Shown here: piece by piece, positions 1 to 64,000 of the stretch
How the letters are laid out: each line of letters opens with the position of its first letter
Numbering within the stretch: the stretch's first letter is position 1
Program-made: the position numbers and the translations under genes
Notes under the pieces: model-generated
Databases searched by the model: none
What the model saw: the letters and a program-made list of their open reading frames with translations, nothing else
Told to the model about the DNA's origin: nothing
Source: Cyclobacteriaceae bacterium
GTDB taxonomy: Bacteria > Bacteroidota > Bacteroidia > Cytophagales > Cyclobacteriaceae
Reading direction: 5' to 3'
Assembly (NCBI GenBank): GCA_016787725.1
Contig: JAEUTZ010000003.1
Coordinates: 1-64,000 of the forward strand
DNA length: 64,000 nucleotides

Positions 1-365
1 AAACACAAAATCGTTCGCTCTGTACCAGCCTTGACTCGGCTGATTCAGACACCTACCTTAGCTTGGAAGTTGAACTGGAAAACCGGCAAGTACTACACAT
101 TTTAAACAACGATTCTGTCCAACTTATAGGGGGTTAGTACACACTATGTCTCATGCACCAGCGTAGTCAGTAATTGGGCCCAGGACAATTGGGACATCTA
201 AACGGGTGACACTCTACTAACAAAGATTTCCTACAGGAAGAAGTCAACAATTTCGAGACAACATAAACCTTAAAAATAAATTGAGGGACAAGTAAAAATA
301 CCGATCTTGAAGTAACGAGATTTTTGATTAACAAGAACATCCTAAAAACAAAAAAAACCAAGCCT
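1..365. other. Left edge and non-coding stretch before the cupin gene
   Basis: Two frames are open from the left edge on the plus strand, one ending at 103-105 and one at about 135-137. Either could be the C-terminus of a gene that starts outside the window, and neither tail is long enough to recognise. From about 140 to 365 I see no convincing coding signal; it presumably holds the upstream region of the cupin gene. Confidence 0.4.
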
Positions 366-944
366 ATGAACCGCAATTCATTTATGAGGGGTTGCTTTGC
401 ACTGGGAGCTTTTCTGATCTCACCATGGGTATCAATAGCAAAAACTAAAAGTAAAGACCGAATAAACAAAGGTCTCAAAGTTGACGCTGGAAAAGACCGT
501 TTTAATGAACCTATCTCGCTTCTTGAGGGGGACACATTTTTCACCAAGGTTTCATCAGAGGACACAAACAATGATCTTTACATCTTTGAATCGATCAGGG
601 TAAAAAAGGGTGGACCTCGTGAGCATGTTCATTTCGAACAGGACGAGTTCTGGTTTATCCTTGAAGGAGAGTTTCTATTTAAGGTTGGTGACCAGACTTT
701 TATGGCAAAAGCTGGGGACAGTGTTTTCGGGCCCCGGCAAGTGCCGCATGCGTTTGCTAAAATGAATGACGGCAATGCGAGAATTCTGATGGCTTTTCAA
801 CCAGCAGGAAAAATGGAAGCACTCTTTAAAGCCATGAGCCAAGGAATATTTAAAAATATGAATGAAGAGGAAAAAGATCAATATCGTCAAGCTCACGGTT
901 TTAAAATGGTGGGGCCAGCACTTAATTATGAGAAAAAGGGGTAG
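366..944 (+). CDS. Exported cupin-domain protein
   Basis: This 192-residue protein is a single-domain cupin, a small beta-barrel fold that usually binds a metal and a small ligand. An N-terminal hydrophobic stretch (about residues 8-25, after a basic start) looks like a signal peptide, so it is probably exported. Cupin motif 1 is visible around residues 82-101, with the likely metal ligands H87, H89 and E94. Motif 2 is around residues 117-128, with H128. The ATG at 366 is preferred because the frame upstream opens only at a TTG. The closest general description is a quercetin-dioxygenase-like cupin, but nothing in the sequence fixes the substrate. It stands alone, with long non-coding stretches on both sides. 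Confidence 0.75.
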   Translation: MNRNSFMRGCFALGAFLISPWVSIAKTKSKDRINKGLKVDAGKDRFNEPISLLEGDTFFTKVSSEDTNNDLYIFESIRVKKGGPREHVHFEQDEFWFILEGEFLFKVGDQTFMAKAGDSVFGPRQVPHAFAKMNDGNARILMAFQPAGKMEALFKAMSQGIFKNMNEEEKDQYRQAHGFKMVGPALNYEKKG

Positions 945-1256
945 TAGTGTTTGCTGCCATGAAAGAGTTAAGCGCTTTAATGATAGACGAAAGAAAATTC
1001 TTTGAATGAAGTGACAAGAAGGTGCTCTACTGCCAAAACTATGCCTATACCATTGCAGGAGTTCGGGTAAATTTGTAGTTAGTGTTTCAAAACAGCGTTT
1101 GTAAAGGTTTACGATGGCTGAGCAGGTCGCCAAAACCATTCCCGATGGTCATTTATCTTTGGCTCCTATACCCACCCGGCAATGTCATATGCACATACGT
1201 ACACATTTATAAGAAGACTGTGCTTCAACTGACGCACTTTTGGCACTTGATATAGC

Positions 1257-1276
1257 CCTGCCTACCGGCAGGCAGG
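1257..1276. repeat. GC-rich inverted repeat
   Basis: Arms CCTGCCT and AGGCAGG pair perfectly around a six-base ACCGGC centre. It resembles the CCTGCCTGCCGGCAGGCAGG-type palindromes that I recall as recurrent in Bacteroidota genomes. Only this one intergenic copy is obvious in the window. Its role is unknown. Confidence 0.5.
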
Positions 1277-1351
1277 CGTCCAAACCCACCACGTCACCAT
1301 AGTTATGGCAAGAGCCAGATCAACACGCGGCCCAGTAATTATTGCTAAATT

Positions 1352-1359
1352 TAGGTTTG
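1352..1359 (+). promoter_or_regulatory. Possible -7 promoter element for the Crp/Fnr gene
   Basis: TAGGTTTG matches the Bacteroidota -7 consensus TAnnTTTG and lies 56 bases before the ATG at 1415. I do not see a TTTG-like -33 element at the expected distance, so this is weak. Confidence 0.3.
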
Positions 1360-1414
1360 AGCATTTGGATTATCGCAACATGAGCAATAATTTAAGTGAG
1401 GCAAAACTTGCGTC

Positions 1415-2002
1415 ATGCAGGAACGGTTACTCAGTTACGTAAAAAGGTTTGTTCAACCTACCCCGGAGGAAGCCAAGTATTTTCTGTCCTTATTCAAGCC
1501 TGGAAAATACATTAAAAAGCAAATTGTGCTTCAACCCGGAGAGCTGTGTTTGGTCGAAACGTTCGTGGTTAGTGGTTGCCTGCGGTCATATATGGTTGAT
1601 GCTGATGGACAGATCCACATTGTGCAATTTGCTGTGGCCAACTGGTGGATCTCGGATATGGAAAGCCTGATCCGGGATGTTCCGGCTAAACTGACCATCG
1701 ATGCATTAGCGGACAGTGAGGTGTTGCAAATAACGAAAGCTGATTTTGAAAACCTGCTCATCAAATTCCCAAAGTTTGAACGAATGTTTCGACTCATGCT
1801 TTCCAATGCATTCATTTCCCATCAGCGCAGAATCATTGACAATCTCAGCATCCCGGCCATGGATCGGTATCTCAACTTTACTAAAAATCACCGCGATATC
1901 GAGCAACTGGTACCACAACATCAGATTGCAGCGTATCTGGGTATGACCCCAGAATTTCTCAGCCAGATTCGAAGAAAGCTTGCATCTGAAAAATTTTCTT
2001 AA
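1415..2002 (+). CDS. Crp/Fnr-family transcriptional regulator
   Basis: This 195-residue cytoplasmic regulator has an N-terminal cyclic-nucleotide-binding-type beta-barrel (about residues 10-120) and a C-terminal winged helix-turn-helix (about residues 150-192). The region from QHQIAAYLG to LSQIRRKL fits the recognition helix. The length is normal for the short Bacteroidota members of this family. I do not see the canonical cAMP phosphate-binding motif, so the effector may differ or be absent. The protein also has no obvious Fe-S cysteine cluster. It could regulate the downstream redox-like genes (2.8-5.9 kb), but that is inferred from position only. A 7-bp inverted repeat follows the stop codon. 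Confidence 0.85.
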   Translation: MQERLLSYVKRFVQPTPEEAKYFLSLFKPGKYIKKQIVLQPGELCLVETFVVSGCLRSYMVDADGQIHIVQFAVANWWISDMESLIRDVPAKLTIDALADSEVLQITKADFENLLIKFPKFERMFRLMLSNAFISHQRRIIDNLSIPAMDRYLNFTKNHRDIEQLVPQHQIAAYLGMTPEFLSQIRRKLASEKFS

Positions 2003-2008
2003 ACTACT

Positions 2009-2025
2009 TTAAGAAGCGTTCTTAA
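2009..2025. repeat. Perfect AT-rich inverted repeat after the regulator gene
   Basis: TTAAGAA and TTCTTAA pair perfectly around GCG, seven bases after the Crp/Fnr stop codon. It could be a weak terminator hairpin or an operator for the next gene. There is no clear T-run, so I do not choose between these. Confidence 0.35.
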
Positions 2026-2086
2026 GGTAATTAAACGTTTTCTCCGTACTGCCCGTCTACTTTTGAGTCATCAAAACACGGGGAAA

Positions 2087-2764
2087 ATGATGAACCTTCA
2101 ATCGACCATTCGATATAATGGGCTTAGGGTTGAATTAATCTTGATACTGATTGCGTGCCCAATATGGGTAAATGCGCAAAGTGATTCCACTTCGCCAATT
2201 CCAGTAGAACTGATGCAAGGGCATCAAAAGTTTTACTCGCTCTTGATTGTTAACCGGCCACTTGCACCCGAATCTGCTTGGGGCTTTCTTAATGTCACAA
2301 CATATTCAGGAGCAAATCCAAATAAAGATTCACGTGATGAGTTTTTTTCCAGCTCATTATTATCCTATCCAATATATCGTAAGTTCAGGATCGCTTTTGG
2401 AGTTAACCTGAACGAGGTCGGACTAAACTACTTTTCAGGTTTCCAATATGCAACTAGTACCCGATACTGGCTGATCGTGTTGGTGCCGGGAATTTATTAT
2501 CCTGGCCAAAGCAGTTTCGAGACATTAGCCCTGATAGAATATCGTCCACCACTATCGAAACGCGTCAAGCTGTAAACCCGCCTACACACCTTATACAATA
2601 CCAGCCTGGCGGAAGGTCAACACAATCGAAGTTATGGCTATCTGCGACTCGGTCTGAGTGTGAAGACCCTATCCTTTGGAGTAGGGTTGAATGTTGATTG
2701 GTATGGACAACTCAGATCACGGGAAGAAAACTTCGGATTATTTATCCGAGCGGAACTACCTTAA
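2087..2764 (+). pseudogene. Exported outer-membrane-like protein interrupted by one nonsense codon
   Basis: The frame encodes a signal peptide (hydrophobic run ending in NAQ), then beta-strand-rich sequence with alternating aromatic residues, like a small outer-membrane barrel. A TAA at 2573-2575 stops the frame. Reading on in the same frame without any shift gives 62 more codons of the same style, rich in Gly, Tyr and Leu, to a TAA at 2762-2764. The full product would be about 225 residues and would end in a typical barrel-like strand (LFIRAELP). A single C-to-T change (CAA to TAA) would explain the break. I place the start at the ATG at 2087, with another ATG at 2090; the longer frame opens only at a TTG. 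I do not recognise a named family. A sequencing error or a shortened functional protein remain possible. Confidence 0.6.
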
Positions 2765-2837
2765 AAGTAAAATAAAGGTCAACGATGTTAGACGATAAAA
2801 TTCGTTGACCAGCATGAGAGTATGCATTACACTAAAC

Positions 2838-2875
2838 GTGCTGTCGACACGGTAAATACGGACAGAATAAGAATG
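2838..2875 (+). promoter_or_regulatory. Copy 1 of a duplicated 38-bp start-site element
   Basis: This stretch matches 3523-3560 at 30 of 38 positions without gaps and ends exactly on the ATG of the cytochrome c gene. Conserved parts are TGTCG-CAC and TAAATAC-GACAG, with the inverted half-sites TGTC and GACA. It is probably an operator or promoter, or a translational control site, shared by the two genes. Confidence 0.5.
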
Positions 2876-3490
2876 ATTGATAAAAAAATTTCAATGCAGG
2901 TAAACCGGTTGTTGGTGACAGCCTTACTTGCGCTTTCTCTCGTGGTCATCATGGCAATCACACTCATCTCATGTCATGAAACGAGCAAACCTGCAACACC
3001 TGTGGTGCTAGGTCAGGAGGAGTTGATTAAACGGGGTGAATACCTGGTGAACACATCGGCCTGCCATGATTGTCATTCCCCGAAAGTAATGACACCGAGC
3101 GGGCCAGAACCCGATCCAGAACGATTATTGTCAGGCTATCCTGAAGATATGCCGCTGCCAGCAATTAATAAAGAAGCCCTCCAGGATTGGGTCTTATTCA
3201 ATCAGCACCTGACAAGCGCAGTCGGACCATGGGGTGTTTCGTTTGCAGCCAACATCACTTCCGATGAAACGGGAATCGGCAACTGGACAGAGGAGCAGTT
3301 TTTAACAGCCTTAAAAAAAGGAAAATACAAAGGACTGGAAGGAAGCCGGTCACTTCTGCCGCCCATGCCTTGGCCCATCTACCGAAACATGAGCGATGAG
3401 GACATAAAGGCCATTTTTGCTTACCTGAAAACGACACAACCGGTGCACAACATCGTTCCGGCACCTATTGCGCCCGATCAGATTCACTAA
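2873..3490 (+). CDS. Membrane-anchored c-type cytochrome
   Basis: The 205-residue product has an N-terminal hydrophobic segment (about residues 12-33) ending in a lipobox-like LISC, so it is probably a lipoprotein or membrane-anchored on the periplasmic side. One haem-binding CHDCH (C64, C67, H68) follows. The C-terminal half contains methionines in MPWP and RNM contexts that could supply the axial ligand. The family is a mono-haem cytochrome c of the type that shuttles electrons to oxidases or dehydrogenases. I start at 2873 because the 38-bp duplicated element ends on this ATG, although a longer frame opens at an ATG at 2822. The next genes encode DoxX and cytochrome b-like membrane proteins, so the set may form a small respiratory or redox module. 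Confidence 0.8.
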   Translation: MIDKKISMQVNRLLVTALLALSLVVIMAITLISCHETSKPATPVVLGQEELIKRGEYLVNTSACHDCHSPKVMTPSGPEPDPERLLSGYPEDMPLPAINKEALQDWVLFNQHLTSAVGPWGVSFAANITSDETGIGNWTEEQFLTALKKGKYKGLEGSRSLLPPMPWPIYRNMSDEDIKAIFAYLKTTQPVHNIVPAPIAPDQIH

Positions 3491-3522
3491 ATAAATACCA
3501 GAAAAATATTCACTAACAAGAA

Positions 3523-3560
3523 GTGTTGTCGGCACTATAAATACTGACAGATTAAATATG
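3523..3560 (+). promoter_or_regulatory. Copy 2 of the duplicated 38-bp start-site element
   Basis: It is 30/38 identical to 2838-2875 and again ends exactly on a start codon, here that of the DoxX gene. The identical placement relative to both ATGs argues for a functional control site and not a chance repeat. Confidence 0.5.
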
Positions 3561-3956
3561 AAATACGTTCAACTCTTAGGTCGCGCTTTGTTCTCACTAA
3601 TCTTTCTGTTGTCGCCAGCGAAGCATTTTTCAACTCCAACAATAGCGTATGCGGCATCACAGGGTGTACCGTTTGCAAATCTGCTTGTTCCAGCGTCAGG
3701 TATCATGGCATTACTGGGTGCCATCTCCATCATCATTGGTTATAAAGCCAGAATCGGTTCGATTTTGCTGGTCGCTTTTCTTCTTCCCATAACCTTTACC
3801 ATCCATAATTTCTGGGCAATCTCAGACCCCATCTTCTCTGAACTTCAAAACGCCATGTTCATGAAGAACATCTCTATGATGGGTGCGGCTCTGTTTATCG
3901 GCCATACCGGTACCGGTTCATTAAGTATTGAAAACACTAAGAATGATTATCGGTAA
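3558..3956 (+). CDS. DoxX-family membrane protein
   Basis: This 132-residue protein has four hydrophobic segments and the general DoxX layout, with an N-terminal RALFSLIFLLS-type helix followed by the SPAKHFSTPTI region. DoxX proteins are small inner-membrane proteins linked to quinone or thiosulfate redox chemistry in some organisms, but most are uncharacterised. The length is normal for the family. It sits between a cytochrome c and a cytochrome b-like gene, and its stop codon lies only a few bases from, or inside, the next gene's start, which suggests one operon. Confidence 0.75.
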   Translation: MKYVQLLGRALFSLIFLLSPAKHFSTPTIAYAASQGVPFANLLVPASGIMALLGAISIIIGYKARIGSILLVAFLLPITFTIHNFWAISDPIFSELQNAMFMKNISMMGAALFIGHTGTGSLSIENTKNDYR

Positions 3957-4572
3957 TATCATGAAAGCAATTCACTATTTCTCCGGATTGACCATAGCCA
4001 TATTTGTTGGCATTCACGTATTCAATCATGCGCTCATTCTCCACTCAACCGAGTGGCATATCACCTTCATGAATGCGGCCCGGAAAGTATACCGTCACCC
4101 CATCATCGAAACACTATTGTTGGCGGCTGTATGCACTCAAATTGTAACAGGTATCTATCTGGCCAATAATAAGTGGGGTTCGGTGAACTCAATATTTGAT
4201 TTTCTACACATTGCTTCAGGTCTTTATATGTCGTTCTTTTTGATCGTTCATGTCAGTGCCGTTTTAATGGGCAGGTACAAACTTGGAGTCGATACCAATC
4301 TATACTTTGGCGTGGGGTATATGAATGTAAATCCACAGCGATTCTTTTTTATACCCTACTATGCACTTGCCATAACTTCATTTTTCGTTCACATGGCTTG
4401 CATACACAAGACCAAGATGGCGGAGTATGTAAAGTTGAGTGCGGCTCAAAATCAGTCCATCGGGATAATTGCGTTCGGAATTATTTTTACCATATTGGTG
4501 ATTACCAAGATGGCTAGTTTGCACATCCCCGGTGATGCCATTAAAAAGCACGTTAATCATGATCCGAATTAA
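3943..4572 (+). CDS. Cytochrome b-like membrane protein, fumarate reductase/SdhC-like
   Basis: The protein is about 209 residues and has five likely membrane helices. Histidines fall at places expected for haem b ligands: H in the first helix (GIHVFNHAL), H near the start of the second (YRHPIIE), and H in the third (FLHIASG) and fourth (IVHVSAV). This resembles membrane subunits of the succinate dehydrogenase/fumarate reductase superfamily, but no flavoprotein or iron-sulfur subunit is adjacent. Possible starts are the ATG at 3943, overlapping the DoxX gene by 14 bases, and the ATG at 3961, five bases after its stop. The close spacing supports co-transcription with DoxX and probably translational coupling. 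Confidence 0.6.
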   Translation: MIIGNIMKAIHYFSGLTIAIFVGIHVFNHALILHSTEWHITFMNAARKVYRHPIIETLLLAAVCTQIVTGIYLANNKWGSVNSIFDFLHIASGLYMSFFLIVHVSAVLMGRYKLGVDTNLYFGVGYMNVNPQRFFFIPYYALAITSFFVHMACIHKTKMAEYVKLSAAQNQSIGIIAFGIIFTILVITKMASLHIPGDAIKKHVNHDPN

Positions 4573-4757
4573 AAGGGATAACCGAAAACCCTTATAATAC
4601 AAAGTAAAAGCTGGACCTGAATTCATTGCAACATTCACTTAGGATGGCAAAGTAGCTCGGAATGAAGGTTTCCGATTAAATACCTCCAAATCGCTGCAAA
4701 GAGTCCTGTTTATGAATATTTATCGTGATATACTTTTAAATGCAAAGTACTTTTACT

Positions 4758-4765
4758 TAAATTTG
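4758..4765 (+). promoter_or_regulatory. Likely -7 promoter element
   Basis: TAAATTTG fits the TAnnTTTG consensus exactly, 28 bases before the ATG at 4793. A T-rich stretch at 4734-4737 sits at the right distance for the -33 box but is TTTT and not TTTG. Confidence 0.4.
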
Positions 4766-4792
4766 TACTACGAAGAGTAAATCCCCGACACG

Positions 4793-5131
4793 ATGAAAAT
4801 TTCAAGAGAGCGATTCGTTATTGGCTTTGTCGTTTTGGCGCTGGTCTTTCAATTTATCTCGAATTCACTGTTGGGGCCCGAAGTGTCGCTCTTTCCCGGA
4901 AACGGGGAGTGGTATCCGGGACTTGAGTCAGCCGTAGGCTGGAAGCGTACCCTCGCTACGCTGATCTATCCGGTCAAGTTTGTTTTGATAGAGCCCTTGT
5001 CATTTTTAGGTCAGGATCCGGACCCAGTGCCGCCCATTCTACTGATTGCGTTTGCGGCCTATTGGACGGCCATGGCCTGGGTGCTCCATTTCTTAAGTAC
5101 AATAATCATCCGTAAAAGGAATGTAGCATAG
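4793..5131 (+). CDS. Small membrane protein of unknown function
   Basis: The 112-residue product has an N-terminal hydrophobic helix (about residues 8-28), a middle region with a possible re-entrant or amphipathic segment (about 52-70) and a C-terminal helix (about 80-105), then a short basic tail that should face the cytoplasm. I do not recognise a family. A good -7 element precedes it, and it is followed 58 bases later by a second DoxX-type gene on the same strand. The start codon region has a partial resemblance (TAAAT...GACA) to the duplicated 38-bp element, but this is weak. Confidence 0.6.
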   Translation: MKISRERFVIGFVVLALVFQFISNSLLGPEVSLFPGNGEWYPGLESAVGWKRTLATLIYPVKFVLIEPLSFLGQDPDPVPPILLIAFAAYWTAMAWVLHFLSTIIIRKRNVA

Positions 5132-5189
5132 CGGCATCAGGCGCTACCTGCTAAAGGCTTCTTCATTCCCGATTCATTTATACTCAGAC

Positions 5190-5906
5190 ATGCAACGACT
5201 GGAAGAAATTTACAATGCGGCAAAAGCTGACGAATGGCTGAAAGGATTTGCAGTTTTTTGCCGCATCGCGTTGGCCCTGAGTTTTATTCCCTCCGGGTTC
5301 GTTAAAATTATGGGGGAACGATTTGCTGCCGGCCTGCCGGCCAATAATCCGTTGGGGCATTACTTCGAGGCCCTGCAACTCACCGGATCCTACTATACGT
5401 TTATCGGAATTGTTCAACTCATCACTGCTGTATTATTGCTGATTCCGAGAACGGCCTTGCTGGGAGCCCTGCTGTATTTTCCCATCATTGTTAATATTTG
5501 TGTGTTGACCTATGCGACCCGCTTTAACGGGACCCGGATTGTAACGATGATGGTATTAGCGAGCTTGTTTTTACTGATTTGGGATTATCACCGGTTAAAA
5601 CACCTGTTGCCATTTAACCAGCGCGAAGCAGCGGTGCCCGTGGTAACAAAGCCCTTGGGGATGCGGCTTCGCCTGGCATTTTTTGGAGGTGTGTTTACCG
5701 TGCTGACGATGCTCATTGTGGGTACGTTCTATTTGTATGAGATCGTGCCGGGCAACTCGGAAGAGGAGTGCAGAAATCAATGTGCCGGTAACGAAAATCC
5801 CGTGGCGTGCGAAGCTTTCTGCGCCTGCATTTACAAACAAGGCCAACCGTTAGCGAATTGCTTAAAAGCGTTTGATGAGGCGAATGCATTTCGGAGCTCC
5901 GATTGA
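5190..5906 (+). CDS. DoxX-like membrane protein with a cysteine-rich C-terminal tail
   Basis: The first 190 residues contain four to five hydrophobic helices and look like the DoxX/SURF4-like family, starting with the FCRIALALSFIPSGFVK segment. The last 45 residues are different: they follow the final helix and contain six cysteines, with two CX3C pairs eight residues apart (CRNQC and CEAFC), then CAC and one more Cys. This twin CX3C layout suggests a disulfide-linked helical hairpin outside the cytoplasm. The function is unknown; redox chemistry would fit the cytochrome c and DoxX neighbours, but that is inference. The ATG at 5190 gives the complete first helix. Confidence 0.65.
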   Translation: MQRLEEIYNAAKADEWLKGFAVFCRIALALSFIPSGFVKIMGERFAAGLPANNPLGHYFEALQLTGSYYTFIGIVQLITAVLLLIPRTALLGALLYFPIIVNICVLTYATRFNGTRIVTMMVLASLFLLIWDYHRLKHLLPFNQREAAVPVVTKPLGMRLRLAFFGGVFTVLTMLIVGTFYLYEIVPGNSEEECRNQCAGNENPVACEAFCACIYKQGQPLANCLKAFDEANAFRSSD

Positions 5907-6016
5907 AGGATCTTCCGAACCTTTGGAGTCGTAGACAAAATCAATATTCAATCTTCGTGTTAACCTCAGGGCCGTTACTTATCAGAAGGCACTTTTGCAG
6001 CAGGTGCACAAAAAAA

Positions 6017-6047
6017 TTGGAGTATATCTAAAAAGTATATACCTTTG
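6017..6047 (+). promoter_or_regulatory. Promoter and possible operator of the toxin-antitoxin pair
   Basis: TACCTTTG at 6040-6047 matches the -7 consensus, and TTGG at 6017-6020 sits 19 bases upstream as a degenerate -33 box. GTATAT occurs twice across the promoter (from 6022 and 6035) and ATATAC follows just before the ATG. This kind of repeated half-site is common in autoregulated antitoxin promoters. Confidence 0.5.
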
Positions 6048-6060
6048 TAAAAAAATATAC

Positions 6061-6291
6061 ATGAAAAATCTATCGTTAAAACTGGATGACGATATTTTCC
6101 AGGAGACTGAGAAAATCGTGACCAAAGTGAAGAAGAACCGGAACCGGTATATCAACGATGCTATCGAATTTTACAATCGACTTCATAGACGCAGACTGCT
6201 TTCGAATCAGTTGAGTAAAGAATCTAAAATTGTTGCTAAGGACTCCCTGGAGATTTTGGCTGAGTTTGAAAAGCTGAATGAGAAAGATTAA
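6061..6291 (+). CDS. Ribbon-helix-helix antitoxin, MazE-like
   Basis: This 76-residue protein starts with the strand-helix-helix pattern of ribbon-helix-helix DNA-binding proteins (KNLSLKLDDDIFQETEKI, then a basic KVKKNRNRYINDAIEFY segment). It should bind its own promoter as a dimer, and its acidic C-terminal helix should neutralise the toxin. The ATG at 6061 directly follows the promoter repeats; the frame further upstream reads through the promoter and is not likely to be coding. Its last 14 bases overlap the toxin gene, as is usual for type II toxin-antitoxin pairs, giving antitoxin-first order and coupled translation. Confidence 0.8.
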   Translation: MKNLSLKLDDDIFQETEKIVTKVKKNRNRYINDAIEFYNRLHRRRLLSNQLSKESKIVAKDSLEILAEFEKLNEKD

Positions 6292-6625
6292 GCAATTCGA
6301 AATTTGGATTGCCAACTTTAATCCAAGAATGGGGACAGAAGCCGGAAAAATCCGACCTGTCATCATTGTCCAAACGGATTTGTTAAATAAAGAGCACCCA
6401 TCAACGATCGTTTGCCCGATCACAACAAACGTAAAACCAGACGCGCAGATACTGCGAGTTCACCTCAAGAAATCACCGTTCGGGCTCAAAGAGAACTGTG
6501 ACATAATGATTGATCAAGTCAGGGCGATTGACAACCAACGACTTGTTAAAAAAGTCGGAGAAGTAGATAACGCCACGGCTGACAAGCTGAAAGAGAATTT
6601 GAAAATAGTTTTGGATTTAGATTAG
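6278..6625 (+). CDS. MazF/PemK-family endoribonuclease toxin
   Basis: The 115-residue protein has the MazF/PemK fold signatures: an N-terminal FEIWIANFNPRMGTEAGKIRP segment, PVIIVQTD, and the VCPITTN strand. These proteins cut mRNA at short sequences when the antitoxin is degraded. The arginine in GKIRP and the threonine in PITT correspond to the usual catalytic region. Overlap with the upstream antitoxin and the absence of frameshifts suggest an intact type II module. The cleavage specificity cannot be read from the sequence. Confidence 0.85.
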   Translation: MRKIKQFEIWIANFNPRMGTEAGKIRPVIIVQTDLLNKEHPSTIVCPITTNVKPDAQILRVHLKKSPFGLKENCDIMIDQVRAIDNQRLVKKVGEVDNATADKLKENLKIVLDLD

Positions 6626-6708
6626 CTGAACGCCAGTCCAATGCATATTCATTATGCGGATTCAGTGTTTGTGCTTAATATTTTCCACCGGTTCGCAATT
6701 TTAACGAA

Positions 6709-7365
6709 ATGAACATACTACAACTGATCGTCATTGTAGCCACCCTTTTTCCGGTTTCCAGCCTGGCACAAGAGGACGTACTCACCGACTTGCGTGATAA
6801 TAAAAAGTACCGAATTAAAACGCTAAACAACACAACCTGGATGTTGGACAATTTGGATTACGAGGCTGATTATTCAGTGGGATTGACCGAGGAGCAAAAA
6901 GCAAAGTACACGTCTTTTAACCTTCATGGGCGATATTATCATTTTATCAATACGGATTCGGTATGTCCAAGGGGCTGGCGATTACCGAACCGACAAGACT
7001 GGATTGATTATTTTAATTTACTGGTTAAGGAAAGTCCTAAAAAAGTAAAATTGGAAACAATGGCGATGGAAGAGGAAAACTACTATTTCAGCTTCTTAAA
7101 CTATGAAAAGAGAATAGATCTGTTTAAAGCGGGAAACCCCTTGAATCTAAATCCTACGGGCCGAGTGGAAGGTGGAAAATTGAATGCCCCGGATGTATAT
7201 GCTGATTACTATACTACCGACAGTATGGAGACCTTTAAAGGAAGGGGCCACATTCACATAATGAATATTTATACAAACATCCATTCTCATGAGCATAATA
7301 TGCAGCCTGACAAAGAGGAGGAGTTGCGTAAGTTTATGGTACGGTGTGTCAAACAAACACATTGA
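6709..7365 (+). CDS. Exported FISUMP-domain protein
   Basis: A signal peptide (hydrophobic run ending in SLAQ) precedes a domain of the FISUMP type (Fibrobacter succinogenes major paralogous domain). Typical elements are DLRDNKKYRIKTLNNTTWML near residues 28-46, the RYYHF strand, and CPRGWRLPNRQDWIDYFN near residues 94-110. FISUMP domains are found in surface and exported proteins of Bacteroidota and Fibrobacteres, with unknown biochemical role. At 218 residues this is a single domain without a sorting domain. It stands alone downstream of the toxin-antitoxin pair. Confidence 0.75.
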   Translation: MNILQLIVIVATLFPVSSLAQEDVLTDLRDNKKYRIKTLNNTTWMLDNLDYEADYSVGLTEEQKAKYTSFNLHGRYYHFINTDSVCPRGWRLPNRQDWIDYFNLLVKESPKKVKLETMAMEEENYYFSFLNYEKRIDLFKAGNPLNLNPTGRVEGGKLNAPDVYADYYTTDSMETFKGRGHIHIMNIYTNIHSHEHNMQPDKEEELRKFMVRCVKQTH

Positions 7366-7473
7366 AAGCAGAAATGCACATCAAATACTATTTGCACTAG
7401 CCGCGTAAAGTGTTAATAAAGTTTTATTTTCGATCGTACGTTTAGCGGAAATAATCCGTAACGCCAAAGACCT

Positions 7474-8047
7474 ATGCGAAAGATCATTTCATTTATGCAC
7501 ATCTCGTTGAATGGCTTTGTTGCCGGACCCAAGGGGGAGATGGACTGGATTAAGGTGGATGAAGAAATATTTAGTCATGTCGGCAAGCGGATCAGCGAAG
7601 GTGACACCGCCTTGTACGGCCCGGGTAACGTATCAGATGATGGAAAATTACTGGCCAACCGCAGGCGACAAGCCGAATGCAACCCGGCATGACATCGACC
7701 ATTCAAAGTGGTATAGCAAGGTTCATAAAGTTGTATTATCAAAAACCATGAATGGTGCAGTATTGCCGAACACCACCATTATTAGCGACAACCTTTCTAG
7801 CAGAATAAATGAAATAAAGCGATCAGGTAATGGCGGGAAGGACATCTTACTTTTTGGTAGCCCCTCCGCAACCCATTCCCTGATGCAACTGAACCTCATT
7901 GACGGCTACTGGCTATTTGTTAATCCGATCATTCTTGGCCACGGCATACCGTTGTTTGAGGGCTTCAAGGACAAGATAAAACTTAGCCTATTAAATACCC
8001 GACCATTTTCCTGCGGGGTAACGGAGTTGAATTACATCGTAGCCTGA
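7474..8047 (+). pseudogene. DHFR/RibD-like reductase broken by a one-base insertion
   Basis: The N-terminal part (ISFMHISLNGFVAGPKGEMD) and the C-terminal part (GGKDILLFGSPS, LFVNPIILGHG) together make a complete member of the dihydrofolate reductase-like RibD C-terminal family, NADPH-dependent reductases of about 180 residues. The first frame runs into unrelated residues after TALYG. Removing one C from the CCC at 7620-7622 restores RVTYQMMENYWPT, the expected family sequence, and joins the two halves. The rest of the second frame is intact up to the TGA at 8045-8047. The defect is therefore a single-base insertion in a short C-run, either real or an assembly error. The next gene starts three bases later, suggesting an operon. 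Confidence 0.8.
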
Positions 8048-8049
8048 CC

Positions 8050-8880
8050 ATGAAGCCAATCAGGCTCATTTTAATTTTACTGTTATCAACGGGTTGCATC
8101 CCGGAGCCGGCAGCAATTGATTATGGTTCCAATGACGGCAGGTATGTTGTGATCCACAATCGAAAAATCTATGTGGAGGAGTATGGACAGGGAATGCCTT
8201 TATTCTTACTCTCGGGGGGCGGACTAAATCGAAGTATCAAGGACTTTGAAAAATGTATTCCTGACCTTTCAAAACAGTATCGGGTGATTGCAACGGATAC
8301 ACCCGGGCAAGGCCGTTCGGAGCAAACCGATAGTTTGAGCTACGACTTGTTAACGGACTTCATGTCACTGCTTATCGACTCACTCCGGATTGACAGTGCC
8401 TATGTGATGGGATTTAGTGATGGCGCCATTGTTGGTCTGCTCCTGGCGGAAAGACGCGCTGACAAGATTAAAAAAGTAATTGCCGTAGGCGCAAACAACG
8501 GCACCCGGGGCTTCGCCCTCCCGGAAGGAGTCGTGCTTGATTCCGTGAAGATGCCTTCGGTAGACAACTGGGCAAAGTGGCACGAAAAGGATATTGAATG
8601 GTATAACACCCTGACACCAAAAAAGGACTGGCGCAAAATGGCCGCTAATTTAAACCGGATGTGGTATAGTAAGGAATATTTCCCAGTCAACGTCTATGAC
8701 AATATCCGCATACCCGTCATGATCGTGCTTGGAGACCGCGATGATATTTCAATCGAACATGGCCTGGAAATGCACCGGCTGATCAAGGGCAGTGAGTTTT
8801 GTGTATTGCCAAATACCACCCATGAGGTGTTTGCCGAGAAGCCGGACCTGATTAACAAGATTGCGATTAACTTTTTTTAA
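8050..8880 (+). CDS. Alpha/beta-hydrolase lipoprotein
   Basis: The 276-residue protein starts with a lipoprotein signal (LLSTGC, Cys16) and should be anchored in the envelope. The alpha/beta-hydrolase core is complete: an oxyanion-type SGGG loop near residues 55-58, the nucleophile elbow GFSDG with Ser123, an acid in the GDRDD segment (about residues 229-232) and the catalytic His258 in NTTHE. It most resembles small esterase or lactonase-type hydrolases. The substrate is not evident. It lies three bases after the broken DHFR-like gene and probably shares its transcript. Confidence 0.8.
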   Translation: MKPIRLILILLLSTGCIPEPAAIDYGSNDGRYVVIHNRKIYVEEYGQGMPLFLLSGGGLNRSIKDFEKCIPDLSKQYRVIATDTPGQGRSEQTDSLSYDLLTDFMSLLIDSLRIDSAYVMGFSDGAIVGLLLAERRADKIKKVIAVGANNGTRGFALPEGVVLDSVKMPSVDNWAKWHEKDIEWYNTLTPKKDWRKMAANLNRMWYSKEYFPVNVYDNIRIPVMIVLGDRDDISIEHGLEMHRLIKGSEFCVLPNTTHEVFAEKPDLINKIAINFF

Positions 8881-9021
8881 ATAAGAAGTAATTCAGCAAA
8901 CCGTGCTATTTCAATAGTGCGATGGCGGATTTTAAATGCCATTTATACACCCCGCCTTCCATTCATGGCAGAATCCTGTCGTTAATGCTACGCTTTTCGT
9001 ACTAACAAGAAACACACCCCC

Positions 9022-9867
9022 ATGAGCAATTCCATCAACCGGAGAGCGGTGATTCGTAGTTCTGCGTTTGGCCTGCTGGCAGCATCGCTGCCCAAGATTC
9101 TCTTTGCAAAAACGGGTTCGTACCCATATGCCAACACCAAGGTTTTTTACCGCTATCCTTCCATTGACGATGCCATCGTTTCGGAAGTGGTTGGCGTTTC
9201 GCATTTCAACCTCGACCGGGTAAAAGAGCTGGTAGGCAAACGACCGGAGTTGGCCCGCGCCACATGGGACTGGGGCTTTGGCGACTGGGAAACTGCACTT
9301 GGTGCCGCTTCGCATGTTGGGCGCAGAGACATTGCCGATTACCTGATCAGTAAAGGCGCCCGCCCCGATATTTTTACGTTTGCCATGTTTGGCGATGAAG
9401 CTGCCGTGCGGGCGATGGTAGCTGCCAAGCCGGGCATCCAGTCCATAGCCGGTCCACATGGCATTACGCTGCTTCAGCATGTGAAGAACGGATTGGAACG
9501 GGAAGGACTCACAGACGACCAAAAGCAGCGCAATCAAAAACTGATTGCTTACCTGGAGTCGTTGGGTAATGCCGATGTCGTGCCAGTCAATCTGGAGATG
9601 ACGGAAGCCGATAATGAAAAATACCTGGGCAACTACCTGTATGGCGAGGGACCGGAAGACGGATTTACCGTGCGGTTGAACATGAGAAGGCAAATCTCGT
9701 TGGGGAAGCTGAACAAGTTTGGCGGATCGTTGTATAACCGGGGTAACCAACAATTTGAATACAACGGGGCCCCTTCGGTAGCGATTTCTTTTCAATGGGA
9801 AGGTGAAAAAGTTGTTTCCCTTACGATAACGGAACCCGACCTTACGCTGATCGCGAAGAAGGTTTAA
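9022..9867 (+). CDS. Exported ankyrin-repeat-like protein
   Basis: The 281-residue protein begins with a signal that includes NRRAVIRSSAFGLLAASLP, a Tat-like arginine pair followed by a hydrophobic run. The middle (about residues 60-150) contains ankyrin-like helices: VKELVGKRPELA, ETALGAASHVGRRDIADYLI and AVRAMVAAKPGIQ, with ITLLQHV later. The C-terminal 90 residues form a separate beta-rich domain. Such proteins often scaffold protein interactions in the periplasm. No partner is evident beside it. A long frame on the opposite strand is only a shadow. Confidence 0.65.
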   Translation: MSNSINRRAVIRSSAFGLLAASLPKILFAKTGSYPYANTKVFYRYPSIDDAIVSEVVGVSHFNLDRVKELVGKRPELARATWDWGFGDWETALGAASHVGRRDIADYLISKGARPDIFTFAMFGDEAAVRAMVAAKPGIQSIAGPHGITLLQHVKNGLEREGLTDDQKQRNQKLIAYLESLGNADVVPVNLEMTEADNEKYLGNYLYGEGPEDGFTVRLNMRRQISLGKLNKFGGSLYNRGNQQFEYNGAPSVAISFQWEGEKVVSLTITEPDLTLIAKKV

Positions 9868-10051
9868 CGAGAAACGTATTCAGGGAGCACAAAAACTCAA
9901 TGAGTTTAATCGAGATACTGTATCAGGGGTATGACAGGGCCATATTTTTCTTAATTTAGACCAAGGTAATCTCATAAGAAACAATTAATTATGGAATCCG
10001 ACTGGAAGAGATAGCAAAGAGTATATCTTTCGTAATAAAAATCAACCTATC

Positions 10052-10420
10052 ATGATTAACACACTCAATTGGTTCGAAATTCCGGTAACCGATTTTGACC
10101 GGGCCAAAAAGTTTTATGAGACCATCTTAGGTGAACCGATCACGGTGATGCCGCATCCCCAGTTCAAATATGGCATGTTGCCGGCTGACATGGAAAAAGG
10201 AGTTGGCGGGGGATTGGTACAGGGTGAGGGCTATACGCCATCTACGAACGGGTCGCTCATCTATTTAAATGGAGGGGAAGATTTGAGTGTTGCCCTGTCT
10301 AACGTTGAAAAAGCAGGCGGCAAGATTATTTTACCCAAAACATCAATCGGACAAAACGGATTTATGGCTCATTTCCTTGATACAGAAGGAAACAAGATGG
10401 CGTTGCACTCGATGGGGTAA
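10052..10420 (+). CDS. VOC-superfamily (glyoxalase-like) protein
   Basis: This 122-residue protein is a single vicinal-oxygen-chelate domain, recognisable by NWFEIPVTDFDRAKKFYE at the start and FMAHFLDTEGNKMALHS at the end. Family members bind a metal and act as glyoxalases, dioxygenases or resistance proteins, and many are uncharacterised. The C-terminal glutamate and histidine region fits the usual metal-site positions. It is a typical single-domain YdeF/YecM-style member and probably cytoplasmic. TATCTTTC about 28 bases upstream is a possible degenerate -7 element. Confidence 0.8.
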   Translation: MINTLNWFEIPVTDFDRAKKFYETILGEPITVMPHPQFKYGMLPADMEKGVGGGLVQGEGYTPSTNGSLIYLNGGEDLSVALSNVEKAGGKIILPKTSIGQNGFMAHFLDTEGNKMALHSMG

Positions 10421-10517
10421 AAGAATTCTTGATTTGGAGGCAAGACAATGTGCACGTTTATTTTGAAGATGAATGAACATGTTCAGCATAGAGCCTACAT
10501 GCCATAACCAAGATGAT

Positions 10518-12242
10518 ATGAAACGTGTGCTTTTATTCTTTTCTTTCATTCTTGTACTTACAGCATGTTCAGACAAGCAGCCAGCGTTTGAGGCGCCTGT
10601 CCTTAACAATATTGGGGACTATCAGGTTGCCATAACGACCCACTCACCATACGCTCAACTTTTCTTTAATCAGGGCGTCATCATGGCCAACAGTTTTAAT
10701 CATGCCGAAGCCGAACGGTCCTTTCGGGAGTCCATCCGGCAGGATTCCACCGTTGCCATGGGGTATTGGGGTATCGCCTATGTGCTTGGGCCGAACTATA
10801 ACTCGGGCGGTCAAAACATGGGTGCGATCGAAGAAATAAGGAATGCGGTAGGAAATGCAGTCCGCTTTAGCAGCAACGCTTCAGCCTGGGAAAGAGCCGT
10901 CATCAATGCAATCCAGATTAAATTCCCAACAGATATATTGACAACGAACGATGATGGGTATGCTGCATCGATGAAGGCAGCTTATGCTGAATTTCCGGAA
11001 AATGATTTTGTTGCCACCCTGTATGCAGAGTCCATCATGAATTTACATGCGTGGGATTTCTACACAAAAAAGGGAGGCGAACCCCGACCCTGGACTGCCG
11101 AACTCCATGCCGTGCTGGAGCACGCTATTGCCATCAATCCAAAAAATCCATTGGCTAATCACCTCTATATCCATGCTGCAGAAGCCGGGCCGGATGTGGA
11201 AAAGGCATTGGAAAGTGCTGAGCGATTAAAGTTCCTGGTTCCTTCGGCTGGTCATTTGGTACACATGCCGTCACACATTTACATCAATACAGGCGACTAC
11301 CATGCGGGCTCCCTTGCCAACGAGCAAGCCGTGATTGCGGATAGCATTTACATCGCGGAGTGCAATTCGCAAGGGGTTTATCCTCAATATTATTATCCGC
11401 ACAACTACCATTTCCTGGCTGCCACGGCTGCGTTTGAAGGAAGAGGGGCAAAGTCCATTGAAGCGGCATACAAAACCGTATCCATTCTTGACAAAAAGTA
11501 TTTTCGCGAAACGGGGTATGAGACGGTGCTGCACTATGCGACTATCCCGCTGCACGTACTTGTAAAATTTGAACAATGGGAGAAAATTCTGGCCAGTCCA
11601 CAGCCCGATGCGGACCTGGCCTATCCCAACGCCATTTGGCACTATGCCCGTGGAATGGCGTTGGCAAATCTGAACAAACCAGCCGAAGCCCGAATTGAGT
11701 TGGACGCCCTGAATCAATTAAGTGAATCGGAGGATGTGGAGCGAATCATCATCTGGTCCATTAATCCGGCCAACCAGGTTTGTAACATTGCATCGAAGGT
11801 ATTGGAAGCTGAATTGAAGACTGTAGGCGGAGATTATTCATCGGCAATACCCCTGTTGAAGCAAGCCATCGAGCTGGAAGACGGATTAAACTACAATGAA
11901 CCCCCGGATTGGTTTTTCTCCGTGCGGCATTTGTTGGGAGATGTGCTGATGAATGCCAAAGACTATGCTGCTGCCGAAGCGATTTACCGTGAAGATTTAG
12001 CAGCGTGGCCAAGAAATGGATTTGCCCTGAACGGATTATATGAAAGCCTGAACGGGCAAAATAAAAAGGCCGAAGCCGAAGGGGTTAGACAGCAAATGGA
12101 AGCAGCCTGGATGTATGCTGACTCTGACTTGCATTTTTCACGCATAGACAAGAATAAAAGGAAAGACCTCGTATTGGAGATTGACGAGAATTCTCCCAAC
12201 ACGATCGTGTATCTGGCAAGCGCCCTTTGTTTGCCAAAGTGA
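10518..12242 (+). CDS. TPR-repeat lipoprotein
   Basis: The 574-residue protein starts at the ATG at 10518, where a lipoprotein signal begins (LFFSFILVLTACS). The mature part consists largely of helical tetratricopeptide-like repeats. One is at the start (NQGVIMANSFNHAEAERSF), and others lie near AIAINPKNPLANHLYIHAAE and in the C-terminal third (LGDVLMNAKDYAAAEAIY). Histidine-rich repeat stretches such as HLVHMPSHIYINTGDYHAGS occur in the middle and are characteristic of a Bacteroidota family of envelope TPR proteins. The role is unknown, probably protein interaction at the cell surface or in the periplasm. Confidence 0.75.
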   Translation: MKRVLLFFSFILVLTACSDKQPAFEAPVLNNIGDYQVAITTHSPYAQLFFNQGVIMANSFNHAEAERSFRESIRQDSTVAMGYWGIAYVLGPNYNSGGQNMGAIEEIRNAVGNAVRFSSNASAWERAVINAIQIKFPTDILTTNDDGYAASMKAAYAEFPENDFVATLYAESIMNLHAWDFYTKKGGEPRPWTAELHAVLEHAIAINPKNPLANHLYIHAAEAGPDVEKALESAERLKFLVPSAGHLVHMPSHIYINTGDYHAGSLANEQAVIADSIYIAECNSQGVYPQYYYPHNYHFLAATAAFEGRGAKSIEAAYKTVSILDKKYFRETGYETVLHYATIPLHVLVKFEQWEKILASPQPDADLAYPNAIWHYARGMALANLNKPAEARIELDALNQLSESEDVERIIIWSINPANQVCNIASKVLEAELKTVGGDYSSAIPLLKQAIELEDGLNYNEPPDWFFSVRHLLGDVLMNAKDYAAAEAIYREDLAAWPRNGFALNGLYESLNGQNKKAEAEGVRQQMEAAWMYADSDLHFSRIDKNKRKDLVLEIDENSPNTIVYLASALCLPK

Positions 12243-12251
12243 AAAAAGCAG

Positions 12252-12383
12252 ATGGCACAGATTCGTTTACACTCCCAATCCATATGGTTTCAAAGCCTGG
12301 ACGGCATGATTGCCAAAAATGATAATGGTGTTTCCTGGTTTGAGACCTTAAACGATTGGGTATTTGAAGTTATTGAAGACTGA
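12252..12383 (+). pseudogene. N-terminal remnant of a DHFR/RibD-like reductase
   Basis: A 43-codon frame begins ten bases after the TPR gene and contains FQSLDGMIAKNDNGVSWFET, which closely matches the start of DHFR-like RibD C-terminal proteins (usually SLDGFIA...DWL). It ends at a TGA at 12381-12383 with no recognisable continuation. The remaining three quarters of the family domain are absent, so this is probably a gene remnant. It is the second broken member of this family in the window. Confidence 0.5.
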
Positions 12384-12437
12384 GTAACTGGTGCGACATT
12401 AATTTTATGCACTCTTTATAATACCCTATTCAATCCT

Positions 12438-12866
12438 ATGGCAGAGATCAAGACCAAGCAGACCAAGGAAGACGTTTACGAATTCATCAACAGGTTTGCA
12501 AACACGGAACAGAAACGCAAAGACAGTTTAGAACTGGTAAAACTGATGCAAAGTTTTACCGGGCACGAGCCCAAAATGTGGGGCCCGAGCATTATCGGTT
12601 TTGGTAGTTACCACTATAAATCGGACCGAAGCCGGCAAGAAGGAGATTGGCCCTTAGTCGGATTTTCACCACGCAAAGCAGCAATTTCACTGTATGTTTA
12701 TACAGGAAATCCAAAGCACGAATATTTGTTGAAAGACCTGGGCAAGTATAAAATCGGGAAAGCCTGTATTTATATTAAAAAATTGTCTGACATCAACCTG
12801 GATGCGTTAAAGAAAATGATGCGGGTGTCCATAGATTTTGTACAATCAAAATATGGCAAGCCATAA
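12438..12866 (+). CDS. DUF1801-domain protein
   Basis: The 142-residue cytoplasmic protein fits the DUF1801 family, whose members share a frataxin-like or small alpha/beta fold. Typical stretches are EFINRFANTEQKRKDSLEL at the start, the central GPSIIGFGSYHYKS, and GFSPRKAAISLYVYTG. The C-terminus, with KIGKACIYIKKLSDINLDALKK, is also typical. The biochemical role is not established; some relatives are predicted to bind iron or nucleotides. It appears intact and stands alone. Confidence 0.8.
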   Translation: MAEIKTKQTKEDVYEFINRFANTEQKRKDSLELVKLMQSFTGHEPKMWGPSIIGFGSYHYKSDRSRQEGDWPLVGFSPRKAAISLYVYTGNPKHEYLLKDLGKYKIGKACIYIKKLSDINLDALKKMMRVSIDFVQSKYGKP

Positions 12867-12960
12867 AACAAATGCGGCAAATAGTTTCTCAACCCAAAAA
12901 ATGGAGCCCCTTAGTTTAGGGAGTGGATGTGCAATCCAAGCTGGCGATATCTACCGATAA

Positions 12961-13569
12961 TTATTGTTTAGCTTTCAACGAAGGAAGTTCAATGTTGAAC
13001 CGGATGACCAGGATTCTGATGAGAACAATTAAACCCGCAGAGAGGAGAAAATTTTCAACCCTGGACACTGAACTTTCCAGAATCAGATAGAGAATGGCAC
13101 CAGCCAGGCAGGCCGTGGCATAGACTTCCTTGCTGAAGATGATCGGTGTTTTATTGGTGAGAGTGTCACGAATAACACCGCCCATGACGGCTGTAAATAC
13201 ACCCATCAGCGCGGCAATCTCGGGTCGTACACCCAGGCTCAGGCTCTTTTCTACCCCTACAATCGTGAACAGCGCAATGCCGGCCATGTCAAACAGGATC
13301 ATGGTCTTTCTCAGTTTCAGGACCCAGTTGAAGAAGACCAGGGAAGTGACCACGCCCAGCAGGATGGCATAGAGGAAATAGATATCATCAATCCAGATCA
13401 GGGGATGACTGCCTAAAAGAATATCGCGCAAGCTGCCCCCGCCAATGGCGGTAACGAAACCGGTAAAGGTTGCCCCAAACCAGTTCCGGTCTTTGTCATC
13501 AATGGCGAGCACACCCGAGATGGCAAAGAAATACGTTCCGGCAAGTTCAGCGAGGTATTGAATGGTCAT
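12961..13569 (-). CDS. TRIC-family (UPF0126) cation-channel-like membrane protein
   Basis: This 202-residue protein has about six to seven membrane helices and an internal duplication, as expected for prokaryotic trimeric intracellular cation channel homologues (YicG/YadS group). Glycine-rich motifs occur in both halves: GFVTAIGGGSLRDILLG in the first and GVFTAVMGGVIRDTLTN in the second. The paired GGG/GG-RD signature is diagnostic. It probably conducts K+ or other monovalent cations across the inner membrane. It is divergent from the DUF4256 gene with a 67-bp gap and convergent with the DUF1801 gene. Confidence 0.85.
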   Translation of the reverse strand: MTIQYLAELAGTYFFAISGVLAIDDKDRNWFGATFTGFVTAIGGGSLRDILLGSHPLIWIDDIYFLYAILLGVVTSLVFFNWVLKLRKTMILFDMAGIALFTIVGVEKSLSLGVRPEIAALMGVFTAVMGGVIRDTLTNKTPIIFSKEVYATACLAGAILYLILESSVSRVENFLLSAGLIVLIRILVIRFNIELPSLKAKQ

Positions 13570-13636
13570 GGAGGATTTTTTTCAAAGCTAAAGGACACTG
13601 TATTAAATTTCAGTAAATACTATTAAATTGTAATAC

Positions 13637-14200
13637 ATGAAAAGCAAAAAGAAGTTGTCAGCCGAGCAAAGGAAGGACTTGCTCAGTACGCTTAAGGCTC
13701 GCTTTGAGAAAAACATGCACCGCCACAAGGGCCTGGCATGGGCTGCAATCCAGGCCAGGCTGGAGGCGAATGGAGATAAACTCTGGTCACTCAATGAAAT
13801 GGAAAGAACCGGAGGGGAGCCGGATGTTGTGGGGGTTGATAAAAAGACGAACGAGTACATTTTTTACGATTGTTCAGAAGAGAGTCCGAAGGGCCGCAGA
13901 AGCATTTGCTATGATCATGAAGCGTTGGAGTCAAGAAAAGAACATAAACCGGAAAACAGCGCGATCCAAATGGCGGAAGATATGGGTATTGAAATCTTAA
14001 CAGAAGAGGAGTACCGCACATTGCAGAGCCTGGGTAAGTTCGATTCGAAAACGTCAAGCTGGATAAAAACACCGGCAGCCATCCGAAAACTGGGCGGAGC
14101 CATCTTTGCTGATTTCCGCTACGGTCACATTTTTGTATATCACAACGGTGCCGAATCTTACTATGCAGCACGGGCCTTCCGGGGCTCGTTGCGGGTATAA
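13637..14200 (+). CDS. DUF4256-domain protein
   Basis: The 187-residue cytoplasmic protein matches DUF4256: a basic start, the GLAWAAIQARLEANGDKLWSL segment, GGEPDVVG, and FYDCSEESPKGRRS with conserved Asp and Cys, then AMEDMGIEILTE-like and YHNGAESYYAARAFRG-like ends. The length is usual for the family. Function is unknown. A near-consensus -7 element (TAAATTTC at 13604-13611) lies upstream. An 8-bp perfect inverted repeat follows the gene. Confidence 0.8.
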   Translation: MKSKKKLSAEQRKDLLSTLKARFEKNMHRHKGLAWAAIQARLEANGDKLWSLNEMERTGGEPDVVGVDKKTNEYIFYDCSEESPKGRRSICYDHEALESRKEHKPENSAIQMAEDMGIEILTEEEYRTLQSLGKFDSKTSSWIKTPAAIRKLGGAIFADFRYGHIFVYHNGAESYYAARAFRGSLRV

Positions 14201-14221
14201 AGAAGCGTCCAAGACCTTTCA

Positions 14222-14241
14222 AATTCCGATGAGTCGGAATT
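14222..14241. repeat. Perfect inverted repeat after the DUF4256 gene
   Basis: AATTCCGA and TCGGAATT pair around a TGAG loop, 22 bases after the stop codon. It may be a weak terminator because a T-rich stretch follows only some ten bases later. Confidence 0.35.
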
Positions 14242-14260
14242 CATACGGTTTTTAACGGAC

Positions 14261-14600
14261 ATGACTTCTACAGAATATGCCAGCGGCTATCGCAATGTGA
14301 ATGGATTGCGCATGTAGTATGAGATCTATGGCCAGGGCAAGCCGTTGGTGCTCATTCATGGAGGCGGGTCCAGCATTCACGCTTCGTTTGGTCGGATTAT
14401 ACCATTGCTGTCAGAGCATCGGCAAGTTATTGGTGTGGAGTTGCAAGCGCACGGTCGTTACCAATGACCGGGCTTTCGATTTATTGTTTGAACAAGATGC
14501 CGGGGACGTTGTGCAGCAATTGAAATATTTGAAACTCAGCCCGTGGACTTCGTGGGTTTCAGTAATCCATCGTGGATTTCATTGGATCAATGAATTTCCA
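14261..14600 (+). pseudogene. Alpha/beta-hydrolase pseudogene
   Basis: Reading from the ATG at 14261 gives VNGLRM, then an in-frame TAG, then YEIYGQGKPLVLIHGGGS, a clear alpha/beta-hydrolase start with the HGGG oxyanion motif. It continues through IIPLLSEHRQVIGVE and AHGR. The frame must then shift to reach DRAFDLLFEQDAGDVVQQL and shift back near 14545 to reach VDFVGFSN, the start of the nucleophile elbow. The homologous sequence ends there, before the serine-containing core is complete. One nonsense codon, two shifts and a truncation together make it a decayed gene. Confidence 0.75.
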
Positions 14601-14688
14601 TTTAACCGTTAGATAGTAATTCTCCTTGATGAGCTGCTTTTGATATTCTATCGGATTCCTTATCTTGTTTAATCTAAACCCTTCACAC

Positions 14689-15159
14689 ATGAATTTTAAG
14701 CCAGAAATCAAGAGCAAGGAGGAACTTGCGGGTAGTATGCCGAAGTATGAATCCATTGTCAAGTACATGGTTCAGCAACATAACCTGGTAACCGTACGAC
14801 CGGATCAATCGATCAATGAAGTGATCGACATCCTGATTGAGAAACGGATTTCAGGGGCCCCGGTACTGGATGAAAACCGCAAACTGGTGGGGATTATTTC
14901 AGAGCGCGATTGCCTGAAAATAATTGTGGATCAGGCGTATCATAACTTACCGCATAGTGCACCGGTAGTTTCAGATTATATGACAAAGCAGGTTAAAACC
15001 TTATCCCCCGAAAGTACTGTGGTAGACGCGGCCACAGAGTTTTTAAATTCTCCCATCCGCAGAATGCCGGTGGTTGAGAATGGTGTGTTGATCGGGCAGA
15101 TCAGTCGCATCGATATCTTGCGGGCTGCTAAAAACATTAAACCCACAACCTGGTCGTAA
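14689..15159 (+). CDS. Tandem CBS-domain protein
   Basis: The 156-residue protein contains two CBS domains, from about residues 30-90 and 100-155. These form a Bateman module that usually binds adenine nucleotides and senses cell energy status. Recognisable parts are ISGAPVLDENRKLVGIIS in the first domain and RRMPVVENGVLIGQISRID in the second. There is no fused catalytic domain. I prefer the ATG at 14689; the longer frame begins only at a TTG. It is likely a cytoplasmic regulatory protein, with no evident partner. Confidence 0.85.
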   Translation: MNFKPEIKSKEELAGSMPKYESIVKYMVQQHNLVTVRPDQSINEVIDILIEKRISGAPVLDENRKLVGIISERDCLKIIVDQAYHNLPHSAPVVSDYMTKQVKTLSPESTVVDAATEFLNSPIRRMPVVENGVLIGQISRIDILRAAKNIKPTTWS

Positions 15160-15182
15160 TTTTATTGTAACCATTCACTCGT

Positions 15183-15953
15183 ATGAATCAATCTCAGGCC
15201 CGGCTGGGCATGTTAGTTTTTTTTGTTTTTTCGATAAGCATAGTATCGGCTCAAGTTGGCGTTGGGGCCAAACGCCCCAAAGGGGCGGAACAGTTTTTTG
15301 ATGGTACTCGCAAGATGCTGGATGCAAAATGGACGTACTGGAATGGTCCGAGGCTGAAGGCTAGCTTGCCCATTAAATGGCAATTGCAACAAGATCCCGT
15401 TGATAAAGGCCAGGTGATGAATGCCAACGATCCGGCTGCTGCCGGTGGCCTGTATGGAGCGGCCGATATTGTAACGAAAAAGGAGTTTCGCGACTTCCGC
15501 GCCCACGTTGAATTTCTGATTGTGAAACCGGGCGGTAACAGCGGAGTATACTTACAAAACCGCTATGAGATTCAAATCCTCGATGGCGATTCCACCTCGC
15601 ATGGGTTGGCAGCGGTAATCAACGAAAGTAAGTCACCCTATTATGCGTACAACGGATTGGGTAAATGGAATGCTTATGATGTGGTGTTTCGCGCAGCGCG
15701 TTTTAAGGATGGAAAGTTGGCGGAAAAGCCGATGGTAACGGTCTACTTCAATGGCAAGAAAGTACACACTAACCAGGTGATTAATCAGGTGTGGGGCGGG
15801 CCCAACTCCGGACAGGATGGCGGTAACGATGGTGGTAAGGGAATTACTGACCGGCCCGGTGGATTAAAGCTGCAGGCGGAAGGGCATGATGTGTTGTACA
15901 GGAATATCTGGATACAGGAGTTGAACCTAGCCGAAGCTACTACCGATTTTTAA
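15183..15953 (+). CDS. Exported DUF1080 (3-keto-disaccharide hydrolase-like) protein
   Basis: A signal peptide (hydrophobic run ending in SAQ) precedes a laminarinase-like jelly-roll domain of the DUF1080 type. Features include FFDGTRKMLDAKWTYWNG near residues 38-56, EFRDFRAHVEFLI, the GNSGVYLQNRYEIQILD core around residues 118-134, and GGLKLQAEGHDVLYRNIWI near the C-terminus. Some relatives have been shown to act on 3-keto-glycosides; here the activity is inferred. It ends tail-to-tail with a Gfo/Idh/MocA oxidoreductase, a partner type expected for 3-keto-sugar metabolism. The two stop codons overlap by four bases. Confidence 0.8.
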   Translation: MNQSQARLGMLVFFVFSISIVSAQVGVGAKRPKGAEQFFDGTRKMLDAKWTYWNGPRLKASLPIKWQLQQDPVDKGQVMNANDPAAAGGLYGAADIVTKKEFRDFRAHVEFLIVKPGGNSGVYLQNRYEIQILDGDSTSHGLAAVINESKSPYYAYNGLGKWNAYDVVFRAARFKDGKLAEKPMVTVYFNGKKVHTNQVINQVWGGPNSGQDGGNDGGKGITDRPGGLKLQAEGHDVLYRNIWIQELNLAEATTDF

Positions 15954-17038
15954 ACTTTAATGGTTACCCGTTGCTTCTGGACTACGGATTGGTAAACGGC
16001 TTCTACCACGCGGATGTCTTTCAGTCCTTCTTCTCCGGGCACAAGCAGGGGTGTTTTGTTCATGATGGAGAGCGCATCATCGTCCATTTGACGTGCCTGC
16101 TGGTTTGGGATAACAGCATTTAACTTCCGACCATCACTGGTCACTCCGTTGATGCCGCTGTAAGACTGGAAGGGCGCCAGCGTATACCAACCTTTCGAAG
16201 TAGTTACCAGTAAATTATTCAGGTTCTTCCCGAAGCTGGTTTCACAGGAGGCGGTAATGCCATTGGGAAACTCCAATTCAAACTGCATGGTCTCGTCTAC
16301 TTCTTTGTAAATGTGCGGACGGGTGGTGCTTTGCCGGGCGGTAACCGCGATCGGTTCCAGGCCTGTGCTATACCGGGTGGCATTCAATGGGTATACACCC
16401 ATGTCATACATCGATCCGCCACCCATGCTTTTCTTTTGTTTCCAATGATCGGTGCGCCCGTCTACGTAGCCGGCTGCAGCTTCCACCTTTACCACCGATC
16501 CATAGGTAAGTTCTTTGCGGAATTGAATGATCTGCCTGGTATTTGGTTCGTGGTGCATGCGGTACCCGATACTAAGCGTCACATTGTGTCTCTTACAAGC
16601 ATCGATCATCTGCTTACATTCCGCTACGGTCATGGCCATGGGTTTTTCACACCAAACATGCTTGCCGGTGGCGGCAGCCCGAATCACATATTCTGCATGC
16701 AGGGAAGGGGGTAACACGATATAGACTACATCAATGTCCGGGTTATTCGCTATGGCTCCAAAATTCTCATAGTTATAGATGTTCTTGTCGGCAAGGTTGT
16801 GCTCGGCTTTCCAGCGCTCGGCTTTGGCCGGGGTGCCAGTGACAATGCCAGCGAGGGAACAATGTCGTGTAAGTTTAAGGGCCGGTGCCAGCAGGTCAGT
16901 ACTGTAATAGCCCAGACCTACCAAGGCTACCCCCAACCGGGTTTTGGGTTGTGGCAAAAGAATGTTGCCAAAGCTTTGTGTCACTGACAGGGCGGATAAT
17001 CCCACCAGCTGTTTTAGAAACTTTCGTCTTGATTTCAT
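15950..17038 (-). CDS. Exported Gfo/Idh/MocA-family oxidoreductase
   Basis: The 362-residue protein begins with a Tat-type signal (KSRRKFLKQLVGLSALSV), so it should fold in the cytoplasm with its cofactor and then be exported. The N-terminal Rossmann fold has VALVGLGYYS (G41, G43) for NAD(P) binding, and the family EKP motif follows (E131-P133, WCEKPMAMT). The C-terminal alpha/beta domain contains GGGSMYDMGVYPLNATRYS, with the usual active-site region. Relatives oxidise sugars and cyclitols. Its neighbour is a DUF1080 protein, which fits a sugar-oxidation route, but the substrate is unknown. Confidence 0.8.
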   Translation of the reverse strand: MKSRRKFLKQLVGLSALSVTQSFGNILLPQPKTRLGVALVGLGYYSTDLLAPALKLTRHCSLAGIVTGTPAKAERWKAEHNLADKNIYNYENFGAIANNPDIDVVYIVLPPSLHAEYVIRAAATGKHVWCEKPMAMTVAECKQMIDACKRHNVTLSIGYRMHHEPNTRQIIQFRKELTYGSVVKVEAAAGYVDGRTDHWKQKKSMGGGSMYDMGVYPLNATRYSTGLEPIAVTARQSTTRPHIYKEVDETMQFELEFPNGITASCETSFGKNLNNLLVTTSKGWYTLAPFQSYSGINGVTSDGRKLNAVIPNQQARQMDDDALSIMNKTPLLVPGEEGLKDIRVVEAVYQSVVQKQRVTIKV

Positions 17039-17089
17039 TTTCTCTTAATTTGCCGCTTATCAAAGCTAATAATTAACATCCTGTCTTAT

Positions 17090-17818
17090 ATGAGATTCAT
17101 GTTCGTATTCCTGCTTCTGGCCCTGGGCAGCTGCAGCCCACATACCTTCAGAAAGCTCACAAAAGAAGAAGTTGCGACTGTTAAGCAGTACTCCAGGCAA
17201 TTTAGCAAGAGCGATGGATTATACCATGTGCTGATCATGACCGATGCGGGCAACCTGGTGGTGAAGTTGTACAACGAGACTCCGTTGCACCGCGATAATT
17301 TCATTGCCAAAGTGAGGGCCGGATTTTACGATAGCCTGATGTTTCATCGGGTGATCAATAATTTTATGATTCAGGGAGGCGACCCGAACAGCAAGAAAGC
17401 GGAGCCGGGCGAGTCGTTGGGCAATGGATCGGCTCCGGGCGACCGGATTGCTGCAGAATTCAGAACGGAACAGGGGATCTATCATAAACGGGGAGCGTTG
17501 GCAGCTGCACGCGATAACAATCCCGAAAAGGCGAGCAGCAATTGTCAGTTTTATATCGTGCAGCGAAAGCCGTGGCGGCCCACCCAACTCGATAGCACGA
17601 TTGTGCAACGCAAGCTCACCCTAAACGAAGAGCAGAAGAAAATTTATACAACGGTAGGCGGAACACCTCATTTAGATGGAGGCTACACAGTGTATGGAGA
17701 ATTGGAAGAAGGTTTTGACGTGCTTGACAAAATCGCGGCTACCAAAACCAACAAATCCGATCGGCCAGAGCAGGACATCCGTATGCGGATGTTTGTAATC
17801 AGCGAGCCTAAGCAGTAG
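17090..17818 (+). CDS. Cyclophilin-type peptidyl-prolyl isomerase lipoprotein
   Basis: The 242-residue protein has a lipoprotein signal (LLLALGSC, Cys15) and a single cyclophilin domain from about residue 47 on. Core elements are FHRVINNFMIQGGDP (H86, R87, Q95), the GSAPGDRI loop, AAARDNNPEKASSNCQFYIV, and the HLDGGYTVYGELEEG-FDVLDKIA end. It should catalyse cis-trans isomerisation of proline bonds and help protein folding outside the cytoplasm. A short insertion of about 40 residues lies between the FYIV strand and the HLDGG segment, as seen in many Bacteroidota cyclophilins. Confidence 0.9.
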   Translation: MRFMFVFLLLALGSCSPHTFRKLTKEEVATVKQYSRQFSKSDGLYHVLIMTDAGNLVVKLYNETPLHRDNFIAKVRAGFYDSLMFHRVINNFMIQGGDPNSKKAEPGESLGNGSAPGDRIAAEFRTEQGIYHKRGALAAARDNNPEKASSNCQFYIVQRKPWRPTQLDSTIVQRKLTLNEEQKKIYTTVGGTPHLDGGYTVYGELEEGFDVLDKIAATKTNKSDRPEQDIRMRMFVISEPKQ

Positions 17819-17921
17819 CATTCTTATGTAGTGTTGAGGAATTGATGAAGTGGTACTTTCCCACATCTTGCGGGATAGAAAAATTGGGTTCATTCGATAG
17901 TTTTGGTTATAACTCCGCAGT

Positions 17922-18437
17922 ATGAAAACTCCAATCCTATTCACACTTTTTGTCATCACCCGCATCTGCGCTACAGCACAAGCCAATCCGGCACCGACAG
18001 CTTCCTGCAACACGCCCCAACACCGTGCATTCGACTTTTGGATTGGCACCTGGAGCGTTACGAATCCGCAAGGAAAACCTGCCGGGAAAAATGAAATTCG
18101 CGTGATGCAGGATGGATGTCTTTTGCAGGAGAATTGGACCTCAGCAAATGGGGTTTATAAAGGAACGAGTTATAACTACTACAATGCCTTTACCGGGCAA
18201 TGGAATCAAACCTGGGTAGATAATCAAGGCGGAACCCTCTTGCTGACAGGGGGGATTGAGAATGGCAACATGATCCTTTCGGGAAAAAGCAAAAATATAC
18301 AGGGGCAATGGCAATTGGACCGCATCACCTGGACCCCTCATCCGCAAGGCACCCTACAACAAGTATGGGAGGTAAGTGCCGATGAAGGAAAAACCTGGAG
18401 TAAAATCTTTGACGGCCTCTATCAGCGCAGTCAATAG
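17922..18437 (+). CDS. Exported DUF1579-like small beta-barrel protein
   Basis: A signal peptide (ending near CATAQ) is followed by a domain that starts HRAFDFWIGTWSVTNPQGKPAG and continues with repeated beta-strands (QENWTSANGVYKGTSYNYYN, GQWNQTWVDNQGGTLLLTG). This pattern, with FDFWIGTW at the start, is typical of DUF1579-type lipocalin-like proteins found widely in Bacteroidota and Proteobacteria. Their ligands are unknown. At 171 residues it is a single domain. It precedes the carboxylesterase gene by 65 bases and may be co-transcribed. Confidence 0.6.
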   Translation: MKTPILFTLFVITRICATAQANPAPTASCNTPQHRAFDFWIGTWSVTNPQGKPAGKNEIRVMQDGCLLQENWTSANGVYKGTSYNYYNAFTGQWNQTWVDNQGGTLLLTGGIENGNMILSGKSKNIQGQWQLDRITWTPHPQGTLQQVWEVSADEGKTWSKIFDGLYQRSQ

Positions 18438-18502
18438 AATCTGGATCGTATTTGTCATTCCGATCCTGATATTTCGTTACCTTTTGATCAGAATTCTCGG
18501 CT

Positions 18503-20062
18503 ATGAAAAAAATCATTCTGATCGGTGTACTGTGTGTAACCACCCTTTTTTCCTTTTCACAGAAAAAACCGGTCGTTGACACTGCACACGGAAAAGTCTC
18601 CGGAGTGCAATTGGGTGAGGTTGCGGTATTTAAAGGTGTTCCCTTTGCAGCGCCCCCGGTTGGTGCTTTGCGTTGGAGAGCGCCTCAACCCGTTGCGAAT
18701 TGGAGTGGTGTACGTGCCTGCGATAAATTTTCTGCAAGCCCAATGCAAGGAAAGCCTGTACCTTTTAATATGTGGACTGAAGAATTCATTGCGCCACCAG
18801 AACCTCTCAGCGAAGATTGCCTTTACCTGAACATCTGGACAAAAGGGAAATCCAAAAAGGATAAGTTGCCGGTTTTTGTCTGGATCTACGGAGGTGGATT
18901 TGTTTCTGGCTCTTCTGCATGCGCAATCTATGACGGAGAAGAGATGGCCAAACAGGGAATTGTATTTGTGAGTATTAATTATCGCGTTGGGGTATTCGGT
19001 TTTTTAGCGCACCCTGAACTAACCCGCGAATCGGGAAAGCGCGCTTCCGGAAATTACGGATTAATGGATCAACTGGAGGCATTGCGCTGGATTCAGAAAA
19101 ATATTACGGCCTTTGGTGGGGATCCCAATAATGTCACCATCGCAGGACAATCGGCTGGTTCGTTTAGTATTAATGCCCTGGTGGCATCTTCCTTGGGCAA
19201 AGGGTTATTTCATAAAGCGATTGCACAGAGTGGGGGGTTCCTGGGCTCCGGCACGATTGGGAGACAGTTGCCGGAGGCGGAAGAATCCGGGGTTGTATTT
19301 AGCGCGAAAGTACAAGCAACCACACTTCAACAGCTACGATCCCTTCCGGATTCTATTATTCAACAAGCAGCTGCCAAAATGCCGTGGGGCTCGTTCGCGC
19401 CCGTATTTGAAGATTATGTGTTGCCCACTCAGATCCTGAGGCACTTCCGAGAAGGAAAGCATAATGATGTGCCGTTACTGACTGGTTGGGTAACCGGAGA
19501 TGGCATGTTGCGGGCTGGCAACGCACTTCCACCCGGGCAGTTTATAAAGCAGGCTGAAGTAAAATACAAAGATGCCAGCGGTCAGTTTCTGGAGTTATTT
19601 CCTGCTACCACAAAAGAAGAATCCCGGGCTTCACAAGTACGGCTCGGACTTTGTGAATTTGCAGTCTTGCCTTCGCACCTGTGGGCCGTATATAACAAGA
19701 GTGATTCCTACTTATATCAGGTAAGTTTTGTACCTACAGACAAGCCCGACTTTCCGAACTATGGTTCATTTCACACTTCTGAAGTACCGTATGCGTTACA
19801 CACCTTGCATCGTTGGAACCGCCCTTGGCAAGAACGCGATCGCGTGCAGGAACAAATCATGTCTACGTATTGGATAAACTTCATACGCACAGGTAACCCC
19901 AACGGCACCGGGGTTCCGGAATGGTCAACTTATACAGCTGACACCGGACTTATTCAGGATTTTGGGGATGAAATCAAGCAAGGCCCCATTTTACAAAAGG
20001 AGATTGCATTTTTGGCCAGTCGGATCAATCGGGAACTTCGTCAGAGACCTGCGGGAAAATAA
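18503..20062 (+). CDS. Exported type-B carboxylesterase
   Basis: The 519-residue protein starts with a signal peptide (CVTTLFSFSQ) and is a complete type-B carboxylesterase/lipase, an alpha/beta hydrolase. The family block SEDCLYLNIW is at residues 103-112. The oxyanion-hole sequence is YGGGFVSG near residue 129, and the nucleophile elbow GQSAG places the serine at S217. The acid and histidine lie in the middle and in the GSFHTSEVPYAL region. It should hydrolyse carboxylic esters of small molecules or lipids outside the cytoplasm. TTTG at 18451 and TACCTTTTG at 18478 form a loosely spaced promoter. Confidence 0.85.
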   Translation: MKKIILIGVLCVTTLFSFSQKKPVVDTAHGKVSGVQLGEVAVFKGVPFAAPPVGALRWRAPQPVANWSGVRACDKFSASPMQGKPVPFNMWTEEFIAPPEPLSEDCLYLNIWTKGKSKKDKLPVFVWIYGGGFVSGSSACAIYDGEEMAKQGIVFVSINYRVGVFGFLAHPELTRESGKRASGNYGLMDQLEALRWIQKNITAFGGDPNNVTIAGQSAGSFSINALVASSLGKGLFHKAIAQSGGFLGSGTIGRQLPEAEESGVVFSAKVQATTLQQLRSLPDSIIQQAAAKMPWGSFAPVFEDYVLPTQILRHFREGKHNDVPLLTGWVTGDGMLRAGNALPPGQFIKQAEVKYKDASGQFLELFPATTKEESRASQVRLGLCEFAVLPSHLWAVYNKSDSYLYQVSFVPTDKPDFPNYGSFHTSEVPYALHTLHRWNRPWQERDRVQEQIMSTYWINFIRTGNPNGTGVPEWSTYTADTGLIQDFGDEIKQGPILQKEIAFLASRINRELRQRPAGK

Positions 20063-20106
20063 GGCCCTACTTTGTGTGCTCGCGTCAACCTTTGAGAGCC
20101 ACAACG

Positions 20107-21357
20107 TTACAGTTTCATTAGTTTACTCCACCTTTCAATCACGTCAACGGTAGTTTTTAAACACGCTGCACTAAACTTCCCTAACTCCTCCAACATAGGA
20201 GGGCTTTGAAAGAATGTTGCTTCCTTTTCCAAAAAACTTTGTTGTAATATCTTGCGCTCGGGTTCTATCAATGATTTTCGTTTCTGATAATCTTTGCTGA
20301 TGCACCGATGCAATCGCTCCGCTTTCCACCACAATGATTCATCGGGCTTCGCTGTTGGCTGAATAAACTCATGCAACACAGGCGTGTTCACATAAAAGGG
20401 TATATACACCGACAGACAAGGATGGGCCGTACCCGTTAGCCAAATCGTGGCGGGTGCATTGTTTCGCACCTCGGCTACCATGCTGCCGGTAGTGCTGCTG
20501 GGATTAAAAACGTTTGTGGCATGCATGCAAACCGAACCAGTGTTGGCTCTCGAGGGTTTGAATGATTCACCTTCGATATTATGCATCTGCAAAATCTGCA
20601 TCGCATGGGCCGGTGTAATCGTACCTTGTTGTTTCAAAGTGAGTATTGTCGTACAGGATTGTCGAAAAGCTGCGCGACCCATCTTTGTATAAAACCAATC
20701 ACTGTATGCTTTTTGAAAACTAAATGCTTCGCTTTCTTTCGACCAGCCCTTCCGCCTGGCAAAAGAAATAGCTTCTCTGCTTATTTGATCCGGCTTGTCG
20801 ATACTCAGTTTATTGGAGATACTCCTCATTTCTTTCACTTTCTCTGTAGCCCAGGTTCTTCCAGCTGTTTCTAGCACCCAGGCATTCTGCCCGTCAGCAA
20901 CAATAAAACTATTGTGATAGTAAAATGATTTGTTTCGATAACCACCGCAGGCATCTTGTCCGTATTTCTCCAGTAGCGAAGTGATGCAGTTCACCGCTTC
21001 TTCAGCTGTCTTGCTACGCTCCAATGCCAATCGCAACAAATCCATTCCCGTAAGGCCGTTATTTTTCTTATCAATCTTCACTTTTGTAAACACAGCCTCA
21101 TTTCCGATCACCACCCCATGTTCGTTTACACCCATCTCTGCACCCCACATTTGAAATGGCTTGGACAGAATACAGGCATAGGTTTCTTCTACCTGGGGTA
21201 TTTCGATAAAGGTGCATTTCAAAGTTTGTTCACTGTGTTTTTGGTGCGGCACCTGTAGTAAGGCATGAGCTTCATCAGGTTCACGATCAGAATTCTTGGC
21301 AAAAATTAAGGTACCATTTTTTGTAACAGGAGGAAGTGCAACCAGTGTATCGCACAT
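20107..21357 (-). CDS. C69-family dipeptidase, secernin-like
   Basis: The 416-residue protein begins MCDTLVALPPVTKNG. In family C69 the cysteine (here Cys2) becomes the N-terminal nucleophile after removal of Met, and this start is exactly that seen in family members. NSDREPDEAHALL and EEVKEMRSISNKLSID-like segments follow. The core fits the Ntn-hydrolase fold. No signal peptide is visible, so it acts in the cytoplasm, unlike many secreted C69 dipeptidases, and this favours the secernin-like branch. It follows the amine oxidase gene by seven bases on the same strand, so the two probably form an operon. Confidence 0.85.
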   Translation of the reverse strand: MCDTLVALPPVTKNGTLIFAKNSDREPDEAHALLQVPHQKHSEQTLKCTFIEIPQVEETYACILSKPFQMWGAEMGVNEHGVVIGNEAVFTKVKIDKKNNGLTGMDLLRLALERSKTAEEAVNCITSLLEKYGQDACGGYRNKSFYYHNSFIVADGQNAWVLETAGRTWATEKVKEMRSISNKLSIDKPDQISREAISFARRKGWSKESEAFSFQKAYSDWFYTKMGRAAFRQSCTTILTLKQQGTITPAHAMQILQMHNIEGESFKPSRANTGSVCMHATNVFNPSSTTGSMVAEVRNNAPATIWLTGTAHPCLSVYIPFYVNTPVLHEFIQPTAKPDESLWWKAERLHRCISKDYQKRKSLIEPERKILQQSFLEKEATFFQSPPMLEELGKFSAACLKTTVDVIERWSKLMKL

Positions 21358-21364
21358 ATCAGGA

Positions 21365-22711
21365 TCAATTTAATATTTCACGGGCCGCCCGTTCACCGGC
21401 ACGTACGGCACCTTCAATATAGCCATACCAAATGTCCGATGTCTCTGTACCGGCCCAATGAATTAGGTCCGTAGGTTTAGCCAGCGTATTTTGGAAGTTA
21501 GTCCAGACACCGGTAGGATAGAGCCCGGCATAACAACCCCGGCTCCAGGCTTCATCTGCCCAACAATGATCAACATAATGCAGGGGTGTAGCTGCTTCCT
21601 TTCCGAAGTATTTCGAAAAGGCTTCGAGTGCAATTTTCTTTCTTGCACCCTCTTCTTGTGAAAAAAAGTTACGGGCGCGGTCTGCGATACAAAAGGCCAG
21701 CAACACCCCATACGCACTATCGGCAGGTGAGGAGTCGAAGAATGTTTGAAACGGGGCATGTTCATCCGCAACAACCTGACCACTAAAACCTTTCTCACGC
21801 CAAAATGGCTTTTCGTAAATCCCAAACACTTTACCCACGATGCCCATACTCAGTTTTTGAAGAAGTTGTGTTTTGAAGAGCGGCAAAGCAGGTGTGAAAG
21901 CAATCGAGGAAATCAGCACCGGAGGGATGGCAATAATTACGTTGCGTGCGTGATAAGAAAACCCTTCGCCTGATACAATCACCCGATTATCTTGTTGCAA
22001 AATGTTTTTAACCGGGCTATCGAATTTAATGTGTGACAAAAACGGTGTGGCAATTGCTTCTGCCAGAGTTTGCATACCACCCTTTATACGGTGTTGCTGG
22101 GCGCCTTTATCGATGCTGAGGAGGCATGTAAGGTTGGTTCCAGACTTGATGTAGAATAAGGCATGCAGCATCGATACCTCATTTAGTTCACAGGCGTAAA
22201 CGGTTTCCAAACCGGCACGCACAATCTTGAAGCAATCGGAGGTAAAACAATGCTTCCGCACCCAGGCTTCCAGACTGATACTATCCCAGGTTTTCGAATT
22301 CGCTGCCGACCAGGGTTTATCCAGCGGTATACTTTTTGCCAACCGGTCCAACTTTTTCAATACGAAATCAATATTGATCAGTGAACGTACATCCATCTTA
22401 GGAATTAGCCCGGTGTAGGTGCGTAGGGTTTTATTCAGGTCGAGAATGTTCTTGCCCTGGTTGTAAGTTTCATACCATGTCACGTCATGCTCCTGACATA
22501 GTTCATACATCCGGTCTTGAGTGGGGCCAATCCATTGTCCACCTACATCCACATATTTACCATCGGGCAGGTGCCGGGTATGAGTGCGACCGCCAACGCG
22601 GCTTCGAGCTTCAAGCAGTATGATCTTTTTGTTTTGAGAATGCAAGGTCTTAGCTGCCGCCAGTCCGGAAAATCCACCACCTACAATAATGACGTCCAGC
22701 AGATCAGTCAT
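21365..22711 (-). CDS. FAD-dependent amine oxidase (monoamine-oxidase-like)
   Basis: Starting at the ATG at 22711, the protein opens with a dinucleotide-binding fold, LLDVIIVGGGFSGLAAAKTL (residues 4-23), then the acidic strand LLEARSRVGGRTHTR and GQWIGPTQDRMYEL. These are hallmarks of the flavin amine oxidase family. The C-terminal IHWAGTETSDIWYGYIEGAV block is the second FAD contact. It should oxidatively deaminate amines with FAD, releasing H2O2 and aldehyde. There is no export signal. The longer frame to 22777 adds 22 residues that are not family-like. It is the first gene of a two-gene operon with a C69 peptidase. Confidence 0.85.
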   Translation of the reverse strand: MTDLLDVIIVGGGFSGLAAAKTLHSQNKKIILLEARSRVGGRTHTRHLPDGKYVDVGGQWIGPTQDRMYELCQEHDVTWYETYNQGKNILDLNKTLRTYTGLIPKMDVRSLINIDFVLKKLDRLAKSIPLDKPWSAANSKTWDSISLEAWVRKHCFTSDCFKIVRAGLETVYACELNEVSMLHALFYIKSGTNLTCLLSIDKGAQQHRIKGGMQTLAEAIATPFLSHIKFDSPVKNILQQDNRVIVSGEGFSYHARNVIIAIPPVLISSIAFTPALPLFKTQLLQKLSMGIVGKVFGIYEKPFWREKGFSGQVVADEHAPFQTFFDSSPADSAYGVLLAFCIADRARNFFSQEEGARKKIALEAFSKYFGKEAATPLHYVDHCWADEAWSRGCYAGLYPTGVWTNFQNTLAKPTDLIHWAGTETSDIWYGYIEGAVRAGERAAREILN

Positions 22712-22876
22712 AGGATATTTAGCTAAAGATACCGGGTGGAATTGATTTCCGGTGATTTTTCTGAATGGTATTAACACAATGCTTAAGCGTCCAAAATTTC
22801 TAGTATTCCTTGTTTTTTCTTAAGTTTCAATACCGTTTTTAAGTCCCGTTTCAGTCATCATTCAACTATTTGAAAA

Positions 22877-24445
22877 ATGAAATTTGCCCTGTATTTACTC
22901 ATGTTCTTTCTGGCGATATCCTGTCGTCAACAAGAAGAGCACGCTGCACTATCTGACAACATCACACTTACACGTGAACAACTCAGGGATAAAATCATGG
23001 GGGGATGGGCCGGGCAAACGATTGGTGTCACTTTTGGCGGACCGTATGAGTTCCGGTTTCAGGGGGCCTTCATTCCAGACTATCAGCCCCTTCACTGGTA
23101 TGAGGGCTATCTGAAGCAAACCCTGCTTAACAATCCGGGTTTGTATGATGATTTGTACATGGATCTCACCTTTGTTGATGTGTTTGAAAAATTCGGGTTG
23201 GCAGCGCCCATCGATTCTTTTGCCAATGCCTATGCCAAGGCCGGCTATGCGCTTTGGCATGCCAACCAGGCGGGCCGGTATAACATCTTGAATGGTATAC
23301 CTGCACCCGCTTCCGGGCATTGGCTGAACAACCCCCATGCCGATTGCATCGATTATCAGATTGAAGCCGACTTTGCAGGCTTAATGAGTCCGGCCATGCC
23401 CAATGTAGCTTCCCAAATCAGCGACAAGATCGGTCACATCATGAACTATGGTGATGGTTGGTATGGGGGAGTTTACATAGGGGCCCTGTATGCATTGGCA
23501 TTTGTCTCCGAGGATATTCCGTTCATTGTTTCGGAAGCATTAAAAACCATTCCTCCACAAAGCGAATTTTATCAATGCATCAACGATGTCATCAGTTGGC
23601 ATCGGCAATACCCAGGCGATTGGAAGCAAACATGGTTTGAGGTGGAGAAAAAGTGGGCCAGTGATATAGGTTGCCCGGAAGGCGTGTTTCGTCCTTTTAA
23701 CATAGATGCCAAAGTAAATGCTGCTTATGTCGTGATGGGCTTACTTTATGGGGAAGGGGATTTTACAAAGACGCTGGAAATTGCCACCCGTACCGGGCAG
23801 GATGCAGATTGCAACCCTTCTTCGGCCGGTGGAATTTTAGGAACCATCATCGGCTATGGAAACATTCCAGCTTATTGGAAACTGGGCCTTAACGAAGCCG
23901 AGGACATTGATTTCAAGTACACGTCAATTTCCTTGCTAGACGTGTATGACATCGGGTTGCGCCACGCCCTCCTGAATATTGAAGCCCATGGAGGTACGAT
24001 CTCAGATGACATGATTACCATCCCGTATCAACCACCGGTGGCAGTAAAATTTGAAAAGAGTTTTGTTGACCATTATCCTGTAGATAAAACCCCCACTCCA
24101 TGGAATGCAACCAAGGACGAAATCAATTTTGAGTTTGAAGGTACTGGCTTTGTTCTGTTGGGTGATGCATCTTCCTGGGCCAATACCAGCGACTACGTCT
24201 TTAACACCGAACTGTATCTGGATGGGGCGGTAGTGGAAAAACCTACGTTGCCTGTCAACTTTACGACACGGAGATACGAGTTATGCTGGAAGTATCAACT
24301 TCCGAAAGGAAAGCATACCGTGAAGCTGAAAATTCTGAATCCATCCGCAGAGCATACGATCCGTGTGGGTGATGCCATCATTTATTCTGATCAACCTGTT
24401 GACGGGTTGCAGATAAATCAGTCAAAAGCAGCCATGATAAAGTGA
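22877..24445 (+). CDS. Lipoprotein of the ADP-ribosylglycohydrolase family
   Basis: The 522-residue protein starts with a lipoprotein signal (LLMFFLAISC). The catalytic domain starts at about residue 38 with DKIMGGWAGQTIGVTFGGP, and DDLYMDLTFVDVF carries acidic residues at the position of the first metal site. TGQDADCNPSSAGGILG, later in the sequence, is the second metal-site block. The order is that of ADP-ribosylhydrolases, but the first block is not the canonical TDD and the second has a DAD. The C-terminal 130 residues form a jelly-roll-like domain. The enzyme may act on ADP-ribose-like or other glycosidic bonds outside the cytoplasm. Exact activity is open. Confidence 0.7.
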   Translation: MKFALYLLMFFLAISCRQQEEHAALSDNITLTREQLRDKIMGGWAGQTIGVTFGGPYEFRFQGAFIPDYQPLHWYEGYLKQTLLNNPGLYDDLYMDLTFVDVFEKFGLAAPIDSFANAYAKAGYALWHANQAGRYNILNGIPAPASGHWLNNPHADCIDYQIEADFAGLMSPAMPNVASQISDKIGHIMNYGDGWYGGVYIGALYALAFVSEDIPFIVSEALKTIPPQSEFYQCINDVISWHRQYPGDWKQTWFEVEKKWASDIGCPEGVFRPFNIDAKVNAAYVVMGLLYGEGDFTKTLEIATRTGQDADCNPSSAGGILGTIIGYGNIPAYWKLGLNEAEDIDFKYTSISLLDVYDIGLRHALLNIEAHGGTISDDMITIPYQPPVAVKFEKSFVDHYPVDKTPTPWNATKDEINFEFEGTGFVLLGDASSWANTSDYVFNTELYLDGAVVEKPTLPVNFTTRRYELCWKYQLPKGKHTVKLKILNPSAEHTIRVGDAIIYSDQPVDGLQINQSKAAMIK

Positions 24446-24488
24446 AAGGAGATTTCTAATAGAATTCAACCAAAAAAGTAGACCACTC

Positions 24489-25499
24489 ATGAAAACTTCG
24501 CTGATCGTATTGATGCTGGCACTGGTGAGTTGCCAACCTCAACCGGAATCATCACAAGCGTATTATGACCTTGAGGAGACAGGCGTAAGAAGCGGAGGTA
24601 TACAAATGATCCCAATCCACAATGGGACGTATAAGGTGTGGACGAAGCGCGTAGGTAACAATCCATCCATGAAAGTGCTTCTCTTGCACGGAGGCCCAGC
24701 CGGTACACATGAGTATTTTGAATCATTTGATAGTTTCTTTCCGGAAGCGGGTATTGAATACTATTACTATGATCAACTGGGTTCGTACTACAGCGATCAA
24801 CCCAGCGATAGCAGCCTGTGGACCATTGAACGTTTCGTAGAAGAAGTGGAAGAAGTTCGTCAAGCACTGGAATTAGACAGTACTAACTTTTACCTGTTGG
24901 GCAACTCCTGGGGTGGAATCCTGGCCATGGAATATGCATTAAAGTATCAAAGGAATCTGAAAGGATTAATCATTTGCAACATGATGGCCAGTTGCCCTGA
25001 CTATGGCGCCTATGCAGACAATGTGCTGGCCAAGCAAATGGATCCGGCCGTGTTAGCTGAGATTCGAACGCTTGAGGCTAATAAGGATTTTTCGAATCCA
25101 CGGTATATGGAATTATTGATGCCCAACTATTATGAGCAACACCTTTGCCGCTTTCCGGCTTCAGAATGGCCGGATCCGGTAAATCGGGCTTTCAAGCATA
25201 TGAATTCCTCCATCTATACCTTGATGCAAGGCCCGAGTGAATTTGGCATTGCCGGCCGGTTAGCGCAGTGGGACATCAAAGATCGATTACCCGAGATCAA
25301 GGTGCCCACCCTGACCGTAGGAGCTACCCATGATACAATGGATCCCCGCCACATGGAATGGATGGCAACCCAGGTCAAAAATGGCCGCTACCTGCATTGC
25401 CCCAATGGTAGCCACATGTCGATGTGGGATGACCAGGAGCATTTCTTTCCGGGCATTATTCAGTTCATTCGAAAAGTACATGCCGGTGTGTCTCCGTAG
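24489..25499 (+). CDS. Proline iminopeptidase-like alpha/beta-hydrolase lipoprotein
   Basis: This 336-residue protein has a short lipoprotein signal (MLALVSC). The hydrolase core has LLLHGGPAGTHEYFESF, the HGGPG-type oxyanion motif of the prolyl iminopeptidase family (here HGGPAG), and the nucleophile elbow GNSWGG with Ser near residue 140. The C-terminal part contains TLTVGATHDTMDP and PNGSHMSMWDD, supplying the acid and the catalytic histidine. The length and motif set fit proline iminopeptidase, which removes N-terminal proline, but related enzymes act on other small substrates. It follows the ADP-ribosylglycohydrolase-like gene by 43 bases. Confidence 0.75.
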   Translation: MKTSLIVLMLALVSCQPQPESSQAYYDLEETGVRSGGIQMIPIHNGTYKVWTKRVGNNPSMKVLLLHGGPAGTHEYFESFDSFFPEAGIEYYYYDQLGSYYSDQPSDSSLWTIERFVEEVEEVRQALELDSTNFYLLGNSWGGILAMEYALKYQRNLKGLIICNMMASCPDYGAYADNVLAKQMDPAVLAEIRTLEANKDFSNPRYMELLMPNYYEQHLCRFPASEWPDPVNRAFKHMNSSIYTLMQGPSEFGIAGRLAQWDIKDRLPEIKVPTLTVGATHDTMDPRHMEWMATQVKNGRYLHCPNGSHMSMWDDQEHFFPGIIQFIRKVHAGVSP

Positions 25500-25566
25500 A
25501 TACAAACGATTTCTCCTGTTATTATTTCTAAAAACTATTTTTACCTTGCTGTACTAAAAAAGCTCT

Positions 25567-27183
25567 ATGGCTCAGAACAATTTACCCCGGGTGGCGTACT
25601 TCTGTATGGAATATGGTTTACACAGTGACTTTAAAATCTATGCCGGAGGGCTGGGAATATTAGCTGGAGATTATCTGAAGGGAGCCAAGGACCACAACTA
25701 TCCGATAGTTGGTGTCGGTATTAAATGGAAACAAGGGTATACCGATCAGCGCATCACGGAGAAAGGCAGCGTATTAGACACTTACCCCATTTACAAATAT
25801 GAATTTCTAAAGGACACCGGAGTGATGGTATCCGTTACCATCCGCAAGCGGGAAGTAAAGTGCAAAGTATGGCTGTGCGAAGAGTTTGGTAACGCACCTC
25901 TCTACTTATTGGATACGGATGTGCCGGGCAATGAAGACGCCTGGATTTGCGGCCAGCTTTATGGCTGGTTCGGGGAAGAACGCATTGCACAGGAAATGGT
26001 GTTAGGTATTGGTGGCGTTAAAGCTTTGCGTGCCCTGGGCATACCGGTTGATGTGTATCACTTTAACGAGGGTCATGCGTTGTTTGCCGGTTTCGAATTG
26101 CTGCGTGAGAAATTGTCTTCAGGAAAATCTTTTGACGATGCCTTTGCCGCTACACGCCAGGAGATTGTATTTACTACCCACACCCCGGTTGTGCAGGGCA
26201 ATGAGTCGCATTACATAGAACGTTTATTATACATGGGTGCTGATAATGGCGCTTTCAGTAAAAAGCAACTGAAACAATTAGGTGGTTCTCCGTTCAACAT
26301 GACGGTTGGAGCGTTGCGGATGTCAAAAAAATCAAATGCGGTTGCGCAGTTGCATGCCGCTACAGCCAACCATATGTGGCGCAAGGTGAAGGAAAAGGAG
26401 GAGATAGTCGGGATAACCAATGCCATCCATTTGCCTACCTGGGTTGATTCACGCATGGTAGAGGCTGCGGAAAAAGGAGGGAACCTGTGGACAATACATC
26501 AGGAAAATAAACGCAAGTTGTTGGCATTTGTTAAAGAACGCACCAACGTAACGCTGAATGAAGATGCGCTGCTGATCGGGTTTTCACGCAGGGCGGTACC
26601 CTACAAACGCAGTGATTTTATCTTTAGTGACCGGCCCAAGATTGACAGCTTGTTCCGCAGCGGCAAATTACAAATCATCTTTTCAGGCAAAGCCCACCCA
26701 CTGGATGACCGCGGAAAGGAGATTGTGCAAAACATTGTGGCACTTACGAAAGAATATCCCAACTCGGTGGTATTCCTTGAAAATTATGACATGACTATCG
26801 GGGCAGCGTTGGTTCGCGGCAGCGACATTTGGCTCAACAATCCTCGCAGGCCACAAGAAGCCAGCGGCACTTCGGGGATGAAAGCTGCCATCAATGGAGT
26901 TTTGAATTTAAGTATTTTGGATGGATGGTGGCCCGAAGCTTGTAATCACGGGGTTAATGGCTGGCAAATTGGGGATGGCTATGAGAATAAGAAGGAGGAT
27001 AAACTGGATGCCCATGATCAAAAGGCACTGTATAAAGTATTATTGCGGGAAGTAGTGCCTACGTACTATGACCAGCGCACCAAATGGGTTGAGATGATGA
27101 AACAGAGCATCCTTAGCACCAAAGATCAGTTTGCCGTGAAGCGTATGCTGGACGAGTATTACCGCAAGTTATATACGGCTTAA
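25567..27183 (+). CDS. glgP: Alpha-glucan (glycogen) phosphorylase, short form
   Basis: The 538-residue protein is the short alpha-glucan phosphorylase type. It starts with NNLPRVAYFCMEYGLHSDFKIYAGGLGILAGD, typical of the family, and ends with the PLP-binding block EASGTSGMKAAINGVLNLS (about residues 434-452), in which the lysine forms the Schiff base with pyridoxal phosphate. It should release glucose-1-phosphate from glycogen-like polymers in the cytoplasm. The VYHFNEGHALFAGFELL segment and the later ILDGWWPEACNHGVNGW sequence are also characteristic. It ends tail-to-tail with a class V aminotransferase, sharing the TTAA stop palindrome. Confidence 0.9.
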   Translation: MAQNNLPRVAYFCMEYGLHSDFKIYAGGLGILAGDYLKGAKDHNYPIVGVGIKWKQGYTDQRITEKGSVLDTYPIYKYEFLKDTGVMVSVTIRKREVKCKVWLCEEFGNAPLYLLDTDVPGNEDAWICGQLYGWFGEERIAQEMVLGIGGVKALRALGIPVDVYHFNEGHALFAGFELLREKLSSGKSFDDAFAATRQEIVFTTHTPVVQGNESHYIERLLYMGADNGAFSKKQLKQLGGSPFNMTVGALRMSKKSNAVAQLHAATANHMWRKVKEKEEIVGITNAIHLPTWVDSRMVEAAEKGGNLWTIHQENKRKLLAFVKERTNVTLNEDALLIGFSRRAVPYKRSDFIFSDRPKIDSLFRSGKLQIIFSGKAHPLDDRGKEIVQNIVALTKEYPNSVVFLENYDMTIGAALVRGSDIWLNNPRRPQEASGTSGMKAAINGVLNLSILDGWWPEACNHGVNGWQIGDGYENKKEDKLDAHDQKALYKVLLREVVPTYYDQRTKWVEMMKQSILSTKDQFAVKRMLDEYYRKLYTA

Positions 27184-28682
27184 TCTTCCAGATTAAACCA
27201 TTGTTCAAGTTGCTTTTTAAGAGCCAGATTTTCCTTCACGGGATGATACTCGTTCGTATTCGCAGAGTAGAGGTAGTCATTCATCCAACGTTCCGGATGT
27301 TCGGCAATTTGTTCAATGGCACTCAGCGTATAATAAAGTTCTTCGTTGCTCATGACCGGATGCAAGGAGAGTCGAACCCACCCTGGTTTCTCCGATAAAT
27401 CTCCGGAATCAATCTTACTGGTAATTTTACGGGAGTAGTCACGGTCTACATGAAGCAGGTAATGGCCATACGTACCGGCACAGGAGCAACCACCGCGCAC
27501 CTGAACACCAAAGTGATCGCTTAATACGCGCACAATGAAGTTATAATGCAGGTGATCGATGTAAAAGGAGATAACTCCTAGTCGGTCGGAAATACGAGGG
27601 GCAAGCATATGCAATCCAGGCACATTCTGCAAACGAAAGAAAGCAATGTCCAACAGTTCTTTTTCTCGTTGCGCGATGGCCGGGGTTCCAATTTGCTCTT
27701 TGAGTTTCACTGCCAATGCCGCGCGGATGGTCTGCAGGAATGCGGGCGTTCCGCCATCTTCCCGGGTTTCAATGTCTTCAAAGTAGTGATGCTCGCCCCA
27801 CGGGTTGGTCCATAATACCGTACCACCTCCCGGTTGATCCGGAACGCGATTCTGATATAGTTTTTTATTAAAGATCAACACTCCCGGACTACCCGGGCCA
27901 CCTAAAAATTTGTGCGGTGAAAAGAATACAGCATCCAATGCTTCTTCCGGGTCGGCTGGGTGCATATTCATGTCCGTATAGGGCGCTGAGGCAGCAAAAT
28001 CCACAAAGCATAGTCCGCCATGCTGATGCATAATACGGGCTAATTCATGATACGGTGTAAAAATTCCGGTTACATTCGAGCAGGCAGTAAAGGCGCCAAT
28101 CTTATGCTTGCGATCAGCATATTTCTGAATTTCTTGTTGAAGATTTTCGGCCTTTACGAGTAAGTCATCTCCGGGAGGAATGATCACAACATCCACTTCA
28201 CACTCCAGCCAGGAAGTTTGGTTGGAGTGATGCTCCATATGAGTCAGAAACACGACAGGTCTTTCTGTAGCGGGTAGCTTGTAAAATGGTTTGGCTCGTT
28301 CGGGAATATGAAGCCCAAGAATGCGCTGCAGTTTTGAAATGGCACCCGTCATACCGCTGCCTTGTGTAATAATCACGTCATCTTCGTTGGCGTGTACGTG
28401 TTGCTTGATAATTTGGTGGGCCATTTTATAGGCCAGGGTCATCGCCTCACCGGTCAGGCTGGATTCAGAATGCGTGTTCCCTACCAGCGGGCCAAAGCGT
28501 TTGGTTAAGATTGATTCAATGGGTGCATAGAGTCGGCCCGAGGCGATCCAATCGGCATAGATCAGGGTACGCTTTCCGGATGGTCCGTTGAATGAATAAT
28601 TATTACCAATAATCCGGGATGCAATTTCCTGAAAGTAGCTTTCCAGGGATACGGTCTGATTACTCATTGTTTCGGACTTCAT
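27180..28682 (-). CDS. Class V aminotransferase-fold PLP enzyme
   Basis: The product is about 500 residues. The fold-type I PLP lysine lies in VFFSPHKFLGGPGSPGVL (about residues 250-267). The YADWIASGRLY segment near the N-terminus, the NVTG loop (FTACSNVTGIFTPYHEL) and the late RGGCSCAGTYGHY-containing segment are typical of class V aminotransferases related to cysteine desulfurases. It could be a cysteine desulfurase-like or another lyase; the CSCAG Cys region would suit sulfur handling, but I cannot assign a substrate. I prefer the ATG at 28682; a further ATG lies at 28667. Confidence 0.75.
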   Translation of the reverse strand: MKSETMSNQTVSLESYFQEIASRIIGNNYSFNGPSGKRTLIYADWIASGRLYAPIESILTKRFGPLVGNTHSESSLTGEAMTLAYKMAHQIIKQHVHANEDDVIITQGSGMTGAISKLQRILGLHIPERAKPFYKLPATERPVVFLTHMEHHSNQTSWLECEVDVVIIPPGDDLLVKAENLQQEIQKYADRKHKIGAFTACSNVTGIFTPYHELARIMHQHGGLCFVDFAASAPYTDMNMHPADPEEALDAVFFSPHKFLGGPGSPGVLIFNKKLYQNRVPDQPGGGTVLWTNPWGEHHYFEDIETREDGGTPAFLQTIRAALAVKLKEQIGTPAIAQREKELLDIAFFRLQNVPGLHMLAPRISDRLGVISFYIDHLHYNFIVRVLSDHFGVQVRGGCSCAGTYGHYLLHVDRDYSRKITSKIDSGDLSEKPGWVRLSLHPVMSNEELYYTLSAIEQIAEHPERWMNDYLYSANTNEYHPVKENLALKKQLEQWFNLED

Positions 28683-28740
28683 AGGGGAGGTGTTGCTGCA
28701 AAGATAGGGATTGAATCTAATCTGTCTGGGCATAAAAACC

Positions 28741-28772
28741 TTTGAAAAAATGAATTAATACCCATACTTTCG
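28741..28772 (+). promoter_or_regulatory. Promoter of the POT transporter gene
   Basis: TTTG at 28741-28744 and TACTTTCG at 28765-28772 are separated by 20 bases, which is the spacing of Bacteroidota -33/-7 promoters. The -7 box differs from TAnnTTTG only near its end. The ATG follows 19 bases later. Confidence 0.5.
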
Positions 28773-28791
28773 AAAAACCTTCTACCTGAAC

Positions 28792-30045
28792 ATGTCCTTT
28801 TCAGCGCGCATTGACGAGATCAAACACGGTTTTAATTCTACCTTTTGGATTGCGAATACCTTAGAACTTTTTGAACGGTTAGCGTTTTACGGCACCAAAG
28901 CCGTGCTCGCTTACTACCTGGCTACCAAAGTTGGATTGGAGGATGAAGCTGCCACCCTCACCGGTTGGTTTTCTACGGTTATTTATTCCTTACCCATCGT
29001 GGCAGGCGTGTTTGTTGATCGCTATGGATTTCGAAAAACGCTGATGGCCTGCTTTGGCATGTTTGCAATCGGGTATTTTGCAATTGGGTTAGCAGGAATG
29101 GAATATGGAACGTCCATCACACAAGCCATCGGACTTCGTAACTATGTGATCATTGTCTTGATGCTTACCGCAGTTGGCGGTTCCTTAATAAAACCCTGCA
29201 TTGTTGGCACCGTGGCAAAAACATCCAAACCCGAGGCTCGTGCCTTGGGTTTTTCAATTTATTATACGCTCGTTAATCTGGGGGGTGCGATTGGTCCGGT
29301 ACTGGCATTAACCATTCGCAAAGATTTGGGCATTGAGTATGTTTTGGTGATGTCTTCGATCACTTCGGCCCTGCTTTTTATCGGAACATTTCTTTTCTTT
29401 AAAGAACCTCAAGCCGAAAATTCTGAAGAAGACAAGCGCACCTTTGCCAAAGTATTTCAAGACATGTTACTCGTATTCAGGAACCTTAAATTCATTAGTT
29501 TCCTGGTGATCTTCTCGGGCTTCTGGTTAATGTTCTGGCAGATTTTTTACCTCCTTCCATTTTATGCTACGCAATTTCTTCACTTTGAAGATTTTGAGTT
29601 ACTGGAAACCATCGATGCGTTTGGTATCATTATACTGACGGTGCCCATGGCGGCCCTGGTAAAAAAATGGAAACCCATTCAGGCAATGACTCTCGGGTTT
29701 ATTCTTGCGAGTTTATCGTGGCTTATTATTGGTGCAATGGGTACTGTAACAGCCGTCATCATCGGGGTATTTTTGTATTCCTTGGGAGAGGCGACTCAGG
29801 CACCACGCTTTTATGAATATGTCGCATTTCTGGCTCCAAAGAATCAAGTGGGTACATTCATGGGGTTTGCTTTTTTGCCGGTGGCCATTGGTTCACTTAC
29901 AGCCGGTTATCTGGCGGATTGGCTTCGGATTACTTATCTGGACACCAATCCCTCTATGATGTGGTATACGCTTGCCGGGATTGGGGCTGTTACTACTTTA
30001 CTCTTAATTCTTTATAATACCTTTTTTGTGAAGTCTACCCGTTAA
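28792..30045 (+). CDS. POT-type (proton-dependent oligopeptide) major-facilitator transporter
   Basis: The 417-residue protein has about 12 membrane helices. The N-terminal NTLELFERLAFYGTKAVLAYYL carries the E-R-x-x-x-Y-type pattern typical of proton-coupled peptide transporters (POT family). GWFSTVIYSLPIVAGVFVDRYGFR is the usual loop 2-3 and GFSIYYTLVNLGGAIGP the helix 5 region. It is shorter than the ~480-residue canonical POT proteins and lacks extra helices. It probably imports di/tripeptides using the proton gradient. The OPT-family gene starts 17 bases downstream, so the two peptide uptake systems are probably one operon. Confidence 0.8.
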   Translation: MSFSARIDEIKHGFNSTFWIANTLELFERLAFYGTKAVLAYYLATKVGLEDEAATLTGWFSTVIYSLPIVAGVFVDRYGFRKTLMACFGMFAIGYFAIGLAGMEYGTSITQAIGLRNYVIIVLMLTAVGGSLIKPCIVGTVAKTSKPEARALGFSIYYTLVNLGGAIGPVLALTIRKDLGIEYVLVMSSITSALLFIGTFLFFKEPQAENSEEDKRTFAKVFQDMLLVFRNLKFISFLVIFSGFWLMFWQIFYLLPFYATQFLHFEDFELLETIDAFGIIILTVPMAALVKKWKPIQAMTLGFILASLSWLIIGAMGTVTAVIIGVFLYSLGEATQAPRFYEYVAFLAPKNQVGTFMGFAFLPVAIGSLTAGYLADWLRITYLDTNPSMMWYTLAGIGAVTTLLLILYNTFFVKSTR

Positions 30046-30062
30046 CACTTAAAACCCACTCT

Positions 30063-32114
30063 ATGGCAGAAGGTAAAGCTTTTAAACCCTACATCGCGCC
30101 CGAACAAAACGTTGCAGAGTTCACAGTTAAATCCGTTGTGTTTGGCGCGCTGTTTGGAATTCTGTTCGGATGTTCCACCGTGTATCTCGCGTTAAAGGCA
30201 GGTCTTACCGTATCGGCTTCCATTCCGATTGCCGTGATCGCTATTACCCTGGGTCGGAAATTTTTAAAGACAACAATTCTCGAGAATAACATAATTCAAA
30301 CAGCAGGTTCTGCCGGAGAGTCAATTGCAGCAGGGGTGGTGTTCACCTTACCGGGATTTTTGTTTTTATCGCCTGGTGAAGATGGAACCAGCGTAGGGGA
30401 AGGCTATTTCAATTATTTAACGATTCTCATTCTTGCTGCTTTTGGCGGTATGTTGGGTACTTTGATGATGATTCCATTAAGAAGATCGTTGATCGTAAAG
30501 GAACACGGTACGCTTCCGTACCCGGAAGGAACTGCCTGCGGATCTGTATTGCAGGCCGGTGAGAAAGGTGGTGTATTTGCACAAACTGCGTTTCTCGGGA
30601 TGGGGTTTGCCCTGGCGTATGCGATCTTGCAAAAAGTATTTCATGTAATTTCTGAGATGCCAACCTTTGTCACCAGCCAGGTGAACAAGTTTTGGCCTTC
30701 GGCTACCATCAACGGGGAGATCACCCCAGAGTACATGGGGGTAGGGTATATCATTGGTCCGCGTATCGGTGGGGTGCTGGTTGCCGGCTCCGTGCTGGCC
30801 TGGTGGGCGATGATTCCCTTATTGTCAACATTGATGGATCCTAGTCTCATTGCCGCACAACTCGTCAAACTAGGATATCTGGCTGATATGAACACGGCCG
30901 GGGGTCGGGGAGGTTGGGATCCGGTTACAAAATCATTCGCAAATCCGGCTCCGGCCATTTATTTCGCTTACATCCGCCAGATTGGTGCAGGGGCTGTGGC
31001 TGCTGGTGGATTCATTACATTGATGAAGACACTGCCGACAATCGTAAGTTCATTCAAAGAAAGTGTGGCCTCCTTGAAAGAGAAAAGCGAAGCCAGCATT
31101 GTGCGAACGGATCGGGACCTTTCCTTTAAGGTAGTTATTATCGGCAGCCTTGTGCTGGTTGCACTCATCGCCATGTTGCCAGGTCAGATCATTCCGGGTG
31201 ACAGTATCCTCGAGAAACTTTTGATAGGGATTCTCATTATCATCTTCGGCTTCTTCTTTGTAACGGTGGCCAGCAGGATTGTGGGGCTGGTAGGCTCCAG
31301 CAACAGTCCTATTTCTGGGATGACCATCGCCACGCTGATGGGAACCTGCTTAATATTTACCGCAGTTGGGTGGAGCGGTAAACTCTATGAACCACTGGCC
31401 CTGGTGGTGGGTGGGATGATTTGTATCGCAGCCGCAAATGCAGGTGCAACTTCGCAGGACTTAAAGACAGGATATATCGTTGGAGCCACACCCCGATATC
31501 AGCAGCTGGCTTTATTCATTGGAGCCATCGTTTCTTCCGTGGCGATCGGTTTGGTAGTAAAGGTGTTGGATACCCCTACTGCGGATATGGCTGCTCAAGG
31601 AATAACCCATGCTATTGGTAGCGAGCGTTACTCGGCCCCGCAGGCAACCCTCATGGCAACGCTGGCACGGGGCATCCTTTCCTATAACCTCGACTGGCAG
31701 TTCGTAATGGTGGGTGTATTTATTGCCGTCATGATTGAACTTTGTGGAATCAAAGCACTGGCCTTTGCCATTGGATTGTACTTGCCGTTATCAACCACCT
31801 TACCCATCTTTATTGGCGGTGCCATTAAAGGAATTATCGACTGGCGCGCAGAACGAAAAGGTGAAGCCAAGCAAGATGAAGAGCTCGGTCGTGGAAGTTT
31901 ATTTGCTACAGGTTTGATTGCGGGCGGAGCGCTGGCCGGTGTTATTGTTGCCTTACTTTCTGTCAATGATTCGATCTTTGAGAAAATGAAATCAATCAGT
32001 GCGGAACATGGCCTGACTAACTTAATTGGTGCGAATGGATACAGCGTGTTAGGCGTGCTCTTCTTTGTACTGATGGGCCTAACCTTGTACCGGACCGGAA
32101 GCAAGAGAGATTAA
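30063..32114 (+). CDS. OPT-family oligopeptide transporter
   Basis: The 683-residue protein has about 14 to 16 membrane helices and matches the oligopeptide transporter (OPT) family: [21 protein letters not shown] at the start, the [19 protein letters not shown] helix, and [18 protein letters not shown], the NxxQTxxSAG motif of this family. The [20 protein letters not shown] segment is also diagnostic. It should import oligopeptides or peptide-like metal chelates by secondary transport. It forms an operon with the upstream POT gene. A strong hairpin at 32131-32157 terminates transcription. Confidence 0.9.
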
Positions 32115-32130
32115 TAGCAGCGTATGAAAC

Positions 32131-32157
32131 AAAAAAAGCGGCAGGACCGCTTTTTTT
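32131..32157. terminator. Bidirectional terminator between OPT transporter and aconitase genes
   Basis: AAAAAAAGCGG and CCGCTTTTTTT pair around a CAGGA loop. The A-run and T-run allow it to act in both directions, ending the OPT operon (plus) and the aconitase gene (minus). Confidence 0.85.
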
Positions 32158-32171
32158 GTGTTCTTAAGAAG

Positions 32172-34649
32172 TTATTTCTTTTTCTTTTTGGCCACTTTCT
32201 TGGCCGTCCTTTTAACTTTTTTAACCAGTTTTCTTACGGCCTTGGCGGCTTTACGAGCAAGCTTCTTAACAGGTCTGTTCTTTTTTGCAGCTTTCTTTGC
32301 CACCTTCTTTTTAGCGATTTTTTTAGCTGGCTTGGCTTTCCTGGTCGTTTTCTTTATAGCCTTCTTTGGAGATGATTTCTGTGCGATTGTAGCCGGAGCA
32401 TTCATTGCATTCAATGCCGATCCCGCCTTAAACCAAACTATCTGATTCTTATTATACGTATGGTTAACCTGAATCGATTCGGTAATGCCATTGCTGTGAT
32501 GGATGACCAGGGTCAGCGGCTTATCCGGACTAAAAGAAGTTAATCCAGTCAAATCAAACGTATCGTCTTCCTGAATCTTGTTATAATCCTCTTTGTTGGC
32601 GAATGTCAAGGCTAACATGCCTTGTTTTTTCAAATTGGTTTCGTGAATGCGGGCGAAGGATTTAACGAGGATGGCGCGGACACCTAAATGTCTGGGCTCC
32701 ATCGCGGCATGTTCACGGGAAGAGCCTTCACCATAGTTTTCATCACCGACAACAATCGATCCGATGCCTTGCCCTTTGTAGGCCCGTTGTACTTTCGGTA
32801 CTTCATCGTATTGACCGGTTAAGCCATTCTTCACACTGTTAATCTTTTCGTTAAAGAAATTAGTAGCACCAATCAGCAGGTTGTTCGAAATATTGTCGAG
32901 GTGACCACGGTATTTCAACCACTTACCGGCCATAGAAATATGGTCCGTAGTACACTTACCTTTTGCCTTGATCAGAAGTCGAAGACCCTTCAGGTCTTTT
33001 CCTTCCCAGGGTTTAAAGGGTTCGAGCAACTGAAGACGATCGGAGGTGGGGCTAACCTTCACCACCACGCCACGACCATCTTTGGCCGGAGCCTGATATC
33101 CCGGATCTTTCACATCAAATCCTTTCTTCGGCAATTCATCACCCGTGGGGGGATCCAACTTCACTTGTTGTCCCTGTTCGTTTGTGAGTGTATCCGTTAT
33201 CGGATTAAATCCTAAATCACCGGCAATGGCCAAGGCGGTCACCAATTCCGGGGAGCCTACAAATGCATAGGTATTCGGGTTGCCATCGTTACGCGATTGG
33301 AAATTGCGATTGAATGAATGAACTATAGTATTCTTTTCCTTACGGTCAGCGCCTACCCGACTCCACATGCCAATGCAAGGCCCACACGCATTGGCAAATA
33401 CTTTCGCGCCAATTTTGTTAAAGGTATCAATGAAGCCATCGCGTTCGATGGTGTAACGAACCTGTTCAGAACCAGGTGTAATGGTGAACACGGCCTTGGT
33501 TTTAAGCCCCTTGTCGGCAACTTGTTTGGCGAGGCTGGCGGCCCGGGAAATATCTTCATACGATGAATTGGTACAAGAACCGATCAGTCCAACTTCTACT
33601 TTCATCGGCCAGCCATTTTTCTGGGCTTCCTCTTTCAACTTTGAAATTGGAGTGGCCAAATCCGGTGTAAAAGGCCCGTTAAGGTGGGGCTCCAACTCAG
33701 AAAGGTTGATTTCAATTACCTGATCAAAGTACTTCTCCGGGTTGGCATAAACTTCACGATCTGCGGTAAGATGTTCTTTAATTTTGTTAGCCATCTGCGC
33801 CACTTCACTCCGGCCGGTAGCAATCAGGTATCGTTCCATGGAGGCATCGTACCCGAAGGTGGAAGTGGTCGCACCGATTTCCGCGCCCATGTTACAGATC
33901 GTTCCCTTTCCGGTACAGCTCATGGAAGTTGCGCCTTCCCCAAAATATTCAACAATTGCACCCGTACCTCCTTTCACGGTAAGGATACCGGCTACCTTCA
34001 AAATCACATCTTTTGCAGAGGTCCATCCATTCAGTTTACCGGTCAGTTTTACTCCGATCAGTTTGGGGAATTTCAACTCCCAGGCCATGCCGGCCATTAC
34101 ATCTACGGCATCGGCACCCCCCACACCAATAGCGATCATCCCTAACCCTCCGGCATTTACGGTATGAGAGTCTGTACCAATCATCATTCCGCCAGGGAAT
34201 GCATAATTCTCAAGCACTACCTGGTGAATGATACCTGCTCCGGGCTTCCAAAATCCAATACCATACTTGTTTGAAACCGAAGAAAGGAAATCAAACACTT
34301 CCTTACTTTCATTATTCGCCACGGTGAGGTCGTCTTTTGCGCCTACCTTGGCGATGATCAGGTGGTCACAATGCACGGTAGAAGGTACCGCTACCTTGGG
34401 CCGTCCAGCCGACATGAATTGAAGCAGGGCCATTTGCGCAGTGGCATCTTGCATGGCCACCCGGTCCGGGGCAAAATCCACATACGACTTTCCGCGACCG
34501 AAATTTTCAAGTTTCTGGTCGGCATGGAGGTGGGCGTAGAGAATTTTTTCAGATAGGGTAAGAGGTTTACCAACTATTGCACGGGCTTTGGCGATCCGGC
34601 CGGGAATAGCTGCATACACGGCCTTAATCATGTCTAAATCAAATACCAT
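32172..34649 (-). CDS. acn: Aconitate hydratase with a lysine-rich C-terminal tail
   Basis: The first 750 residues form a mitochondrial-type aconitase that interconverts citrate and isocitrate in the TCA cycle. The [4Fe-4S] ligands are visible in SCTNSS and in [10 protein letters not shown], with [11 protein letters not shown]-like segments earlier (here [16 protein letters not shown]). FSRNHD-like and [10 protein letters not shown] motifs complete the swivel domain. After about residue 750 the protein has an extra 70-residue tail made almost only of Lys, Ala, Arg, Val and Pro ([16 protein letters not shown] and similar), like a bacterial histone H1-type protein. Its role is unknown; it may bind nucleic acid or membranes. 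The family's usual length is about 755 residues, so the tail is an addition. Cytoplasmic. Confidence 0.9.
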
Positions 34650-34760
34650 AAATCGTAGGTTAAAATCAAGGTTTTATGGGGAGCTAAAGTAGCAATAATT
34701 GGGGAAATTGACATCAGCAAAGGATGCAAGCAGGAATACTTAAGGAGCAGTTTTAAACAA

Positions 34761-34785
34761 TAAAAAGACCTCCCGGGGGAGGTCT
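34761..34785 (-). terminator. Terminator after folE
   Basis: AGACCTCCC and GGGAGGTCT form a nine-base stem (34766-34785) with a small GG loop, followed on the minus strand by a T-rich run (TTTTTATT). It lies directly downstream of folE. Confidence 0.75.
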
Positions 34786-34812
34786 AAGGTCCGGTCAGGT
34801 ATTTTGCATCAC

Positions 34813-35502
34813 CTATTTGCTGTTGATGTAATTCAGAAATTCCCTTTTCGTGTTTTCATCTTCAAACTTGCCACCAAAAAAGGCTGTACCCGTTTTGGAG
34901 TTGGTGTCGCCTACACCGCGTGAGGCAACGCACATGTGGTTGGCGTCAATCACAACGCCTACGTTTTCGGTACCTAAAATGCGCTGTAATTCCTTACCGA
35001 TCTGTACCGTAAGGCGCTCCTGCACCTGCGGGCGCTTGGCAAAATATTGTACGATCCGGTTGATTTTGGAAAGGCCGATTACTTTCCCTCCGCTGAAATA
35101 GGCAACATGGGTTTTGCCATAGATGGGTACAAAATGATGTTCGCAATGCGAGTAGAAGGTGATGTCTTTCTCTACCAACATCTGATCATATTTATACTTA
35201 TTTTCAAAGAGGCGGGCTACTGGCCGGTTTTTCGGATTTAAACCACTAAAAACTTCCTTTACATACATCTTGGCTACCCTTCGCGGTGTTCCCTGAAGAC
35301 TATCATCGGTCAGATCCAATCCCAGGATCTCCATGATCTCGCGAAAGCGCTTCTCAATTTGCTCTATCTTTTCATCATCCGTCAATTCAAAAGCATCATC
35401 CCGCAACGGTGTATTCCAGGTTGTGAGGATATGATCTTCGTCAAAATCCTCGTCAAGCGGTTTAATAGGCCGGATATTCAACGAAATTTCTTTCTGTCTC
35501 AT
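34813..35502 (-). CDS. folE: GTP cyclohydrolase I
   Basis: The enzyme opens GTP and forms dihydroneopterin triphosphate, the first step of folate and pterin synthesis. Residues QGTPRRVAKMYVKEVFSGL, SHCEHHFVPIYGK and VANHMCVASRGVGD are family blocks; the cysteine and histidine in HCEHHF and the cysteine in HMCVASRG bind the catalytic zinc. I place the start at the ATG at 35502, giving 229 residues; a longer in-frame ATG lies at 35523. Either start overlaps the upstream QueD-like gene (by 41 or 62 bases), suggesting coupled translation of two pterin genes that use the same product. Confidence 0.9.
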   Translation of the reverse strand: MRQKEISLNIRPIKPLDEDFDEDHILTTWNTPLRDDAFELTDDEKIEQIEKRFREIMEILGLDLTDDSLQGTPRRVAKMYVKEVFSGLNPKNRPVARLFENKYKYDQMLVEKDITFYSHCEHHFVPIYGKTHVAYFSGGKVIGLSKINRIVQYFAKRPQVQERLTVQIGKELQRILGTENVGVVIDANHMCVASRGVGDTNSKTGTAFFGGKFEDENTKREFLNYINSK

Positions 35503-35872
35503 AGAGTTTGACTTTAAGCTCATACTGGTTGTCGATATGCTGCCTCAAGATCCGCCAGATCACGACCGCAATATTTTCGGCCGTGGGATTCAGGGTTTTG
35601 AAGTAGGTGGTGTCTAAATTAAGATTTTTGTGATCGAATTGCTTTAGGATGTGTTCTTTAATTAAATCGCTGAGTGCCTTCATATCAAAGACATACCCGG
35701 TAGCGGGGTCGGGTATGCCAATAACGGTCACGATTAGTTCGTAGTTGTGTCCGTGGTAATTCGGATTATTACACTTACCAAATACCTCATCATTCTTTTC
35801 GGAGGACCAGGTTGCGTTAAACAAACGATGGGCCGCATTGAAGTGTTCTTTACGGGAAACAGCTATTTTCAT
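35462..35872 (-). CDS. 6-pyruvoyl-tetrahydropterin synthase/QueD-family protein
   Basis: The 136-residue protein is a typical PTPS/QueD enzyme. The zinc ligands are histidines in HFNAAHRLF and HGHNYEL, and the catalytic cysteine lies in FGKCNNPNYHGHN. It should use dihydroneopterin triphosphate, made by FolE, to form 6-carboxy- or 6-pyruvoyl-tetrahydropterin for queuosine or biopterin synthesis. Its end overlaps the folE start, as above. No queC or queE is in the window, so the exact branch is not decided. Confidence 0.85.
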   Translation of the reverse strand: MKIAVSRKEHFNAAHRLFNATWSSEKNDEVFGKCNNPNYHGHNYELIVTVIGIPDPATGYVFDMKALSDLIKEHILKQFDHKNLNLDTTYFKTLNPTAENIAVVIWRILRQHIDNQYELKVKLYETERNFVEYPAY

Positions 35873-35930
35873 GAATATCTATATAAACCGAATACCCGTA
35901 AAATGGTTCAGAATTATTTCGCCCGGACCC

Positions 35931-36848
35931 TTAGAAATTGGATAGAGAACGGTCGTGGAAGTTGAAGGTCGGGATTTCCAGCCCCAGGAATACCTCATGC
36001 GAGGTAAATGAGATACCTACCGAGTTGTTGGTTGGAACTTCAAAGATGTACCCGAATTTTAATTTGTCACCCAGTCGGGCTTGTACCTGCAATCCGTAGG
36101 TGTTGAAGTTGCGCGTAAAAATACCGGCAGCATATTTTTCATTCAAGCTCACATTGAAATTCAAATCCACCGATGCGGGAGAACCACTAACCCCACGCAA
36201 CAGGGCGGAAGGCTTAAACCGGATATGTTCGTTGAGATAGAATACATAAGCACCGAATAGATAGAAGTGCCGGTCATATAACTGGAATTCCTGCCCGCCC
36301 TGATCAAGAACCGTGTTGAGTAAGCGAGGAATGGACAATCCGACCAGATATTTTTCGTTTTTAAGAATAGCACCAGCACCTACATTTGGTCTGGTTACAT
36401 TTGTATTTTGCAAAAATAAATCATCGGTTTTATCAAATGGATTAACATCACCAACATTGTCTTGAAAATTAATGATGCCAGTTTGCATTCCAAAACTTAC
36501 AGTGTTGTTGTCATCCAGCTTTAGTTTATAAGCGAAGGTGGCCTGAACTTCAGTATTCTGCGTATTGCCAATCTTATCCTGAAGAATCAATAATCCAGTC
36601 CCAATCTTATTGTCAAGTAATGAAATGTGACTATTGAAATTGAAGGTGGTAGGGTTCCCGTCAAATCCTCCCCATTGATTTCGGTAGGTGATGGATGCAT
36701 TGAATTTATTGTTTAACCCCGTAAAAGCCGGATTGATGGTCATCGGATTATTGATGTATTGGGCATAGATCGGATCTTGCTGAGCCTGACTCAGATGGAT
36801 ACTGAGGCTAAAGATCAAAGTGAGGAGTAATAATTTTCTCATGCTCAT
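35931..36848 (-). CDS. PorP/SprF-family type IX secretion outer-membrane protein
   Basis: The 305-residue protein has a signal peptide (hydrophobic run ending in QA-Q) followed by the family start QDPIYAQYINNPMTINPAFTG, which defines the PorP/SprF group. The rest is a beta-barrel with alternating strands, ending in GLEIPTF-like segments. In Flavobacterium, SprF is required to deliver SprB, a giant adhesin with a gliding-type C-terminal domain, to the surface. Its ATG overlaps the stop of the upstream giant gene by ATGA, so the pair is translated together and is most likely a matched secretion partner pair. Confidence 0.85.
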   Translation of the reverse strand: MSMRKLLLLTLIFSLSIHLSQAQQDPIYAQYINNPMTINPAFTGLNNKFNASITYRNQWGGFDGNPTTFNFNSHISLLDNKIGTGLLILQDKIGNTQNTEVQATFAYKLKLDDNNTVSFGMQTGIINFQDNVGDVNPFDKTDDLFLQNTNVTRPNVGAGAILKNEKYLVGLSIPRLLNTVLDQGGQEFQLYDRHFYLFGAYVFYLNEHIRFKPSALLRGVSGSPASVDLNFNVSLNEKYAAGIFTRNFNTYGLQVQARLGDKLKFGYIFEVPTNNSVGISFTSHEVFLGLEIPTFNFHDRSLSNF

Positions 36849-39800
36849 CTTTTTAATGTTACGTAACCGGATAAGCCAGGGGCTCCACTGGGAAACTCAA
36901 TTTTGTAAAAATAAACTCCTGAAGGCAGGGGATTTCCGTTTTGATTATTTCCTTCAAACCTCCGGGTATTGTTGTCATAATTATCAGTTTCAAACACCAG
37001 GCTGCCCCACCGGTTGTAAATGCTCACTTTGTTAACGGGCTGTAATACCTGAATATTGGCAATTCTAAAGTACGCATTTTTTAAATCTCCGTTTGGAGAA
37101 AAACCATTATAAACGATGATTTCGCCTTCCACGGTAACGGTAATGAGCCCAAGCGTACAAGCTCCAGAAAGGTCGCATACCTCAATGGTCAGCTGATCCG
37201 TGCCGGCAAAATCTGTGTTGCTGTAATCAATTTGTAAATCGGTACCGGAAATCGAGGCAGGAGCTCCGCTGGTGGGTTGTGCAACAATCTGAAGGGAAGT
37301 AAAATCAAGATCGTTATCCGGATCCGACAAAAATGAGCTTAGGTTAACGGTAACGATACTCCCAATCTGGGTACTTTGGGTGATGGTCGCAATTTGTGGT
37401 GGATTATTGGGGATTACCACCAGCACGGTGGCGTTGAGGGTATTGCTGGAATCAGTACCATCCGTAACCAAAAAAGAAACGACCCGGTTCTGCGAGTTGG
37501 GTGTTGTCGATGTATTAGTATACCGAATGCTCCGGATAGCGGTTTGATAATTGGCGACAGAAGATGCACCGGTTAAGGTAAGCACTCCGGTTGTGGAGGA
37601 ATAAGCCCCTGAAATTCCGTTTTGGTTGGTAAATAAAAGTTGATCTTCGGCCGCCACCAATCCTGTGGAAATTGTTACAGTCGCCCCGGTAAGGTCGGTA
37701 TCATCACTATCACTTACAGTAATCGCTGAGGCGACAATGACCGAAGATGTTGAGAATGTTACATCCGGCAGGGTGCCAGCCAAAACAGGTGCAACATTGG
37801 GTGCTACCGTTACGGCAACATCAACACTTACAAGGTTGCTCAAATCTTCTCCATCCGTAACCATAAAAGATATGGTACGCGATTGTGAATTGGGAGTAGC
37901 CGAGGTGTTATTGTATTGTACCGATTGAATGGCGGTTTGATAATTAGCCAAGGATGAAACTCCGGTTAGCGTTAACACACCCGTGGTGGGATTGTAATTT
38001 CCTGTTATGCCGTTCTGATTCGTAAACAGCAGCTGATCTTCGGTATTAATCAAACCGGCAGTTATTGATATGGTGGCTCCTTCCAAATCGGCATCATCTC
38101 CATCGGACAGGGTAAGAGCCGAACCGACCACAATCGGTGTATTGATATATGTAACAGCCGCTGTTGAACCGGCTATAGCCGGATCCACATTGGGAAATGT
38201 AACGGCTACATCTACCTGGGTAGGCAGGGGAGTGGTTCTGTCCAGATCTCGTACGAGGAATGAAATTGTACGAGTAAGGTTTACTGTTTTTGCTCCAGGG
38301 TTTTTTCTTCCGCCACTGGCCGGTTTTGAGCCCGTGTATTGATAGGCTATTGATTTGATGGCGGAGGTATAAATGGCAATGGTATTTTTACCGCGCAGGG
38401 TAAGTACTCCGGTGGCAGGGTTAAATGTTCCCGTAATTCCGTTTTGGTTGGTGAACAGCAATATCTCTTTGCCGGGCTCATAGTTAATGATGGAAACATT
38501 CACCTCCGAGATCAGATCGTTATCCGGATCATTGATGGCAACTGCCGGATCAAGCAGCACGGCATTGTTTTCAGTAGTTGTAAGGGAGGCTGCAATAACC
38601 GCAACGGGCGGAGGGTTTGTGTTCTCAAAATAATTAAACTGACCCAGCCCATCGCCCGAAAGCAAGTCCAGATCACCATCACCATCCAGATCAATAAATT
38701 CAGGAGCCGGTCTGTTGAAGATGATGTCCTTGAACGGATTATCAAGGCTTCCCCCATTTTTCTCCACAAAAACCGGATTAGCGGTGTTGCCTGTATTTTC
38801 GTAATACCAGACTTCGTTGTATTTTCCTACAATCACATCAAGGTCACCGTCATTGTCTATATCTAAGAATTTCGGACTGGCATTGAAATTCATGCTTGCT
38901 AGGAATCCGGTTTCCCAATCGGTTCTGCGTGTATAGATGGGCTCGGCACTGGTGCCTGTGTTTTTATATAACCTTAGTGGCTGCCCGGTTCTTCCCATCA
39001 CAAAATCTTTAAGGCCATCACCATCCAGGTCGCCAAAGTCAAGACTCACTGCTCCCGCTTCGCTTATGAAATCTAAAGGGTTATTGGTGCCGGTTTGATT
39101 GATCAAAGTCCCGGCTACATTTTTAAAGTAACTCACCTTAAAGGTTGGATCATCGTAGTATGGCGCAATAAGATCAACCAATCCATCCTCGTTTAGATCT
39201 ACCAATTTTGCTTTTGCTTCAGGCGGCAGGTTGACGGTGGTAAAAATGTCTATAGGTTCTCCGGTTATATCCAATAACACCCCGTCCTCAAATTCATATA
39301 AGCTGCTGAATTCTTGGTAAACGTTGTAACAACCATCCGGGCAGAAAGTGTAGGCGATATTTCCGGATGTAAAAACATCCAAGTCCTGATCGCCATCGAT
39401 ATCAATAAAGGAGGCATTAGATGAATTGCCCAAATCAATTCCGTCCACCGGGCTGTTTAGGCCATCGCGCAATGCAAACACCGCATTACCATTGTTTCGG
39501 AAAAACTTAAAGCTGCGCTCGGAATCGTCATAGGCGTAACTATAATAATATGAAAAGCCTGCCACTACGTCTAGGTCCGCATCGTTGTCCAGATCCACCA
39601 ACGAAATAAACACATTGTTTACTACGCCAGGAATCTCAGTATTGACCGCATGAAAAGGATTGCCCAGTTTTGTTACCGGATCCCATGGCCCTTGTTGGTC
39701 CAATCGATCTGCTTCGCTGGCAAAAACACCATTGTCGTTGCGCAGGTAAATTACCTGACTGTAAACGCTTAAGACAACATCTAAATCCCCGTCATTATCC

Positions 39801-40735
39801 AGGTCAATTGTTTGGGCGCTGCACTGATAGCTTGAGTATTGGTTATTGACAGCTGCAAGTAGTGAGTGAGTTGAATTTTTCGTGTAGATTGGGTTACTCT
39901 TTGAGCCCGTGTTCTCGTAATATTGAAGTATATACCCGGCAGTTGAATAACTGTAATAACCACCCAAAAGCAAATCGTAGTCGCCATCTAAATCCAGATC
40001 GGTGAGGGTTGGATGTGCGAATTTTAGGGTTTCGAGAGGATCACCGTTACTATCCCGAAATGGTGTTAAGGCTGCGCTTTGGAGTTCAAAATCAGGAGTT
40101 AAGGCAGAGCCAATATTTTTATAGTAATAAGTTTCTCCCTGGCCATATCCATATTTATAAAAGTCTGCGCCAATAAGTAAGTCCAGATCCCCATCATCAT
40201 CAATATCGGCCAGGGTTGGTGCATAAGACCTTCTGTTACCTGGTATAGAACCGCCTACAATGCCCTCAAATGGAAATCCAGTATCTCCGCTATTAACCTT
40301 AAAGTAAGTAGGCTTTGATGTGGTACCAATATTCTTGAAATACTCGAGGCCATATTGATGGCCTACAATCAGATCATCGTCTCCATCGGCATCCAGATCT
40401 GCATACACAGGAACCGGCCGAGTAAGTTGCGGTAGTGGAGGGGGCAGCGGATTGTCTAAATAATTCCGTACAAAGGGACCGAGGGTAGTTTGGGCTTGTG
40501 CCGGTGTGGCGTTTAAGACTAGACCAAAAACTGCCGAGGCTGCCGCGAGTTTCAATTGGGTATGCAATTGTAAAACCCGGTTCTGCAAACGCTTTACGCG
40601 GGCATAGAGTTGCCGTTGCTTCCTGCGGCTGAACCGGTAAAACTTACCTGAAGCGATGCTACGATCTAACCGAAACTTAAATTTTCGATATTTGGTGGTA
40701 GCTGCCGAGTATATCTGAGCTAACAGCGGATTCAA
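36845..40735 (-). CDS. Giant FG-GAP/cadherin-like surface protein with a gliding-motility C-terminal domain
   Basis: The 1296-residue product has an extended basic N-terminus (residues 1-60, rich in Arg and Lys) before a hydrophobic signal and cleavage site near A81-Q82. Then follow about ten FG-GAP/VCBS-type calcium-binding repeats (pattern DLDxDGDxDLxxG) to about residue 630, three Calx/cadherin-like repeats of about 105 residues, each with LLFTNQNG, and a C-terminal CHU_C gliding-motility domain. The last part includes VYNGFSPNGDLKNAYFRI and SIYNRWGSLVFETDNYDN, typical for proteins exported by type IX secretion. It overlaps the PorP/SprF gene. It is likely a surface adhesin for gliding or attachment. 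Confidence 0.85.
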   Translation of the reverse strand: MNPLLAQIYSAATTKYRKFKFRLDRSIASGKFYRFSRRKQRQLYARVKRLQNRVLQLHTQLKLAAASAVFGLVLNATPAQAQTTLGPFVRNYLDNPLPPPLPQLTRPVPVYADLDADGDDDLIVGHQYGLEYFKNIGTTSKPTYFKVNSGDTGFPFEGIVGGSIPGNRRSYAPTLADIDDDGDLDLLIGADFYKYGYGQGETYYYKNIGSALTPDFELQSAALTPFRDSNGDPLETLKFAHPTLTDLDLDGDYDLLLGGYYSYSTAGYILQYYENTGSKSNPIYTKNSTHSLLAAVNNQYSSYQCSAQTIDLDNDGDLDVVLSVYSQVIYLRNDNGVFASEADRLDQQGPWDPVTKLGNPFHAVNTEIPGVVNNVFISLVDLDNDADLDVVAGFSYYYSYAYDDSERSFKFFRNNGNAVFALRDGLNSPVDGIDLGNSSNASFIDIDGDQDLDVFTSGNIAYTFCPDGCYNVYQEFSSLYEFEDGVLLDITGEPIDIFTTVNLPPEAKAKLVDLNEDGLVDLIAPYYDDPTFKVSYFKNVAGTLINQTGTNNPLDFISEAGAVSLDFGDLDGDGLKDFVMGRTGQPLRLYKNTGTSAEPIYTRRTDWETGFLASMNFNASPKFLDIDNDGDLDVIVGKYNEVWYYENTGNTANPVFVEKNGGSLDNPFKDIIFNRPAPEFIDLDGDGDLDLLSGDGLGQFNYFENTNPPPVAVIAASLTTTENNAVLLDPAVAINDPDNDLISEVNVSIINYEPGKEILLFTNQNGITGTFNPATGVLTLRGKNTIAIYTSAIKSIAYQYTGSKPASGGRKNPGAKTVNLTRTISFLVRDLDRTTPLPTQVDVAVTFPNVDPAIAGSTAAVTYINTPIVVGSALTLSDGDDADLEGATISITAGLINTEDQLLFTNQNGITGNYNPTTGVLTLTGVSSLANYQTAIQSVQYNNTSATPNSQSRTISFMVTDGEDLSNLVSVDVAVTVAPNVAPVLAGTLPDVTFSTSSVIVASAITVSDSDDTDLTGATVTISTGLVAAEDQLLFTNQNGISGAYSSTTGVLTLTGASSVANYQTAIRSIRYTNTSTTPNSQNRVVSFLVTDGTDSSNTLNATVLVVIPNNPPQIATITQSTQIGSIVTVNLSSFLSDPDNDLDFTSLQIVAQPTSGAPASISGTDLQIDYSNTDFAGTDQLTIEVCDLSGACTLGLITVTVEGEIIVYNGFSPNGDLKNAYFRIANIQVLQPVNKVSIYNRWGSLVFETDNYDNNTRRFEGNNQNGNPLPSGVYFYKIEFPSGAPGLSGYVTLKR
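37440..38530 (-). repeat. Three tandem cadherin-like coding repeats
   Basis: Within the giant surface gene the DNA repeats about every 320-360 bases. Each unit encodes DGDD/DNDL-type acidic start, LLFTNQNG, a TTGVLTL segment, NYQTAIxSxxY and SFLVTDG. The last two units are more alike than the first, suggesting recent duplication. Confidence 0.7.
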
Positions 40736-40832
40736 GGGTGTTGAAGCGGGTTAAAACTTATGCATCCTAAAGATAAATACTTTATTGGTAACCACGGTAA
40801 ATACGATCTTTAAATTATCTTACCTGTTAATA

Positions 40833-41327
40833 ATGAAATCAGTAGCTGATTTTTCATTTGATTGGGTGCCTGATAATCCGCTTTCTGCCGAAGATAATCA
40901 GCAAATTATGCACTTATGGACTGAACGGGCGGGGCTTAAAGTAACAGAAGCAAACCGCAGACAGCAGGAATTGGTATTGATCACCCGGGAGCGCTCGGGA
41001 AAAATTGTCGGACTGGCAACTGTGTATAAAGCCCGGCTGGAGCAAATTCATAACTGGGTGTATTTTTATCGGTGTTTTATTGATCCGGATTTTCGCGCCC
41101 CGGCTTTGGATACGCAAATGTTATATAAAACAAAGATGAAACTGGAGGCAAAAAGTCAAGCGGATACCGAATCAAAATGTGTTGGCGTGGCCATCATTAT
41201 TCAAAACGAGATGATAAAGCACCTTTGGAATCAGGCGGTTTGGCCAGGGACCGAGATGATTTTCATTGGCTGCACCGCAGAGGGTAACCACATTCGCATC
41301 GGGTACTTTAAGAATGCGGTGATCTAA
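40833..41327 (+). CDS. GNAT-like protein, stand-alone paralogue of the GHKL protein's C-terminal domain
   Basis: The 164-residue protein (ATG at 40833; the longer frame opens at TTG) looks like an N-acetyltransferase fold: VLITRERSGKIVGLATV as strands with KIVGL, YFYRCFIDPDFRAPALDTQML as the P-loop-like region, and CVGVAIIIQNEMIKHLWNQAVWPG. It aligns clearly with the C-terminal half of the GHKL protein encoded at 41605-42768, sharing KIVGL, FY-YR-I-P--R-P, and the end pattern HIR-YYFK. The classical acetyl-CoA motif QxxGxG/A is not obvious. It may be an acyltransferase that uses the adjacent carrier protein. Its stop overlaps the carrier gene's stop. Confidence 0.6.
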   Translation: MKSVADFSFDWVPDNPLSAEDNQQIMHLWTERAGLKVTEANRRQQELVLITRERSGKIVGLATVYKARLEQIHNWVYFYRCFIDPDFRAPALDTQMLYKTKMKLEAKSQADTESKCVGVAIIIQNEMIKHLWNQAVWPGTEMIFIGCTAEGNHIRIGYFKNAVI

Positions 41328-41575
41328 GGTTTAAGTTGCTGAGTCAGGTGGGCGGCCATCGATTGAATGGTGGGATAATCCCAAAATAGTAAGGGATTTA
41401 GCTCTTCGCCCACAAAGTGTTCCAGGTGTTGCAAAATGAAAATCGCTTTTACTGAATCGAGCCCGAAGTTTATGAATTCCACCGCAGGATCGATTTCATC
41501 CACACCAATTCCCAACTCTTCCGAAATTTTGAGCTTAAAAAAATTAACCAGTTCGGTTTCAGTAAAATGATTCAT
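41324..41575 (-). CDS. Free-standing acyl/peptidyl carrier protein
   Basis: The 83-residue protein is a carrier-protein domain. The phosphopantetheine attachment site is GLDSVKAIFILQHLE, with the modified serine at S41. The start FTETELVNFFKLKISEELGI and the end WDYPTIQSMAAHL are typical. Carrier proteins hold acyl or aminoacyl groups as thioesters. This one is separate from the fatty-acid synthesis operon and sits among GNAT-like, GHKL and P450 genes, so it probably serves a special pathway. I start at the ATG at 41575; the longer frame reaches 41620 and would overlap the divergent GHKL gene. Convergent with the upstream GNAT-like gene (CTAA shared). Confidence 0.8.
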   Translation of the reverse strand: MNHFTETELVNFFKLKISEELGIGVDEIDPAVEFINFGLDSVKAIFILQHLEHFVGEELNPLLFWDYPTIQSMAAHLTQQLKP

Positions 41576-41604
41576 GAAAATAAATTTGGTGATAACTTTA
41601 ATCC

Positions 41605-42768
41605 ATGCCTGAGGAGTCATTGCAATTTACGGTGAGCGCTTCGCTCTTCAAACAATTGGGTGAACAAATTGCACCAACGCCCTCCCTGGCTCTGCTTGAA
41701 TTAGTCAAGAATGCCTTCGATGCCGATGCCACGAAGATTGAGATCATGATTCAAACCAACAGACTGCCCTTGCGAGCAGACTTACTATTTAAACCGACCG
41801 AAGGCGGGCATATGGTAATAACGGATAATGGGCGAGGAATGAGCAGCCAAGAACTGAATGAGTGGGTTCGGTTCGCACCCTCTGAAAAAAAATCGGGTAG
41901 GAAGCAGCAACCTACCAAGCTTAATCGTAGTGCGGTGGGTGGAAAAGGGCTGGGCAAATTGGCAACTACCCGGTTAGGTCGATGGATTGAGCTAACTAGC
42001 TCCGATGGTAGCACCACAACACAAATAGGTTTTGATTGGCAGGATTTTGATGGTCGTTCTCTTACTGAAGTTCCTATAAAACGCGAACGGAAAGCCGTTG
42101 CGGAAGCACGAGGCACATCCATTATTATCCACCCGATCTATGCGTATGATTGGGACAATCTAACCTTTAAGCAGGATTTCAGGGAGCGCCTTCAACCCTT
42201 TATTAATTCGTCATTTCAGGTAACGCTTTCTGTAAATGGAAGGCAGATTCCATTAAAGCTTACTGCCCCGGTTAAAAGTCGGCCGGTTACGCTTGAACAA
42301 GTATGGCAAAAAATGACGCTTCCCTTGATGGATGAGGTTATCGCCTTTTGGGAAAGCAATCAGATGTTACGGTCCGACTCATCGCTGCAGGAACGTGCAC
42401 GACAAGTGGTTTTTCTGATTCGCGATGGGGTTACGCAAAAAATAGTTGGATTATCTACCGCTGGCCTTGTAAACTTTAAACAGCTTAATAACAATACGTT
42501 TTATCTCTATCGTTCTATCATCCTTCCTGAGTATCGTCATCCTGGCCTGGCCGATAAATTGACTATTGAGACCCGTAATTGCCTCGAGAACTTTAACCGA
42601 ACAGTGGGTGAAAATAAAGCGATCGGTATTCTGGTGTTTGTGGAAAATCTGAAACTCCAGCAATTTAGACGCGAAGCAATTTGGCGCTCTTCGCGCATGG
42701 CCTACATTGGCATGGATAAATCTGGGCGCCACATACGGGTGTATTATTTTAAGGGGGCGCGCATTTAG
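41605..42768 (+). CDS. GHKL-type ATPase fused to a GNAT-like domain
   Basis: The 387-residue protein has an N-terminal Bergerat-fold ATPase (HSP90/MutL/histidine-kinase type). The N-box is LELVKNAFDADA (E32, N36, D39), the G1 box is ITDNGRGMS (D74-G78), and the G2 box is VGGKGLGKLAT (G112-G117). These are complete, so ATP binding and turnover are likely. From about residue 230 the sequence matches the stand-alone GNAT-like protein encoded at 40833-41327. No histidine kinase phosphoacceptor or response regulator is seen. It is 29 bases from the divergent carrier protein start, and its stop overlaps the P450 stop. This fusion is unusual, and I cannot name a known family for the whole protein. 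Confidence 0.7.
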   Translation: MPEESLQFTVSASLFKQLGEQIAPTPSLALLELVKNAFDADATKIEIMIQTNRLPLRADLLFKPTEGGHMVITDNGRGMSSQELNEWVRFAPSEKKSGRKQQPTKLNRSAVGGKGLGKLATTRLGRWIELTSSDGSTTTQIGFDWQDFDGRSLTEVPIKRERKAVAEARGTSIIIHPIYAYDWDNLTFKQDFRERLQPFINSSFQVTLSVNGRQIPLKLTAPVKSRPVTLEQVWQKMTLPLMDEVIAFWESNQMLRSDSSLQERARQVVFLIRDGVTQKIVGLSTAGLVNFKQLNNNTFYLYRSIILPEYRHPGLADKLTIETRNCLENFNRTVGENKAIGILVFVENLKLQQFRREAIWRSSRMAYIGMDKSGRHIRVYYFKGARI

Positions 42769-43940
42769 TCTGCCCGAACAGGAAAGGTGCTCAAACTTCG
42801 GATAGATAAATGCCGGGTCCATTTCACTTGACCATTGGGCTTCAGGTTAGGGTAGGTGTTAAGCAGTTCTTCCAACGCTATTTTTCCCTGCAACCGGGCC
42901 AACCAATCGCCCATACAAAAATGGATACCCGATCCAAAAGCCATATGGCGGTTATGATTGCGTAACAAGTTGAGTTGATTGGGGCTTTCAAAAATTTCCG
43001 GATCACGATTAGCTGCCCCCAGGCATAAGGTGACGGTACTGTTTTTGGAAATGAGTTGACCCCCCACTTCAACATCTTCCTGCGCGATACGCCCCAGCAA
43101 TTGCACGGGCGATTCGTACCGAAGCAACTCATCAATGGCAGCATCCCAGTTGGTGATCGGGCTGTTGCCTGCATGGTGAAGCAAATTGCGTGTACCCGTT
43201 CCGATTAAACTACTGGTTGTTTCTTCACCTGCCGTAAATAAAAAGATACAAAGCGAGATCAATTCATTTTCAGACAACAGGTCAGGCGTATTTTCACTGG
43301 ACTGAATAATCTTTTTTAGCAATCCTGACTCGGCCATGTTATTTTCTCGAATAATTGTCCGGAAGTATTCGATAAACTTAACCGAAGCTGAGTGAATGGT
43401 AACCAAATCTTTGATCGTAATATACAGATCTAATCCCTTTATCAGTTGTAAGGCAAGATTTTTCAAGTAGTGGTAATCATTGGGACTGATTCCCAAAATC
43501 CTTGACATGGTTAGCGCGGGCAACACCTGTGCAATATCTTTCACTACATCAAATTGTTTAGGGAGCCGGCTCAGGATTTCCCGGGCATTCATCCGAATTT
43601 GCGGCTCAATCTCCCGTTCAGTCCAAACTGCATGCATGAATTTACGGATGCGTGTATGTTGAGGTGGATTGAGGAAAAGCATGAATCCGCACATCGCTTG
43701 TGCAATAGCGTGAAAGTCGAGTTCGTGGTTGTGAAGGTGCGCAATGCCTCGTTTGATCCACTCCAGTCGGTTGCCTGTAATAAAGCGGTTGTCTTTTAAG
43801 ACATCACGTACATGTTCATATCGGGTAATTATCCACTCACCGGTTTGAGATCGATGCACCGGATCTTCCGTACGCAGCCGGGCATACATCTCATACGGAT
43901 CATTAAAGTGAGCGGCATCCCAAGGACTCCACAATTTCAT
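42765..43940 (-). CDS. Cytochrome P450
   Basis: The 391-residue protein is a bacterial class I P450. The haem ligand motif AFGSGIHFCMG places the cysteine at C352, the oxygen-activating I-helix has AGEETTSS (about residues 237-244), and the ExxR motif is ELLR (271-274). It needs a separate ferredoxin, which is not in the window. Bacterial P450s next to carrier proteins often hydroxylate a carrier-bound substrate, as in some antibiotic pathways. The start at 43940 makes an exact ATGA overlap with the stop of the upstream TIGR03032 gene, so both are one transcript; a longer frame reaches 43967. Its stop is shared with the GHKL gene. Confidence 0.9.
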   Translation of the reverse strand: MKLWSPWDAAHFNDPYEMYARLRTEDPVHRSQTGEWIITRYEHVRDVLKDNRFITGNRLEWIKRGIAHLHNHELDFHAIAQAMCGFMLFLNPPQHTRIRKFMHAVWTEREIEPQIRMNAREILSRLPKQFDVVKDIAQVLPALTMSRILGISPNDYHYLKNLALQLIKGLDLYITIKDLVTIHSASVKFIEYFRTIIRENNMAESGLLKKIIQSSENTPDLLSENELISLCIFLFTAGEETTSSLIGTGTRNLLHHAGNSPITNWDAAIDELLRYESPVQLLGRIAQEDVEVGGQLISKNSTVTLCLGAANRDPEIFESPNQLNLLRNHNRHMAFGSGIHFCMGDWLARLQGKIALEELLNTYPNLKPNGQVKWTRHLSIRSLSTFPVRAD

Positions 43941-45013
43941 TTCGCTTCGGGTTGTGGCTGAGCCCAATAACTACCGCTTGGCGTGGTAATCGCAGTTTGA
44001 TGATCTTCGCCATAATGATTGAGTATCCCCGGCCTGCGGGTTCCGGCAATTGCACGGACATCGTAAATTTCTTCCACGCTGTTTTCATATTGGATGTGGC
44101 CAACTAACCGGCCGGTGGAAAGTTGGACCACGGCAATTCCGCAAAACACAGATTCTTTGGCAATGGGCAGATCACCAAACGCTTTACTGGTGGTACGCAG
44201 TTTTGATAATCCGATAAAGAGGAAGTCGCCAAGTTTATCCAAGCCTCGCACAAAGCCATTTAGTCGCTGCACCACGTCATAGGTTTGGGTGGCCAGGTTT
44301 ACTTTAATCAATTCCCCGGTTCCAGATAGCAGCACGAATAACTGACCCTCATAGATCCGGGGTGAATGGGGCATCGGCAATTTTTTCAATATAAATTCCT
44401 GCGAATGCACATCCAGTAATACTCCGCCCGCGGCCTTGTTTTCGCGCCAGCCTCCGGGCTCATTGCTTGTGCCTAATGCGGTAACATATTTTAATTCATG
44501 TTGATCAAGCGCCATTCCATTCAAATGGCATTGGTCGCGCGGGTCAAGCTCGGTAATGAACTTGGGTTTCCAGATGGGAGTGAAACTGAAATTGGAGTCA
44601 ATTTTTGAAATGCATGAGAATCGTGTGGTTACGGCAATAAGCCCCTTTGGGGTAAACGCCAGATCGTGAATATCCAACTCACCCGTAAAGTATACTGACC
44701 TTGGCAGAAAGAGTGCATCGTAGGTATTGGGTTGCTTTGCTAAGGTGGGGGCAAGGGCGGTATTATTGGCTAGCACAACCACTTCATGTCGGGTGGCAAT
44801 CGCCATTCGCTCACCCTCGATGGCAATGCCCATGGCCTTCTTAAATGTTCGCGGCAATTGAATTAATCCATTTCGATCTTTAGCGCTGATAAAGATTACC
44901 TTGCCAGCCTGGTACGTGCTGATTACCAGCGTGCATCGAAGTGAGAAAAGTAAGTCAGGAATTCCTTCAGTAAAACGGCAGGCAAAGGGTGCCCGCTCTT
45001 CCTTTATATCCAT
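43937..45013 (-). CDS. TIGR03032-type protein of unknown function
   Basis: The protein is about 358 residues, without a signal peptide. It carries the family hallmarks that I associate with TIGR03032/DUF4915: LVISTYQAGKVIFISA near the start, a central HDLAFTPKGLIAVTTRFSC and DPRDQCHLNGMALDQ, and the YVTALG...GGWRENKAAGG segment. The repeat-like strand pattern suggests a beta-propeller. The function is unknown; relatives occur in varied bacteria, often beside biosynthetic or modification genes. The ATG at 45013 is preferred over 45040. It is the first gene of a two-gene operon with P450, and starts 44 bases from the divergent cysC. Confidence 0.7.
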   Translation of the reverse strand: MDIKEERAPFACRFTEGIPDLLFSLRCTLVISTYQAGKVIFISAKDRNGLIQLPRTFKKAMGIAIEGERMAIATRHEVVVLANNTALAPTLAKQPNTYDALFLPRSVYFTGELDIHDLAFTPKGLIAVTTRFSCISKIDSNFSFTPIWKPKFITELDPRDQCHLNGMALDQHELKYVTALGTSNEPGGWRENKAAGGVLLDVHSQEFILKKLPMPHSPRIYEGQLFVLLSGTGELIKVNLATQTYDVVQRLNGFVRGLDKLGDFLFIGLSKLRTTSKAFGDLPIAKESVFCGIAVVQLSTGRLVGHIQYENSVEEIYDVRAIAGTRRPGILNHYGEDHQTAITTPSGSYWAQPQPEAK

Positions 45014-45057
45014 GATTAAACTTATGATTTTTTTTCTCATTTTAAAGGTTTGTATTT

Positions 45058-45597
45058 ATGAAGGCACCGTCTCAACATAATTTTGTGGTCTGGTTCACCG
45101 GTTTATCGGGTGCAGGAAAAACCACGTTGGCACAGGAGCTTAAGAAGCAGCTTGACCTCGATGGGAGTAACGTGTATGTATTGGACGGAGATGTGTTACG
45201 CGGTGGACTGAACTTGGACCTTGGATTTTCTGCTTCTGACCGGAGTGAAAATATCAGACGGGCCGCTGAAGTAGCAAAATTATGGGTAGACGAAGGCTTT
45301 TGTGTACTGGCGACATTCATATCACCGTTTCAGGCAGATCGGCAAAAAGCCCGCGATATCATTGGTGCACACCGGTTTAAGGAGGTTTACATTCGTTGTC
45401 CATTAGAGATTTGTGAAACCCGTGATGTGAAAGGTCTTTATGAAAAAGCACGGGCTGGTTTGATTCGAAATTTTACAGGGATCGACTCTCCCTATGAGCC
45501 TCCAATTCAAGCTGATGTAATTATTTCATCCGATAAGCAAAGCATAAACGAATCGGTGAACCACCTTTTAAAATCATTGTTCTATACAGAGCGTTAA
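45058..45597 (+). CDS. cysC: Adenylylsulfate (APS) kinase
   Basis: The 179-residue protein is a standalone APS kinase that makes PAPS, the sulfate donor. The Walker A loop is GLSGAGKTT (15-23), DGDVLRGGLNLDLGF is the APS-binding region, and RNFTGIDSPYEPP the C-terminal motif. No sulfate adenylyltransferase or PAPS reductase is in the window, so the PAPS may serve sulfation as well as assimilation. It is divergent from the TIGR03032 gene by 44 bases. An Na+/H+ antiporter gene begins 3 bases after it, suggesting cotranscription. Confidence 0.9.
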   Translation: MKAPSQHNFVVWFTGLSGAGKTTLAQELKKQLDLDGSNVYVLDGDVLRGGLNLDLGFSASDRSENIRRAAEVAKLWVDEGFCVLATFISPFQADRQKARDIIGAHRFKEVYIRCPLEICETRDVKGLYEKARAGLIRNFTGIDSPYEPPIQADVIISSDKQSINESVNHLLKSLFYTER

Positions 45598-45600
45598 TTC

Positions 45601-47193
45601 ATGGAGAATATTGCATTGATTATTGGGTTGCTGGCGGTGGTTACCGCCCTGGCGCAGGTTACGGATCGCATCCGCATACCGTATCCTATTTTGCTTGTCT
45701 TGGTAGGAATAGGAATTGGGTTGATTCCAGGATTGCCCCACATCACACTCCACCCCGATATAGTTTTTCTCATTTTCCTTCCACCGGTCTTGTATGCAGC
45801 CGCCTGGAATACATCGTTGCCGGATTTTAAAGCGAACATTCGCCCTATTTCCCTGCTGGCGATTGGATGTGTGTTGTTTACGACCGTATTGGTTGCCATG
45901 GCGGCCCACTATTTCATTCCCAACTTTGGCTGGCCGGAGTCCTTTGTGTTGGGGGCCATTATCTCTCCACCGGATGCTGTGGCAGCAACTGCTGCAACCA
46001 AAGGGTTGAAACTTCCCAGAAGAATTATCACCATACTGGAAGGGGAGAGCCTGGTAAATGATGCCACTGGCTTGATTGCCTACCGGTATGCAATCGCTGC
46101 CACTGCTTCGGGTACGTTCATATTTTGGCTTGCAGGAATCAATTTCTTTTACGTGGCCGCGCTTGGAATTTTTTTGGGACTGGCCGTAGGGTACATCTTT
46201 TTCTGGATTCATAAGATTACCCCCAACAATGCCACCACGGATACAACCTTCACGCTATTAGCCCCTTACGCATCCTATTTGATTGCGGAAGAGTTTCACG
46301 CTTCCGGTGTGCTGGCCGTAGTAGCAGCTGGCTTATTCCTAAGTCCGCGCTCGTCTGAAATATTTTCCAATCGCACCCGAATTCAAGCATCGGCTGTGTG
46401 GGACACCTTGATCTTTATACTCAACGGGATAATTTTCATTTTAATCGGGCTTCAGCTACCAATGATCCTCGATAATATTCAACGACATTCTTTTGGAACA
46501 TTGCTGTGGTATGGCGGTATCGTCAGCCTGGTAACAGTCATCGCCCGAATCATCTGGGTATTTCCGGGAGCCTACATTCCCCGCTGGCTCAGTAGAGCAA
46601 TTCGCGAGCGGGAACCGGAAACTACTCCGGCACGGGTTTCAATCATCGCCTGGTCGGGTATGCGAGGAATTGTTTCGCTGGCGGCTGCACTCGCTTTACC
46701 GATCATGGCCACGGATAACGTAGCTTTTCCTAACCGCGACATGATCATTTTTCTCACTTTTTGCGTCATCTTCGTCACGTTGGTTTTTCAGGGAATGACC
46801 TTGCGCAAACTGATTTCCTGGCTGGGAATCAAAGGCGATGACAAGCACATTCGGGAAGAGGAGGCTGTTCGGTTAAAAGTAGCTTCGGCCATCATCGAGC
46901 AGATTGAAGAGAACTATTCATTGGCGCTCAGTGAGGCGGTGCTCAATCAGATTAAATCAAAATATGAAATCCGCATTCAGCGCATCCGAAAGGATTTGAA
47001 CGAGCAGCGCATGACAGAGGCACAAATCGATGAATTCCAACGAATTCAGCGCGAATTACTAAAGCGTGAAAGAAGCTTCGTGTTAAGCTTGCGAAAGGAG
47101 GGGCGTATTAACGATGAATTGGTGCGCAAGATTGAGTATGAATTGGACCTGGAGGAGGCCCGGATGGAGTTGGAGCAAAACCATGGGCAATAA
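45601..47193 (+). CDS. CPA1-family Na+/H+ antiporter
   Basis: The 530-residue protein has about 12 membrane helices and the CPA1 exchanger signatures: GAIISPPDAVAATAATKGL (about residues 118-136) with the ion-binding aspartate and ILEGESLVNDATGLIAYR after it. A C-terminal cytoplasmic domain of about 120 residues, rich in charged helices, follows. It should exchange cytoplasmic Na+ or K+ for protons for pH and salt homeostasis. It begins three bases after cysC. A bidirectional hairpin terminator follows. Confidence 0.85.
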   Translation: MENIALIIGLLAVVTALAQVTDRIRIPYPILLVLVGIGIGLIPGLPHITLHPDIVFLIFLPPVLYAAAWNTSLPDFKANIRPISLLAIGCVLFTTVLVAMAAHYFIPNFGWPESFVLGAIISPPDAVAATAATKGLKLPRRIITILEGESLVNDATGLIAYRYAIAATASGTFIFWLAGINFFYVAALGIFLGLAVGYIFFWIHKITPNNATTDTTFTLLAPYASYLIAEEFHASGVLAVVAAGLFLSPRSSEIFSNRTRIQASAVWDTLIFILNGIIFILIGLQLPMILDNIQRHSFGTLLWYGGIVSLVTVIARIIWVFPGAYIPRWLSRAIREREPETTPARVSIIAWSGMRGIVSLAAALALPIMATDNVAFPNRDMIIFLTFCVIFVTLVFQGMTLRKLISWLGIKGDDKHIREEEAVRLKVASAIIEQIEENYSLALSEAVLNQIKSKYEIRIQRIRKDLNEQRMTEAQIDEFQRIQRELLKRERSFVLSLRKEGRINDELVRKIEYELDLEEARMELEQNHGQ

Positions 47194-47219
47194 AAAAGGG
47201 AGCAAGCGCCCCCTTTTTT
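47192..47219. terminator. Bidirectional terminator between antiporter and secG
   Basis: AAAAAAGGG and CCCTTTTTT form a stem with a ten-base loop. It lies directly after the antiporter stop codon and before the secG stop on the minus strand, so it may end both transcripts. Confidence 0.75.
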
Positions 47220-47240
47220 GACTATCATGTTAAAACCCGA

Positions 47241-47576
47241 TCACTTCGCGCTGTCAGCGGGTGTTGCAGGTTGCTCTGTTTTTTGTAAATCGATGTTACC
47301 GCCCTGTTGTTCCCGGGCTCTTTCCAAAATGGCATCGCTGGCACCTGAATTTGGAGTGGTAAAATTTGTTGCCAAGGCGAAAACCATAATCGCAATGGCA
47401 AAGCCCCAGGTAAGGCGTTCCAACAAATCTCCGGTTTTTTTTACACCAATCAGATTACTAGCACCGGATCCTCCAAACTGGCTCGATAATCCGCCACCCT
47501 TTGAATTTTGAGCAAGAACAACCAATACCAGCAAAACTGAACTAAAAATGGCTAATCCAATCAATAACGTGTACAT
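47241..47576 (-). CDS. secG: Protein translocase subunit SecG
   Basis: The 111-residue protein is SecG: the first helix (TLLIGLAIFSSVLLVLVVLAQ), the conserved NSKGGGLSSQFGGSG loop, and the second helix (FAIAIMVFALATNF). It is the small SecYEG subunit that speeds up preprotein export. The C-terminal tail (about 35 residues) is long, as is common in Bacteroidota. It follows the next gene (47578) by one base and is the last of the miaB-sigma54-lptE-hypothetical-secG series. Confidence 0.95.
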   Translation of the reverse strand: MYTLLIGLAIFSSVLLVLVVLAQNSKGGGLSSQFGGSGASNLIGVKKTGDLLERLTWGFAIAIMVFALATNFTTPNSGASDAILERAREQQGGNIDLQKTEQPATPADSAK

Positions 47577-47577
47577 A

Positions 47578-48435
47578 CTACTTCTTCAGGTCTTCAATTT
47601 GAGCCGCAAAGTAAGCCTTTTTTTGTGGAAACTTCCAAATTAACTTCTTGAGCACTTCAATCGCCTTTTCCTTCTTTCCCTGCTTTAACAGGATCTCCAC
47701 CAACGTCTCCGAAACAATGTTGTCGCCATACGAATTGTTTTTATCCGATAGGTCCTCCTTCGGCACGGACTCGACCGGGGCCACTTTACCCTTGATGGAG
47801 GGCTGGGTTTTTATAAACTGATCAATTATTTCGATCTGCTCTTTTTGTTTGGGGCCTTCGGGTTTTATCTTCTTTTTGGAGTTCTTGATTTCCAAAAGTA
47901 AACCTTCATCTGGATCAGCAGGAGATTTGCTTTTTCGCGGCTTAAGACCGGATGGCGAAGCGATGATGATGCCTTTTTCAAATTTGCTTACGGTTTGTTC
48001 AAATTGGAGCTTCCGTTCTTTCAGAATTTCGATGTCGTGCATTACTTCGTTGTACAAGCTATCCCCGGATAGGGATGCAATGTATTCCGTTTCCTTGTCT
48101 TTGCTTTGCAATGTGTCTGTTTTGGCTGGTTCAATCGGGTTACCACCGACAGGTTCAGATTTTACCGCTGTATCGATGGTCGTCTTAAGCTCCCGATTCT
48201 TTTTCGGCAACGATATGATCGACTTTAATACAGCGCGGTCGCTGCTATACACGGCACCGGTATGCAACCAGATTTCTTGGTCCGCCCATTGGTTATCCTT
48301 AGCAGCCCGCGCTAACAAACCATGAATGACCTGGCTAAACGGGAATTCTTTTTTGAGCGGCTTCAAAGCCTCTGCTTCCTCGGGCGTAAGTGAGGTAAAA
48401 TTATGAAGCAGTTGATAGAATTGATTCCGTTCCAT
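47578..48435 (-). CDS. Conserved Bacteroidota hypothetical protein
   Basis: The 285-residue protein has no signal peptide. The first 90 residues look helical (LHNFTSLTPEEAEALKPLKKEFPFSQ), the middle about 140 residues are charged and low in complexity, and the last 50 residues form a single TPR-like helix pair (LVEILLKQGKKEKAIEVLKKLIWKFPQKKAYF). I do not recognise a named family. It lies between lptE and secG, an arrangement that I associate with Bacteroidota envelope-biogenesis clusters. Confidence 0.65.
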   Translation of the reverse strand: MERNQFYQLLHNFTSLTPEEAEALKPLKKEFPFSQVIHGLLARAAKDNQWADQEIWLHTGAVYSSDRAVLKSIISLPKKNRELKTTIDTAVKSEPVGGNPIEPAKTDTLQSKDKETEYIASLSGDSLYNEVMHDIEILKERKLQFEQTVSKFEKGIIIASPSGLKPRKSKSPADPDEGLLLEIKNSKKKIKPEGPKQKEQIEIIDQFIKTQPSIKGKVAPVESVPKEDLSDKNNSYGDNIVSETLVEILLKQGKKEKAIEVLKKLIWKFPQKKAYFAAQIEDLKK

Positions 48436-48488
48436 TTTTTAAAAATGTGGGGATAGTAAATGTAATGGAAAATCCTGCGTCTAGCAAC

Positions 48489-49013
48489 CTACCAGTTAGC
48501 AAGGGTTGCGTTAAAGATGTCGATGTAGATCTGATCGAGAATTTTGCGTTGCAGGCTTTCCTGTACGGAATTGAAATCCTGGGTATTCGGAAAATCAGCG
48601 TAGAATGTGAATGAGCGGTCTTTGAAATTATTTTTAGGTTCAAGGGTATCAATATAATTTGCCCGGACACCGATGGTAAGGCGCGTTAGTGCAGCGGGGT
48701 CACCCACATTGGATGAACCACCAGAAACGGGGGCCACCGGAGTTAGCAGGTATTGCGTAATGGTTCCTTCAATCTGAAGCTCACCGTTTTCAGGAACCAC
48801 TTTCAAACTGGAATTTTGTTGAAAATAATCTTTCAGCCGGTTGGTGAATACCTGACCCAGGTTGGCAGGTCCCAGGTCGGTGTTGTTAAAGAAATCATCA
48901 ACCTGAATTGTCTTTGCCGTGGTGGCCGCTCCGGTAAACGAGTAACTGATGCAACTTTGTAACGTGGGCAACAGCAACAGGCAACATAGGAAACCGTAAA
49001 TTCTACTCTTCAA
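48489..49013 (-). CDS. lptE: LptE-type LPS-assembly lipoprotein
   Basis: The product has a lipoprotein signal (FLCCLLLLPTLQSC) and CISYSFTGAATTAKTIQVDDFFN at the mature start, then a domain with two beta-strands and helices (ANLGQVFTNRLKDYFQQ). This fits LptE, the outer-membrane lipoprotein that works with LptD. No ATG is placed to give a short signal peptide: the only in-frame ATG is at 49076, deep inside the upstream gene. I suggest the TTG at 49013, giving an 11-base overlap with the sigma-54 activator. The start therefore remains uncertain. Confidence 0.7.
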   Translation of the reverse strand: MKSRIYGFLCCLLLLPTLQSCISYSFTGAATTAKTIQVDDFFNNTDLGPANLGQVFTNRLKDYFQQNSSLKVVPENGELQIEGTITQYLLTPVAPVSGGSSNVGDPAALTRLTIGVRANYIDTLEPKNNFKDRSFTFYADFPNTQDFNSVQESLQRKILDQIYIDIFNATLANW

Positions 49014-50259
49014 GTTCGTACTCTTTAATTTTTCGGTAAAGCGTGCGTTCGGAAATCCCCAAATCGCGTGCCGCATATTTCCGTTTGTTGTTGTTTTTAC
49101 GAAGCGCCCGCATGATCAACTCCTTTTCTTTTTTAACCAGTGAGAGCGAATCATCTTCGGCCACATGGCTGATGTCTTGCACTTCCTCTTCTTCAGTTTC
49201 GGGTGGTTCTGCAGAAGCGGGATTGATATTGAGGGTAACCGGTTCGTGAATCGGTTTCACTTCCTGATGAACGCTCTCAAACAACCCTGCATGTTCTTTT
49301 ACCAACTGCGCAGTTTGTGCAGGGTTACCCGCGCCCTCCAACACAATTTTTTTGAGGTCATTCATGTCTTTGCGCAGATCGAACAGTACTTTATAAAGAA
49401 TTTCGCGTTCAGAAATGCTGTCGTGCCCGTTTTGTTCTTTATAGAGCGCTGGTAAGCTGGATTCCTTCGGAATGTAGTGACTCAGTACCTCGGCCGTAAT
49501 TTCGGTTTGATCAGAGGAAAGTACAGAAATTTGCTCCACCAGATTTTTTAATTGACGAATGTTGCCCGGGAAACGGTATTTCAGCAGCATATTCTTTGCT
49601 TCCTCGGTAAGCGTAATAGGCTTCACCTTATACTTTTCTGCAAAATCTGTGGCGAATTTCCGGAAGAGCAACTCCACATCTTTTCCACGCTCCCGCAAGG
49701 GTGGAACAAAAATGGGCACCGTACTTAACCGGTAGTACAAATCCTCGCGAAACTTTCCTTGCTCTACTTTAACCAACAGATTCACGTTGGTTGCCGCAAC
49801 GACACGCACATCGGTCTTGAGCACTTTGGAAGAACCCACTTTGATGAACTCACCATTTTCCAACACCCGTAGTAAGCGCGCCTGTGTACCTAAGGGCATT
49901 TCACCAATCTCATCCAGAAAGATGGTACCACCATTGGTAACTTCAAAATATCCTTTTCGGGATTCGTGTGCGCCCGTAAACGATCCTTTCTCATGCCCGA
50001 ATAACTCAGAATCGATGGTGCCTTCCGGGATGGATCCGCAGTTAATGGCAATAAACTGTCCATGCTTGCGCGGACTCAGGTAATGAATGATTTTCGAAAA
50101 GGATTCTTTTCCACTGCCGCTTTCACCGGTAATCAATACGGACATATCGGTTGGGGCTACCTGCATGGCAACCCGCACAGCATTATTCAATAAGGGTGAA
50201 TTGCCGATTACCCCATACCGTTGTTTAACACTTTGAATTTCAGTTTCTGTAATGGCCAT
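49003..50259 (-). CDS. Sigma-54-dependent transcriptional activator without receiver domain
   Basis: The 418-residue protein has an AAA+ domain (about residues 20-250) and a Fis-type helix-turn-helix near residues 380-415 (ALRKNNNKRKYAARDLGISE). Walker A is GESGSGKES (45-53). The sigma-54-contact loop is present as GSFTGA (92-97), not the canonical GAFTGA; this A-to-S change is seen in some natural activators. There is no N-terminal receiver domain, so the input is unknown. Genes on both sides are envelope and tRNA-modification genes. It overlaps lptE and starts two bases after miaB. Confidence 0.85.
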   Translation of the reverse strand: MAITETEIQSVKQRYGVIGNSPLLNNAVRVAMQVAPTDMSVLITGESGSGKESFSKIIHYLSPRKHGQFIAINCGSIPEGTIDSELFGHEKGSFTGAHESRKGYFEVTNGGTIFLDEIGEMPLGTQARLLRVLENGEFIKVGSSKVLKTDVRVVAATNVNLLVKVEQGKFREDLYYRLSTVPIFVPPLRERGKDVELLFRKFATDFAEKYKVKPITLTEEAKNMLLKYRFPGNIRQLKNLVEQISVLSSDQTEITAEVLSHYIPKESSLPALYKEQNGHDSISEREILYKVLFDLRKDMNDLKKIVLEGAGNPAQTAQLVKEHAGLFESVHQEVKPIHEPVTLNINPASAEPPETEEEEVQDISHVAEDDSLSLVKKEKELIMRALRKNNNKRKYAARDLGISERTLYRKIKEYELEE

Positions 50260-50261
50260 AA

Positions 50262-51716
50262 TTATTCAACAATCTTCCCAATCAATGTTCCACTGGTACA
50301 CCGTTCTATCATTACATTGACGTATTCACCTTTATTTTTATTGCCCTTCGGAAATACCGTTACCCGGTTGGCGGAAGTGCGGCCTTGCCAATGTTCCTCG
50401 CTTCTTCTCGAGGGGCCTTCAATCAACACGCGCTGTACCGTGCCCACATCCTGGAGATGACGGAGATACGAATGTTCGCGTTGCTTGTTAATGATTTCTT
50501 CCAGCCGTCTGGTTTTAACCTCAGCCGGGATGTCATCCGGAAATTTCTTTGAAGCTAAAGTTCCCGGACGCTCGGAGTACGCAAACATATATGCATAATC
50601 ATACTGAACCAGATCCATTAAGGATAATGTTTCCAAATGTTCTTCCTCGGTTTCACTGCAAAATCCGGTAATCATATCGGAGGAGATGCCGCATTCATTA
50701 CCAAGGATTGTTCGAATGCGCTCCACTTTGTTTAAATACCATTCGCGGGAATACCCACGATTCATGAGCTCAAGAATTCTTGTGTTGCCGCTTTGCACCG
50801 GAAGATGAATGTACTTGCAGATATTCTCGTAACGGGCCATCACTTTCAACACCTCATCAGTGATGTCTTTTGGGTGCGAAGTGGAGAACCGGATCCGCAA
50901 ATCGGGATGTACTTGAGCAACCAACTCCAACAGGTTGGCAAAATTCACCACCTGGTTGATGCCATTTTTCTCCAACCGGGCTTTGTTATTCTCTTCCTCG
51001 CTCCACTTGTATGAATCAACATTCTGACCCAACAACGTAACTTCTCTGAACCCCTTATGGAATAAATCGGTGGCTTCGGCTACGATGGAATGCGGATCAC
51101 GGCTCCGTTCGCGACCGCGTGTAAAAGGAACCACGCAAAAAGAACACATGTTATCGCACCCTCGCATAATGGAAATGAATGCAGTAACTCCATTGCTGCC
51201 TAATCGAACCGGTGTAATGTCCGCATAGGTTTCCTCACGCGATAAAAAGGTATTGACAGCTTTGTCGCCATCATCCACCTGGTCAATAAGGTTGGGCAAA
51301 TCGCGATAAGCATCAGGCCCAGCGACTAAATCCACAATTTTCTCTTCTTCCAGCAACTTGGTTTTTAAACGCTCAGCCATACAACCAAGAATGCCTATCA
51401 TCATTTCGGGCTTTTTCTTTTTGTAGGATTGAATGTGATGGAGCCGGTGACGGACTGTTTGTTCCGCTTTTTCGCGAATGGAGCACGTATTTAAAAAGAT
51501 CAGGTCGGCTTGCGAAGGATCGGAAGTGGTATCAAATCCCGCTTTCCCCAGGATAGCCGCCACGATTTCACTGTCTGAGAAATTCATCTGGCACCCATAA
51601 CTCTCGATGTACAGTTTCCTGGATTTTCCGGTATTTTGTTCCTGCGAAACTTTCATCGGCTCAGTTGCCTCCCCCTCTACTCCAATGACCCCAATATCCT
51701 CAATCAAATTCTTCAT
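50262..51716 (-). CDS. miaB: tRNA-2-methylthio-N6-dimethylallyladenosine synthase
   Basis: This radical SAM enzyme adds a methylthio group to A37 of tRNA. The N-terminal iron-sulfur ligands lie at C42, C78 and C112. The radical SAM CxxxCxxC sits near residues 186-193 ([10 protein letters not shown]). A C-terminal TRAM domain ([13 protein letters not shown] ...) binds tRNA. The length of 484 residues, with an unconserved N-terminal extension, is usual. The ATG at 51716 is preferred; the longer frame begins at TTG. It heads the operon with the sigma-54 activator. Confidence 0.95.
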
Positions 51717-51852
51717 TTTTAAGCTTTCGGACTGCAAAATTAATACATTTTAGAGGTTTTGTGACATCTTGGCAGATGGTTTTTAAAATAGTAAAACCAT
51801 TATAATCAGCGATTTTAAGGTAGTTTTGAAGGTTTTAGTAGACCTGTTGAGA

Positions 51853-52365
51853 ATGGCAATAATTAAATCAGTGCGGGGGTATACCCCTCAGTTTGGCACC
51901 AATTGTTTTTTGGCCGAGACAGCCGTAGTGGTTGGTGAAGTAACGATGGGCCGTAATTGTACAGTTTGGTACAATGCGGTAGTGCGGGGCGATGTTCACT
52001 CCATTACGATTGGCGATCATACCAACATTCAGGATGGAGCCGTTATTCATTGTACCTACCAACAGGCTAAAACAGTAATTGGAAATAATGTTTCAATTGC
52101 CCACAACGCCATTGTGCATGGTTGTACCGTGGAGGACAACGTATTAATTGGAATGGGTGCCATTATTATGGACCATGCAGTCGTGGGTACCGGGTCGGTA
52201 ATTGCAGCCGGGGCAATCATTTTACCGAAATCGATTATTGAACCGGGTAGTATTTATGCGGGCGTTCCGGCCAGGCGGGTAAAGGATGTGGGTGAAGAAA
52301 TGAAAGCGGTGATTGAACGCACTGCACGAAACTATCCTATGTACGCAGAATGGTTTAAAGAATGA
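51853..52365 (+). CDS. Gamma-class carbonic anhydrase-like protein
   Basis: The 170-residue protein is a left-handed beta-helix of hexapeptide repeats with zinc ligands typical of gamma carbonic anhydrases (HSITIGDHTNIQDGAVIHCT, then NNVSIAHNAIVHG). Family members interconvert CO2 and bicarbonate or act as structural subunits. ATG at 51853 is preferred over the TTG at 51826. The next gene starts by ATGA overlap, so the two are co-translated. Confidence 0.85.
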   Translation: MAIIKSVRGYTPQFGTNCFLAETAVVVGEVTMGRNCTVWYNAVVRGDVHSITIGDHTNIQDGAVIHCTYQQAKTVIGNNVSIAHNAIVHGCTVEDNVLIGMGAIIMDHAVVGTGSVIAAGAIILPKSIIEPGSIYAGVPARRVKDVGEEMKAVIERTARNYPMYAEWFKE

Positions 52366-52889
52366 GTGAATTTCCAGATCAAGAAACTGAAGCATTACGA
52401 AGGAAAATTCAATTTTCTGAAACGGGATACTATCTCGATGCAGTAGATGAAGCAACGGATGAGTATGTCCATTTCTATTTCATCGGTAAGCACGATGGGA
52501 AAGAAGTGATATTTGATTGTATCCTTTATACCCTTCGCTTTCATTATGAAAGTGAGTTGATGGAATTGGTAGAAAAGCGGGTAATGGAAAAATTCCCCGA
52601 ATACAAAACGATGATCAACAACAACGAAGATGTGCAAACGGAACGGGAGGAGGAAATTGGAATGTACATGGCTGAGGTGATTCTTGAATTGGAAGAGGAT
52701 GAAGCCATCAAAGTTACCGAGCACGTTGACTTGGATACCACTCATCCGGTAGGGATAGGATTGGACGTTGGCTTGCAGTTAGAGAAGATTACTTCAGAAA
52801 CCCTTGACAAATTCATCAAGGATTTCAATTCCGATACCCTGGAGCTGGATGAAACCCTTTATTCATTTTCTACAGCAACCGAGGATTAA
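52362..52889 (+). CDS. Small acidic hypothetical protein coupled to the carbonic anhydrase
   Basis: The 175-residue protein begins by an ATGA overlap with the carbonic anhydrase gene. It has no signal peptide, contains many Glu and Asp, and is likely cytoplasmic. I do not recognise a family; the sequence FHYESELMELVEKRVMEKF and IAEVILELEEDEAIKV suggest alpha/beta segments. Its position suggests a role linked to the carbonic anhydrase, but this is only inferred. Confidence 0.6.
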   Translation: MSEFPDQETEALRRKIQFSETGYYLDAVDEATDEYVHFYFIGKHDGKEVIFDCILYTLRFHYESELMELVEKRVMEKFPEYKTMINNNEDVQTEREEEIGMYMAEVILELEEDEAIKVTEHVDLDTTHPVGIGLDVGLQLEKITSETLDKFIKDFNSDTLELDETLYSFSTATED

Positions 52890-52944
52890 TCTTCAAAGAA
52901 TCTGAAAAATTCCCAAAAACGCTTCAAATTACTGGTCAGAGGGC

Positions 52945-52952
52945 TATATTTG
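52945..52952 (+). promoter_or_regulatory. -7 promoter element for the OmpH/Skp gene
   Basis: TATATTTG fits the TAnnTTTG consensus exactly, 21 bases before the ATG at 52974. A good -33 TTTG is not visible at the expected position. Confidence 0.45.
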
Positions 52953-52973
52953 CGCCCCTAAATCATTTGATTC

Positions 52974-53594
52974 ATGAAAAATCTTTCTCTTGCCCTGAAT
53001 GTGGTACTGTTGATAGCGGTTGGGGTCTTGTATTTTCTTCATTTCTCTTCGGGAAAAGAAACTCCTGCATCTGCCGATGGCATTAAACCGGGTGAATTAA
53101 AAGTAGCTTATATCAATTCGGACACCATATTAAAGTATTACGACTTCTTTAAAATAAATACCGCAAAGTTTGAAACGAAAGGCAAAAAATTTGATCAGGA
53201 CCTTCAAAACCGGGCCCAAAGTCTTCAAAATGATATTACGGCCTATCAACGCAATTATAGCGGCATGACCATTGGACAGGCGAAAGCCATCGAAGAGGAC
53301 CTTGCTAAAAAGCGGCAGAACCTGGAGTTGTATCAGCGCAGCCTAGAGCAGGAGTTGATGGACGAGCAGGCCAAAATGAACGAGGAGCTTTACAAGAAAG
53401 TAACGGACTACCTGAAAGGGTATGCTCAGGAAAAACAATTGGAAATTGTATTGAAATATAACCCGAACAGCGATCTGTTATACGGGGGAGCCAGTGTGGA
53501 TATCACGCAGGATGTTATTAAAGGATTGAACGAAGTCTACAAACAGGAAACAACACAATCAAAGGCAGACTCTACTGCATCCAAGAAGAAGTAA
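52974..53594 (+). CDS. OmpH/Skp-family periplasmic chaperone-like protein
   Basis: The 206-residue protein has an N-terminal signal or anchor (about residues 5-25) and the Skp/OmpH pattern: LKVAYINSDTILKYYDFF, then a long coiled-coil (about residues 60-150) rich in Gln, Lys and Glu, and the closing ILKYNPNSDLLYGG. Skp-type proteins bind unfolded outer-membrane proteins in the periplasm. The N-terminal helix is not followed by a clear cleavage site, so it may stay anchored. A terminator follows. Confidence 0.8.
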   Translation: MKNLSLALNVVLLIAVGVLYFLHFSSGKETPASADGIKPGELKVAYINSDTILKYYDFFKINTAKFETKGKKFDQDLQNRAQSLQNDITAYQRNYSGMTIGQAKAIEEDLAKKRQNLELYQRSLEQELMDEQAKMNEELYKKVTDYLKGYAQEKQLEIVLKYNPNSDLLYGGASVDITQDVIKGLNEVYKQETTQSKADSTASKKK

Positions 53595-53617
53595 CTTCCA
53601 GACAAGGGAAAGCAAGA

Positions 53618-53647
53618 AGCCGAACGGTAACACCGTCCGGCTTTTTT
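53618..53647 (+). terminator. Terminator after the OmpH/Skp gene
   Basis: AGCCGAACGGT and ACCGTCCGGCT pair with one mismatch around an AAC loop, followed by a T-run. It is a clear intrinsic terminator. Confidence 0.85.
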
Positions 53648-53677
53648 GTTTTCATTTGAAAATCTTAATTTCAAAAC

Positions 53678-56600
53678 GTGAAAAGAAATGTCTTGGCCTT
53701 TTTAGGTGTTCGCCCCGATGAACAGAATCAGGTTCTGTTGATGTTGGCTACGGGTTTTTTCATAGGGATTTTTATAGCCACGTATCAGGTAACAGCAGAA
53801 TCTTTATTCCTGAACCGGCTCAGTGACCAGTTGGATAAGGCCTTCCTCATGTCTGGAGTGTTGGGAATTGTCTCAACGCTGTTGTTTTCAATCTTCCAAA
53901 ATCGTATCAAGTTTGTAACGCTTACGATCGTGAGCATTGTATTAATTGTCCTAGCCACCCTGGCACTCTATTATTTCTATCACTTTGCCGATGTGGCCGT
54001 TCAGGATGGTACCCTGTTTATCATGTATTGTTTAATCGGGCCGATGACTGCTATACTATTGCTGTGTTATTGGGGAATATTTGGCCGACTCTTCAATTTC
54101 AAGCAATCCAAGCGAATCATTGGCTGGATTGATACCGGACAATTGATCGCGATCATTTTAGCCAACTTCATGATTCCGTTAACAGCCCGATTTTTTCCGG
54201 ATACTTCCAATTACCTGATTGTTTGTAATGTCAGCATCATTGCCTCGCTGCTTTGTCTGATCACCATTGCTATTAACTATTCCCTGGCCCGGGTTAGCGC
54301 AGATCCAACCGTGCGTTCTGAAACTCAATTCAACCGGATTTTCAAAGACCGGTACATTGTTCTGTTGAGTCTATTTCTGATTGTCTCGATGGTGACCTAC
54401 AGTTTTAATCAATTCACGTTTCAAACCCTGCTAAACAAACAATATCCTGATCAGCGCGACCTGACCAACTTCCTGGCGTATTTCAATGGTACTATTTATG
54501 CGTTGAGTTTATTCATGCAGTTGTTTGTAAACGATCGTATTCTTAGCATCTATGGAATACGCATTTCACTTTTTGTACTTCCTGCGGTGGTGGTCTTACT
54601 GTCTGTTGGGTCGGTCATAACAGGAACGCTGCTCGGGTATGATTTGACAACCGACCCTCAAACCTATATCTACTTCTTCCTCTTCATTGCGGTCATGCGG
54701 CTATTCAATGGCATGCTAAAGGACTCTCTCGAAAACCCGGTGTATAAGTTGCTCTTCATTCCACTCGACAACCGGTATCGATTCAGTATTCAGGCGAAAG
54801 TAGAAGGGGTTGTCAGCGAGTCGGGTAGATTTCTGGCCGGGATCTTTATATTTTCATTTGCCTTGATTCCTTTCTTCAAGATTTTATGGGTGCCCGTGTT
54901 GGTGTTGGGATTAACCTTGTTTTATTTCAACGTGATCCAAAATCTTTATCAGGAATATAAAAACAAAATTCGCGCAAAACTTGAAAATGATGACGGACAT
55001 TTGGACAGCCTCGAATTTGGATTTACCCAAATCACCAAACGTCTGGAATCGCTGTTGCAAACTGGTAAACCCACCCAAGCCATTTTCTCTTGTAAGTTAT
55101 TAGAGAAAATTGAACCTACCCAGGTAGGGGTGTGGGTCAATCAGCTCATGAAAAATGAAGGTCAGGAAACCCTTGAGTTCGCCCAACAAAGAATGAGTGA
55201 AATTAAGGGCCTCTCCGTGTCGGATCATTATGTGATCCGGTTGGATAAAAACCGGGTTCATCCGGAAGATAAACGTATTCTTAGCAAGGGCGAGTTGGAA
55301 TTCATCTTAAACAGCGGGGGTGATATTCAAAAAGCGAGGATTCAACGCCTTGCTCGTTCGCAGGATGTAAGCGATCGCCATTATAGTGCCGAACTGCTTC
55401 TTCATTCACAGGGCACGGATAACAATTCTTTCCTCATTGAATTATTAAACGACACGGAACCACGCGTGCGACTGGCCGCTATCAAGACCGCAATAAAAAA
55501 ATATGACACCGAGGTAATTAATGCACTGATTGAAAACCTGGGAAGCCCGCAGTTTACGAATGCCGCGATGAATGCATTGATTGTTATTGGCGAGCCGGCC
55601 TTGAGTTTACTGGATAATGCTTTTTATCGATCGGGTCAATCCTCACAAATAATGCTTCGGGTTGTGCAAATAATCGGCAGTATCGGTGGCAGCCGTGCGA
55701 AAGAATTATTATGGAATAAAATAGATTTTCCAGATAAGGTAATCGTATCTCAGGTATTGTTAGCCCTCGGAAAATCGGGATTTAAAGCGGGCATGTCGCA
55801 GGTAAGCCGGATTAAGTATGCCATCGAATCAGACATTGCCGATATCACCTGGAACCTGGGTGCCATCCAGGAAATTGGAAATGATGAAGTTTCGGCAGTG
55901 GTACGAAGAGCCCTGAACCGCGAGATTCAGAATGACATTGACCACGTATACATGTTATTAGCGATGTTATATGAAACACGTTCTATTCAATTGGTGAAAG
56001 AGAATATTGAAAGTGGAACAGCCGAAGGGGTAACGTATGCCATTGAGTTGCTGGATGTTTTTTTATCAGAGCAATTGAAGCAACAAGTAATTCCCGTCCT
56101 GGACGACATCAGCAACACGGAGAAATTAAACCGGTTAGAAGTGTTTTATCCCCGGGTGCAATTGGATGAGAAATTGGTCCTGAAGTTTTTAATCAACCGG
56201 GAATTTACGCAGAGTAATCGCTGGACCAAATCAGCCGTGTTGCATCAGATCGGGGTACAACGTATTGAAGAATTTTCATTAGATCTCATTGCCCAACTCT
56301 TCAATCCTGATAAATTCATCCGTCAAACGGCAGCCTGGTCGTTGAATGAGATTAGTCAGGATCTTTATCAGTCCAACGTAATTCGCCTGGGCAATGAGGT
56401 TAAGCGCGAACTCGATGCTGCGATCCTGCAGGAGGGGAAACGCAGAATTCTTTTATATGACATGGTCTTATTCTATCAGCAGCCATCACTCTTTGAGGGT
56501 GTTTCCGGGCTTACACTTTCGTACCTGGCGGATATCTCGGTGACGGTTACGATGCCGAAGGACCAAGTAATTACCTTAGACCAAAATGATGTGAATGACT

Positions 56601-56830
56601 TCTTCATTGTTTTCAAGGGCAGTGTTCAATATTACCAGAAAGGAGTTCAACTCGCAGAGTATCAGGCGCCACAGTTTATTGGTGAATACGTTACCAGTTC
56701 CGGTTTTGTGAATTCCAACCGAATAAAGGCAACGGAGGATACCATTCTGCTCAAGTTCAATAAAGATCGGTTTTATGAGTTGCTGGCAGAACATGTAAGG
56801 CTGGCCAGCAAGGTTTTGGAATATATTTGA
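53678..56830 (+). CDS. ATP/ADP-translocase-like transporter fused to HEAT repeats and a cyclic-nucleotide domain
   Basis: The 1050-residue protein starts at a GTG. Residues 1-430 contain about 12 membrane helices of the nucleotide transporter (Npt/Tlc) type, with LLCYWGIFGRLFNFKQSKR and FKDRYIVLLSLFLIV segments. From about residue 540 to 880 there are HEAT-like helical repeats, one with the pattern EPRVRLAAIKTAIKKYD. The C-terminal 120 residues form a cyclic-nucleotide-binding domain (DFFIVFKGSVQYYQKGVQLAEYQAPQFIGEYV). It may be a gated nucleotide or nucleotide-like transporter. The substrate is not evident. It stands alone. Confidence 0.75.
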   Translation: MKRNVLAFLGVRPDEQNQVLLMLATGFFIGIFIATYQVTAESLFLNRLSDQLDKAFLMSGVLGIVSTLLFSIFQNRIKFVTLTIVSIVLIVLATLALYYFYHFADVAVQDGTLFIMYCLIGPMTAILLLCYWGIFGRLFNFKQSKRIIGWIDTGQLIAIILANFMIPLTARFFPDTSNYLIVCNVSIIASLLCLITIAINYSLARVSADPTVRSETQFNRIFKDRYIVLLSLFLIVSMVTYSFNQFTFQTLLNKQYPDQRDLTNFLAYFNGTIYALSLFMQLFVNDRILSIYGIRISLFVLPAVVVLLSVGSVITGTLLGYDLTTDPQTYIYFFLFIAVMRLFNGMLKDSLENPVYKLLFIPLDNRYRFSIQAKVEGVVSESGRFLAGIFIFSFALIPFFKILWVPVLVLGLTLFYFNVIQNLYQEYKNKIRAKLENDDGHLDSLEFGFTQITKRLESLLQTGKPTQAIFSCKLLEKIEPTQVGVWVNQLMKNEGQETLEFAQQRMSEIKGLSVSDHYVIRLDKNRVHPEDKRILSKGELEFILNSGGDIQKARIQRLARSQDVSDRHYSAELLLHSQGTDNNSFLIELLNDTEPRVRLAAIKTAIKKYDTEVINALIENLGSPQFTNAAMNALIVIGEPALSLLDNAFYRSGQSSQIMLRVVQIIGSIGGSRAKELLWNKIDFPDKVIVSQVLLALGKSGFKAGMSQVSRIKYAIESDIADITWNLGAIQEIGNDEVSAVVRRALNREIQNDIDHVYMLLAMLYETRSIQLVKENIESGTAEGVTYAIELLDVFLSEQLKQQVIPVLDDISNTEKLNRLEVFYPRVQLDEKLVLKFLINREFTQSNRWTKSAVLHQIGVQRIEEFSLDLIAQLFNPDKFIRQTAAWSLNEISQDLYQSNVIRLGNEVKRELDAAILQEGKRRILLYDMVLFYQQPSLFEGVSGLTLSYLADISVTVTMPKDQVITLDQNDVNDFFIVFKGSVQYYQKGVQLAEYQAPQFIGEYVTSSGFVNSNRIKATEDTILLKFNKDRFYELLAEHVRLASKVLEYI

Positions 56831-56958
56831 TTTTCGCTTATTTTTCACAGATTTTTTAAACTGTCAGTCGTATTTGGAATTTTTTTAGACGTAAGAATTG
56901 TCTTCTGGGAATCCTGATTCCTCTGTTTTTTGAGTAATTTTCAAGATTAGCGAAAGGG

Positions 56959-59900
56959 ATGTTAAATTATTCCGTTCAAGTTGGCGAATTGAATGAATCT
57001 GATCCGGAGCCTAATTCAGGGCTTCAGGTTGGCACAAACCCCTTTCCGGGTCTTCGCCCATTCACCCTGGATGACAGTCACCTCTTTTTTGGCCGCGAAG
57101 GCCAGGTAGACGAAATATTGCTCAAACTCCACCAGCATCGGTCGGTAACCATTATGGGTTACTCGGGCAGCGGTAAATCCAGTCTAATGTATTGCGGGTT
57201 GATTCCCGTACTCTATGGTGGGTTCATGACCGATTCCGGTCCGCATTGGAAAGTAATCACCGTAAGACCGGGAAACTCACCCATCGAAAATCTTAGTCAG
57301 AGTGCAGTCAATTTTCTGCTAAGTGAAGGCCGGATTACTGAAGAGGATAAACATATCCATAAAGCCATCATCAATTCCGTTTTACGCAATAGTTCGTTTG
57401 GGTTGGTTGAGTTAACCCGCTACTTGCAAACTTCTGATAATGACAATGTTTTCTTTTTGGTCGATCAGTTTGAAGAGATTTTTCGATACCACGATAGCAG
57501 TGAAGAGTACGCGAATGAGTCGATCGCTTATGTAAACTTGTTAATTCAAGCCGTAAAGCAACGCCAGGTTCCTGCCTATGTTGCTATTAACATGCGGTCC
57601 GATTTTCTGGGACAATGCTCAGGTTTTGCTGGCCTTACCCAAATGATCAATACCAGCAATTACCTGGTGCCTCAAATGACCCGCGATCAGAAACGTCTGG
57701 CGATTGAAGGCCCGGTGGCTGTTGGGGGTGGAAGAATTGCACAGCGTTTGGTAAAGCGGTTGTTGAGCGACATTGGCGATAGTCAGGATCAACTCCCGAT
57801 TCTCCAACATGCGCTTATGCGCACGTGGGATTATTGGGTAGCTAACCGGGAAGCCGGGGAGCCCATGGACATCCGCCATTACAATGCGGTGGGCCGGGTT
57901 GCTCAGGCACTTTCCTTGCACGCAAATGAAGCTTATGATGAGCTAACGAATTCGGAAAAAGATATAGCAGAAGTCCTCTTTAAGAGTATTACCGAGAAGA
58001 ATTCAGAAGGTCTGGAGATGCGAAGACCGGCCCGCATTTCCGAAGTGGCGGAGCTGGCGCAAGTAGCGGAAGACAAAGTAATAAAAGTTGTAGAAGAATT
58101 CCGTAAACCCGGGCGGTCCTTCCTCATGCCGGGAATGCATATTGCCCTGAAGGCCGATTCGGTGGTCGAGCTCTCCCATGAAAGTTTGATGCGCATTTGG
58201 ACCCGCCTCTCCACCTGGGTAGACGAAGAATATGAGTCTGCGCAGATGTATAGACGGGTATCGGAGGCTTCGGCCATGTATCAGATTGGTAAAACCAGTT
58301 TGTGGCGGCCACCCGATTTGCAATTAGCACTCAACTGGCAAAAGAAACAGAAACCGACCCGGCAATGGGCACAACGATATGACATTGCCTTTGAGCGGGC
58401 CATCGTATTTTTGGATACGAGCCGCATCACCTACGAGGCGGAGTTAAAGAATCAGGAGATGCTGCAGCGCAGAATGCTGCGCAGAGCCCGCGTTACGAAC
58501 TTGATTCTGGCCTTGTTGTTATTGATCGCCACAGGGTTCTTTGTGTACGGATTCTTCCAGAAGATTGAAGCGGATAGACAACGTGATGCAGCGTTCGATT
58601 CGGAAAAAGAGGCTCAATTACAACGCGATAATGCTATTGAACAGCAGACCAGAGCGGAAGAAGCATTAAAACTAGTAGAGGAACGAGAAAGAAGAATTGA
58701 GCAGCAAAATGATTTATTGGAAGTTCAGTTTAAAGAGTTAAAAATAGCTTTGGAAGAAGCTGAATATCAACGAAATCTTGCGGTTAAGAATTTCAACGAA
58801 GCAACTATTCAACGAGATAGCGCCCGGCTTGAGCGGGATAAGGCAACTTCGGAATATAATCGTGCAGAAGCGAATTTGAAAGAGTCCAATCGTTTGTATA
58901 TGCTTTCCAAAGCACAATCCTTGGCGGCTAAGTCAGAAGGTATTGAAGATGCTCAATTGGCAGGATTAACCTCCATGCAAGGGTATCTCTACCACACCCA
59001 ATATGGCGGCAAGCAATATGATCCTTATATCTTCCGGGGGTTATACTACTCATTAGCAAAAATTCAAGGGTATAACTACAATGCGGTGAAAGTGCCCGGT
59101 GGATATCGGAACCGGATGTATGCGCTGGCAGTTTCAAACATTTCATCAGATTTTTACACCACGGGGAATGATGGCAGGATCTTTAAAGGCAATTATGAAG
59201 CACAAAAAATCCAGACCGCCAGTATTTTCGAGAATGACGGAATCCCTAACCGCGATCTGGCGCTGAGCATCGATGAGAAATACCTGATCAATACCAGTGA
59301 TTCCAGTTATGTTGAGATTATTAACCTGGCTTCGTCCGCTAAACCGCAACGCGTGACCGGACATACTGCGTTCGTAAATGATATCAAGTTCTTGCCGGAT
59401 AATTCAGCGTTCATCACAGCTTCGGCCGATAGGTCCTTGCGCCTTACTACCTTGACCGGACAGAGCAGGAAAATTACTACGCTTCCCTATGATTTGAAAT
59501 CGATCGATATCAGCCCCGATGGAAAACAGTTGGTTGGCGGTTCAGCAGGTGGAAAGGTGGTCATGATTGATTTGACAAATTATTCCTTTAAGGAAATCTG
59601 GTCCGATGAGTCGATTATTAAACTCAGCGACACAACAAAGACAGCCAAAGTCATGAACCGCATTCTTTCCGTAGCCTGGCACCCTACCAAACCGGTCATT
59701 GCTTTCGGGGTTGAAATGATAAACGAGAAGCAACGTGTGGTACGGGGCGTTGTGAAAATTATGGATTTGAATACCAAACGCATCAAAGAGTTGACCGGAC
59801 ATAAGTCAGGCATTGCCGACCTGGAATTTAGTTCGGATGGATTGTTATTGGCGAGCTCCGGCCTGGACAGCAAATTACAAATGTGGGTGGTGGATCACGA

Positions 59901-60156
59901 GGAGGACCTGCCCATTGTAATGGATAACAATAATGGCTCCGTATGGGATATTGTCTTCACAAAAGACTCCCGGTATTTAATTGCCTCGTGTAACAACGGA
60001 GAAATTAGAATCTGGCCAACCGACCCGCGCATGCTGGCCGAGCAGGTGTGCCCGAAGATGGAGCGCAACATGACGAAGGACGAATGGGACAGCTACGTGG
60101 GGAGTGATATTGGCTACGAATCAACATGCCGGAGTTTACTAATTAAGGACTTTTGA
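56959..60156 (+). CDS. Membrane-anchored STAND NTPase with WD40 repeats
   Basis: The 1065-residue protein starts with an nSTAND-type domain: NPFPGLRPFTLDDSHLFFGR, Walker A GYSGSGKSS (about 67-75), Walker B FFLVDQFEEIF (about 167-177). A single membrane helix lies around residues 511-531, with strong positive charge just before it, so the NTPase is cytoplasmic. It is followed by a long coiled coil and about six WD40-type repeats (for example GHTAFVNDIKFLPDNSAFITASADR, GHKSGIADLEFSSDGLLLASSGLD), which by this topology would lie in the periplasm. The next gene starts at TGATG. STAND proteins act as ATP-driven molecular switches, often oligomerising on a signal. Confidence 0.8.
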   Translation: MLNYSVQVGELNESDPEPNSGLQVGTNPFPGLRPFTLDDSHLFFGREGQVDEILLKLHQHRSVTIMGYSGSGKSSLMYCGLIPVLYGGFMTDSGPHWKVITVRPGNSPIENLSQSAVNFLLSEGRITEEDKHIHKAIINSVLRNSSFGLVELTRYLQTSDNDNVFFLVDQFEEIFRYHDSSEEYANESIAYVNLLIQAVKQRQVPAYVAINMRSDFLGQCSGFAGLTQMINTSNYLVPQMTRDQKRLAIEGPVAVGGGRIAQRLVKRLLSDIGDSQDQLPILQHALMRTWDYWVANREAGEPMDIRHYNAVGRVAQALSLHANEAYDELTNSEKDIAEVLFKSITEKNSEGLEMRRPARISEVAELAQVAEDKVIKVVEEFRKPGRSFLMPGMHIALKADSVVELSHESLMRIWTRLSTWVDEEYESAQMYRRVSEASAMYQIGKTSLWRPPDLQLALNWQKKQKPTRQWAQRYDIAFERAIVFLDTSRITYEAELKNQEMLQRRMLRRARVTNLILALLLLIATGFFVYGFFQKIEADRQRDAAFDSEKEAQLQRDNAIEQQTRAEEALKLVEERERRIEQQNDLLEVQFKELKIALEEAEYQRNLAVKNFNEATIQRDSARLERDKATSEYNRAEANLKESNRLYMLSKAQSLAAKSEGIEDAQLAGLTSMQGYLYHTQYGGKQYDPYIFRGLYYSLAKIQGYNYNAVKVPGGYRNRMYALAVSNISSDFYTTGNDGRIFKGNYEAQKIQTASIFENDGIPNRDLALSIDEKYLINTSDSSYVEIINLASSAKPQRVTGHTAFVNDIKFLPDNSAFITASADRSLRLTTLTGQSRKITTLPYDLKSIDISPDGKQLVGGSAGGKVVMIDLTNYSFKEIWSDESIIKLSDTTKTAKVMNRILSVAWHPTKPVIAFGVEMINEKQRVVRGVVKIMDLNTKRIKELTGHKSGIADLEFSSDGLLLASSGLDSKLQMWVVDHEEDLPIVMDNNNGSVWDIVFTKDSRYLIASCNNGEIRIWPTDPRMLAEQVCPKMERNMTKDEWDSYVGSDIGYESTCRSLLIKDF

Positions 60157-61280
60157 TGAGGCGGCCGTTACTATTTTTGACATTACTCTTCCTCCTGTAT
60201 TCAGTCTCCACCTCCGCCCAGGTAACTGACCAGCCAAGTAGCGATTGCGAACAAATTCTGATCCAGGCCGATGATGAATTTAATGCCGGCCGGTACTATG
60301 GCATCCCTGCTCTGTTAAAGCCATGCCTGGATCAGGGCTTTAGCAGTGAACAAAAGGTCCGGGCCTATCTATTGCTGACACAAGCGTATTTGATTTTAGA
60401 TGATCCTATTGCTGCCGATGATAGCTATCTAAAGTTACTGAGAGCCGATCCGGAATATGTCGCTAATCCGGCCCGCGACCCGATTGATGTTTATTATCTC
60501 AGCCGCAAATTTATTTCAACCCCCGTATTTACTCCGCACCTGAGGGCCGGTTTTAATACGTCATTGGTTCGTACCATTCATGACGTTAGCACCAGCGGAA
60601 ATCCAGTGGAAACAAAAAACCTTTTGCGTGTTGGGGTACAAGCAGGTGCGGGCATTGATTGGAACATTAACAATCGCTGGAGTTTATGTGGGGAAGCCAA
60701 CTATTCCTACAAGGCATTTGCACAAGACAAGATGCCCTACTTTGATGCCGATGAAGGCCGGTATGTAGAGCGGCAAAACTGGTTTGATTTTCCGTTATAC
60801 GTCAAGTTTTCCGATGATTCGGGCAAGATCCGGCCATTCAGTTATGCTGGATTTGCAATCAACCTGTTATTCACCGCCCGTGGGGTAAACTGGATTTATA
60901 CCGATCAGAAACCGGATGGTTCTAAAAAGGAAGCAACCGGTCCTACTGAGCCGCTTGCCTTTAAAAGAAATTTAATTAATCAATCGCTGGTGGTTGGAGG
61001 GGGTCTCAAATATAAAATTGGAAAAGACTTTGTTTATGCCGACATCCGGTACATGATGGGCCTTACCAACTTAACCAAGCTCGAGACCAACTATTACAAT
61101 GAAGAGGGTGAATTTTCATCGTCCGTTCCCTTTTACAACCATGTAAGTGACCTTTTCAGGTTAGATAACATCTCGATTTCGGCTGGGTATATCCATCCGA
61201 TATATAACCCCCGGAAGAAAACAAAACCCTTCCGTGGTATTTTTAAAAGGAAGTCGGGTGAAAAGGAGGGCGTGGAATGA
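60156..61280 (+). CDS. Outer-membrane beta-barrel with an N-terminal helical-repeat region
   Basis: The 374-residue protein has a signal peptide (LLFLLYSVSTSAQ), then about 85 residues with TPR-like helices (EQILIQADDEFNAGRYYGIP, YLLLTQAYLILDD) and a roughly 200-residue beta-barrel domain (AGFNTSLVRTIHD, VGVQAGAGIDWNIN, WSLCGEANYSYKAF, SISAGYIHP). The ATG at 60156 follows the STAND gene stop at TGATG. Next gene overlaps it by ATGA. The helical part would reach from the barrel into the periplasm toward the WD40 part of the STAND protein. Partner roles are inferred. Confidence 0.7.
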   Translation: MRRPLLFLTLLFLLYSVSTSAQVTDQPSSDCEQILIQADDEFNAGRYYGIPALLKPCLDQGFSSEQKVRAYLLLTQAYLILDDPIAADDSYLKLLRADPEYVANPARDPIDVYYLSRKFISTPVFTPHLRAGFNTSLVRTIHDVSTSGNPVETKNLLRVGVQAGAGIDWNINNRWSLCGEANYSYKAFAQDKMPYFDADEGRYVERQNWFDFPLYVKFSDDSGKIRPFSYAGFAINLLFTARGVNWIYTDQKPDGSKKEATGPTEPLAFKRNLINQSLVVGGGLKYKIGKDFVYADIRYMMGLTNLTKLETNYYNEEGEFSSSVPFYNHVSDLFRLDNISISAGYIHPIYNPRKKTKPFRGIFKRKSGEKEGVE

Positions 61281-62578
61281 AACATAGAGTACTACTTCCA
61301 CTACTTTTTCTGCTGGCCTGCGACACGGCCAGCGACTTTACCCTGCCAGAAGAATCTTACTTTGTTAAGTATTATGGCAAGGATGGAAATCAATACGGAA
61401 TCGATTTTGTAGTCAATACCGATGGGAGTATTGTGATGATGGGGAATACCCTCAGTTCCAAAGTGGGAGACTTCCAGCAGATTTATCTGATGAAGGTGGA
61501 CCCGAACGGTGCTATTCTGTGGGAGCGTTCCATCGGGTTGCCGGATAAGCATGAATACGCCCGGGATTTGGAAGTTCACCCGGACGGTCGGTTGATCATT
61601 GTAGGAGAAACAGAAATGACACCCGGCAACCGGGATGTTTACATTAAGACGATTTCTCAGCAGGGATTGCCCTTGGACAGCAGCCGGGTAGCTTTAACTA
61701 ATTCTTCAGGGTTGGAGACCAATGAAGAAGTAAGTTCAGTCTCGATTGTTAGCAATGGATTCATGGTAGCAGGTGCAACCACCAAGTTAGAAAGTGCCGT
61801 ACCGGGTGCTAATGATCTACGAGATGCCATGCATCTACGGTTTGATAATTCATTGAATTGGATTAGTGAATTGACGGGAAATTGGTCAGATGTTACGGGT
61901 AGCCTGAATGGTGATGATTTTGCAACCAAAGTCATTGAAGTTGTACCCAATGCAGTGTATTACGTTTTCGGCTATTCAAACAATGATTTTGTCGGAGATA
62001 ATGTAAATGACTATCAGGTGTGGGTTTTCCAACTGGATATGGTTGGGGTACCTTCCAGTATCGACTTAACCTTTGGGGACGTTCAAAAAGATGAGACTTT
62101 ATCTGCTGTCAGTACCACCGGAGTTGGATTCGTTCTGGCAGGGAAGTCAGTACAAGGAACGTCAGAGCAATCCTACCTGATCAAACTAACCAGTGCGAAT
62201 GATTTAACTGCTGTGACAACGTTGGTGGAACAGGAAGTGAATCAACTGGGAGCCCGGCCAGGAATCACGGTTTTATCTGCCGATGAGGGCAACCAAATCC
62301 GTACCGCGGAGCAATCCAACGGTAATTTCTTAATGGTCGCAGATGATTATACCACCGCTTCCCCTCGAATTGCCCTCACGTTTCTTTCCCGCGAATTTTC
62401 AGACAACAACAAACCTCCTCTCATTTTTGATGGAGGGGGTAAAGATTTTGCAGGAAATGTGGCTGAGCTTCCAAACGGCCGGATTCTTTTATATGGAACC
62501 ATGACGCTGGGCGGATTGGGCAGCCAGCAGAAGTTGGTACTGATGAAATTAAATCCGGACGGGAAACTCGTTGAATAA
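61277..62578 (+). CDS. Propeller-like lipoprotein
   Basis: The 433-residue protein has a lipoprotein signal (LLFLLAC, Cys15). The mature part repeats a strand pattern such as DFVVNTDGSIVMMGNT, QIYLMKVDPNGAILWERS, LEVHPDGRLIIVGET and KLVLMKLNPDGKLVE, as in beta-propeller proteins of the SBBP/delta-60 type. About six such units are seen. It likely sits in the outer membrane facing periplasm or surface. It overlaps the previous gene by ATGA and belongs to the same operon. Confidence 0.7.
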   Translation: MKHRVLLPLLFLLACDTASDFTLPEESYFVKYYGKDGNQYGIDFVVNTDGSIVMMGNTLSSKVGDFQQIYLMKVDPNGAILWERSIGLPDKHEYARDLEVHPDGRLIIVGETEMTPGNRDVYIKTISQQGLPLDSSRVALTNSSGLETNEEVSSVSIVSNGFMVAGATTKLESAVPGANDLRDAMHLRFDNSLNWISELTGNWSDVTGSLNGDDFATKVIEVVPNAVYYVFGYSNNDFVGDNVNDYQVWVFQLDMVGVPSSIDLTFGDVQKDETLSAVSTTGVGFVLAGKSVQGTSEQSYLIKLTSANDLTAVTTLVEQEVNQLGARPGITVLSADEGNQIRTAEQSNGNFLMVADDYTTASPRIALTFLSREFSDNNKPPLIFDGGGKDFAGNVAELPNGRILLYGTMTLGGLGSQQKLVLMKLNPDGKLVE

Positions 62579-62654
62579 CGCGATTTTTAGCGAAAATGGT
62601 TACTTTTAATCCGTCTGTATCATTTAGATTCTGTAGTTGGCCAAGAACCACCCT

Positions 62655-64000
62655 ATGCCCTTGACTTTACGATTGCGTAGCTATATCCAATCAGTACCGT
62701 TTTTACTAATCCGGCCTTCCAATCGACTTCTTCCACTTCTTGCCGCATTCCTTTTAGTTTTACTAAGCGCTTCATTATCAGAAGCCCAGAAAACCTGGTT
62801 ACCTACCACAGGAGGCGTCTGGACTACCGGTGCTAACTGGTCAGGAGGAACACCACCTGTCGCGGGAGATGATGTTATTATTAATAGTGATCAATCAGCC
62901 AACATTACTGCTGTACCCAACATCTCGTTGGGTGACCTTACCTTAAGTGGAAATTGTACACTGGCTGGACCTTCAGGTAATGTTATCACCGTTACAGGTA
63001 TGCTAACGGTAGCCTCAGGAAAAACAATTATTGTTGGAGCAGCCGGTGTCCGTTTGAGTATGCTCCTTTCTTCGACAGGAATAGGTACAATTTCTGGTAC
63101 TCTTTTGATTGATTCTTTTGGTGGTCAACCCCGCTTCTTTCAGAATGATGGGGATTTAACAATGACTGCTTCTGGTATTATTACCGATGACGGAGCCAAT
63201 GACAGTGATTTCATTTTGAGTTCAGGGGCCACCTTGCGCATTGGGTCACTAAGTGGTATAACTGCCGCTACGATATCCGGGAATATCCAGGTAGGTGGAA
63301 CACGTTCCTTTTCAACCGGAGCCAATTATCATTATGTAGGTACCGCTGCCCAAGCAACTGGAAACGGATTACCGGCCACAGTTTCTAATTTAACAATCAA
63401 TAATCCAGGTGGAACAGTAAGTTTAACGACTACGACCTCGGTCACAAACCAACTAACGGTTCCGCAGGGTACATTCTCATTGGCCGGTAACAATATCACA
63501 AGTGTCGGTGCTCTTAATATGACAGGGTCTACCATTTCTGGTGGGGGTACAATAACCCTTGCTGGGGATGTAACTACGAATGCAGCTGGTACCCCTGCAA
63601 CTATCAGCGCAAATATTGATGTTGGAGGCGGAACCCGCACGTTCTTTGTGGATGATACCGCTGCCGTTCCGGATTTAAATATTTCAGGAATTATTTCCGG
63701 AACCGGAGGAATCATAAAAGAAGGAATCGGTTCCATGAACCTTTCCAACGCAGCCAATGGCTATTCTGGATCAACTACCGCCAATACCGGAATTCTTCGA
63801 ATCAATGCTGGAGGCGGAGCGATTCCAAATTCGAGCGCTCTTGTCATTAACTCTACGTTAGACTTAAACGGCAATAATGAAATTGCTGGCTCACTTGCAG
63901 GAACAGGTACAGTTAGAAGTGGTGTGGCAGGAACACTAACTTTGACGGTAGGTGGAGACAACACCTCTACTACTTTTTCAGGGGTAATTCAAAATGGATC
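62655..64000 (+). CDS. Large beta-strand-repeat surface protein (partial, runs off the right edge)
   Basis: From the ATG at 62655 a single frame stays open to the end of the window, about 448 codons. The start has a basic region followed by a hydrophobic signal ending near SEAQ. Then GVWTTGANWSGGTPPVAGDDVIINS, typical of secreted surface proteins, is followed by repeats rich in Gly, Thr, Ser and Asn. Around residues 350-410 lie autotransporter-associated beta-strand-type repeats (GIISGTGGIIKEGIGSMNLS, ANGYSGSTTANTGILRI). It is likely a giant parallel-beta surface protein, probably exported by type IX secretion, but the C-terminus is outside the window. It begins 76 bases after the lipoprotein gene. 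Confidence 0.75.
   Translation, partial: MPLTLRLRSYIQSVPFLLIRPSNRLLPLLAAFLLVLLSASLSEAQKTWLPTTGGVWTTGANWSGGTPPVAGDDVIINSDQSANITAVPNISLGDLTLSGNCTLAGPSGNVITVTGMLTVASGKTIIVGAAGVRLSMLLSSTGIGTISGTLLIDSFGGQPRFFQNDGDLTMTASGIITDDGANDSDFILSSGATLRIGSLSGITAATISGNIQVGGTRSFSTGANYHYVGTAAQATGNGLPATVSNLTINNPGGTVSLTTTTSVTNQLTVPQGTFSLAGNNITSVGALNMTGSTISGGGTITLAGDVTTNAAGTPATISANIDVGGGTRTFFVDDTAAVPDLNISGIISGTGGIIKEGIGSMNLSNAANGYSGSTTANTGILRINAGGGAIPNSSALVINSTLDLNGNNEIAGSLAGTGTVRSGVAGTLTLTVGGDNTSTTFSGVIQNG

What the first reader, a model, noticed from the sequence alone, without database searches (positions are those of the whole stretch)
40833..45597. Unusual cluster: carrier protein, two GNAT-like copies, GHKL ATPase, P450, TIGR03032 protein and APS kinase
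Five of six genes around 40.8-45.6 kb are uncommon partners: a lone acyl/peptidyl carrier protein (S41), two related GNAT-like domains, a complete GHKL ATPase, a P450 with an ATGA-coupled TIGR03032 gene, and cysC. Seen: motifs and overlaps. Known: carrier-bound substrates can be hydroxylated by P450s, and CysC makes PAPS for sulfation. Inference: a small-molecule or surface modification route in which an acyl or aminoacyl group is loaded on the carrier, oxidised and transferred by a GNAT-like enzyme. No adenylation, ketosynthase, 4'-phosphopantetheinyl transferase or sulfotransferase gene is in the window.
Basis: partly seen in the sequence, partly recalled or inferred. Interest (0 to 1): 0.75.

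Follow-up and report, generated by a model that had tools for sequence, protein, structure and literature searches.

The report
Carrier-P450-GNAT module for leader-bearing surface proteins
A conserved bacterial gene set (carrier protein, P450, acyltransferase-like proteins and a propeller protein of unknown function) sits beside the gene of a giant secreted protein with a shared N-terminal leader, which suggests that the giant protein is chemically modified inside the cell before it is exported.

Summary
The genes are real and correctly placed. PCP, P450 and GNAT stand together in 15 of 80 public TIGR03032 loci, and in the window; none of the 80 has this PCP or GNAT without the P450. The two GNAT copies fit an old unit duplication. 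cysC and the GHKL domain are not core. That leader tracks TIGR03032: of 58 genomes, 10 have each and 9 both. Around TIGR03032 elsewhere the accompanying enzymes change (TPR-GT41, double GNAT, PCP-P450-GNAT) while a leader protein usually stays. Best reading (inferred, ~50%): cytosolic, pre-export modification of the leader protein; a carrier-bound acyl or aminoacyl group is oxidised by the P450 and transferred by the GNAT. It works like HMW1C/HMW1 or HlyC/HlyA but belongs to neither. No chemistry is shown. Sulfation is unsupported: no PF13469 sulfotransferase in the genome.

The parts
36845..40735 (-). 1296-aa secreted FG-GAP protein with type B T9SS C-terminal domain (TTG start); proposed client of the system
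   Evidence: FG-GAP_3 98.3 bits, CHU_C 76.6 bits; TIGR04131 44.5 bits, cut-off 35; homologues beside the cassette in the five other same-genus loci
40550..40735 (-). 62-aa basic pre-signal leader (residues 1-62)
   Evidence: aligned with 25 other leaders (A2); E=2.9e-23 in the whole-genome search, the window being itself a row of the model
40493..40549 (-). hydrophobic signal-peptide stretch with AQA|Q-like cleavage site (residues 63-81)
   Evidence: read from sequence
40472..40480 (-). GPF motif near the predicted mature N-terminus
   Evidence: 18 of 18 cassette-linked against 1 of 26 other leader proteins found by the leader model; motif chosen after seeing the sequences
35931..36848 (-). 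PorP/SprF-family T9SS partner, overlaps the leader gene by 4 nt
   Evidence: TIGR03519 232.9 bits, cut-off 90.55
40833..41327 (+). GNAT-like protein a (164 aa)
   Evidence: AF2 pLDDT 93.8; Foldseek GNAT hits E about 1e-5; a-type set in the tree
41324..41575 (-). stand-alone carrier protein, Ser41
   Evidence: PF00550 E=5.4e-13; carrier Ser in 20 of 20 aligned sequences, window included; groups with L074, L075 p2, L090 p2, L120 p2 (90/86)
41605..42768 (+). GHKL ATPase domain fused to GNAT-like domain b (about residues 225-387)
   Evidence: PF13589 70.5 bits; full-length relative in 1 other of 58 genomes, G030, 48%
42765..43940 (-). cytochrome P450 with AGEETT and FGSGIHFCMG motifs
   Evidence: PF00067 E=2.5e-26; motifs
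43937..45013 (-). TIGR03032/DUF4915 protein, predicted beta-propeller, no signal peptide seen by eye
   Evidence: 366.9 bits; AF2 pLDDT 96.1; Foldseek propellers
45058..45597 (+). APS kinase (CysC); neighbour, not core
   Evidence: TIGR00455 232.6 bits; only match in the genome at E<=1e-20

Best explanation
The locus is a dedicated pre-export modification system for a giant leader-bearing T9SS surface protein. Inferred steps: (1) the 62-aa leader marks the FG-GAP protein in the cytosol; (2) the TIGR03032 propeller binds the leader or client, or acts on it, and is the constant core; (3) the stand-alone PCP carries an acyl or aminoacyl group, loaded by a ligase that is not in the cassette (a FAAL next to PCP-P450 in one relative suggests an acyl group); (4) the P450 oxidises the carrier-bound group; (5) a GNAT-like protein transfers it to the client; (6) the leader is removed with the signal peptide, and the T9SS with its PorP/SprF partner exports the protein. 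Shown here: gene content, synteny, co-occurrence, predicted folds, and intact carrier-serine and heme-cysteine motifs in the window. Not shown: any binding, loading, oxidation or transfer.
For: Same cassette in six same-genus genomes (window included), each time beside FG-GAP/T9SS proteins. 15 of 80 TIGR03032 loci hold PCP, P450 and GNAT together, 0 of 80 this PCP or GNAT without the P450. Leader and TIGR03032: 10 genomes each of 58, 9 shared, Fisher p=9e-9; in the 52 genomes that gave no row to the leader model 4, 4 and 3 shared, p=7e-4. 65 of 96 distinct TIGR03032 loci have a leader protein within 6.5 kb by model or rule, 44 within 400 nt. Other enzymes beside TIGR03032: TPR-GT41, GNAT proteins adjacent (L191) or fused (L062). 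GPF motif and type B CTD go with the cassette. Precedents: HMW1 with signal peptide 1-68 and cytosolic GT41 HMW1C (PMC3012730, passages); HlyC with acyl-ACP donor, GNAT-like ApxIC (PMC8339906, passages); P450 Qui15 acts on PCP-loaded Trp only (PMC3578932, abstract).
Against: 31 of 96 TIGR03032 loci show no leader protein by my test; 13 of these are cut off within 2 kb on the 3' side, the rest are not; five have small lipoproteins next door instead (L180, L181, L184, L187, L189). Of the 11 loci with a TPR-GT41/TPR model hit, 4 show no leader protein (L083, L084, L092, L121). G055 has TIGR03032 without a leader-model hit, G019 the leader without TIGR03032 (its contig starts inside a GNAT gene), G258 a leader without TIGR03032. 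A second TIGR03032 of G017 (L063) sits beside a T9SS protein that the leader model does not hit. Cassette-linked leader proteins look like one related family, so co-inheritance without modification is possible. No ligase is in the cassette. GNAT Foldseek hits are generic, none of the top 50 an acyl-ACP user that I recognise; the 24 aligned GNATs have no invariant His. Propeller matches are generic.
Confidence: 0.5

Rival explanations
1. Small-molecule route: a PCP-bound acyl or aminoacyl group is hydroxylated by the P450 and released by the GNAT onto an amino acid or amine (N-acyl amino acid type); the surface-protein genes are only neighbours.
For: PCP, P450 and GNAT are a tight unit; a FAAL-PCP-P450 trio stands about 20 kb from the cassette in G017.
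Against: In the 58 relatives all GNAT-domain hits of the P0003 search (E<=1e-5; 7 genomes) lie at this locus beside the T9SS gene, G019 at a contig end; TIGR03032 mostly keeps leader-bearing partners where PCP-P450-GNAT is absent; an AMP-ligase motif was found in none of the TIGR03032 loci scanned, only in L064 (and the overlapping L047, L057), L070 and the own genome's L157/L158 (ketosynthases were not scanned for).
Confidence: 0.25
2. TIGR03032 and the leader form an export-targeting or chaperone pair (delayed Sec export of giant proteins, as I recall being proposed for extended signal peptides of autotransporters); the enzymes modify something else, e.g. a lipid or LPS anchor.
For: The leader is a pre-signal extension; many TIGR03032 loci show none of the enzyme genes modelled here; propellers often bind proteins (general knowledge).
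Against: Does not explain GT41, GNAT and PCP-P450-GNAT genes recurring in the same place.
Confidence: 0.15
3. Sulfation route fed by CysC (PAPS) acting on a carrier-bound or surface substrate.
For: CysC near TIGR03032 in the window and in L074, L075, L147 and L187; distant TIGR03032 relatives in L193, L194 and L199 lie beside a gene that looks like a sulfotransferase (my reading, not searched).
Against: No PF13469 hit in the own genome (other sulfotransferase families not searched); no cysC in the stretches around the cassette in G017, G026, G028.
Confidence: 0.05

Closest known systems
HMW1A/HMW1C (two-partner secretion adhesin with cytosolic GT41 glycosyltransferase)
   Same: Large surface protein with a 68-residue signal peptide, modified in the cytosol by an accessory enzyme before outer-membrane export (PMC3012730 passages); sister TIGR03032 loci carry TPR-GT41 genes
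   Different: T9SS, not two-partner secretion; no GT41 hit among the seven window proteins scanned; PCP-P450-GNAT instead; a TIGR03032 protein, which I recall from no HMW system
HlyC/RtxC toxin-activating acyltransferases
   Same: GNAT-like fold, carrier-protein donor (inferred here), exported repeat-rich client (PMC8339906 passages)
   Different: No invariant catalytic His in the 24 GNATs; dedicated PCP and P450; T9SS instead of T1SS; no RtxC hit among the Pfam or NCBIfam matches listed
PCP-dependent P450 hydroxylases of NRPS pathways (e.g. Qui15)
   Same: P450 paired with a carrier protein (PMC3578932, abstract)
   Different: No A domain among the cassette proteins; stand-alone carrier
Type B CTD T9SS cargo with PorP/SprF partner
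   Same: CTD type and adjacent PorP/SprF gene; PMC9143113 seen as search listing only
   Different: Long basic leader before the signal peptide

Membership tests
TIGR03032/DUF4915 | score above curated cut-off | tested here: met
   366.9 against 251.5 bits; PF16261 380.9 against 35 bits
Type B T9SS cargo | type B C-terminal sorting domain | tested here: met
   TIGR04131 44.5 against 35 bits
Type B T9SS cargo | PorP/SprF partner encoded next door | tested here: met
   TIGR03519 232.9 against 90.55 bits
HlyC/RtxC acyltransferase | conserved catalytic His | tested here: not met
   no invariant His in A4, 24 sequences
HlyC/RtxC acyltransferase | GNAT-like fold | tested here: met
   generic GNAT fold
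HlyC/RtxC acyltransferase | acyl-ACP donor and lysine acceptor | not testable with these tools
   needs biochemistry
HMW1C-type pre-export glycosylation | GT41 enzyme at the locus | tested here: not met
   no GT41 among the matches listed for the seven window proteins scanned; present in sister TIGR03032 loci
NRPS/PKS gene cluster | adenylation or ketosynthase domain at the locus | tested here: not met
   none among the six cassette proteins and the leader protein; the PCP matches PKS/NRPS models over its carrier domain only; rest of the window not scanned
Carrier protein | phosphopantetheine serine | tested here: met
   GLDS in the window; Ser in 20 of 20 aligned sequences
Cytochrome P450 | heme-thiolate motif | tested here: met
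   window FGSGIHFCMG; 17 of 18 aligned sequences, L120 second copy lacks it; I-helix motif in 15 of 18
APS kinase | TIGR00455 score | tested here: met
   232.6 against 138.7 bits

The most novel reading that the evidence does not exclude
TIGR03032 is the core of a widespread, undescribed client-tagging system: a basic pre-signal leader on giant exported proteins recruits a cytosolic propeller protein, which presents the client to interchangeable modification modules (PCP-P450-GNAT, TPR-GT41, double GNAT). In the window the module installs a P450-oxidised acyl or aminoacyl group from a dedicated carrier protein on a T9SS surface protein, a post-translational modification that I know no counterpart of.
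Probability: 0.33. Interest if true: 0.9.

Novelty: new variant of a known kind. Interest (0 to 1): 0.72.

Why it matters
No paper in the library searched holds the words 'TIGR03032' or 'DUF4915' (0 papers each of 5.39 million, open-licence papers only). A leader that predicts its client, and swappable enzyme genes beside it, would turn an orphan family into a testable protein-modification system, show a way to put carrier-built chemical groups on surface proteins, and give a sequence tag for finding new clients in Bacteroidota and in some MAGs labelled as other phyla.

Tried and rejected
Rejected: sulfation as the main function; GHKL as core (full fusion in the window and G030 only, of 58 genomes; L075/G027 seems to keep an N-terminal remnant, read by eye, where the automatic alignment placed only the first four residues there); PCP as the fatty-acid AcpP. 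A GNAT of the LuxI/FeeM kind was looked for by fold only: none recognised in the top 50, left open.

Led nowhere: the genome-contig scan with the GHKL protein found no relative. Distance tests of signal-peptide position among T9SS proteins in the fetched loci were weak, because the loci are short and the leader gene is often pushed away by the P450 and PCP genes (hydrophobic stretch at residue 35 or later in 28 of 43 T9SS proteins within 400 nt of TIGR03032 and 21 of 55 further off, p=0.014; leader in 65 of 106 within 5 kb, 2 of 7 further out, p=0.12). My first GPF count (10 of 18 against 0 of 26) misplaced the cleavage site; after reading the sequences I recounted from the leader end (18 of 18 against 1 of 26). 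The motif was chosen after seeing the sequences, so its p value is descriptive only. The AMP-ligase of G017 has as best hit in the own genome (29%) a 558-aa ORF beside suf-like ORFs that looks like a housekeeping long-chain acyl-CoA ligase (names from recall).

Left out of counts: four loci with TIGR03032 matches under the family cut-off (L193, L194, L195, L199; no leader protein seen by eye) and a second place in G128 with stops (not fetched) are not in the 96 loci; L059-L064 and the window are not in it either.
Full report
What is there. The GHKL ATPase and the second GNAT-like domain are one ORF. The set is arranged PorP/SprF < leader protein < | GNAT-a > < PCP | GHKL-GNAT-b > < P450 < TIGR03032 | cysC >, with 4-nt overlaps at GNAT-a/PCP, GNAT-b/P450 and P450/TIGR03032.

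Conservation. The window lies in a 4.21-Mb genome. In 58 genomes (own, same genus, same order) TIGR03032 is found in 10 (E<=1e-5), the P450 in 7 (E<=1e-40; one of them, G045, a distant 33% match), the PCP in 8 (E<=1e-4; two of them, G031 and G052, weaker matches elsewhere), and the full GHKL-GNAT ORF in 2 (own and G030). G000, G017, G026, G027, G028 and G030 share the locus, next to homologues of window 36845-40735; PorP/SprF and the queD-like, sigma-factor-like and 825-aa ORFs (names from recall) follow in the same order, for G017 in the neighbouring stretch L064. In the public genome collection 264 places encode a TIGR03032 relative; the best 80 were kept. Of these 80, 15 have PCP, 17 a P450 and 15 the GNAT within 6.5 kb; 15 have all three; the two P450 loci without PCP (L097, L131) have a P450 with lower scores (290-294 bits against 469-595 for the others) on short contigs. 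Five of the 15 have the contig lengths of G017, G026, G027, G028 and G030 and are taken as the same records; two others (L085, L094) come from one MAG; so ten loci in nine genomes are new.

Unit duplication. L120 has two [PCP-P450-GNAT] units in a row. The tree puts the GNATs into an a-type and a b-type set (93/92, below the 95/80 mark), with the window holding one of each, and places the window PCP with L074, L075 p2, L090 p2 and L120 p2 (90/86). The simplest history is duplication of the unit followed by loss of the second P450 (in L120 the second P450 lacks the heme-cysteine motif) and, in the window and L074, of the first PCP. The PCP tree is weakly resolved, so this is a reading, not a proof.

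The leader. The 1296-aa FG-GAP protein beside GNAT-a starts with a 62-aa basic stretch before its hydrophobic signal peptide. Many relatives beside TIGR03032 do the same. A model of 26 leaders without signal peptide (A2) was searched in the 58 genomes: 14 hits in 10 genomes, 12 of the 14 within about 10 kb of a TIGR03032 gene (one search read). Nine genomes have both; G055 has only TIGR03032 (a TIGR03032-GNAT fusion, 615 nt from a T9SS protein with a shorter N-terminal extension) and G019 only the leader (its contig begins inside a GNAT gene). Fisher p=9e-9 over 58; six of the ten leader genomes gave rows to the model, and without them it is 4, 4 and 3 shared, of 52, p=7e-4. The genomes are related, so these values overstate independence. 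In 395 genomes of the class the model hits 6: four with TIGR03032 (own, G080, G093, G376; in G080 and G093 the leader gene is next to TIGR03032, in G376 121 kb away), one without (G258), and one (G348) in a frame with stops that I take as chance although the genome has TIGR03032. TIGR03032 itself hits 23 of the 395 (19 over the cut-off), so this narrow model misses most partners outside the order (at most 15 candidates a genome were scored).

A looser rule (hydrophobic stretch at residue 30 or later, net charge +5 or more before it, T9SS domain or FG-GAP motif) or the leader model finds a leader protein within 6.5 kb in 65 of 96 distinct TIGR03032 loci, 37 by the model, 44 within 400 nt. Of the 31 misses 13 are cut off within 2 kb on the 3' side; the others are real misses by this test, among them five with small lipoproteins. 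The rule is heuristic and was set after seeing examples.

Other enzymes beside TIGR03032. TPR-GT41 proteins (PF13844 in the four checked; my TPR-GT41 model hits 11 of 80 loci, some probably by TPR alone; 7 of the 11 also show a leader protein) and GNAT proteins (L191 adjacent, two GNAT stretches; L062 fused, one stretch by Pfam and a second by eye; possibly L087) occur in place of, or together with, PCP-P450-GNAT (L094 has PCP, P450, GNAT and TPR-GT41). Among leader proteins found by the model, the cassette-linked ones have a GPF motif near the mature N-terminus (18 of 18 proteins, 15 loci with the window), the others do not except L076 (1 of 26 proteins, 23 loci). By my two CTD models, built partly from these proteins, 15 of 15 typed cassette-linked ones are type B (the window too, by TIGR04131) and 21 of 21 typed others type A (the window was set as type B in that script). 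This may be co-inheritance of one protein family.

Folds. TIGR03032 is predicted as a beta-propeller (pLDDT 96.1) with many invariant polar residues; Foldseek gives generic propellers and sequence search nothing convincing (best E=1.2). The GNAT-a model is a generic GNAT (sequence search best E=0.015). Neither tells the reaction.

Interpretation. The constant pair is TIGR03032 plus an exported protein, mostly with a leader; the enzymes vary. The nearest described logic is cytosolic modification before export, as in HMW1/HMW1C (PMC3012730, passages) and HlyA/HlyC (PMC8339906, passages); P450s that act only on a carrier-bound substrate are known (PMC3578932, abstract). Two T9SS papers looked at by term (PMC10202324 and PMC12618676, passages) speak of a Sec signal peptide and, the first, of periplasmic glycosylation of cargo; the passages shown mention no pre-signal leader. 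Papers with 'TIGR03032' or 'DUF4915': none. One search (T9SS with extended signal peptides) listed 15 of 42 papers, none on point by title and start of abstract; two searches returned none. The chemistry in the window (acyl or aminoacyl, oxidised, transferred to protein) is inference. I put the protein-modification reading at 0.5, a small-molecule route at 0.25, an export-targeting pair at 0.15 and sulfation at 0.05.

CysC. It is the only match in the genome at E<=1e-20 and lies near TIGR03032 in the window, L074, L075, L147 and L187, but not in the stretches fetched from G017, G026 or G028. No PF13469 sulfotransferase is in the genome. I treat it as a neighbour with an unexplained, weak recurrence.

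Noticed in passing
L180, L181, L184, L187, L189: A second TIGR03032 context: small lipoprotein-like ORFs, most sharing a 'KYEEGP..RLxGEWE'-like stretch, stand directly beside TIGR03032, with no leader protein seen.
   Followed up: no
L187:5388-5903 and L147: APS kinase genes close to TIGR03032 in genomes other than the window's close relatives; recurrence unexplained.
   Followed up: partly
window 41605-42270: GHKL ATPase domain matching BbrUII-type restriction enzyme and sacsin N-terminal models, fused to a GNAT-like domain; in L075 (G027) only an N-terminal remnant seems left.
   Followed up: partly
L064:6737-9824 (G017): Fatty-acyl-AMP ligase, PCP and P450 genes in a row about 20 kb from the TIGR03032 cassette.
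   Followed up: partly
L120:3455-4639: Second P450 of a tandem unit lacks the heme-cysteine motif; a degenerate or non-catalytic P450.
   Followed up: no
L193, L194, L199 (G140, G262, G381): Distant TIGR03032 relatives, below the family cut-off, in surface-polysaccharide-like clusters beside a 313-315-aa sulfotransferase-like ORF (reading by eye).
   Followed up: no
L098 and L107: TIGR03032 loci with leader-like secreted proteins in MAGs labelled Poribacteria (leader model hit) and Anaerolineales (by eye only), outside Bacteroidota.
   Followed up: no
L197 (G258): Leader-bearing gene in a genome without a TIGR03032 match; G376 of the same genus has both, 121 kb apart.
   Followed up: partly
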